From Bacteriovorax stolpii (lineage in GTDB: Bacteria > Bdellovibrionota > Bacteriovoracia > Bacteriovoracales > Bacteriovoracaceae): DNA of 33,193 bases. Below, one piece after another: positions 1 to 33,193 of the stretch (positions within the stretch are counted from its first letter, which is position 1; each line of letters opens with the position of its first letter). The stretch spans positions 1 through 33,193 of the forward strand of contig CAMDQH010000026.1 of NCBI GenBank assembly GCA_945905815.1, in the 5' to 3' direction. Under the pieces are notes generated by a model. It was not told the origin of the DNA, searched no databases, and saw only the letters and a program-made list of their open reading frames with translations. Made by a program: the position numbers and the translations under genes.

Positions 1-18
1 GAATAGACCAAATTAGCC

Positions 19-120
19 ATGTCTTATTTACATTGGATGGGAGCCATTGATCCAGTTGGTGGTCCAGGCGCTTGGGCCGGGAGTCCATGTGAAAAGATTT
101 ACGGACCAACGGCCCCATAA
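19..120 (+). other. short open frame, possible gene remnant
   Basis: A 33-codon frame runs from an ATG at 19 to a TAA at 118-120. It is rich in Gly, Pro and Trp, and its end reads EKIYGPTAP. An in-frame TAG lies just upstream at 4-6 and there is no clear Shine-Dalgarno sequence. It could be the tail of a decayed gene or a chance frame. I do not recognise it. Confidence 0.15.
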
Positions 121-238
121 CTGCTTGTCATTTTTCCATTTTCCAGCAGCTTGTGGTCCAAACCTGGTCAAATAATTTTCCATTCAGGACCCATTCTACG
201 TTATAATCCTTGGTGATCGCATCTCTATGAGGTTTTCC

Positions 239-991
239 ATGAAATTTGCCCTGATCTTCACACTGTTGGTGTTTTCTTTTGCATCCCACGCCCAAACGGT
301 TTGTTTTGAAAATGATAAAGTAAAAATGCTCGATGTGATCGACTTAGATGAACAAAATGTTCCTCGTCCTACCAGTGATAAGGTAACGAAACTCGCTGCT
401 GCTCAAAAAGACGCAGTTAAAGAAACGAAGGTCATGGGTTACTCACTGAACAGTGGTCCCAGGGAAGATATAAAAGTTAATTATTACAAAAACTCTGCAA
501 GTGAAGATGTGGCGGTTTTTAAATATAACGGACATAAATACTACAAAGTCAGAAACCTGAAAAATGGTTGTACTGCTATTTACTCCAATGATTCAGCCTC
601 TAAAAAAGTTTTGTATCTCGCTTCATTACCCGCAGATAGTAATGACAGTTTTTATAGTAACGGAATTTCCTCCGTGAATTATAAAGACAGTGAACTTGAC
701 GGAGTTGTCGCTACTTCAAGCCAAATTCAAACCATTGAATGCCGTGTGGTGAACGATGGTGTTTCTATGTTTTCAGTCGCCACTAATTCAAATGGGCGCA
801 TTAAATTCTGCACGATTGAGGCGATCTGCAAAGGTCGTAGTGATACCGTGAAAGCCTTTTGTAAAGCCGTCGATGATAAGTGTCCAAGCTATGAAGATTG
901 TGATAAAGACGATTCTTTTAAAGTACTCTTTGAAGATTTTCAAAAAGGGACTCTTAGGAAAGAAACTCAGTCTAAAGCAAGTGCTCAGTAA
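239..991 (+). CDS. secreted protein of unknown function
   Basis: The product is about 250 residues with a clear Sec signal peptide: MKF, then a hydrophobic core, then SHAQ, with cleavage likely after HA. The mature part is soluble and carries several cysteines, including a cluster near the C-terminus (C-P-S-Y-E-D-C), which suggests disulfides in the periplasm or outside the cell. An in-frame ATG lies at 227, but that ATG and the following bases form an ATGAGG ribosome-binding site six bases before the ATG at 239, so 239 is the better start. The next small secreted gene starts one base after this stop, so the two are probably one transcript. I do not recognise a family. Confidence 0.75.
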   Translation: MKFALIFTLLVFSFASHAQTVCFENDKVKMLDVIDLDEQNVPRPTSDKVTKLAAAQKDAVKETKVMGYSLNSGPREDIKVNYYKNSASEDVAVFKYNGHKYYKVRNLKNGCTAIYSNDSASKKVLYLASLPADSNDSFYSNGISSVNYKDSELDGVVATSSQIQTIECRVVNDGVSMFSVATNSNGRIKFCTIEAICKGRSDTVKAFCKAVDDKCPSYEDCDKDDSFKVLFEDFQKGTLRKETQSKASAQ

Positions 992-992
992 A

Positions 993-1247
993 ATGAAAAA
1001 TCTCCCACTCGTTTATTTATTTTTCTCTTCTCTTGGCTTAGCTGAAAATCCTCCCCAGGATATCCGGCTTGAAAGTGGCTCCATGATCATTCTGCAACAA
1101 TACATTGAAAGTAGGCCAGACGCTGACCCATCATTTCCTGTGATGGTGAACATGTCCTGCGAGCCAAAGATGAAAATGGGAAAAATTGCGGGCTATAAAT
1201 GCCAGGCTTCGAATGTTAAGTATGCGACAAAAGCCCAAGCCAAATAA
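993..1247 (+). CDS. small secreted protein
   Basis: This 84-residue product starts with a signal peptide (MKNLPLVYLFFSSLGLAEN) and has two cysteines in the mature part. The same frame is open upstream to 873, but that stretch lies wholly inside the preceding gene. The ATG at 993, one base after the upstream TAA, gives a proper signal peptide and is preferred. No strong Shine-Dalgarno sequence is visible, so translation is probably coupled to the upstream gene. The function is unknown. Sharing an operon with another secreted protein suggests a joint envelope role, which is inference only. Confidence 0.65.
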   Translation: MKNLPLVYLFFSSLGLAENPPQDIRLESGSMIILQQYIESRPDADPSFPVMVNMSCEPKMKMGKIAGYKCQASNVKYATKAQAK

Positions 1248-1267
1248 TCTTCCACTAGCTTTCCTAA

Positions 1268-1662
1268 ATCATCAAAACTCCACGCCTCAAAGGGCTCCAC
1301 ACCCATGAATATTCGGGGTTGTTTAATCCTTTTACTACCAATGAGAAAGTTTTTGAAGCTTATGCTCAAAACAATACTCCAGGGGCTTATCGAATATTTT
1401 GGTGTTATGGGCCTGACAAGAAATAGATAACGATAATTGCGATCACTCCAGCCTCTCTTTCTGCGCTTTAGTGGACTCTCATTTCATTATTGCTAAATAA
1501 GAAAACTCATGGTGGGGATGGGAATGCGATATTGGCCTTGAAGGAATTAATATTAGTGATGACGATTTTCAGCTCCCCAAAACGTGTGTTTTCTGTCCAA
1601 AGAAAAGATGTACCTGTGCAACTGATATTATGGTTACAAAAAGAAAGCCGAATCGGTTTTAA
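1268..1662 (+). pseudogene. decayed gene in at least two fragments
   Basis: Two stretches of convincing protein-like frame sit in an otherwise empty interval. Fragment one (1268-1426) reads ...FNPFTTNEKVFEAYAQNN...YRIFWCYGPDKK, then a TAG at 1424. The same frame stays open to 1468 beyond the TAG and begins ITIIAITP. Fragment two (1501-1662) is in another frame and reads ...CDIGLEGINISDDDFQLP, then a cysteine cluster (C-VF-C-PKKR-C-T-C), ending NRF and a stop. Neither has a usable start codon. They may be parts of one or two genes inactivated by nonsense and frameshift mutations. I do not recognise the family. The end overlaps the truA stop by four bases. Confidence 0.5.
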
Positions 1663-2450
1663 TATTTAATCTCAAAAAGAAATAGCCCATTTGGTGCGGC
1701 GATTTTCCATATTCTCTTTTCTCTTTTTGGGCCCTTTAAAAAGTTTAAGAATTCTTCCTTCGTTATTTTTCCACTTCCCACCATCCATAGCGCACTTACT
1801 ATATGTCTGATCATGTGTTTTAAGAATCCATTCCCCTCAATTTTAAGTTGGTAGCAGGTCGTTAGGTTTGGGGGGAGGCGAAAGAGTTCTGATGAGGGCA
1901 GGATAGTGTGTGGATTTATTTCTGAGAGCTCACAAAAAGTAATATCTCTTATCGTGCTCTTTACATTGCTTCCAGTTGAACAAAAATTGTGGAAGTCATG
2001 GGTGCCGAGAAGTGCTCGTACACAGATCATCATTGAGTTAAGGTCTAGTTGAATGGGGAAGTTTGCAATGAATCTACGATCGTCTGATGGGACGTTTCGA
2101 AGGTTAGTGAAATAGTAGCGATACTCTTTTGAGACAGTGTCTGATGCCGGTTTGAAATCGCCACTGCACGAGATGAGATCTAGGCAGTGGATTTGTGAGG
2201 GGAGGATCTTGTTGAGTGCGATTAAGGATGTGGGGCATTCGATAAGGTTTTCTGATGTGATTTTTACGATTTGGTGAATGGCGTGAACGCCGGTGTCAGT
2301 TCGCGAAGCACCCATGGTTGTGATTTTTCCTGAGATGATGCTTTTGATGGCGAGATTAAAATCATTTTGGATTGAAGGGATGTCTTTTTGCCATTGGAAC
2401 CCGGCGTAACCGGTGCCGTCGTATTGAAGAGTGGCCTTGTAGTAATTCAT
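1659..2450 (-). CDS. truA: tRNA pseudouridine(38-40) synthase TruA
   Basis: TruA converts uridines 38-40 of the tRNA anticodon arm to pseudouridine. The N-terminal YDGTGYAGFQWQ segment and the catalytic motif ASRTDTGVHA (nucleophile Asp about residue 52) are intact, and the length (263 residues) matches the family. The frame is open to 2516, but the first conserved residues begin at the ATG at 2450 (MNYYKATLQYDG), with a weak GGAA upstream, so I trimmed the start. It stands alone on the minus strand, divergent from the glutathione S-transferase gene. Identity is confident from the motifs. Confidence 0.95.
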   Translation of the reverse strand: MNYYKATLQYDGTGYAGFQWQKDIPSIQNDFNLAIKSIISGKITTMGASRTDTGVHAIHQIVKITSENLIECPTSLIALNKILPSQIHCLDLISCSGDFKPASDTVSKEYRYYFTNLRNVPSDDRRFIANFPIQLDLNSMMICVRALLGTHDFHNFCSTGSNVKSTIRDITFCELSEINPHTILPSSELFRLPPNLTTCYQLKIEGNGFLKHMIRHIVSALWMVGSGKITKEEFLNFLKGPKREKRIWKIAAPNGLFLFEIKY

Positions 2451-2651
2451 GGTTCCGAAAGTGTTTTGGTCCACTGGGAAGTTGGGCATACGATTTGTAA
2501 CCTTGGTGATTACCAATTTATTATTACTTAATCATTTTACCACAACATTTCTTATACTTCTTCTAAAATTGACATTTATCAAGTTGGATTTCCTTTACAT
2601 GGATACATCAAGCGCTGATAAAATAACTGAAGTCTTAATGAGGAGGGGTTC

Positions 2652-3341
2652 ATGTTTGAATACAATCTTTACTATTGGGATGTCCCTTTCCGAGGAATTT
2701 TTCCACAACTCTTTTTGGAAGAGGTAGGGTCAAAATATGTATGGCATGACGCTTCTGAAATCTACCCCGAGAAAAGTTTAAAGATCCACAATCCTGGTAT
2801 GGCACCTCCTTATTTATATGATGTGAAAAATGATAGATATCATGCGCAGATGCCGGCCATACTTATGCATTTAGCAAGAGAATATGATTATCTGCCTAAA
2901 CGAATTGAAACTTGTGAGCTCGCTTTAAAAACTATTCTTGATTGTCACGATATACTCACGGAGATTACGAACACCGGGGGCCAGATGATGTGGAACAAAA
3001 AAGACTGGAAAGAATTTCGTTCAGATCGTTTAATTCGTTGGATGAAGATCTTTGAATTGACCGGATTGTCCCACGGTCTCAAAGGTGATGGGGGATATTT
3101 GCTAGGATCGAAAATCTCCGTGGCAGATATTGCGACGACAGCACTTTTTGGAACTCTGGTTCATTCATTCCCTGAACTTAAAAATGATCTTGAAGAAAAT
3201 GCTCCTCACATTTCGAAACTTTGTGAGCGGATTGAGGCGCGGACAACTATCAAGCCGTTTCTTGAAAAGCAGAGGGCGAAATATGGGAATTCTTATTGTG
3301 GCGGAGAGATTGAAAAGTCGATACGGGAAATGATTCAATAG
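2652..3341 (+). CDS. glutathione S-transferase family protein
   Basis: The protein is cytosolic, 229 residues, with an N-terminal thioredoxin-like domain (the first about 80 residues begin YNLYYWDVPFRG and include the PPYLYD cis-Pro region) and an all-helical C-terminal half with the GST signature KISVADIATTALFGTL. It is probably a glutathione-conjugating or peroxide-detoxifying enzyme close to the sigma/mu-like eukaryotic-type GSTs. The substrate cannot be told. The start is fixed by a very strong AGGAGGGG seven-odd bases before the ATG. It appears to be transcribed alone; the small RNA promoter follows just downstream. Confidence 0.85.
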   Translation: MFEYNLYYWDVPFRGIFPQLFLEEVGSKYVWHDASEIYPEKSLKIHNPGMAPPYLYDVKNDRYHAQMPAILMHLAREYDYLPKRIETCELALKTILDCHDILTEITNTGGQMMWNKKDWKEFRSDRLIRWMKIFELTGLSHGLKGDGGYLLGSKISVADIATTALFGTLVHSFPELKNDLEENAPHISKLCERIEARTTIKPFLEKQRAKYGNSYCGGEIEKSIREMIQ

Positions 3342-3373
3342 TTTAGACTTTCTTACCTGGCACCTTTTTGAAG

Positions 3374-3401
3374 TTGAGTTTGAATAAAAGTTTGATACAA
3401 T
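3374..3401 (+). promoter_or_regulatory. sigma70-type promoter of the small RNA
   Basis: TTGAGT (3374-3379) is separated by 16 bases from TACAAT (3396-3401). A start about seven bases downstream falls at 3407-3408, exactly where the first arm of the RNA closing helix begins. Confidence 0.6.
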
Positions 3402-3407
3402 TTAAAA

Positions 3408-3564
3408 ATCAGGTGGGAATGTGCCTTTAACACAACCCCTAAAACCCTCTAGATTATTCTCAACATTACAATTGCTTGTAACAAGAGAATGGCCAGAGCA
3501 AGTACCCTGATTATGTCATCCATGATGTTCCTTTTTGAAAAGGGCCCCTTCATTGGGGCTTTTT
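3408..3564 (+). ncRNA. candidate structured small RNA (rod-like, family unknown)
   Basis: This stretch of about 157 nt has a promoter immediately upstream and a terminator at its end, but no convincing reading frame. It folds as an interrupted rod. AATCAGG (3407-3413) pairs with CCTGATT (3506-3512), CTCT (3447-3450) with AGAG (3495-3498), ATTCTC (3456-3461) with GAGAAT (3485-3490), and TTACAA (3466-3471) with TTGTAA (3476-3481) around a TTGC loop. The left strand of the large internal bubble contains a small TGTG/CACA hairpin (around 3420-3434). The shape recalls 6S RNA (closing stem, asymmetric bubble, terminal hairpin), but I see no sequence match to 6S, SRP RNA or a known riboswitch. Confidence 0.55.
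3541..3564 (+). terminator. intrinsic terminator of the small RNA
   Basis: GCCCC (3544-3548) and GGGGC (3555-3559) pair around a TTCATT loop, extended by G-U and A-U pairs, and are followed by a run of T (3560-3564). Confidence 0.75.
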
Positions 3565-3792
3565 CATTTCCAGAACAATTTTGAAAGAACACTCCATGCC
3601 TACTGCAAAATAGTGTGACAATTTTCAAAGTTTTAAGTGCGTGAATTAAATTAGACTTTGAGCCAGAGCAGCGATTTTTTTACAGTTGAAGAATGGTAAA
3701 AATAGGTACTAGACCATCCGAAATAGAAAGTTCAATTTTAAAGCGGTAACCTTCTGGTGCCCTGAGGCTGCGGAGCTGTCTGGAATGGTGAT

Positions 3793-3820
3793 TTGTTTAT
3801 TTGGCATACTAAAGTATAAT
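3793..3820 (+). promoter_or_regulatory. promoter giving a probable leaderless message
   Basis: TTGTTT (3793-3798), a 16-base spacer and a perfect TATAAT (3815-3820) lie only seven bases before the ATG at 3828. Transcription would start at or next to the start codon, and no good Shine-Dalgarno sequence is present, so the mRNA may be leaderless. Confidence 0.5.
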
Positions 3821-3827
3821 TAAAGCT

Positions 3828-4085
3828 ATGAAGATGTGGTTATCATTCTTTTTATTTGGGTTTGGCTTATGCGGGCTGTATTTTAAATATAACACGGTTT
3901 TCTATATCTCTTATGTATTCGTGGTTGTCTTTGGTGTCGCTCTTGGCGGTTCGGCATACACCGAGAATATGAGTCGGAATCAAAGATTGGCCAATAATGG
4001 GATAGGCTGGAGGCATCGGACATGTGCAGTTGCTGGCGCTTTGGTTAGTTTTTGGGTTACTCCGTGGATAATTTCTTTCTTTTAA
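3828..4085 (+). CDS. small inner-membrane protein, unknown
   Basis: The product is 85 residues with two strongly hydrophobic segments near the N-terminus (about 3-20 and 24-42), a short polar loop (YTENMSRNQRLANNG) and a third hydrophobic stretch at the C-terminus. No family is recognised. It converges on the lipoprotein gene with four bases between their stops. The opposite-strand frame here is a shadow. Confidence rests on the membrane pattern and the TATAAT just upstream. Confidence 0.55.
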   Translation: MKMWLSFFLFGFGLCGLYFKYNTVFYISYVFVVVFGVALGGSAYTENMSRNQRLANNGIGWRHRTCAVAGALVSFWVTPWIISFF

Positions 4086-4089
4086 ATTT

Positions 4090-5016
4090 TTATTCCCCAA
4101 AAACAAAATCATCAATAGCAATAGCCCTGAACAGCCCCTGAGTTAATCCACCTAAAAAAGAAAAATCTCCTACCGTTAAAGTAACGGTGCAAACATTCGC
4201 TTCACTAGAAGCAAAACCAACAAAGTGAATTTGCTTATTTCCATTTTCCTGATCAGGGTAGGTAACAGGGATATCCTCAAGGATATTCGATTCGCAATCA
4301 AATAATCTGAGCTTGGCCGGTGCTTGGGGTGAGGACTCTACGTCAATGAGGCTCGCACCCCAGAAAGAAATAGGCTTATCAAATTTCCAAATAGCAGTAA
4401 TCTTTTTAATCGGAGCGAACAATCCGGATTTAGTTTCAATGCCGGACTCGATACCTTTTTTACCATTCTGTGAAACTGGATTTTCTATTTTGAATTTATA
4501 AGTTTTATCTCCGAAAGCATTCGCTAAAGTATCTATGGGTTCTGTACTCTTTAACTTCTCTGCACCCACAGTAAATTCAAATTTATTCTGCGCGAATGTA
4601 CCAATTTTAGAATACTTTCCTTTTTTGAATTGATTAAAATCAACTGCTGTTGCATTCGAAAGGTCCACATCACTCGAGAATCCAGTCGTATCAACTCCAC
4701 TATGAGCATCCGAACTGTTTCCAAAATATAAAGAGACGTATGGATCTGATCCGCCGCCAGTTGTTCCGCCAGTTGTTCCACCGTCTGTGCCGCCAGTGGT
4801 TCCACCGTCTGTGCCGCCAGTTGTTCCGCCGTCTGTACCGCCAGTTGTTCCGCCGTCTGTACCACCAGTTGTTCCGCCGTCTGTACCACCAGTTGATCCA
4901 CCATTAGTCTCACTAGTTTGTGGTTGAACTACTTTCTGGCCTGATTCGCCGGCCTTCTTTGCACATGAGGCAAGACAAAGAATTAAGCAAAAGTGGAGGG
5001 CCATAAGTTTCATCAT
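4090..5016 (-). CDS. repeat-bearing lipoprotein
   Basis: The protein is about 308 residues. A signal peptide ends in a lipobox (LASC, Cys about residue 18), so it is a lipid-anchored envelope protein. A low-complexity linker of Gly, Thr and Asp (repeating TGGTDGGT) covers about residues 38-90 and links the anchor to a C-terminal domain of about 215 residues rich in beta-strand patterns, ending AIDDFVFGE. That ending resembles carbohydrate-binding-like jelly-roll domains, but I cannot assign one. Two adjacent ATGs (5016 and 5013) follow AGGA. The linker is encoded by a 24-bp tandem repeat, so its length may vary between strains. Its role may be surface display or adhesion (inference). Confidence 0.75.
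   Translation of the reverse strand: MMKLMALHFCLILCLASCAKKAGESGQKVVQPQTSETNGGSTGGTDGGTTGGTDGGTTGGTDGGTTGGTDGGTTGGTDGGTTGGTTGGGSDPYVSLYFGNSSDAHSGVDTTGFSSDVDLSNATAVDFNQFKKGKYSKIGTFAQNKFEFTVGAEKLKSTEPIDTLANAFGDKTYKFKIENPVSQNGKKGIESGIETKSGLFAPIKKITAIWKFDKPISFWGASLIDVESSPQAPAKLRLFDCESNILEDIPVTYPDQENGNKQIHFVGFASSEANVCTVTLTVGDFSFLGGLTQGLFRAIAIDDFVFGE
4754..4909 (-). repeat. 24-bp in-frame tandem repeat in the lipoprotein gene
   Basis: About thirteen 12-bp half-units in a row, mostly alternating two types (plus strand ccgccagttgtt and ccgccgtctgta, with a/g and t/g variants), form about six 24-bp units. Each unit encodes TGGTDGGT-type residues, so gain or loss of a unit keeps the reading frame. Confidence 0.9.
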
Positions 5017-5042
5017 AAGTGATTTTCCTGTTATGAGTAGCT

Positions 5043-5059
5043 GGTGCTATTTTGGCACC
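5043..5059 (-). promoter_or_regulatory. inverted repeat upstream of the lipoprotein gene
   Basis: GGTGC and GCACC are separated by seven bases, about 27 bases ahead of the start codon. It may be an operator or a leader hairpin. No function is shown. Confidence 0.3.
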
Positions 5060-5143
5060 AAATGCTCTATTCATAATGGAAGTTGCAAGTCTTGGGCCTT
5101 AAGACCCTAGAAAGTAATTACATGGACTAAATGATTAGAAGTG

Positions 5144-5167
5144 ACAAAAAGACACCTTCTGAGAAGG
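5144..5167 (-). terminator. weak intrinsic terminator
   Basis: On the minus strand CCTTC/GAAGG with a three-base loop starts one base past the stop of the upstream secreted-protein gene and is followed by TGTC and five T. The stem is short, so this is tentative. Confidence 0.4.
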
Positions 5168-5168
5168 C

Positions 5169-6089
5169 CTAATCTTTTAAAAATGTATAAAGTGGGGCTT
5201 CGGTCCCTTGATCAAAAACTACAATTACTTTTCCATCATCTGAAAAGGTAATCCCTTCCGGCCTTTCATTTTCGTAGCTCATAACAAGACGAAGGTCCTG
5301 GCCTTCATAACTCCAAATACTGCCCCCACCATTTTCTAATGTTGCGGTCACTAAAAGACTTCCATCTTTTTGGAGAGAAATATCTGAAATCTTTTCTTCG
5401 GTTCCACCAGATTTTGTAAAATCAAGTTCATTGCTGACTCGAATCTGGGCTGGATCTAATTTCCCCTGGGTGAATATGGCATCGGCGTTGCCAATTTCCA
5501 GGACGAGACCAACACCGGGACGTGATTGGGAATCTTTTAAGCCTACGTAAATTACGCCGTTCTTAATGTAATGAGATTCAATTTCAATTAATTTATCGAA
5601 GGTTGCTTGCATCGAACTGATGCGGGTATCCGCCACAGTCCCTAATGCCTTAATCAATTCAGCTCGCAACTCAATGACCGTGGTCTCGCCGAGTACATGG
5701 CCATTAAGTTTTCCACGCACAAAAAGATTGCGCTCTTTAAGGATTTTTCCTTTTTTATTTCGGCTTTGAGAAGACATCACATACACATAACCATTTTCCT
5801 GACTGAGGGACTCCATATCCGTCATTTTGCTAAGACCTTCAATCACTACTGGAGTTTTATCAACGTTTCCATTTGTGTCCATCAAGAAGAGAAAGGGAGC
5901 ATCTTCTTCAGTTGTGTCATCAATAGCGACTAAGTAGTTGCCTGTAGCACTTAGAAACTGAATTGCAGAAGGTTCAAATGACTTTAAAGTGTTCATGAGT
6001 TTTGCAGGAACTTTAATAGCAAGAGGCACATTTCCATAAGAAGTGTTTGCTATGAAAAATAAAGATAAAAAGATCAGAGTTGAAGTCAT
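5169..6089 (-). CDS. secreted propeller-like protein (DUF3616/phytase-like)
   Basis: The 306-residue product has a signal peptide (about residues 1-20, ending TSYG). The mature protein has repeated strand-turn blades such as FLFLMDTNGN, ISDISLQKDGSLLVTA and RPEGITFSDDGKVIVVFDQG. These resemble the DUF3616, SdiA-regulated and phytase-like beta-propeller proteins. No catalytic residue can be named. The frame is open to 6107, but AGGAG seven bases before the ATG at 6089 and the direct start of the signal peptide favour the shorter form. It is transcribed toward the lipoprotein gene, with a weak terminator between. Confidence 0.7.
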   Translation of the reverse strand: MTSTLIFLSLFFIANTSYGNVPLAIKVPAKLMNTLKSFEPSAIQFLSATGNYLVAIDDTTEEDAPFLFLMDTNGNVDKTPVVIEGLSKMTDMESLSQENGYVYVMSSQSRNKKGKILKERNLFVRGKLNGHVLGETTVIELRAELIKALGTVADTRISSMQATFDKLIEIESHYIKNGVIYVGLKDSQSRPGVGLVLEIGNADAIFTQGKLDPAQIRVSNELDFTKSGGTEEKISDISLQKDGSLLVTATLENGGGSIWSYEGQDLRLVMSYENERPEGITFSDDGKVIVVFDQGTEAPLYTFLKD

Positions 6090-6178
6090 CTGAGATCTCC
6101 TGGACAAGTTTAGCTCTGGTTTAATTAGAACTAATTAACAAGAGAATGAAAAGAAATGGGTGCAAATTTCACATAAGC

Positions 6179-6703
6179 TTAATACTTTTGACGCAGGAGC
6201 TCTCCAGAAATCGACAATTCGCCAACCTGAATCGTGACACTTCCATCATCAAACAATATATCCCAACGATTATCCCGTTTGATCACCAGTGCAAGCTCTT
6301 CTAAAAATTCCGCCGAAAATGAATAAAATTCAATTTCATCTGCACGGTGAATCTTCTCTTCTCGAAGTTCACTCATAAATCTTTCAGGCGACTTGTATGT
6401 ATAGACCTTAACAGCTTTTGAAACCTTCGTTGCCTTGTGCAGTTTTCTCGCACTCGGACTACCGATTTCAATGAGTAATTTAAAACCACCGAACGTATCC
6501 GGGATACTAATGGCCGCTGTATCGGGATCATGAAGACCGGTTGCAGAGAAGGCCAAGTCTTCTTGGGTATTGAGGGCAAACGCCAGAACTCGAGTGAGTA
6601 GGTACGGCATGTGTTCTGAAGGATGCTGGGCCAAACGAAAATCTAAGGTCTCATAGACTGCGCGCTCGATGTCTGAGAGTTCGATTTGAAATCGATAAAT
6701 CAC
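6179..6703 (-). CDS. yaeQ: YaeQ family protein
   Basis: The product is a 174-residue cytosolic protein matching YaeQ through its whole length: [17 protein letters not shown] at the start, then the [16 protein letters not shown] helix, then [21 protein letters not shown] with KVYTYK. The family has a PD-(D/E)XK nuclease-like fold. E. coli YaeQ was first noted as a suppressor linked to rfaH, and its true activity is unclear. The start is a GTG that overlaps the stop of the SEC-C gene by four bases (GTGA), so the pair is translationally coupled. Confidence 0.9.
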
Positions 6704-6894
6704 TTACCGCAACATTTTTTATATTTTTTAAGACTTCCGCATGGACACTCATCATTACGTCCGACTTTAGGCGCCAGTCTTACAAGTGGTGCTAAAGGGG
6801 TATGGGCATGGTTACAGTTAGGGCCATGGACGTGCGCATGTTCTTCTTGTTCGAGAATGGGCGAGGTATCTTGTTCTGGAGTTTTTGTATTCAT
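6700..6894 (-). CDS. SEC-C motif zinc-binding protein
   Basis: This short protein (64 residues from the ATG at 6894; a GTG at 6900 is possible) ends in the SEC-C zinc motif [15 protein letters not shown] (CxC-x8-CC), as in the SecA C-terminus. The middle is rich in His and Cys ([13 protein letters not shown]), which may be a second metal-binding stretch. SEC-C motifs bind zinc and mediate contact with SecB or ribosomes in SecA; here the motif is nearly the whole protein. It is the first gene of the pair with yaeQ, and the two overlap by four bases. A TATAAA-like box lies just upstream. Confidence 0.85.
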
Positions 6895-6946
6895 GGCCAC
6901 TTTTATAATGAATCATGCGGTATGGCCATTTTCTAGGCCTTGTGAA

Positions 6947-7633
6947 CTAGAACTTGGTTTCAACTACCACTTTTCTTAAATAATTTTGAGTCTTATACCA
7001 TTCTTCACCGGGTTCTTTCCAAAATTGTTCAGCGGCCGAATTCCAAGTTGGATTTTTTACTCCGCCAAGACAAAAAGCTTTCGAACTTAAATCTGCTGCC
7101 TTAAATGTACTTCCGATAGAGCATCCACCAGAAACAGCATCATGTTTCTCTTTGAACTTTTTTAAATCTTCGATCGTTAGTTTATTGGATACTGATGGAG
7201 TCGCAGTCACTGACACTCGCCAAGTCATACTATAATCAGAACGTAAGGTTTTACTTACCGGAATAGTAGCGTTTGCATTTTGAACGTAGAAACTGGCAAT
7301 ATCTCCATTAAATGAAATGACCTCAATATCAGTTGCTACACATTCTTTTTTGCTACTCAAGCAATTATTGTAAAGGATGTAGGCCGTATCTGATTTATAA
7401 ACGCAGGTCAAATTTTTATCATTCCCAGGAAAGAGTGATCTTCCTAAAAATGTTAGTTTTCCAGAATTGATATCTTTTAATGCCTCTGATGGATCATAAA
7501 GTTCTTTGCTGTCTTCTGCACAGATAACATTTGATGAAGGTTTGTTGATTTCATCCAACTGCTCAATAATCTTTTTCGGAGATTGGGCCCAAAGGGGAAG
7601 AGAAGTGAGCAAAGCGATTAGAATTATTTTCAT
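6947..7633 (-). CDS. secreted protein of unknown function (intact paralogue)
   Basis: The 228-residue product has a signal peptide (MKIILIALLTSLPLWAQ). The mature protein carries about six cysteines and a conserved C-terminal tail (EEWYKTQNYLRKVVVETKF). No family is recognised. A second, gutted copy of the same gene lies at 8896-9034, which shows that the locus was duplicated. The region just upstream carries the 3' tail of the neighbouring hydrolase gene (7664-7726), part of the same duplication. It is probably periplasmic or released. Confidence 0.75.
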   Translation of the reverse strand: MKIILIALLTSLPLWAQSPKKIIEQLDEINKPSSNVICAEDSKELYDPSEALKDINSGKLTFLGRSLFPGNDKNLTCVYKSDTAYILYNNCLSSKKECVATDIEVISFNGDIASFYVQNANATIPVSKTLRSDYSMTWRVSVTATPSVSNKLTIEDLKKFKEKHDAVSGGCSIGSTFKAADLSSKAFCLGGVKNPTWNSAAEQFWKEPGEEWYKTQNYLRKVVVETKF

Positions 7634-7663
7634 AGGTTCTTTATCGGTAAATAGATGGAAAAC

Positions 7664-7726
7664 TTAATACCTGAGTATTTTATCTAGCAGCCCGTGGCGA
7701 TGAAGCTTTGACGTCACAAAATTATA
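7664..7726 (-). pseudogene. 3' remnant of an alpha/beta hydrolase gene
   Basis: The last 20-odd codons of the hydrolase at 9065 recur here with the same stop position and near-identical DNA. They read NFVTSKLHRHGLLDKILRY, where the intact gene has NFVTSKLHRHGLLAKILKF. The rest of that copy is gone. It marks the edge of a segmental duplication. Confidence 0.75.
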
Positions 7727-7790
7727 ATGAATTGTGCGACATGGCTACATCGCATTCTAAGCGCTTATACAAATAAAAAAAACGACTTAA

Positions 7791-8318
7791 TTACCCTTCG
7801 CTTCTAAACCACCGATTAAATATCGCAACAACTTTGTTATCAGTTTTTATTGAGAAAATCTCAATAATAGTTCTTTTCCTTCGTACCCCGATAATAATGA
7901 TGACTACGATACAAAATGCTGTAACTAATAAATTCTGCCAGCTATCTAGCTCCCATTGAAACGGAGATGAAAACTCATAGATGGTTTTATTGAGAGGCCA
8001 AAAATAGGGTACTCCCCAACCGTGCCCACTACCAAGTAGATCTCCAAGGATGTGGGAGTTAAATGAAATGAACACCAGCATGGATACCTTTATTTTATCA
8101 ACTCCAAATTTCAAAGCGATTAAAGTGAGCAGTAATCCAAAAAAGATATTGTGCCCAAAGATATGGTGGTATCGAGCGTAGTAATCAATACTGGCAATTG
8201 CACCTGCACCATCAAAATCTGGTAATAGTGAAGCTGCCGTAACGATTATACGGTCCCGTCTTTTCTCTAGGGGTTGTGAAATTATCCAACCTATCATTCC
8301 ATGCGTAATTGGGCTCAT
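7791..8318 (-). CDS. YdjM/LexA-binding-type membrane metal-dependent hydrolase
   Basis: The 175-residue membrane protein has the pattern of the YdjM-like family (PF04307 type): an early His in MSPITHGMIGW, the metal-binding LLPDFDG, HHIFGHN and SHILGDLL motifs, then PYFWPLN and a C-terminal membrane span. Family members are predicted metal-dependent hydrolases of the inner membrane, and the substrate is unknown. It sits three bases downstream of another membrane-protein gene, so the two form one unit. That unit lies between the two halves of the duplicated segment. Confidence 0.8.
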   Translation of the reverse strand: MSPITHGMIGWIISQPLEKRRDRIIVTAASLLPDFDGAGAIASIDYYARYHHIFGHNIFFGLLLTLIALKFGVDKIKVSMLVFISFNSHILGDLLGSGHGWGVPYFWPLNKTIYEFSSPFQWELDSWQNLLVTAFCIVVIIIIGVRRKRTIIEIFSIKTDNKVVAIFNRWFRSEG

Positions 8319-8321
8319 AAA

Positions 8322-8852
8322 TTATAGCATTTTAAAATATTTGATTGTTATAAAGAAAAATAACCATAGTGCGATTGCAAGATATGAAAGGGCACTCGCT
8401 TTTAAAAACGTCATATAGCTTAGTTTGTTATCTTTCCACGTTTTAAGTTTTTTTGCACTAAAGTACTCAATCCATGCAGAGACTAAGCAGTTTGGTATTA
8501 GGAATATATAAGGCATAAATATCATCGCCCATATAGTATGGGTAAAATCTCTATTGGGAAATATACCCATCCAGTGTCTGATTCCGGCTGCGCTCTCAAA
8601 CGGGACTTTTATTAGGGTTACTCCAAGAATACTCCATAGAATTAATCCAACGAAAGATGAAATCAAATTGGTTTGAAGTGATAACTTAAAAGGCGACGGA
8701 ATTTTGAATTTTTTATAATAAATGGCTTCAATGATGAAAATTATTGGAAGTAACACCGTAGAAAATGTTGAAAGTACTGGAAGAAGCGGAGCTGCTGTAT
8801 TCGCAAAGGCAATGGATGGAGTCAAAATGAGAAATATTGCTAGGAAACGCAT
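8322..8852 (-). CDS. multi-pass membrane protein, unknown
   Basis: The 176-residue product starts with a signal-like helix (MRFLAIFLILTPSIAFA) and has about four further hydrophobic spans (near 25-43, 62-82, 108-128 and 152-170). I recognise no motif. It is the upstream partner of the YdjM-like gene with a three-base gap and has a GGTGG ribosome-binding site, so it may work with that predicted membrane hydrolase. It is unlike the soluble secreted proteins on either side. Confidence 0.65.
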   Translation of the reverse strand: MRFLAIFLILTPSIAFANTAAPLLPVLSTFSTVLLPIIFIIEAIYYKKFKIPSPFKLSLQTNLISSFVGLILWSILGVTLIKVPFESAAGIRHWMGIFPNRDFTHTIWAMIFMPYIFLIPNCLVSAWIEYFSAKKLKTWKDNKLSYMTFLKASALSYLAIALWLFFFITIKYFKML

Positions 8853-8895
8853 CGTCTATCCACCTGTGTAAGAAAAAAATATAAGCATTTAAAAT

Positions 8896-9034
8896 CTAAA
8901 ACTTCGAACTTTCAACAACCTTCCTCAGATACTTTTCAGTCTTATACCATTCTTCTCCGGGATCTTTCCAGAATTTTCGGAGTTTGGGCCCAAAGAGGAA
9001 GGGAAGCGAGCAGCGTGATTAGAATTGTTTTCAT
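8896..9034 (-). pseudogene. gutted second copy of the secreted protein gene
   Basis: The signal-peptide half (MKTILITLLASLPLWAQTP) is fused to the last 26 codons of the same family (FWKDPGEEWYKTEKYLRK...), which are in another frame. The reading frame therefore stops early. Compared with the intact paralogue at 6947, roughly 550 bases of the middle are missing. The flanking DNA on the start-codon side is also near-identical between the copies. Confidence 0.85.
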
Positions 9035-9064
9035 AGGTTCTTTATCGGTTGATGTGCGGGATAC

Positions 9065-9778
9065 TTAAAACTTGAGTATTTTAGCTAGAAGGCCGTGGCG
9101 ATGAAGCTTTGATGTTACAAAATTATGAGGTTCGGGGCACTCAAATAGCTTAACTTGTTCCCGCAATTCTGCAATCACTTCAGCTGTGCACCAAGGGTCG
9201 TTACGTTTGTAGAACACGGAAACCTTATCTCGTTTTTCTGGATGAATATGTAATGGGTCGCGATCAGTCGCGATGACAATCGATTCATGTTTAGCCAGAT
9301 GAAAAGCCTTTTCCATTTCTTCGTCTGTAACATGAGGAAGGTCGCTTGATAAATATTCAAGAAAACGACGGTTCCTAATGAGTCTTGATTGGAGAGCATC
9401 TCTTTCATAAAAACTGGATGCAGCTTTTAAAATTAATTGCCCAAGTTTTGAAGGCCTTTTCAAAAAAGGATGTATGAGAATGGCCTCTTTGACCATTTCA
9501 TTTTGATCTTTATGAAGAATTCTTAGGCCAATGTTGCCACCTAAGGAGTGGCCTATAATTGAGATAGGGGACTTGGTTTCATTATAAAAATCCACTAGCT
9601 GTTCAAGATGCGCTAGGACAACATCATTCATGGCATTTTCAGAATTGGAATTTTTTGCAAGTTTGGGATAATGGGAGACTCTGACTTTAGCAGTTGGAAC
9701 TTTCGCAATTATTTCTTCCCCCCACAATTGATAAAAATGAACGGCCGGGGGATTTCCAGGAATAATAAAGTAATTCAT
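9065..9778 (-). CDS. alpha/beta hydrolase, LDAH-like
   Basis: The 237-residue cytosolic hydrolase has an oxyanion-region motif (FIIPGNPPAVHFY), the nucleophile elbow GHSLGG (Ser78), a likely acid Asp194 (RNDPWC) and His218 (EPHNF). The PGNP..FY start and GHS elbow resemble the lipid-droplet-associated hydrolase family (LDAH/DUF2305), so an esterase or lipase acting on acyl chains is likely. It abuts the methyltransferase gene with no gap and is probably co-transcribed with it. Its 3' end is duplicated at 7664-7726. Confidence 0.8.
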   Translation of the reverse strand: MNYFIIPGNPPAVHFYQLWGEEIIAKVPTAKVRVSHYPKLAKNSNSENAMNDVVLAHLEQLVDFYNETKSPISIIGHSLGGNIGLRILHKDQNEMVKEAILIHPFLKRPSKLGQLILKAASSFYERDALQSRLIRNRRFLEYLSSDLPHVTDEEMEKAFHLAKHESIVIATDRDPLHIHPEKRDKVSVFYKRNDPWCTAEVIAELREQVKLFECPEPHNFVTSKLHRHGLLAKILKF

Positions 9779-10426
9779 TTAAAGTTTTTCAAGAATATAA
9801 ATTTTTTGAATAAGATTTTCTAAAGCTCCGAGCTTAGGCCCTTCATTACTCGGTCTTTTTTCTTCCATTAGTTTAATTGTGCATTGATCTTCGTAAAGGT
9901 CATGGATTTCTTTGCTCACAACGCTAAATGGAGGTCCTTCCATTAGTGACTGGTCGTATTCATAAACGATGAGGAGACATTTCCCACCTTTTTTAAGGGA
10001 TCTCTTGATGATCTTGGCATAATCTTTTTTCATTTCACACGGAAGAGCTACAAGCGCAGCTCTGTCATACACAAAATCGTAAGTAGCAGTTTCGTTTAGC
10101 TTAAAGAAGTCACCACAACTGATGGTAATATTCTCAAATGTGGAATGACTAAAATCTTTGTCCTCGCGTATTTTAACGGGTGCTAGTTTATTCTCTGTAA
10201 AAAATGCTTCCACTGCGTGATCATATAATTCAACCCCGTGAACTTGCAGCTTGAGTCCATGAAGCCATATAAGATCCTTGGTTTTTCCACAAAGGGGAAC
10301 AAGCACTCTTTGGCCAGCTTTAGGGTTTAACACTGGAAAGTATTCTAGAAGTTTCTCGTGATAATTTTGTAAGTGAAAATTTGTTCGCCCTTCGTCCCAA
10401 GCCTTTATCCAAAATGAAGCTTCCAT
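9779..10426 (-). CDS. tpm: thiopurine S-methyltransferase family protein
   Basis: The 215-residue SAM-dependent methyltransferase begins with the family start EASFWIKAWDEGRTNFH. It has the cofactor motif RVLVPLCGKTKDLIWL, the HGVEL acidic loop and the YDFVYDRAALVALP segment, with length as expected (about 218). Bacterial members methylate thiols or selenium and tellurium compounds; the natural substrate here is unknown. The frame is open to 10447 from a TTG, but AAGGAA eight bases before the ATG at 10426 and the family start favour 10426. The hydrolase follows directly. Confidence 0.92.
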   Translation of the reverse strand: MEASFWIKAWDEGRTNFHLQNYHEKLLEYFPVLNPKAGQRVLVPLCGKTKDLIWLHGLKLQVHGVELYDHAVEAFFTENKLAPVKIREDKDFSHSTFENITISCGDFFKLNETATYDFVYDRAALVALPCEMKKDYAKIIKRSLKKGGKCLLIVYEYDQSLMEGPPFSVVSKEIHDLYEDQCTIKLMEEKRPSNEGPKLGALENLIQKIYILEKL

Positions 10427-10453
10427 AATATAAATTCCTTGATCCAACCATTT

Positions 10454-10975
10454 TTAAAGTTTATTTATAATCTCAAGCATTTTGCTCTCTAAGTCGGAAT
10501 TTTTAAGCGACAACTTTTCCATGTCAAAATTTTCAAAAAAACTTGGAACAGACATAGATCCAACAACGATGGCCCCAAAGAATGGCATTGAAGTGACTGC
10601 CGTACCGAAAACAGCCTTCGCACCGCCAGGTCCTGGCGATGTGGATAAAATAATCATTTTTTTATTTTCATAAACCTTTTTTGACGTTCGCGTGGCCCAG
10701 TCAAAAATATTTTTATACGCTGCTGAGTATGAACCATTATGTTCGGCAAAGGAGACTATGACTGCATCAGCTTCATTGATCTTTTGAAGAAATGTTTTAA
10801 CCGCATTTGGCGTGCCCAGTTCTTGTTCTTTATCCTGACTATATATGGGTAATTCGTAGTCATTTAAATCAAGAACTTCTACTTGCGCTTCTTTAACTAA
10901 AGAAGCCACGTACGTCGCGAGTGTCTTATTAATTGATTTTTTACTGCTGCTTGCACCGAATGCAATTATTTTCAT
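10454..10975 (-). CDS. NADPH-dependent FMN reductase family protein
   Basis: The 173-residue flavodoxin-fold reductase has the phosphate-binding GASSSKKSINKTLA start, the family segment FAEHNGSYSAAYKNIFDWATR and a second flavin loop STSPGPGGAKAVF. It is likely to reduce flavins, quinones or azo/chromate compounds with NAD(P)H. The ATG at 10975 overlaps the stop of the Rrf2 gene (ATGA) and has AAGGA five to six bases upstream, so I preferred it over the longer frame. The coupling with an Rrf2 regulator suggests that the regulator controls this enzyme in response to redox or electrophile stress. Confidence 0.9.
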   Translation of the reverse strand: MKIIAFGASSSKKSINKTLATYVASLVKEAQVEVLDLNDYELPIYSQDKEQELGTPNAVKTFLQKINEADAVIVSFAEHNGSYSAAYKNIFDWATRTSKKVYENKKMIILSTSPGPGGAKAVFGTAVTSMPFFGAIVVGSMSVPSFFENFDMEKLSLKNSDLESKMLEIINKL

Positions 10976-11397
10976 GGCGTTCCTTTTTGACAAACTTTTA
11001 AAATATCGCTTAAATATTTTTTTGCTAAATAATTTTTGGTAGATGATTCTATTCCTTCAACGATATCACTAAAGATTTTATCCATATTACAACTCACGGG
11101 ACAGGCCTTAATCGTAGGCTTTTTATGAGCAGAAACAAGAGTCTTATCATCAGTTGAGGCAACATATATGTCTTTTAAGGTTATTTCCGTTGCTGGACGG
11201 GCAATTTTAATCCCGCCACCTTTACCAAGAAAACTTTTTACCAACTTGGCTTCCACTAGATTTGAAACCAGTTTTCTTATAAAAGTAGGATTCGTTTTGA
11301 ACACTTTAGATAAAGACGAAGAGCTCATCAATTCATCTGAATGATAGGCCAGTGTAACCATAATTTGAACAGAAACTGAAAAACGCGTGTCAACCAT
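10972..11397 (-). CDS. Rrf2 family transcriptional regulator
   Basis: The 141-residue product has an N-terminal winged helix (about 10-70) with the Rrf2 signature RKLVSNLVEAKLVKSFLGKGGGIKIARPATEITLKDIY. It has only two close cysteines (ACPVSC, Cys99 and Cys103), not the three-cysteine cluster of IscR or NsrR, so it may be a thiol switch like YwnA-type regulators and not an Fe-S sensor. Its stop overlaps the FMN reductase start by four bases. A palindrome at 11430-11446 upstream is a candidate operator, which suggests autoregulation. Confidence 0.88.
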   Translation of the reverse strand: MVDTRFSVSVQIMVTLAYHSDELMSSSSLSKVFKTNPTFIRKLVSNLVEAKLVKSFLGKGGGIKIARPATEITLKDIYVASTDDKTLVSAHKKPTIKACPVSCNMDKIFSDIVEGIESSTKNYLAKKYLSDILKVCQKGTP

Positions 11398-11429
11398 AGG
11401 GCGATCCTATCATAGTTAAAATATTTTAC

Positions 11430-11446
11430 ATAAATGTATTATTTAT
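11430..11446. promoter_or_regulatory. candidate Rrf2 operator
   Basis: A perfect ATAAAT-N5-ATTTAT palindrome sits 33 bases upstream of the Rrf2 start codon, overlapping the expected promoter of that operon. Confidence 0.4.
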
Positions 11447-11478
11447 AGTTGCATTTAGATCCATATTCGGTGGTTAAA

Positions 11479-11510
11479 ATCCATCCATCCATCCATCCAT
11501 CCATCCATCC
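11479..11510. repeat. tetranucleotide microsatellite (ATCC)8
   Basis: Eight perfect ATCC units lie between two divergent genes. The tract ends about 65 bases before the ATG at 11576 and about 40 bases before a TATACT box. Tracts of this kind are classic slippage sites. Confidence 0.95.
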
Positions 11511-11550
11511 ATCTCCTCCATTTCAAGTTTATTTTTTCCCTTTTAGAGGT

Positions 11551-11556
11551 TATACT
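11551..11556 (+). promoter_or_regulatory. probable -10 box of the cNMP-domain gene
   Basis: TATACT lies 19 bases before the start codon, with only a poor -35 (T-rich) upstream. A promoter with a weak -35 often needs an activator, and here the region where one would bind is the microsatellite. Confidence 0.4.
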
Positions 11557-11575
11557 ACCTAAAAGGTTAGGTTCC

Positions 11576-12055
11576 ATGGAAGTCACTCTCGAAAAAAAAC
11601 TCGAACTAATTAGCAAGATAGATTTCTTTTCTCGCTTCACTCAAGCAGATAGAATAACCATGGCCAATCTGGCCACCTTTCAGGGTTATGCTCCAACTGA
11701 AAAGTTAATTCTTCAAAACACCAGTAATACACATTTGTATTTTATTATTAATGGTACTGTCGATATTGTGATTGACGAAAAATTGATAGTTTCCCTTGCC
11801 GGTGGCGGACATGTCTTTGGTGAAATTAGCTTTGTTGATTATACCCCCACTAGTGCCAGCGTTGTTGCTAACTCCAAAGTGGTTGCGATGCTTTTTGACA
11901 CAACTAAAATCAATTTAATGATTGAATCTGCCTTTGATAAATTACGAATGGATATCTACCGTTCTTGCGCTGAAATCCTTGCTCGAAGATTGATTCATAC
12001 TAACTCCATCACCAAGGCCTATTTTCAAAAAGAGAAATTGGGCGACTTACTCTAA
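11576..12055 (+). CDS. cyclic-nucleotide-binding-domain protein without a DNA-binding domain
   Basis: The 159-residue product has a cNMP-fold beta-roll (about 10-125) with LYFIINGTVDIVI and the phosphate-binding cassette GGGHVFGEISFVDYTPTSASVVA, followed by a helix but no winged helix. In the cassette the Arg that binds the cyclic phosphate in CAP (GE...RSA) is replaced by Thr (PTSA), so the domain may have lost or changed ligand. It is probably a cytosolic sensor or adaptor. The start has AGG triplets upstream. It is followed by the MgtC-like gene 82 bases downstream. Confidence 0.8.
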   Translation: MEVTLEKKLELISKIDFFSRFTQADRITMANLATFQGYAPTEKLILQNTSNTHLYFIINGTVDIVIDEKLIVSLAGGGHVFGEISFVDYTPTSASVVANSKVVAMLFDTTKINLMIESAFDKLRMDIYRSCAEILARRLIHTNSITKAYFQKEKLGDLL

Positions 12056-12137
12056 GCCTTATTCTTCTAGTCAGGTATATTCCCCTAAAGCTTTTCACTT
12101 AATCTATCGAATAGGACATAGATGAGGGTAATCTATA

Positions 12138-12650
12138 ATGTCTGAACTCGAAGTCCTAAGTTTTATTTCATTAAAAATGTTTTACGCTGTCTTGTGTGGA
12201 TTGATAGTTGGACTTGAGAGAAAGTTTAATTCTGCCCCTGCTGGATTTAAAACGCAAATTCTAGTTTGCGTGGGTTCAATGCTTTTTACCTGTATCCCTA
12301 TTATTGCTGGACCAATGATGGTGCATGAAACGGCACGAGTGATTGCTCAAATCATTACTGGTGTTGGTTTCCTGGGGGCCGGTGCGATAATGAATAAAGG
12401 CGGAGACCGCAACATTGTGGGTCTCACAACCGCTGCTTGGATTTGGTTTACGGCCGCTATTGGAATTTTAATTGGAATTGAGCACGGAGCAGTTGCCCTT
12501 TTTATCACTTTTACACTTGTTGGCGTTATTTCACTTGCCCGCTTTTTTGAGCGTAAGTTTTTTGCGTCCTCTTTTAATTTTAATGAAGCCGATCCACATC
12601 ATCATAAAGAAAAAGAGAAGCCTGAAGACCACATCCGAAAGGCCGGCTAA
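12138..12650 (+). CDS. MgtC/SapB family membrane protein
   Basis: The 170-residue inner-membrane protein has the MgtC N-terminal domain: CGLIVGLERKFNSAPAGFKTQILVCVGS, AQIITGVGFLGAGAIM and GLTTAAWIWFTAAIGILIG, with four to five membrane spans. The C-terminal ACT-like domain of Salmonella MgtC is absent and is replaced by a short charged His-rich tail (DPHHHKEKEKPEDH). MgtC proteins affect magnesium starvation, ATP synthase and acid survival. The function here is inferred from the family only. GAGG lies upstream. It converges with the carboxypeptidase gene, with one base between the stops. Confidence 0.9.
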   Translation: MSELEVLSFISLKMFYAVLCGLIVGLERKFNSAPAGFKTQILVCVGSMLFTCIPIIAGPMMVHETARVIAQIITGVGFLGAGAIMNKGGDRNIVGLTTAAWIWFTAAIGILIGIEHGAVALFITFTLVGVISLARFFERKFFASSFNFNEADPHHHKEKEKPEDHIRKAG

Positions 12651-12651
12651 T

Positions 12652-13557
12652 CTAGTTAATTAGACGAGAGCCACTTAAAGTCTTAATGATCCCTTCCCAC
12701 ATCGAAGTATGCTCTTCAAAGAACTTATCTTCTTTTCCCTTGCGCCCTTCATAGGTAAAACCTAAAGCTCCGAAATGCTCGTAGTAGAAATCTTTTGAAG
12801 TCCCTTTGGCAGAATAACCCAATATAACTGGCGTAGTTCCGGCCTTGACCCCAGGGCCAATAGTTGATTGCATAATGGAAGCGATTAAAAGATGTTTTTC
12901 TTTGTCTGCGTTTGATAGCACTGGGCCCGTGAACGACCAAGGATAGAGGAGAGCACCTATGCAACAATGATAATCCATAGCGACTTTCAATTGAACACTT
13001 CCAAGATCTCGGCTGAGGTATTCAAATAGTGATCTGGTCTCGATTTCTTTAAATCCCTCAACGTTGGCCTTGACCACTGTGTAGTCCCTGTTAAGGTCCA
13101 CGCCATTTCTATTTTCTCGCTCGCGACGGTCGTATCCATCGGGATTTAAAATCGGAGCAATATAAATGACTCCGCCTTGTTCTAGATAGGTTGAAATAGT
13201 TCCTGAGTTCGCAGTTTGTTCCAAGAACCATCTTGGTAATCGGTCTTCAATGTTGAGGTATTCATTTCCATGAATACTACCTCCAATGTAGATGGCCTGG
13301 TTTGATGTGATACTTTTTTTTGCAATTTTAATCAGAGATAGTGGTTTGCCGTCGACAGTTTGTCCAAAAGTTATGACTTGTGCAAAGTCACCGTAGCTTT
13401 CCTCCAAAGATTTTAACTCTTCAACGATTTTGCTATAGGCCGGGCCTTTGATAGCGGAGTCCGAATCAATAGATAAGAGTTTTGCCAGAACGGGGTCATT
13501 TGGAAAGTCACTGGCAACGGCGGCGAGTGAAAATAAAGCAATAAGTAGGTAATTCAT
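12652..13557 (-). CDS. secreted M14 zinc carboxypeptidase
   Basis: The 301-residue product has a signal peptide (MNYLLIALFSLAAVAS) and an M14 domain. The zinc ligands are HGNE (His96, Glu99) and His197 (DYHCC). The substrate-binding region NPDGYD...RENRNGVDLNRDY is present, and the catalytic Glu is about Glu270 (GFTYEG). It removes C-terminal residues from peptides outside the cytoplasm, either proteins or peptidoglycan peptides. A predator or scavenger would use it for prey protein digestion (inference). Length is typical for a bare M14 domain without a propeptide. Confidence 0.92.
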   Translation of the reverse strand: MNYLLIALFSLAAVASDFPNDPVLAKLLSIDSDSAIKGPAYSKIVEELKSLEESYGDFAQVITFGQTVDGKPLSLIKIAKKSITSNQAIYIGGSIHGNEYLNIEDRLPRWFLEQTANSGTISTYLEQGGVIYIAPILNPDGYDRRERENRNGVDLNRDYTVVKANVEGFKEIETRSLFEYLSRDLGSVQLKVAMDYHCCIGALLYPWSFTGPVLSNADKEKHLLIASIMQSTIGPGVKAGTTPVILGYSAKGTSKDFYYEHFGALGFTYEGRKGKEDKFFEEHTSMWEGIIKTLSGSRLIN

Positions 13558-13583
13558 TTAAAAATGATAACAATTCGGGTGTT

Positions 13584-13709
13584 ATGAAACTAATCAAATT
13601 GTCTTACATTCGTTTTGCACTTCTCTTAAAAGGTTTCACTACGGAAGGCTGCTGTATCTTTGAAATTGTAAATGCTGAACATGGTTGGTTATCGGAACTT
13701 TCTGGATAG
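13584..13709 (+). CDS. possible small protein, unknown
   Basis: This 41-codon frame (MKLIKLSYIRFALLLKG... to ELSG) lies in the interval between the carboxypeptidase and the toxin gene. There is no strong ribosome-binding site and no recognised family. The rest of 13558-13864 shows nothing clear. It may be a chance frame. Confidence 0.25.
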   Translation: MKLIKLSYIRFALLLKGFTTEGCCIFEIVNAEHGWLSELSG

Positions 13710-13864
13710 TGTTGAGACCAGTTGGAATAAAGACGTTTCAAACTTGAACATAGTGACAAGTAGATCCCTTAAGTCATTAAAATAACGAAAGGTATATGGC
13801 ATTCTTCTATCTTAGACGCTTACAAAGCAAGTTGCCATTTATGGCAAGAAAAGATAGGATAAAT

Positions 13865-14152
13865 ATGAGCCGTAGAGAATATCACATTTGCATTAACCTA
13901 AATGACATCTTTATTACAAAGGTTGTTATCGACTCACATTATGAAGCGAAACATAACGAAAGTATTAATGATGAAATAATTTTAAATTTAGTGCAGCGAT
14001 TAGACGGAAAATTTTTTGAGGCAATTGATAATAAGCCGCCATATTGTTATTTTTTAACTTACGTGAGTTTAAACAACAAAAGATTTAAAATCATATGGTT
14101 GCTGGAAGAAGATGACGTCTATATTGGTATAATTAATGTTCATAGGAGTTAG
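13865..14152 (+). CDS. putative toxin, DUF4258-like
   Basis: The product is 95 residues. The pattern matches the DUF4258/BrnT-like RelE-fold group: an early SHYEAKH (like the S/T-H-A-x-x-R of that family), then SINDEIILNLV, then strands ending FKIIWLLEEDDVYIGIINVHR. The frame is open to 13796, but AGGA five bases before the ATG at 13865 decides the start. The HTH gene begins two bases after this stop, and its AGGAG site lies inside this gene's last codons, so the pair is coupled. The toxin-first order is like higBA. Toxin activity is inferred from architecture. Confidence 0.6.
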   Translation: MSRREYHICINLNDIFITKVVIDSHYEAKHNESINDEIILNLVQRLDGKFFEAIDNKPPYCYFLTYVSLNNKRFKIIWLLEEDDVYIGIINVHRS

Positions 14153-14154
14153 AA

Positions 14155-14463
14155 ATGAGATTCCCAAATAAAACGGAAATTGAAAGAGTTGTCGAAAAAA
14201 TTAAAAAAGAGAAAATTAAAGGGACTCTTGGTCTTAACGAAAATCCTAGTCCATTAGAAAGATTTCGTTGGGATCTATGCCAGAAGTTTATTAAATATAA
14301 AAAGGTTCATGGCCTCAATCAAAAACAATTAGCTGAACTGCTTGAAGTGGATGAGGCAAAAGTAAGTAAAATTCTTCATCACCGAATTCATGAGTTCTCA
14401 ACAGATAGGTTAATTGCGCTTTATTCAAAGCTTGATCCTGATATCAGGCTTAAAGTTGGTTGA
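14155..14463 (+). CDS. HTH (XRE/HigA2-like) antitoxin
   Basis: The 102-residue product has a helix-turn-helix at about 54-75 (LNQKQLAELLEVDEAKVSKIL) followed by HEFSTDRLIALYSKLDPDIRLKV, the signature of HTH_37-type antitoxin/repressors. The first 35 residues are lysine-rich and may contact the toxin. It probably neutralises the upstream product and represses the operon. The 3' end overlaps the 3' end of the opposite-strand ChaN-like gene by 43 bases, an unusual antisense arrangement. Confidence 0.8.
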   Translation: MRFPNKTEIERVVEKIKKEKIKGTLGLNENPSPLERFRWDLCQKFIKYKKVHGLNQKQLAELLEVDEAKVSKILHHRIHEFSTDRLIALYSKLDPDIRLKVG

Positions 14464-15317
14464 GGCTCATTCACAAAAACAATAAAATCAGCTCTGTCCC
14501 CATACTTATCGTTCAGGTAAAGGCCTTCAATTTCCTGTGTTGTATAATCAGAGCAGTCAATGATTTCGATATTAACAATTTTAGAATGGCTATCACGTTC
14601 CTTAAGTCTCGCAACCACTCCGTCGCTGTACATAGAGTGAAAGGCACCAATCACTAAAAAATTTAGGCTGGTCTTGGAGTCCTGGTAAAGATGATAGGCA
14701 ATAGCATCGTCAACCAGCGATTGGGCCGCAAAGTAATTGATGATTTGTTCTGGCGTGGCATGACCTCTCATGACTTCTGTAAATCGTTCAAGATAGTTGG
14801 CCCCACCCAGTTTAAAGTTCGGCGGTAGTAGTTTTGGATCAAGGGCAGCGAGTCCTCCAGAAACGACTGGAGCTTTTTCATCTCTGGATAAGTTTCCACC
14901 AAAAATTTGCCCTCCAAGATTTGCAGTGGCTTCAATCATTGGAGAATAAATAACTGCTTTGGCGGATCCTTGAGTCTTGATCAAGAAGTCGGCCACGCTT
15001 ACCTCATGGGCCATAACTTGTTTAAATAATGATTGAGTTTTATTTTGAGAAGATGCATTTAAGAATTCCCAAAACAATGAGAAATCATTTTCTTTATTGG
15101 TGAAGGCCACAACGTCAGAAATAATTTTACCTTCTTCGACTTGTACTTCTTTCGTGTAATGTTTTTCACCAATCACAATGATGTTATTCAAAGATAAATC
15201 GGTTAGTAACTCTAAACGTGGGATATTTTGTTTTGTTCTTACATTCAGTATTTTTCCGTCCCAATCAGCTTGCACTGCCAGGATAAAAGAGAAAGTCAGA
15301 AAAATTTGAATAATCAT
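14421..15317 (-). CDS. ChaN/DUF399-like secreted protein
   Basis: The product is 298 residues with a signal peptide (MIIQIFLTFSFILAVQA). The domain has the ChaN-type features: IVIGEKHYTKEVQ near the start, the central ERFTEVMRGHATPEQIINYF helix followed by AAQSLVDDAIAYHL (like the family AQ...D..MA), and FLVIGAFHS near the end. ChaN proteins bind haem in iron uptake, and the wider superfamily includes Tiki-like metalloproteases. The start was moved from a TTG at 15323 to the ATG at 15317, which has GGAG eight bases upstream. It overlaps the antitoxin gene tail to tail. Confidence 0.72.
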   Translation of the reverse strand: MIIQIFLTFSFILAVQADWDGKILNVRTKQNIPRLELLTDLSLNNIIVIGEKHYTKEVQVEEGKIISDVVAFTNKENDFSLFWEFLNASSQNKTQSLFKQVMAHEVSVADFLIKTQGSAKAVIYSPMIEATANLGGQIFGGNLSRDEKAPVVSGGLAALDPKLLPPNFKLGGANYLERFTEVMRGHATPEQIINYFAAQSLVDDAIAYHLYQDSKTSLNFLVIGAFHSMYSDGVVARLKERDSHSKIVNIEIIDCSDYTTQEIEGLYLNDKYGDRADFIVFVNEPQPTLSLISGSSFE

Positions 15318-15439
15318 TTGCAAAACTCCGTGTCTAATTAAATAAATTCTAGGTTTTTTTACGTACGCGAGTCAAATAAATTGTTATTGTGAATGACAGC
15401 TTCCTCGCAGATAACTTATGCTTTTAGAAGGAGAGCAAT

Positions 15440-15832
15440 ATGAAAAATTTCACCCTTTTGGTCCTGTTTTTTTTAACTGTCTGTTCAGCCGTAGCTGATA
15501 GCATACATTCAAATAATTTTGACGGTAAGATGGTTTCCTTGTCTGGAACAATTGAAGACAAACCGCGCCGTTACGACAGTTCAGATGGAAACTATGCGAG
15601 CTATTCATTTAAGTTAAGTTCTGGAAAAGGGAACCATGGGGATGAGTATGTTTTGGTCTCTTATCGCGTTAAAAAATGGGGCAAAAAAGTGGGAGACTTC
15701 AGTCTTGTTCAGGGCGAAAAAGTAACTCTTAAGGGAAAGTTTTCGGAATCCAGAGAAAAAGGCAAAGGAGGGATTGTCGGAAGCTTAAACGTAAATGACC
15801 TGGATTATGATGTTGTAAAAAAAATGCCATAA
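15440..15832 (+). CDS. small secreted OB-fold-like protein
   Basis: The 130-residue product has a signal peptide (MKNFTLLVLFFLTVCSAVA). The mature part reads like an OB-fold: GKMVSLSGTIEDKPRRYD, then SYSFKLSSG, VLVSYRVKKWG and GEKVTLKGKFSESREKGKG, a strand pattern seen in nucleic-acid- or oligosaccharide-binding domains. No cysteine remains after cleavage. A good GGAG ribosome-binding site precedes the ATG. It stands just upstream of the protease gene but is separated by about 120 bases, so co-transcription is uncertain. Confidence 0.7.
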   Translation: MKNFTLLVLFFLTVCSAVADSIHSNNFDGKMVSLSGTIEDKPRRYDSSDGNYASYSFKLSSGKGNHGDEYVLVSYRVKKWGKKVGDFSLVQGEKVTLKGKFSESREKGKGGIVGSLNVNDLDYDVVKKMP

Positions 15833-15956
15833 TTCACAAAAGCCATCAAACAGGTCTTGTCAGGTACCCTAATCGTTTCTTACATCTCATTCAAAAGTCC
15901 CGATAGCCCTTATTCTATTCAGGACAATACTTTTATTTTTTACAAGGACGTTGAAA

Positions 15957-17537
15957 ATGAAGATCAAACTTCTTAGTGGGTTGGCCTTGGGCCTGTGTGC
16001 CTTAAGCTCATGGGGACATGTAAATGTTCAAGATGTTTCTGGTGCCCGCCTTTATGATTTTTCTGTTGATAGTATCAGAATCTCTCAAAAGAATATCGAT
16101 GGCCTTGATTATCAAACCGCCAAGATGGTGGGTGTTGAAGGTTATGAAGGTATTCATTATCAAATAGGTGCTCCTGAACTTCCAGTAATTCGTTTTGAAG
16201 TTAGTGCAAACTCAGCTTCTGATATCTTGATTACTGAAAGAAATTTCAAGTCAGCGCTTTCTTACAAAGTGAACAATTTAAGGCCAGTCTTTGAAGCAGT
16301 GGAGAAAGTACCTGGTGCTCGGTACATGCTTTCAAAAAGTTCTTCTTTGAATATTACTGAAAGCTACAGCATCAAAGAATTAGGATCAGTCAGAGGTCAA
16401 AAGAATTTTCTTGTTACACTTTATCCGGTTCAGTTCACGAATAATTATTTAAACATCTCTCGTTCTTTTGGTGTTGAAGTGAAACTAGCAAATGCTGAGA
16501 AGGCCGTAGATAAAAAAGGCTTAGTTTTCGTCGTTGGAAATACCTTTAAATCATCTCCGTCTCTTGCAAAATATGTTGCTCTTAAAATGTCACTAGGTTT
16601 TGAGGTTGATCAAATTGATGCCGGTACTATGGATGCTGATCAGATTCGCACAGAAATAAAGGCGCTTTACGCTCGCAAGCCGCAATTGAAATATGCCATC
16701 GTCGTTGGTGATGCTGAGGATGTTCCGGCAAAAGATTCAACTCTCATCGCTGGTATTACTGATCATTATTATGCTTCAATTGATACTGCTGATTATTCTA
16801 CTGACATCCTTACGCCTGACCTTAAGGTTGGCAGATTTTCAGTAACTAGCGAAAAAGAACTTGCAGTGCTTGTAGATAAATATTCCCTTTATATCAAAGG
16901 AAATTTTACTAACATGAGTTGGATTAGCCATCTTGCTTTCTTGGCAACGGATGATCGCTACGAAGTTGCAGAAGGTACACATAACTATGTCTCAGATACT
17001 TATACAAAAGTTAAGGGATATACTGGATCATTCCCGCGCGCGAATGAAGCGGGTGGTGATAAACTTTATGCCATCACTCATAAAGCAGCGACTGCCGATG
17101 TTATGAAGTCTTTACTTAAAGGTAGAAGCATCGTGAACTATTCAGGTCATGGAGCAACTACTTACTGGGCCGGACCTGAAATTGACCAGGATAATGTTCG
17201 TTCATTAAATTATTCATCACTTCCATTTGTTATTTCTAATGCCTGTATAACAGGAGATTTTCGCGTATCTGAATCTTTCGCTGAAACTTGGCAGCGCCAT
17301 CAGTGGGGAGCAGTAATGTTTTGGGGTTCGATGGATTCAACTTATTGGGATGAAGACGATATCCTTGAAAAAAGAATGTATGACGGGATCTTTAAAGATA
17401 AGAAAATTATTTTTGGAGAAATTACTCACAATGCTTTGACTGAGCTTGCCAAATTTTATGGCGGCGAAGGTAGTTCGGCTTATTATTGGGAAACTTACCA
17501 TATGTTTGGTGACCCATCGATGGATCTTAGACTCTAA
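15957..17537 (+). CDS. secreted gingipain-type cysteine protease (peptidase C25)
   Basis: The 526-residue product has a signal peptide (about 1-22), a propeptide-like region to about 175, and a C25 catalytic domain. Catalytic His398 lies in NYSGHGA and Cys430 in SNACITGDF. The family segments YAIVVGDAEDVPA, DHYYASID, KVGRFSV and YHMFGDPSMDL are also present. Gingipains are secreted Arg/Lys-type endopeptidases. Unlike those of Porphyromonas, there is no adhesin or C-terminal sorting domain: the protein ends right after the FGDPS motif. The frame opens from a TTG at 15951, but AAGGA precedes the ATG at 15957. It is probably used to degrade external proteins. Confidence 0.92.
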   Translation: MKIKLLSGLALGLCALSSWGHVNVQDVSGARLYDFSVDSIRISQKNIDGLDYQTAKMVGVEGYEGIHYQIGAPELPVIRFEVSANSASDILITERNFKSALSYKVNNLRPVFEAVEKVPGARYMLSKSSSLNITESYSIKELGSVRGQKNFLVTLYPVQFTNNYLNISRSFGVEVKLANAEKAVDKKGLVFVVGNTFKSSPSLAKYVALKMSLGFEVDQIDAGTMDADQIRTEIKALYARKPQLKYAIVVGDAEDVPAKDSTLIAGITDHYYASIDTADYSTDILTPDLKVGRFSVTSEKELAVLVDKYSLYIKGNFTNMSWISHLAFLATDDRYEVAEGTHNYVSDTYTKVKGYTGSFPRANEAGGDKLYAITHKAATADVMKSLLKGRSIVNYSGHGATTYWAGPEIDQDNVRSLNYSSLPFVISNACITGDFRVSESFAETWQRHQWGAVMFWGSMDSTYWDEDDILEKRMYDGIFKDKKIIFGEITHNALTELAKFYGGEGSSAYYWETYHMFGDPSMDLRL

Positions 17538-17557
17538 TCTATTATATTTATTTTATT

Positions 17558-17583
17558 AGGTGGAGGCCTTCGGGCCTTCACCT
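17558..17583 (+). terminator. strong UUCG hairpin after the protease gene
   Basis: An 11-bp stem (AGGTGGAGGCC with GGCCTTCACCT, one G-U) is capped by a TTCG tetraloop. No T-run follows, so it may be an mRNA-stabilising 3' hairpin and not a full terminator. Confidence 0.5.
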
Positions 17584-17643
17584 ATATAAACGCATTAGAT
17601 TGGATTTGATATTCATTCTCCATCAAAATCCCAAGTTCTATCC

Positions 17644-18453
17644 ATGAGTCAGGCACAATTGTCCCAACTTTCTCCTGCAGAAAAATTTGATTTGGTTCGT
17701 GGGCTCTACGATTACCCTTTAAGTACTTCAGTTGCGAAGGGCTCTAAGAAATCAGCTAAAGATTATGAAGGTGTTTGCGATGGTTGGACCGCATCCGCGA
17801 TACAGTTTGCAGAACCAAAACCCGTTACAGTTACAAATCCAGATGATGTTGTTATTCCTTTTGGATCATCAGATGTGAAGGCCCTCATGTCTTATGACGT
17901 TTCAATTAATCAACCAGCTGGCATAATGAAGAGTGTCTTCGCTGGAAAATACTGTGTTAACCCTGTTGGCATAAGACTTGGTACAGCGAACTGCACTGAT
18001 ATTAACCCTGGTGCGTTCCACGTAATTCTTGCTAACCAGATTGGCATTAAGAAAGAATCATTCGCTGTCGATATTGACCCAACTAGAGAAACATGGAACC
18101 AGCCGGTTTACGGGTTTGAGTTTGATATCAAAGGAACAACTAAATCAGAGCATGCTGCAACTGCCTATATTGTTCATGCAAAATTTTTATATGCTGAAGA
18201 TGATCCTGAAGGTGCTGAAGAGAAAAAGAATGTTTTTACATGGGAACCGACAGTTGGAACAGTCAAATATAATGGTGCCGTTTTGGAGTGCGATTACATT
18301 CTTGAAGTTGATTATTCAGGCCGCATTACCGGCGGAGAATGGCTTGGGGCTTCGAAAGGTAATCACCCGGATCTTTTCTGGATGCCAACGAAAAAAATTC
18401 AATTTACTGAAGAATTTAAGTTTTTAGATAAGGTTTATAAGCCGTTTATGTAG
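17644..18453 (+). CDS. GP42/elicitor-type transglutaminase
   Basis: The 269-residue product resembles the Phytophthora GP42 transglutaminase family (TGase_elicitor). It has a probable nucleophile Cys45 in YEGVCDGWTASA, His126 in NPGAFHVIL, and the Pep-13-like core TWNQPVYGFEF (Trp151, Pro154). Pep-13 is VWNQPVRGFKVYE, and its Trp and Pro are needed both for enzyme activity and for recognition by plants. The enzyme forms protein crosslinks. Oddly, no signal peptide precedes it: the frame closes upstream at 17596 without an ATG, and the ATG at 17644 has no good ribosome-binding site. It may be 5'-truncated, or it may be exported another way. Confidence 0.8.
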   Translation: MSQAQLSQLSPAEKFDLVRGLYDYPLSTSVAKGSKKSAKDYEGVCDGWTASAIQFAEPKPVTVTNPDDVVIPFGSSDVKALMSYDVSINQPAGIMKSVFAGKYCVNPVGIRLGTANCTDINPGAFHVILANQIGIKKESFAVDIDPTRETWNQPVYGFEFDIKGTTKSEHAATAYIVHAKFLYAEDDPEGAEEKKNVFTWEPTVGTVKYNGAVLECDYILEVDYSGRITGGEWLGASKGNHPDLFWMPTKKIQFTEEFKFLDKVYKPFM

Positions 18454-18473
18454 TTTTTATTTTTATGATGTTG

Positions 18474-18500
18474 CCGGTCCTCAAAGGGGCCGGTTTTTTT
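18474..18500 (+). terminator. intrinsic terminator after the transglutaminase
   Basis: CCGGTCC (18474-18480) pairs with GGGCCGG (18487-18493, one G-U) around TCAAAG and is followed by seven T. Confidence 0.9.
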
Positions 18501-18502
18501 GG

Positions 18503-18742
18503 CAATTCGTCGAAATTTCTCTGTCTGCTTTCGCAGCAGCTGGAAAAAACATTAATATCACTCGTATAATTTCTGCTAAATACCTTGATGATAAGGTGGT
18601 TACTGTTAAGGATCAGCATATACAACTCATTTACCTGCCTAGAAAATTTCTGGCGAAAAATCAAAAACTTCAAAGTGGGGAACAGGTAATGGTCGAAATT
18701 CCACCAAACGATTTTCTGGATCTAAAAATTGTCAAAAAATAG
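18503..18742 (+). pseudogene. 5'-truncated gene remnant, former secreted protein
   Basis: A frame of 79 codons with no start codon runs from just after the terminator to a TAG at 18740-18742. It begins like the end of a signal peptide (ISLSAFAAAGKN), continues with strand-like sequence (HIQLIYLPRKFLAKNQKL) and closes EQVMVEIPPNDFLDLKIVKK. The missing start points to a deletion at the terminator side. I do not recognise the family. Confidence 0.5.
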
Positions 18743-19057
18743 CCGCACTTCGTTTAAAACTAGCAGGAAAAAGCAAATCACTCAGGTTCATCCTTCCAAT
18801 AAATTTTTTTTCAGCTCTCACGTTTCGGTCATAAAAGTTTTCATCCTATTTTAGCATATGCCAAAGCACTTAATGGATCGTAAACAGAGCGATCGCATAA
18901 ATCAAACCTCCATTGCTATCGTTTATATAGAGGCCTGCTATCTATTTTCGGACATTGAGACAAATAAGTCATACCTTGCACTTAATATCATATCAAAATG
19001 ATTATTCTTTTCGCGTCAAGCAAGATTGTTTTTTATCTAATATTAAGATTTCCCCTG
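18743..19057. other. interval with one weak small frame
   Basis: This stretch shows no recognisable gene. A 47-codon plus-strand frame (18858-19001, MPKHLMDRKQSDRINQ... to ALNIISK) has no ribosome-binding site and is only weakly protein-like. The rest is AT-rich leader for the RND operon. Confidence 0.3.
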
Positions 19058-19063
19058 TATAAT
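19058..19063 (+). promoter_or_regulatory. probable -10 box of the RND operon
   Basis: A perfect TATAAT sits 37 bases before the STAS gene start. The -35 region is poor (ATCTAA at 17 bases), so an activator or another sigma factor may be involved. Confidence 0.45.
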
Positions 19064-19100
19064 TTAAATTCTCCTAAACTTTAACTTCTAGGTTGAATTG

Positions 19101-19430
19101 ATGAAAATGAACTGTCTCCGACAAGATGATTGGACTGTGATGGTTTTAAATGGGGACGTAGATTCATTTACCTATTCTATCTGGGCCAAGGAACTCAACG
19201 TTCTGATGCGAACTGGTATTAAGAAGTTGCGTTTAGATCTTTCTGGCGGTTCTATTTTTAATCTCAAGAGTATGCAGATGGTGGTAAAAGTTTTAGAGGA
19301 ACTTCAAGATAGAAAGGGAGAACTGGAAGTTGTCGGTGTAAGCGAAGAGACCCGAGAGATGATTGAACTCATGGTAAAGGCAAAAACAAATCTTGAAATT
19401 GAACGCCTAAATTTTATAGAGCGGACTTAA
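19101..19430 (+). CDS. STAS-domain protein at the head of the RND operon
   Basis: The 109-residue single-domain protein has a STAS-like fold: VMVLNGDVDSFTYSIWAKEL, GIKKLRLDLSGGSIFNLKSMQMVVKVLEEL, then GELEVVGVSEETREMIEL. The usual phospho-acceptor DS(S/T)G loop is replaced by NLKSMQ, so it may be a binding module and not a classic anti-anti-sigma switch. A TTG lies at 19098, but AGG eight bases before the ATG at 19101 favours that start. The TolC-like gene begins two bases after this stop. STAS partners are known in MlaB of the Mla ABC lipid transporter and in SulP carriers; pairing with an RND pump is unexpected. Confidence 0.7.
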   Translation: MKMNCLRQDDWTVMVLNGDVDSFTYSIWAKELNVLMRTGIKKLRLDLSGGSIFNLKSMQMVVKVLEELQDRKGELEVVGVSEETREMIELMVKAKTNLEIERLNFIERT

Positions 19431-19432
19431 AC

Positions 19433-20776
19433 ATGATAAGAATGATTCTTCTTTCTGCAATACTTATTTCTTCACCATTAGCTTACTCAACAAGTTTTCA
19501 AGATCTGATAACTCAGATGGAAAATTCCAATCCTGATTTAAAAATGGCCAAACTACAAAATGATTTTTTAGAAAATAATATTGTTATGGCCAAGAGCTTG
19601 CATTTCCCCAGACTCAACTCAAGTTGGGTTGCGAACAAAGGTGAGGAGCAAGATTCGATAAGTACTTCTGCGCTCAACTCTTCGCTCTCTGGTGGTGGTG
19701 CCGGAGGACCGGCAGTCCCCGGCTCACAAATTCCTGCGGGATCTCAGAATTTCTCAAGCGATGGCTGGTTAGCGGATTTAACAATGTCATTACCCGTTTT
19801 TACACGTTTTCTGGCACAAACGTCAGTGGATAATAGCCGGTTAGATTTTCAAAAAGATAAAATAACGTATGCACTTTCACGTGAAAGTAAAAAAGTTCAA
19901 TTAGCACAGGTATTACTTGAGATAAACTCACTCCAGAATATTCATCTGACGCTGAATCAAGGTCTTGCCCTTTTGGAAAAAGCTCCTCATAATACCGGCA
20001 TTTCTGGCAAAGACAGTGAGCTAAAACGGGCCGAATTCACTTACGAAATGGAATATCATTTTGAAAGAGTTAACCTCGCTTTGCAAACTGCCTATATGGC
20101 GATTAAAGATCTTATTCCGGATTTGACTGAGAAAGATCTAAAACAACTCCCGAAAATCGAAGTAAAATATCAGGAAAAAAGTCTGGATGAAATTCAAAGA
20201 TACTATCTTGAGGACTCCAGGGAACTTCAACAGTTTAAGTACACGTCTAAAGTATTCGAAAATACCTATTCACAGACACAATGGGAGCGGTCATGGATTC
20301 CCTATACGATGATTCAAGGTTCCTATTCTCAAAGCGCCACCTTTCAGCAGGGCGATCTTTCTGATACCTGGCGCGTTTCCATACTCGTGACTTTTAATCT
20401 GTTTGACGGTTTTTACACTGAAACCAGAAGGGCGCAAGCCTTTACTGCAAAAGAAATCGTGAGGAAAAGAACTGAGTCAGAGATGTCTAAAAATAAAATT
20501 CTTATAACTAAAAATTATTATGATCTCAAAGCAGCGAGGGCCGAGTATAGATTTCGAAAATCCTCTGTTGCAAGAAAAAAAGAAAAACTTAAAATGATTG
20601 AAAAAATCGGCTCAAGTGGTATCTCCATTGATTTTGAGCGCTCTGGCCTGTTACTAGAAATCAGTCAACTTGAATGGGAAGCATTGGATGCTAAAAAGAA
20701 GGAACAGCAATCGCTGCTATTTTTAGCCCAGAAAAAAGATGACTTAGAGGGAGTTAGTTTTCATGAATCACTTTAA
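19433..20776 (+). CDS. TolC-like outer-membrane efflux channel
   Basis: The 447-residue product has a signal peptide (about 1-19). Two OEP-type halves follow: SFQDLITQMENSNPDLKMAKLQ with MAKSLHFPRLNSSW in the first, and WRVSILVTFNLFDGFYTETRRAQA in the second, with long coiled helices around 125-225 and 335-430. A Gly/Ser/Pro-rich loop (about 78-105) would be an extracellular loop. It acts as the exit duct of a tripartite pump. The last 14 bases overlap the adaptor gene, so translation is coupled. Confidence 0.85.
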   Translation: MIRMILLSAILISSPLAYSTSFQDLITQMENSNPDLKMAKLQNDFLENNIVMAKSLHFPRLNSSWVANKGEEQDSISTSALNSSLSGGGAGGPAVPGSQIPAGSQNFSSDGWLADLTMSLPVFTRFLAQTSVDNSRLDFQKDKITYALSRESKKVQLAQVLLEINSLQNIHLTLNQGLALLEKAPHNTGISGKDSELKRAEFTYEMEYHFERVNLALQTAYMAIKDLIPDLTEKDLKQLPKIEVKYQEKSLDEIQRYYLEDSRELQQFKYTSKVFENTYSQTQWERSWIPYTMIQGSYSQSATFQQGDLSDTWRVSILVTFNLFDGFYTETRRAQAFTAKEIVRKRTESEMSKNKILITKNYYDLKAARAEYRFRKSSVARKKEKLKMIEKIGSSGISIDFERSGLLLEISQLEWEALDAKKKEQQSLLFLAQKKDDLEGVSFHESL

Positions 20777-21407
20777 ACTTTTATTACTGGTTTCAACATT
20801 TTCACTCTCAAGTTGGGCAACTACCAATATGCCCTACGAACTAAAGACCTACGCCATTGTGAAACCTTCTAATATTTCTTCTTCCGTCTCGATCGGTTCA
20901 GGTCTAGTACAGAAGGTTCATGTCGAACTGGGCCAGGTGGTTAAAGTCAGTACCAGTTTGATCGAAATTCTTGAAGAGAATACTTTACGTGCTTACCGTT
21001 CATCTCTTGTTGGCCAAGTTGTGAAAATTCACGTCACTCAGGGTGCTGCTGTTTCACCTGGGATGCCGTTGGTAACTGTCATGGATCCAAAAGGGAAATT
21101 TTTGGAAATTACGCTTTCACCGGAAGAAGCGAAACTCATGTCTGTTGGTGCTAAGGTTCGGGACGCTAAGAGCAAAGAGGATTTGGGTGTGCTTGATTTC
21201 ATATCAAGTTTGGTAGACCCCGATAACGGGGGGGTCGTCGCACATGTTAAAAAATTCGGGCTTGGTAACAGAGTGGGCGAAGTCATTCATGTAGTCGTGC
21301 AAGTACCAGAGCTTAAATGTTCCAGGGTTATTGCAATGGATAAGCTGGATGATAGCGACAGATTCAAAGTAAAAGCAATTTATCAGAAGAAAATTTGTCT
21401 AGAATGA
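20763..21407 (+). CDS. very short periplasmic adaptor (membrane fusion protein)
   Basis: The 214-residue product has a signal peptide (about 1-19). Two lipoyl-like half motifs (SIGSGLVQKVHVELGQVV and SSLVGQVVKIHVTQGAAV) follow each other almost directly, so the alpha-helical hairpin normally placed between them (which reaches TolC) is missing. A beta-barrel-like region follows (LEITLSPEEAKLMSVGAKV). Standard AcrA-type adaptors have about 370-400 residues. Contact with the channel must be made differently, or by the lipoyl domain itself. It starts inside the channel gene and is followed 10 bases later by the RND gene. Confidence 0.8.
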   Translation: MNHFKLLLLVSTFSLSSWATTNMPYELKTYAIVKPSNISSSVSIGSGLVQKVHVELGQVVKVSTSLIEILEENTLRAYRSSLVGQVVKIHVTQGAAVSPGMPLVTVMDPKGKFLEITLSPEEAKLMSVGAKVRDAKSKEDLGVLDFISSLVDPDNGGVVAHVKKFGLGNRVGEVIHVVVQVPELKCSRVIAMDKLDDSDRFKVKAIYQKKICLE

Positions 21408-21417
21408 GAATATAGCG

Positions 21418-24402
21418 ATGATCAAACTTTTCATCCAAAAGGAAGTTCTGACCGTTTCCCTGAATTTGTTGATCCTGTTTCTTGGATTCTTCACTCTTCC
21501 TTATATTAGCAATGAATTTATTCCAAGTATCGAAATACCGGCGGTGGCGGTTGTTATTCCTGCACCCTTAATCGATCAGGAAAGACAAGTGCGAGAAATT
21601 ATTTTGCCTTTGGAGAAGCAACTCAAAAGTGATGGAAGTCTGGAAAATCTTGAAGTGCGAATGATGGATTCTAAAATAGTTTTTGTACTTTATTATTCAT
21701 GGAATCTTGAGGCCAGCGAGGCACTTCGTAAGGCGAGAGTTTCCTTTAGTAAGATTGCCCTTCCAGTAGAAGCCCTTGCTCCCATTTTTGTACTCCATCG
21801 ACCTTCTAATAGTCCGGTTCTTCGTACTGTCATTTATGGAAAAGAGATTACTGAAGTAAGTCGCAGGGGAAGAGAACTTAAAAGTATTATTGAGCGTATT
21901 CCGGGTGTAAGTGAAGTGAAACTACAGGGTAGTACTGAAGATGCAATGGGATTATTTATTGATCCGGTTAATCTTGCTCGCTACAAAATAAATGCATCTG
22001 ATCTAGTCGTTCAGGCCAAAGAGAAATGGAATCTTTCTTTTTTTAAAAATAATTTAAAGTCTGAACCTGTTTCTATACTGTTCAAAGTTGAAAAGGATGA
22101 AGTTGGTGGATTACCTGTGCAGACTCCGGTTGGGATAAAGAGTCTTAATCAACTGGCACCTGTCAGTGACCTTAACCGAGAATCTTTAGTCACTTTTAAT
22201 TCGGGAAATCCTGCTATTGTGCTTGAGATTATTAAAAGTCCTGGTGCGGATACAGTAACTATTGCAGATGAAGCTTTGGGTAAGATTGAGAACAATTTTA
22301 AGGCGATTAAAGACAAGACCTTGAATTTTAAAGTTGTTTATAATGAGTCGGAAAAAATCCAGGAATCTCAAAATAGTCTATTTGAAAACTTTGCCATTGG
22401 GGTGGTGCTTAATTCTCTCATTTTGATGTTTTTTTTAGGTTCCGGTGTTGGTGTCTTGGTGGCTTCAGTAGTTTTTCCTACAACGATTTTTGGTACATTC
22501 TTTGCCATGAAGTTTTTAGGTATTTCCATTAATCTTTTTTCTTTGAATGGATTTTCTTTAGCGGTTGGTATGATCACAGACGCTTCAATCGTCGTGCTTG
22601 AATCAATCGTGAGGCGTGTTCAAAAAGGTGAGAAATTATTTGAAGCCTCATTAAACGGAACCAATGATGTGGGAATGGGTGTATTTACCTCGACCCTCAC
22701 TACTGCCGGGGTATTGCTTCCCATAGCCATGCAGAAAAATCTTTCCTCAAAACTTTTTTCTGACCTGAGTCTTACTGTGGTGGCGACCCAGATTATATGC
22801 TTGGTTGCGGTGTTCAGTCTTGTACCTTGGCTATGTTCGTTTACATTATCTTCTTCAGATAAAAAGAATTTTGTTTTGTCCGGTTTATATAAAGTCTCCA
22901 GTTCCCTAGTAAACAGGATGGTGACTTACTCCGATTTTATAATCGCTAATGCAGTCCGAAACGCAAAATTTCGATATGGTTTTCCACTATTGGTCCTGGT
23001 GATTTCTCTTGGAGCAATATCATTTATGCCAGATACGGAATTCTTACCACAAGTTTCATCACGGATTTATGCCCTAAGTCTTCCCCTGAAAGAAAAAGAT
23101 CGAGATCAAGTTTCCAGAAAATATGCAAAAAGCTTTTCTGATACTTTTCAGAGTTCAGAGTTAGTGGATTGGAATTTGGTTCAACAGACTAGTGATGGGA
23201 TTGAAGTTTTAGTTGGTTATAAAAATGCAATGTCTAAAGAGGCGATTGTAGAGCAACTTAAAGGAAGGGAATTTGCCTCCCATGAAGTGAATATACTCCC
23301 TGTGGGACCGGCGCCGGCCGGTGAGAGTATGGGTTTTCACGGACTTTACTTTCTTTCGACTAAACTTGAAAAAGAAAAAAGGATGATGCTGACGCAGGCA
23401 CTATGTCGATCTAAAGGCGTCAATTATTGTTTAGGCCGAGAACAGAAACAACTTAATCGCTTTTCACTTTTTCCAAGAAGTGTTTCAATGCAACAAGCGG
23501 GACTGACTTCGATTGAGTCAACCTCGCAGCTTATCTTTCCTATTCACTCTATAGATCTTTTGAGTTTTACCAGTTTTAATCTGAATACTCCCTTCTATCT
23601 TCACTATGATGAAGCCTTGGATATTTTGAATCTGCCTTTGGAGATTCAAGGCAACTGGCTTATTAGTCTTGGTAGCTTATATGAAAAAAGCCTCACCACT
23701 TTTGATAGTATCCGGATGAGATTGAATGGAGAGGAATATTACCCTTTGTACTTCCGTCTTAGAGAGGGAACTTTGGGTAAAGTTGATCAGGACATGCATA
23801 AGATTATGGAAGAAAAACATATTGATTCACAAAATATGTTGGGTAGGGGACAACTCGAAACGATGAATGAGACTTTTGGTTCTATGATTGAGGCCCTTGC
23901 TTTGGCAGGTCTGATTGTTTTTTCCATTTTATGGATTCAGTTTAAAAGTTTTGCACAGGCGAGTGTGATTATGTCCACGATCCCATTGACATTGGGTGGA
24001 GCAATTTTAGGACTGGTGCTTATGAATGAATCTGTTAACGCCTCAGTGATGGTGGGCTTTATTCTTTTGGTCGGGATTATTGTTAACAATGGAATTTTTC
24101 TGACAGAGGGGACAAACGCTAACCTCAAAGAAGGCATGGACGTTAAAGAAGCTGTCCGGCTTGCCACTGAGGAAAGGACTCGACCGATATTAATGACTAG
24201 CTTCGCAACTATCTTCGGCATGCTTCCGACTCTTTTAATTGGAGGGGAGGGAAGCGAACTTTATAGAGGAATGGCAGTGGTTAATATCTTTGGCATGTTC
24301 GTAGGAACTCTACTGTCACTCTTAGTCACTCCTATTCTCATTATGTATCTAGGATGTAGAGAACATTTAAAGCGCGAGATTAATACAGGGGCAGCTCAAT
24401 GA
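21418..24402 (+). CDS. RND-family transporter, catalytic subunit
   Basis: The 994-residue inner-membrane protein has RND topology: TM1 at about 11-30, porter region to about 320, TM2-6 at about 325-475, TM7 at about 520-537, a second porter region to about 825, and TM8-12 at about 826-980. TM4 holds the proton-relay site as SLAVGMITDASIVVLES, with one Asp (D388) where AcrB has the pair DD. TM10 has VGFILLVGIIVNNGIFLTE, with Asn890 and Asn891 near the position of the AcrB Lys. It is therefore likely to be proton-driven but of a divergent class. The second porter region is somewhat short. The stop overlaps the PII-like gene (ATGA). Confidence 0.88.
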   Translation: MIKLFIQKEVLTVSLNLLILFLGFFTLPYISNEFIPSIEIPAVAVVIPAPLIDQERQVREIILPLEKQLKSDGSLENLEVRMMDSKIVFVLYYSWNLEASEALRKARVSFSKIALPVEALAPIFVLHRPSNSPVLRTVIYGKEITEVSRRGRELKSIIERIPGVSEVKLQGSTEDAMGLFIDPVNLARYKINASDLVVQAKEKWNLSFFKNNLKSEPVSILFKVEKDEVGGLPVQTPVGIKSLNQLAPVSDLNRESLVTFNSGNPAIVLEIIKSPGADTVTIADEALGKIENNFKAIKDKTLNFKVVYNESEKIQESQNSLFENFAIGVVLNSLILMFFLGSGVGVLVASVVFPTTIFGTFFAMKFLGISINLFSLNGFSLAVGMITDASIVVLESIVRRVQKGEKLFEASLNGTNDVGMGVFTSTLTTAGVLLPIAMQKNLSSKLFSDLSLTVVATQIICLVAVFSLVPWLCSFTLSSSDKKNFVLSGLYKVSSSLVNRMVTYSDFIIANAVRNAKFRYGFPLLVLVISLGAISFMPDTEFLPQVSSRIYALSLPLKEKDRDQVSRKYAKSFSDTFQSSELVDWNLVQQTSDGIEVLVGYKNAMSKEAIVEQLKGREFASHEVNILPVGPAPAGESMGFHGLYFLSTKLEKEKRMMLTQALCRSKGVNYCLGREQKQLNRFSLFPRSVSMQQAGLTSIESTSQLIFPIHSIDLLSFTSFNLNTPFYLHYDEALDILNLPLEIQGNWLISLGSLYEKSLTTFDSIRMRLNGEEYYPLYFRLREGTLGKVDQDMHKIMEEKHIDSQNMLGRGQLETMNETFGSMIEALALAGLIVFSILWIQFKSFAQASVIMSTIPLTLGGAILGLVLMNESVNASVMVGFILLVGIIVNNGIFLTEGTNANLKEGMDVKEAVRLATEERTRPILMTSFATIFGMLPTLLIGGEGSELYRGMAVVNIFGMFVGTLLSLLVTPILIMYLGCREHLKREINTGAAQ

Positions 24403-24701
24403 TAAATATGAAAGCAGCGATGATACTTTTTGATAGTGAACTTCGAGAAGAAGTGTTCATGATTATGAAAATAGTTGAGATCGTTAATTATACTCTCATG
24501 CCTAATCTTTTTGGCTCGGGAAACCAGGGAAAAAAAGAAGGTAGTGTTGCCTGGCCAGGTACGAACGAAATTGTGCTGTTGGTGGTAAATCCCGATCAGT
24601 ACCAAAAAGTTAAAGATGAAATTCATCGTTTTAAAATAAGTAAGGCGACTAAAGAAGGACTTCTGCTCTTCTCATGGACATTAGATGAGGTGGTGGTGTG
24701 A
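24399..24701 (+). CDS. PII-like, PG0541-type transporter-associated protein
   Basis: The 100-residue cytosolic product has a ferredoxin-like PII/CutA-like pattern: KAAMILFDSELREEVFMIM, then the loop PNLFGSGNQGKKEGSVAWPG, then TNEIVLLVVNPDQYQKVKDE and GLLLFSWTLDEVV. The GSGNQGKKEG...AWPG.N loop fits what I recall of the PG0541 family encoded beside RND pumps in Bacteroidetes; this is from memory and was not searched. It overlaps both RND genes by four bases (ATGA in front, GTGA behind), so it is made in step with them. It is probably a sensor that binds the pump. Confidence 0.7.
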   Translation: MINMKAAMILFDSELREEVFMIMKIVEIVNYTLMPNLFGSGNQGKKEGSVAWPGTNEIVLLVVNPDQYQKVKDEIHRFKISKATKEGLLLFSWTLDEVVV

Positions 24702-27307
24702 TTTTAAAGCTTCTTAATTATATAGCCCAAAAAAGAAATATCGCATTTGCGCTATTAATGATCCCTATGTTTATTGGTTTTTATTTCGCCATAACCCAGC
24801 TAACGCCTTATCCCAAATCACATTATCACTATGTTGATATTACTTTTGAAGCACCTTCAAAAATGGCCAGGGATCTTGAATCTCTTGTTTCTGAAAAAGT
24901 TGAAAAAACGCTTAATGGTGTTCAAGGTCTCATCTCATTTGACACAACTATTCAGCATGAAAAAGTGCAAGCGCATCTGATGTTTAATGCATCCATGGAT
25001 GAAGATAAAATCCATCTCTTTCTCCAGGAAAAATTAGACGTTCTTAAAATTCAGTTAGGCAGCGTGGTTAGGGAAATAAAACTCGACTTTATTCAACCCC
25101 CGGAAGAAGTAATTTTCACCATCACTCCCGGAAAGTCTGATCTTACTGAAAAAGATTGGAAAAAATGGGATGAATTGGGTCTGAAGATCAAACAAGTTTT
25201 ACCTGCTCCTAATGATGGAAAAAGAGTGATGATTGAACCCAAACTCGCGAGTCTCGTGGAGTTTGGGATCAGTCTTGATCAGCTAACAGGCTCCTTACGT
25301 CTTAGTGGTTTGTCCTATCAGTTGGGTGAGAAAAATGGAAAGAGTTATTACCTTGAAGGAAGAAAAGAAAATATATCCGAGCTTAAGCAAACAATCGTGG
25401 GGGCCAAACAAGAACGCATAATCAAGCTTTCAGATGTGGCCAATGTTATTGAAGTGTTCAGAGTCTTGCCATCCAGTTTTGGCATCTACCCACTGACGAG
25501 TCTTCGCAGAGAGGAAGTCGAAGGACTTAAAAAAGAGCTCGTTTTGCTTTTCGGGCTTAGTCATTTAACAGATCATCGTACGCAGAACTCCTGGTCTACA
25601 ATTTCTGTTCATTTAGGTGAAATACTTTTCATTGTGAGTGTGTTCGCCTTGGCTTTTTATTTCATTTTTCATCACTTCACAGCCTCAGCGAGCGTTATCA
25701 CTTTTTCACTTTTTTTTATTGGACAATTTCTTTTTTGGACCGGCCTTAAAGGTGAAAAAATATCACCCCTTCACTTTGAAGCGATTAATGTGTCATTGAT
25801 TATGGGTTTATTTCTTTGGGGTGTCTATCTTGCCCGCATTCGTTCGTATTTTCTACCACATAAATTGGAAGTTTTTATTCAACGAAAATTGGGTCAGGCA
25901 ATTCTTTTTACATATGTGGAATTTTTACCGACACTTTTAACATTGATGGCACTTTTTTTGGTTTTTTCTTTGCCCTTACTTCTTGGAGGTTTCAGTCCCA
26001 TCTCCAAAGAGATAATAAACCTTATCCTCTTATTAAGTTTCCCTTTGCATCTCTCTCTCTTTTTGATTATGAGTCTTTTTACTCCCATGGAATGGATTAA
26101 AAAGTCCAAGACAAAATCTGTTGGATTATTTCCCAATAAACTAAGAGGGAATATCAGTCTTAAATTGCTTTTCCCTTTTTTGATTCTTCTTTTGTCTTCT
26201 CCATGGATCAAAGAAAAGGTTAAGTACCGTCTGGAGAACACAGAGGATTTAATTAATAAAGAATGGAGTGATTATCTGAGAGGATATGGACCTAAAGCCC
26301 TTTATTTTGCTCCTGAGAATAAGGAAAGTACTTATTATAAAGTTGTTAAACAAACAGAATTTCAAATGATTCAGGAATGGTGGATAACATCCAATGGTCT
26401 TCACCAATTGAAGGGCAGAAATCTTTTCAATCTTCAAAAGTCTCTTGAAGATTACTCTCTTTCTACCCGCCTTTTAAACTTAACATCTGGAGATCCAGTG
26501 GTGATTAGTTTTCCTGCGACAATGGAGGCAGATGATTTTGGTCTTTTACTGGTATCTGGTGAAAAGGACATCCCCTCAATTTATTTGAAACAGATAGCAC
26601 GTCCTGTAATTGAAAAGAGAGAGAAAATCATCATCAGAAGTCAGATGGATCGAAGGATCCTTGTTGTGACAAAGGACTTATCAGAATTTCCTCTTTTAAA
26701 GAAGGCCAATTTGCAAATGACGGCCCTTACCCTTCGCCTTGAAGGTGAGTTCGCGGCTTATAAACGCAACTTTTGGACAGTAGCGCTTTTTTCATTTATT
26801 ATTTTTTCACTATATTTTAATTCTTTTGTCCGAGGCTTAATGGCCTTGATCTTTTCTCAAACCTTTTTGATTCTTCCTTCGGTTTTGGCATTTCTGGGCG
26901 GCTTTGCATTGCCTGTGGATAGCCTGCATCTATCTACTCTTGTAGGGTGGTTCCCTATTGTGCTGTTGTTATTTTTAAGTCGTTCTGTGGATATTGAAAG
27001 GTTAAGGGGAAATGAGAAGGAGAGTTCTGTTTCCGTTGTCTCAAGTCAACTTTATGCTGCGTTTAGCGCACTTGGAGTGGCGTTAATTGTGACACTATTT
27101 TGCTGGCCTCTGATTTCGAAAAGTGGCATGAACCTGCTTCCACAGACCATGGTTGATCTTGGAAGTTACTATGCCACTTTTACCCTTGTTTCGCTTTATT
27201 TGCTCTTTAGCAGTGCATTCAGACTTTTCTATATCTCCACTGAGCAGCACATTGACCGTCTAATTATCAGGATGGCCAAGTATTATTATCGAATCAAGAA
27301 ATCTTAA
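24698..27307 (+). CDS. second RND-like subunit lacking the proton relay
   Basis: The 869-residue product has RND topology. TM1 is at about 13-35, followed by a porter-like region with PSKMARDLESLVSEKVEKTLNGVQG (the family's entry helix), and then TM2-6 at about 305-462. TM7 is at about 488-504, followed by a short second porter region (about 505-690) and TM8-12 at about 691-845. In TM4 the family GLLVDDA is replaced by GLFLWGV, so no acidic relay remains (Trp374, Gly375). It therefore cannot pump alone by the usual mechanism and is probably a structural partner of the upstream RND protein, as MdtB and MdtC pair in E. coli. The start is a GTG within GTGA. Confidence 0.78.
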   Translation: MILKLLNYIAQKRNIAFALLMIPMFIGFYFAITQLTPYPKSHYHYVDITFEAPSKMARDLESLVSEKVEKTLNGVQGLISFDTTIQHEKVQAHLMFNASMDEDKIHLFLQEKLDVLKIQLGSVVREIKLDFIQPPEEVIFTITPGKSDLTEKDWKKWDELGLKIKQVLPAPNDGKRVMIEPKLASLVEFGISLDQLTGSLRLSGLSYQLGEKNGKSYYLEGRKENISELKQTIVGAKQERIIKLSDVANVIEVFRVLPSSFGIYPLTSLRREEVEGLKKELVLLFGLSHLTDHRTQNSWSTISVHLGEILFIVSVFALAFYFIFHHFTASASVITFSLFFIGQFLFWTGLKGEKISPLHFEAINVSLIMGLFLWGVYLARIRSYFLPHKLEVFIQRKLGQAILFTYVEFLPTLLTLMALFLVFSLPLLLGGFSPISKEIINLILLLSFPLHLSLFLIMSLFTPMEWIKKSKTKSVGLFPNKLRGNISLKLLFPFLILLLSSPWIKEKVKYRLENTEDLINKEWSDYLRGYGPKALYFAPENKESTYYKVVKQTEFQMIQEWWITSNGLHQLKGRNLFNLQKSLEDYSLSTRLLNLTSGDPVVISFPATMEADDFGLLLVSGEKDIPSIYLKQIARPVIEKREKIIIRSQMDRRILVVTKDLSEFPLLKKANLQMTALTLRLEGEFAAYKRNFWTVALFSFIIFSLYFNSFVRGLMALIFSQTFLILPSVLAFLGGFALPVDSLHLSTLVGWFPIVLLLFLSRSVDIERLRGNEKESSVSVVSSQLYAAFSALGVALIVTLFCWPLISKSGMNLLPQTMVDLGSYYATFTLVSLYLLFSSAFRLFYISTEQHIDRLIIRMAKYYYRIKKS

Positions 27308-27334
27308 GGCAATATTCTTTGACTCTCGTTATAC

Positions 27335-27364
27335 TTTACAAGTACTGTTTTAGTCTGTTATAAA
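27335..27364 (+). promoter_or_regulatory. promoter of the Vgb-like gene
   Basis: TTTACA (27335-27340), an 18-base spacer and TATAAA (27359-27364) sit 20 bases before the ATG. The gene is thus separate from the RND operon. Confidence 0.5.
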
Positions 27365-27384
27365 GCTATACATTCGAAGGTATT

Positions 27385-29154
27385 ATGAATTCTATTTTTG
27401 TCATATTCATTGGTTTGTTATTAATTCCTATCCATTCACACGCATCCGTTATCAAAGTCAAAAGCGAAATGGGCCAGCCACTGTCCGGAGTCATGGTGAC
27501 TCAATCACTGGCCAATCCCGCTCCTGCAGATACGTCCGACGATGGTTACCAGCAGCCCAATACCCCAAGGTTTGCAGCACCAGATATAACTGGCTTCACA
27601 GACAGTAAGGGATCAATAACTCTGCCTGATCGCGAAGGTGTGAAGTACCGCTTACGTAAGATGAAATATGTGGATCAGGAAATAGTGGCCAAGACCGGTG
27701 AAAAGAAATTTCAGGCCGTCATGAATATTGAGACTGATATTTTTAAGTTGGCCGATCAAAAACCGGCGAACGTATGGCTGGGGGCCCTGGATGTGGGAAC
27801 TCCTGAGGATAAAATCATTTTTAAAATGCAGTGTGGGTTTTGCCATCAACAAGGTAACGCTTTTACTCGTGCAGATCGATCTGAGGAAGATTGGAAAGTC
27901 GTTATTAGTCGCATGATTGGTTACGGGTCAAGATTATCGTCAGACCTTCAGGAAAAGCTGCCTAAGGTCTTATTTGAAAATTATAAAAAGCTAACAGAAA
28001 ACCCAAAACTTTTAGGGGAGAGTGCCCCGTGGTCGGAGAAGCTTTCAGGTACCACCATTACGGAATGGCCGATCGGGGATAGCATGTCCCAGACGCATGA
28101 CATGCTGATAGCTAAAAGCAAATTGCTTTATGTTTGTGACAATATTCAAGACCGCATTTATGAAATAAACACAATCACAAACATGGTTGCAGTATATAAA
28201 ATTCCTCACAGAGACGGCGAGGAGAATGGTGGTCTAATTTCGGGTCGCTTGAGAGAGTTTCCTCGTCACGACAGTACTTCCAATGCCCATTCAATGGCCG
28301 AATCAAGAGTCGATGGTCACATCTTTATTACGCCTTCGGCCCAGCGCCGTTTAGTGGAGTTTGATCCACAAACGAAAAAGTTTACATTACATGAAATGGA
28401 AGAAGGCTTCTATCCTCATACCATCCGAGTGGATGCAAAAGATAATGTTTGGTTCACCATGGCACTTTCTAATCAAGTGGCAAAATTCGATCGTTCCACA
28501 AAAAAATTCACCATGTACGATTTGCCAGCTAGAAGTTTTAAAGAAAAAATCATAACAAAAAACATTGGATTTATTTTTAAACTCATTGGCTGGGGAATTC
28601 CCCTTAACAAATGGTTAAAGATTGACCGTGTTTCAACAGGAGCTCCACTTTTATATGGAATTGATATCACTCCGGACGGTATGGTTTGGTTTGCACGACT
28701 TCATACTAAAGATATAGGTAACCTTGATCCGGCCACTGGGAAAATAACCATGATCCCGACACCTTTCTGGGGACCAAGAAGAATTCGTACAGATGCAGAA
28801 GGGAACCTTTGGATTGTTTCATTTGGTGAATCTTTATTGGCACGCTATAACCCCAAAACTGCCAAGTTCAGCATGTTCGATTTACCAGTAAAACCTAAAG
28901 GCAGTGAAACGCCTTACGCGCTTAATGTGGATAAAAAACGTAATGTCGTTTGGGTCAATGGAAATCAATCTGATGCACTTTATGGTTTCGATATTAAAAC
29001 AGAGACATGGAAATTCATCCCATATCCAAAACGAACAACTTTTACTCGTGATGTGGAAATTGATGAAGACGGTACCTTGTACACTTCCAATTCAAATTTT
29101 CCAAGTTGGCACGTTGAAGGCGAGCAACCGACACTGATTCAAATCAAGCAGTAG
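27385..29154 (+). CDS. secreted haem-motif and Vgb-like propeller protein
   Basis: The 589-residue product has a signal peptide (about 1-20) and then three parts. First is a carboxypeptidase-regulatory-like beta-sandwich (about 22-115; KSEMGQPLSGVMVTQS, GFTDSKGSITLP). Next is a short region with one c-type haem motif, CGFCH (Cys150, Cys153, His154), and a nearby Met in SRMIGYGSRL. Last is a virginiamycin-B-lyase-like propeller (about 215-585) with repeats such as HTIRVDAKDNVWFTMALSNQVAKF. It probably acts in the periplasm, perhaps as an oxidase or dehydrogenase using the haem. The substrate is unknown. AAGG precedes the ATG. Confidence 0.82.
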   Translation: MNSIFVIFIGLLLIPIHSHASVIKVKSEMGQPLSGVMVTQSLANPAPADTSDDGYQQPNTPRFAAPDITGFTDSKGSITLPDREGVKYRLRKMKYVDQEIVAKTGEKKFQAVMNIETDIFKLADQKPANVWLGALDVGTPEDKIIFKMQCGFCHQQGNAFTRADRSEEDWKVVISRMIGYGSRLSSDLQEKLPKVLFENYKKLTENPKLLGESAPWSEKLSGTTITEWPIGDSMSQTHDMLIAKSKLLYVCDNIQDRIYEINTITNMVAVYKIPHRDGEENGGLISGRLREFPRHDSTSNAHSMAESRVDGHIFITPSAQRRLVEFDPQTKKFTLHEMEEGFYPHTIRVDAKDNVWFTMALSNQVAKFDRSTKKFTMYDLPARSFKEKIITKNIGFIFKLIGWGIPLNKWLKIDRVSTGAPLLYGIDITPDGMVWFARLHTKDIGNLDPATGKITMIPTPFWGPRRIRTDAEGNLWIVSFGESLLARYNPKTAKFSMFDLPVKPKGSETPYALNVDKKRNVVWVNGNQSDALYGFDIKTETWKFIPYPKRTTFTRDVEIDEDGTLYTSNSNFPSWHVEGEQPTLIQIKQ

Positions 29155-29157
29155 TAA

Positions 29158-30111
29158 TTACTTACGAAGTGTTTGGACAAAAAGATCAAACACTTCATGA
29201 GAATTTTTCTTCGGAATAAATCCAAATTCACTCTTGAGCTTCTTGTTATTTAAGATGGGGCGATACTTCAGAAAAAGAACTTGCTCTGGGCCATATTGAG
29301 AAAGACCAAACTTCTTAAGGACTAGAAGCGTCTTTTCTAAAACAACAGAAGGAATATAAACGATCACTTTTTTGAGTGCCTTTGCTCTCTCAGTGATATT
29401 CACGTAACCATCGCCTGAGAGATTGTAGATTCCAGTCTTCTGACTGAAAATGCTGTATTTGAAACAATCAACAGCATCAACGTCCCAAATAAAACTGAAG
29501 CCAATTTCGTTCTTCGGAATACCTATTTGTACTGGTTTTTTAAACAGATCAGTAATCTGATTATTTACGTTAGTGCCAAGAATCGTCGTTATCCGAAAAA
29601 TAGTTTGCTCTAGTTCTGGATGATTCTCTCGATATTTCTTGAGTTCTTCTTCAACTAGTTTTTTATGATGGGAGTAGGCAAATTCGTAATTGCCACGAAT
29701 AGGATTCTCTTCAACCAGAGGGATTTTGTTTTCAGGATAGTAGCCATAGGCCGCACCACTGGATGAAATGATAATCCGTTTAACTTTTGCCTCAAGACAA
29801 GCACTTAAAATATTTTTGGTTCCATCAACATCTACTGAGTACTCGAATTCACGGTTAGATTTCTTCCCGGGAGTCACAATAGAGGCCAAATGAACGACAC
29901 AGTCAATATTATATTTTTTGAAAATTTCTCCAGCGTTTTTTTCTCGTACATCTAACTTTTCAAATGAAACATTTGAAAGCGCCTTATGCAAAGGTCTTAC
30001 ATCAGTTGCGACGAGGTTAATGATTCCCAAAGCTTCTTTTTCCATTGATAACTTTTCAATGAGAAGACTCCCAAGATATCCTGAGGCGCCAGTGACCAAT
30101 ATGTTTTTCAT
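29158..30111 (-). CDS. NAD-dependent epimerase/dehydratase (extended SDR)
   Basis: The 317-residue product has a Rossmann start NILVTGASGYLGS (TGxxGxxG). The catalytic Ser is at IISSSGAAYG and the YxxxK motif is YSHHK (Tyr146, Lys150). It resembles UDP-sugar epimerases, but the C-terminal part differs and could also suit other NAD(P)-dependent alcohol or sugar reactions. The frame is open to 30144, but AAAGG lies upstream of the ATG at 30111, which overlaps the transporter stop by four bases. The coupled bile-acid-type transporter suggests action on an imported organic acid (inference). Confidence 0.88.
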   Translation of the reverse strand: MKNILVTGASGYLGSLLIEKLSMEKEALGIINLVATDVRPLHKALSNVSFEKLDVREKNAGEIFKKYNIDCVVHLASIVTPGKKSNREFEYSVDVDGTKNILSACLEAKVKRIIISSSGAAYGYYPENKIPLVEENPIRGNYEFAYSHHKKLVEEELKKYRENHPELEQTIFRITTILGTNVNNQITDLFKKPVQIGIPKNEIGFSFIWDVDAVDCFKYSIFSQKTGIYNLSGDGYVNITERAKALKKVIVYIPSVVLEKTLLVLKKFGLSQYGPEQVLFLKYRPILNNKKLKSEFGFIPKKNSHEVFDLFVQTLRK

Positions 30112-31016
30112 GCTATAACCTTTCTTGAGTCCATATATTTCCAAAATTTAACAGCAATAAGGCCGAATGAGATTTGGCTAATTCCCCACCAAGCTACTAT
30201 CATCGCCATGCCGCCCATGCCTTGAAAAAATTGGAAGACCATGGCCAGACCCAAGGCAGAGTTTTTTACTCCCGTAACCATGGTTACGGCACGACAATCA
30301 TATTCAGTGAGACCCATTAATTTTGAAACAAAATAACCGCTCAAAATAACTAATACGTTTAAGACAAAAACGACTCCCACAATCATATGAAAGTAGGCCA
30401 TGAAATGTTGATAGTTTGCGACTAGAGCACCTACGATAAAGATTAAAAGAAAAACAATCGAAACTTTGCTCATGATTTTTTGAAATTTCACACTAAACAT
30501 CGGGAAAAATTTTGCTGTGAGCATCCCCAGGATCATTGGAATTCCCAGCAAGATAAAAACACCTTCAAGCATTTCTCCGATACTTATGTGGACGTCTGTT
30601 AAAAGCGCCCCAGCACCTGGAACTCTTGATCCCAAAAATAGAAGAATGAAGGGCATAGTAAGCATTGATAGAAGAGTTGCAGTTGAAGTTAATCCCACGG
30701 AGAGTGCGACATTTCCCTTTGCAAGGCTGGTTACAAGATTAGCAAGATTACCACTTGGGCATGCTGCAATCATAATCAGGCCTAGAGCTATGCTGGGTCT
30801 TACCTCTGCAAAATAGATAATTCCGATGGCAATCAATGGAAAAATAACGAGCTGACTTATAAAACCTGCGGCAAGTCCTTTTGGATTTTTTATCAGCGCT
30901 TTGAAATCAGAGATTTTTAAATCAAGAGCTACTCCGTACATAATAAGAGCAATAATAAGTTTCAAAACGTTCATTCCGTTTTGGTTTAAATTAAGCCTGA
31001 CGAGATCGATATCCAT
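30108..31016 (-). CDS. bile acid:sodium symporter family (BASS) transporter
   Basis: The product is 302 residues with about nine to ten membrane spans. Family motifs are MIAACPSGNLANLVTSLAKGN and, later, TMVTGVKNSALGLAM (the two sodium-binding crossover regions). It imports an organic anion with sodium; bacterial members carry pantoate, bile acids or keto acids, so the substrate is open. A GTG at 31028 could also serve as start; the ATG at 31016 has GTGAG-like sequence seven bases before it. The SDR gene follows with a four-base overlap. Confidence 0.85.
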   Translation of the reverse strand: MDIDLVRLNLNQNGMNVLKLIIALIMYGVALDLKISDFKALIKNPKGLAAGFISQLVIFPLIAIGIIYFAEVRPSIALGLIMIAACPSGNLANLVTSLAKGNVALSVGLTSTATLLSMLTMPFILLFLGSRVPGAGALLTDVHISIGEMLEGVFILLGIPMILGMLTAKFFPMFSVKFQKIMSKVSIVFLLIFIVGALVANYQHFMAYFHMIVGVVFVLNVLVILSGYFVSKLMGLTEYDCRAVTMVTGVKNSALGLAMVFQFFQGMGGMAMIVAWWGISQISFGLIAVKFWKYMDSRKVIA

Positions 31017-31149
31017 ACGAATACTCACTTAGTGTTGAGGGTCTTTTTAAGATGGTAAGACAAAATTCGTGATTTGCAAGACTATAGGTCAGAGTGCACC
31101 TTTACAGGCGTTTTATACACAGCGCAATTGATAAAGGTTAACCAGATGG

Positions 31150-32241
31150 CTATATAGTCGGATAAGTTTTCAGCGTCTTTGGGTGCACTAGCTCAGTGGA
31201 GTTTTTATATAGCCTTGGTGTCTGGTAAAGATATTTCAAGGCCTTCCATTTGGGCATGTACTTATATTTTCCTGGGTACATTTCTTTAAGTACCTTATGA
31301 ATGGTTTTCGTGTGACGACTTGAAACTCGCGGAAATAAATGATGTTCCACATGATAACCAAAATTTAAATGTAGGAAATCAAAAAGAGGATTAGTTGTCA
31401 CGGTTAGTGAGTTTTCCAGGGGATCATTGATTTTCGTGAGTGGTGAAATATTGTGATTGGTAAGGATGTAGCTTAGGATCACATAGTTCTGAACGCAAAC
31501 GGGGATAAACACCAACCACAGGAAGTTATTTAATCCCACCCAATAGAGATACCCAGCAGCGAGAATGCACAGAGGAGCAAACTCCATTGTGACTCTTTTA
31601 TGATCCATGTTATCCCACATCTTGTTTTTAAAACGCATGTTGGCCTGATTCAATACGGATTGGAATGAAAACCAATAGAAAAAATAGAAAAAGCTTAACG
31701 GGTGCTTTGATCCTGGTGCTAGATCAAAAACCACCCGCATGAATTTGCTGCGTTTATAAACAGAGATCGTTGGGAATGCGTCCGGGTCTTTGTAAATTAA
31801 CTGAGTGTTACCGTGGTGAAGAGTATTATGCCAAAAGCGCCAATAGGTTGCTGACACTAAGAATGGGGCAAAACCGATTGATCCAACAAGATCTTGTAGG
31901 AATTTATTTTTGAAAACTTGGCCATGCAAAGTATCGTGGGCAACAAAGGCAAGTCCCGCATTGAACTGGCCGATAGCAAATGCGGCCAATAGTTTGAAGT
32001 ACCAAGCTGGATCAAAATGAACGATGCAATAAATAAGAAAAATATTTAAAGATAAAAAACTGACAAGAAAAAGAGCCCGACTTGGTGCTCTTTTGAAAAT
32101 ATCTTCAGGCAGATTCTTTTTAAGTTCTTGCTGGTAAAATGTGAGGGCCTTTAAATGGACTTCTGGTTTTTCCTGTTTTGTTTCAACAAGAATAGGAGAA
32201 GGAATTAACGTCACTAAATCAGAATTTACTTCTAAGTTCAA
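31150..32241 (-). CDS. membrane fatty acid desaturase
   Basis: The 363-residue di-iron membrane enzyme has the three histidine boxes HDTLH (102-106), HNTLHH (138-143) and HVEHH (297-301), with four hydrophobic spans around 55-100 and 220-262. It introduces a double bond into acyl chains of membrane lipid using oxygen. It belongs to the large DesA/acyl-lipid desaturase family, and its regiochemistry cannot be told. The start is a TTG with AAGGA eight bases upstream. No ATG occurs in the N-terminal half before the first His box. It is divergent from the RbgA-like gene. Confidence 0.88.
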   Translation of the reverse strand: MNLEVNSDLVTLIPSPILVETKQEKPEVHLKALTFYQQELKKNLPEDIFKRAPSRALFLVSFLSLNIFLIYCIVHFDPAWYFKLLAAFAIGQFNAGLAFVAHDTLHGQVFKNKFLQDLVGSIGFAPFLVSATYWRFWHNTLHHGNTQLIYKDPDAFPTISVYKRSKFMRVVFDLAPGSKHPLSFFYFFYWFSFQSVLNQANMRFKNKMWDNMDHKRVTMEFAPLCILAAGYLYWVGLNNFLWLVFIPVCVQNYVILSYILTNHNISPLTKINDPLENSLTVTTNPLFDFLHLNFGYHVEHHLFPRVSSRHTKTIHKVLKEMYPGKYKYMPKWKALKYLYQTPRLYKNSTELVHPKTLKTYPTI

Positions 32242-32393
32242 AGGGGATGTCCTTATTAAAATTTCTATTTTTATAACAAAACTATTTAAGTTTTTAAAGG
32301 GATGATTTGTAAGTCTTTGGATTTAGGTGGGAATCTTAAGAAAGTGCATTGAGAGGACGTAGATATAACTCATTAAAGGTGCTAAGTAGAATC

Positions 32394-33193
32394 ATGGCGC
32401 CTTACAAAAAATTCAATAAAGTCACTGTTTCAACCAAAAAAATTGAACTTCCTAAGAAAGTAAAGATTGGTTCTGAGCCAAAGGCAGCGTTCAATTGGTT
32501 TCCTGGACATATGCTAAAAGCGATGCGTGAGATAAAATCTAAGCTTAATATGGTCGATTTGGTAATTGAGATTCGTGATGCCCGGGTTCCCTTGGTTTCT
32601 GGCAATAAGTTTTTAAATGAAAATATTGGCGGTAAAAATCGTCTGATCCTTTTGAATAAAGTGAATCTCGCTGATCCCGTGATGGTAGCGAGATGGCACG
32701 CTTGGTTTACAAAGCAAGGTGATCCGTTTCTTTTTATTAACTGTCTTGATAAATCCTCACACAAACAAATTCTAAGTGCTGCCAGAAAAATCATCGAAAC
32801 GAAACGGCGTGCTTGTAATCCAGATGGAGTGCTTCAGAAAACAAAATTTAAATTAATGATTATAGGCCTTCCTAATACTGGAAAATCGACATTTATTAAT
32901 CAACTCGCCAATCGTAATGCGACTAAAACGGCCGATAAACCGGGTGAGACGCAAGTTCAATTATGGGTTAACGTGGATGAGGATCTAGAACTGTTAGATA
33001 CCCCAGGGGTTATGCCGCCAGAAATTGAAAACGAAGAGCATAGGATTTGGTTGAGTGTGATCAATGCTATTCCTGATGAAATTATTGGTGAAGAAGATCC
33101 TGCGTGCTATTTAGTGAAATATTTCCTAAGACATAAGTCCCAAGCTTTCATGGACCGCTATAAACTTGAAACTTTTGAAATGAGTGTTGATGA
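32394..33193 (+). CDS. rbgA: RbgA/YlqF-type ribosome biogenesis GTPase (5' part)
   Basis: At least 266 residues are seen; the gene runs off the window without a stop. It is a circularly permuted GTPase. A family start (FNWFPGHMLKAMREIK...DLVIEIRDARVPL) comes first, then G4 as LLNKVNLAD, G5 as FINCLDKSS, G1 as GLPNTGKST and G3 as LLDTPGV. RbgA helps mature the large ribosomal subunit. The G4 motif reads NKVN, where the family usually has NKxD; the Asp normally selects guanine. The start ATG follows a distant AAAGG. The reverse-strand frame inside it is a shadow. Confidence 0.9.
   Translation, partial: MAPYKKFNKVTVSTKKIELPKKVKIGSEPKAAFNWFPGHMLKAMREIKSKLNMVDLVIEIRDARVPLVSGNKFLNENIGGKNRLILLNKVNLADPVMVARWHAWFTKQGDPFLFINCLDKSSHKQILSAARKIIETKRRACNPDGVLQKTKFKLMIIGLPNTGKSTFINQLANRNATKTADKPGETQVQLWVNVDEDLELLDTPGVMPPEIENEEHRIWLSVINAIPDEIIGEEDPACYLVKYFLRHKSQAFMDRYKLETFEMSVD

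Follow-up and report, generated by a model that had tools for sequence, protein, structure and literature searches.

What does an RND efflux pump gain from a STAS protein, a PII-like protein and a second RND-like protein encoded in its own operon? The question is raised by a stretch of Bacteriovorax stolpii DNA (contig CAMDQH010000026.1 of assembly GCA_945905815.1; 33,193 nucleotides, hereafter the window), for which an initial annotation made from the letters alone had proposed a regulated heteromeric exporter, perhaps for lipid or a secreted product. The reading that we favor, with a probability of roughly 0.6, is an accessory, trans-envelope, heteromeric RND exporter that would be gated from the cytosol.

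The six genes lie in one tight block on the + strand, with the coordinates, gaps and overlaps first reported for them. A STAS-domain protein (19101–19430, 109 aa; Pfam STAS E 4.5e-8) precedes a TolC/OEP-type outer-membrane channel (19433–20776, 447 aa; Pfam OEP E 2.1e-18), a periplasmic adaptor (20763–21407, 214 aa; HlyD_3 E 1.1e-9), and an RND protein that we call RND1 (21418–24402, 994 aa; ACR_tran E 6e-110). These are followed by the PII-like protein (24399–24701, 100 aa; NF045581, NCBIfam PG0541_fam, E 2e-15) and by RND2 (24698–27307, 869 aa from a GTG start; ACR_tran E 1.6e-10, in the N-terminal third only). Intergenic spacings in operon order are +2, -14, +10, -4, and -4 bases, the PII-like gene overlapping both RND1 and RND2. 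Pfam and NCBIfam models agree with the domain names of the initial annotation, and for the PII-like gene NCBIfam supplies an existing family name, PG0541 transporter-associated. Between 19430 and 29400, 12 terminator-like matches were called, and the gaps among the six genes contain none of them. At the end of the gene upstream, a terminator-like hairpin (18473–18494, + strand; 1 found vs 0.5 expected) may set the operon apart from that gene. Elsewhere in the window, a small protein and the helix-turn-helix protein after it resemble a toxin–antitoxin-type pair (13796–14463), and two possible secreted factors stand in succession, i.e. a gingipain-type C25 peptidase (15951–17537; Pfam E 8e-49) and a transglutaminase-elicitor-like protein (17644–18453; Pfam E 2e-29). 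Downstream lies a secreted, virginiamycin B lyase-like beta-propeller with one CxxCH haem motif (27385–29154).

The six-gene block is a genuine conserved unit, and not a product of chance. Searched against 78 relatives, RND2 gave two clear matches (G047 and G033), both with the identical six-gene order. Across 369 genomes of the phylum, which are not independent samples, a profile search detected the short RND2 in 11; nine of these belong to the window's family and two to a second family, and all 11 also have the PII-like gene. Two relatives among the matches listed have public names, a Bacteriovoracaceae MAG and a Bdellovibrionales MAG. When the PG0541 model was run independently against these 369 genomes, it returned the same 11, five genomes of another family (f4), and one weak off-target match. 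When gene order was scored, as the initial annotation had advised, all nine loci with complete flanks (six genera, one family) kept STAS-TolC-adaptor-RND1-PII-RND2 with no insertions, including an orthologue of the TolC-type channel at the same place. The two second-family loci end at contig borders, and their visible parts (adaptor-RND1-PII-RND2 or RND1-PII-RND2) match this order. Identity to the window's proteins is 40–48% for RND1 and 20–29% for RND2, with RND2 at about 25–29% in the nine complete loci, and with values this low the kept order indicates that linkage has outlasted deep sequence divergence. Scattering of homologues in unrelated contexts had been named as fatal to the proposal, and within the phylum it is not seen for RND2 and STAS; PG0541 genes are not specific to this set, and in other phyla mostly stand after a single RND pump.

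Of 26 genomes in the window's genus, only the window's own has the operon, which by this measure is accessory. In a sister genome without the RND operon (G021), the beta-propeller gene and two further downstream genes are collinear with the window (76% DNA identity from 27450), while other genes, of signalling type, stand at the place of the operon end. Recent horizontal transfer was rejected on composition, GC being even across the window.

RND1 is the probable motor, and would be proton-driven. It has the features of an HAE-type RND permease, with an ACR_tran domain and Asp388 of TM4 in 9 of 9 homologues, and the TM11 Arg is also kept (motif columns, 9 homologues). In TM10, the relay Lys of AcrB is absent and is replaced by Asn-Asn (VNN). 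This variant is probably common among RNDs, given that a scan with patterns including GI[IV]VNNGI matched at least hundreds of RND genes. A metal-efflux type (CzcA/CusA) was rejected for RND1, which matches multidrug-type models best (RND_permease_2 E 1e-98 vs 5e-46 for CusA/CzcA). This comparison bears on whether the locus is simply an ordinary RND for metal efflux, equipped with a metal sensor of PII type. An arrangement of that kind has been described in Geobacter sulfurreducens, where PII-NG, a PII-superfamily gene, stands with CzcABC in an RND operon (GSU2134-2137; PMC7726332). However, that system has a metal-type RND, another PII subfamily, and neither a second RND nor STAS, whereas the PII-like protein here scores above the cut-off of the PG0541 model, and no metal-resistance genes adjoin the operon. 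Together with the type of RND1, this makes metal efflux highly improbable.

RND2 was described at the outset as lacking the proton relay, and rightly so: in 11 homologues there is no acid at the position of AcrB D407 (TM4), no acid in mid-TM10 and no relay Arg in TM11, i.e. the proton-relay residues of a functional RND permease are missing in all three helices. RND2 is also barely similar to RND1 in sequence. Its AlphaFold2 model (pLDDT 71.8, with low confidence in the C-terminal porter half) has 12 TM helices and two periplasmic porter halves, and Foldseek matches it to AcrD, OqxB, and AdeB (E about 1e-21; TM-score 0.53–0.59 by query length for AcrD/OqxB), which suggests an RND fold. The C-terminal periplasmic (porter) half is shortened, about 168 residues, and poorly conserved. 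Conservation peaks elsewhere. Specifically, the highest-conserved 15-residue window (residues 107–121) falls inside the segment that corresponds to the AcrB pore helix (residues 101–123, 24998–25066, + strand; placed by conservation and by alignment to full-length RND2), and the TM4-5 and TM10-11 loops on the cytosolic side are also among the best conserved parts. In the TM10-11 loop (residues 762–776, 26981–27025, + strand; motif xDxERxRGxD), 5 of 15 residues are invariant across 8 diverse homologues, a level reached by 8 of 20,000 random position sets, with the positions not being independent of one another. A cytosolic partner may dock at this loop.

One way to account for the lost relay, the shortened C-terminal half and the partial concentration of conservation in cytosolic loops is that RND2 is a separate RND-fold receptor or scaffold, which holds the PII and STAS proteins and controls an RND1 homotrimer from outside. 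We consider this unlikely, because the most conserved segment of RND2 is the pore helix equivalent, and because the full-length RND2 of the f4 operons retains the TM4 Asp and the VNN motif. The AcrB pore helix sits at the trimer core, and its conservation in RND2 suggests, by analogy with AcrB, that RND2 lies within a mixed trimer.

The PII-like protein belongs to the PG0541 family (NF045581; 56.3 bits vs a curated cut-off of 45) and falls below the Pfam P-II cut-off (E 8e-4; 20.2 vs 25 bits). Its AlphaFold2 model (pLDDT 84.7, T-loop disordered) has the beta-alpha-beta-beta-alpha-beta fold of PII, with CPII, SbtB, and GlnK as the best Foldseek matches, in agreement with the original call. Canonical PII proteins carry a GxGDGK-type B-loop. 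Here the B-loop is shortened and lacks this nucleotide motif of canonical PII (GlnB/GlnK), and nucleotide binding is thus unsure. The PII proteins of closest fold include some that dock on transporters, e.g. SbtB on SbtA and GlnK on AmtB (entries 7egk and 2ns1). PG0541 itself is a named, uncharacterised family, usually found beside single RND pumps; in Planctomycetota, the PG0541 profile retrieved ten loci, and in nine of these the PG0541 gene stands after an RND gene. The sole exception among the ten is a gene on a 7.2 kb contig without an RND gene (L151, 3335–3640). Taken together, the overlap of the PII-like gene with both RND genes, the habit of the family to follow RND genes, and the conserved loops of RND2 suggest docking and gating. 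A weak PG0541 match in G046 was excluded as a probable SbtB, as it adjoins a likely SbtA-type bicarbonate transporter gene. A likely SbtA-type bicarbonate transporter with an SbtB-like PII protein after it was noted in a relative of the window's family (L019, 8259–9551).

The STAS protein has no anti-anti-sigma phospho-acceptor Ser (FNLKS here vs ISSSG in an ancestral-type operon), and the site is missing from every window-type STAS aligned (11 operon STAS proteins in the alignment). No HATPase_c_2 (RsbW-type kinase) match rises over the cut-off in the window's genome, and the six-gene operon has no cognate kinase or phosphatase gene; two SpoIIE-domain matches lie elsewhere in the genome. With the phospho-site and the kinase both missing, there is probably no working partner switch in this genome, and we rejected that candidate. 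Also rejected was membership in MlaB (NCBIfam mlaB E 0.034, far below cut-off). MlaB is the small STAS subunit of the MlaFEDB lipid ABC transporter, and the likeness is that of a small STAS as a possible transporter subunit; MlaFEDB is an ABC and not an RND system.

The adaptor is reduced as well, with no alpha-hairpin between its lipoyl halves (a gap of ~69 columns vs ancestral-type adaptors of 378–389 aa), and consequently has no TolC-meeting hairpin of the AcrA-type tripartite kind. The BesA adaptor of Borrelia burgdorferi is likewise hairpin-less, with a short loop joining the two lipoyl halves (PMC3807786). BesA comes from another phylum and serves another pump, whereas relatives of the window's adaptor show the hairpin-bearing form.

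These losses invite the question of whether the six genes are merely co-transcribed, with STAS and PII acting elsewhere (on gene expression or another transporter) and RND2 being a decaying pseudo-pump. The STAS protein is highly diverged, with 17–31% identity to the other operon STAS proteins, and RND2 diverges much faster than RND1, both of which are consistent with this explanation. However, RND2 is an intact long frame with invariant motifs in 11 genomes, the linkage is unbroken in all complete loci, and PG0541 keeps its place after RND genes in nine of the ten Planctomycetota loci. We find the explanation improbable on these grounds, and return to the cytosol-gated heteromeric exporter.

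Fuller relatives of the operon indicate where its parts may have come from. In five f4 genomes, the operon encodes a HATPase_c_2 kinase, STAS, a SpoIIE phosphatase, TolC, a full adaptor, RND1, PG0541, and RND2, and the STAS keeps an SSG- or SAG-type phospho-site. As such, f4 operons hold all three elements of RsbW/STAS/RsbU partner-switching along with the phospho-site, whereas the window has STAS only, and without that site. The f4 RND2 is full length (1072–1078 aa) in G050, G309, and G312; its frame continues into the next protein in G058 (1251 aa) and is cut by the contig end in G310. In the planctomycete Candidatus Scalindua rubra (L076, 4432–18955), a sigma-54 activator, TolC, an FHA protein, adaptor, RND, PG0541, RND, and a STAS-Ser/Thr-kinase fusion stand together, and a second contig from the Planctomycetota search (L158) has RND-PG0541-RND. 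In the STAS part of the Scalindua fusion, an acidic residue lies close to the phospho-site (INGDG). Separately, in candidate division KSB1 (L122, 3109–7476), a SpoIIE-type phosphatase gene comes directly after TolC-adaptor-RND.

In profile comparison, the short RND2 is closer to the f4 RND2 (E 1.5e-18 over 399 columns) than to RND1 (6.8e-8). A quick, unrooted tree search with long branches places the window-type, f4, and Scalindua RND1 on one side of a branch (SH-aLRT 97) and groups the f4 RND2 with the Scalindua RND2 (SH-aLRT 99). From its sequences, the window's operon looks like a reduced descendant of the fuller type, in which the kinase, the phosphatase, the phospho-Ser, the adaptor hairpin and the RND2 relay have gone; the direction, from full to reduced, is what we infer. 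Read most simply, an old core of RND1, PII, and RND2, with signalling linked to STAS, would have undergone reduction in the lineage of the window.

How might the reduced form work? The inner-membrane part would probably be a hetero-oligomer of proton-driven RND1 and the motor-less, RND-fold RND2, which the hairpin-less adaptor would connect to the TolC-type channel. The PG0541 protein would dock from the cytosol, with the conserved TM4-5 and TM10-11 loops of RND2 as its likely site, and may gate the pump upon a small-molecule signal, as in GlnK-AmtB and SbtB-SbtA. STAS, in this view formerly the switch of a kinase-STAS-phosphatase module, may persist unphosphorylated as a docking or assembly subunit. 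A regulated heteromeric exporter thus remains the best reading of the locus, given the conserved unit, the relay-less RND fold, the PII fold and the kinase-STAS-phosphatase switch of the ancestral-type operon, even though PG0541 is not specific to the set and the STAS phospho-site and kinase have been lost. The suggested substrate fared worse, as the gene neighbourhood gives no support to lipid or a secreted product.

Several parts of this arrangement have precedents. PG0541 occurs with TolC-adaptor-RND in Porphyromonas, other Bacteroidota, Spirochaetota, Cloacimonadota, and Planctomycetota and, like here, the PII-type gene directly follows RND and matches the same NCBIfam model. Those loci usually have one RND, a full adaptor and no STAS, whereas the window has a second, motor-less RND and STAS at the front. 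MdtABC and MuxABC are two-RND pumps, with an MdtB2C1 heterotrimer (PMC7015380, PMC12802153); they resemble the present operon in having two RND proteins, which here would probably form one oligomer. By contrast, MdtB and MdtC are both full-length homologues, with no PII or STAS, whereas RND2 of the window has 869 aa and no relay. PII beside RND, two-RND pumps, and hairpin-less adaptors are already known. For an RND operon that includes STAS, with or without SpoIIE, and for a relay-free RND linked with a PII protein, the open-access literature that we searched gave no description.

More tentatively, and with rather less confidence than in the exporter itself, these operons may define a distinct class of RND exporter, present in at least two phyla (the window's and Planctomycetota), with a built-in, signal-gated RND1-PII-RND2 core coupled to STAS-based phospho-signalling. 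In one lineage, RND2 would then have become a motor-free regulatory subunit that relays a cytosolic signal to the trimer, i.e. an allosteric, post-translational form of control. The finding raises the question of why a heteromeric RND pump needs a motor-less partner, which is akin to the open question about MdtBC, and comparison of the fuller operons with the reduced ones offers a clear path to the role of each part. Control of RND pumps is understood as mainly transcriptional. If our reading is true, direct control from the cytosol would have a natural example here, in which a PII-fold protein, STAS and a motor-dead RND act on an RND pump.
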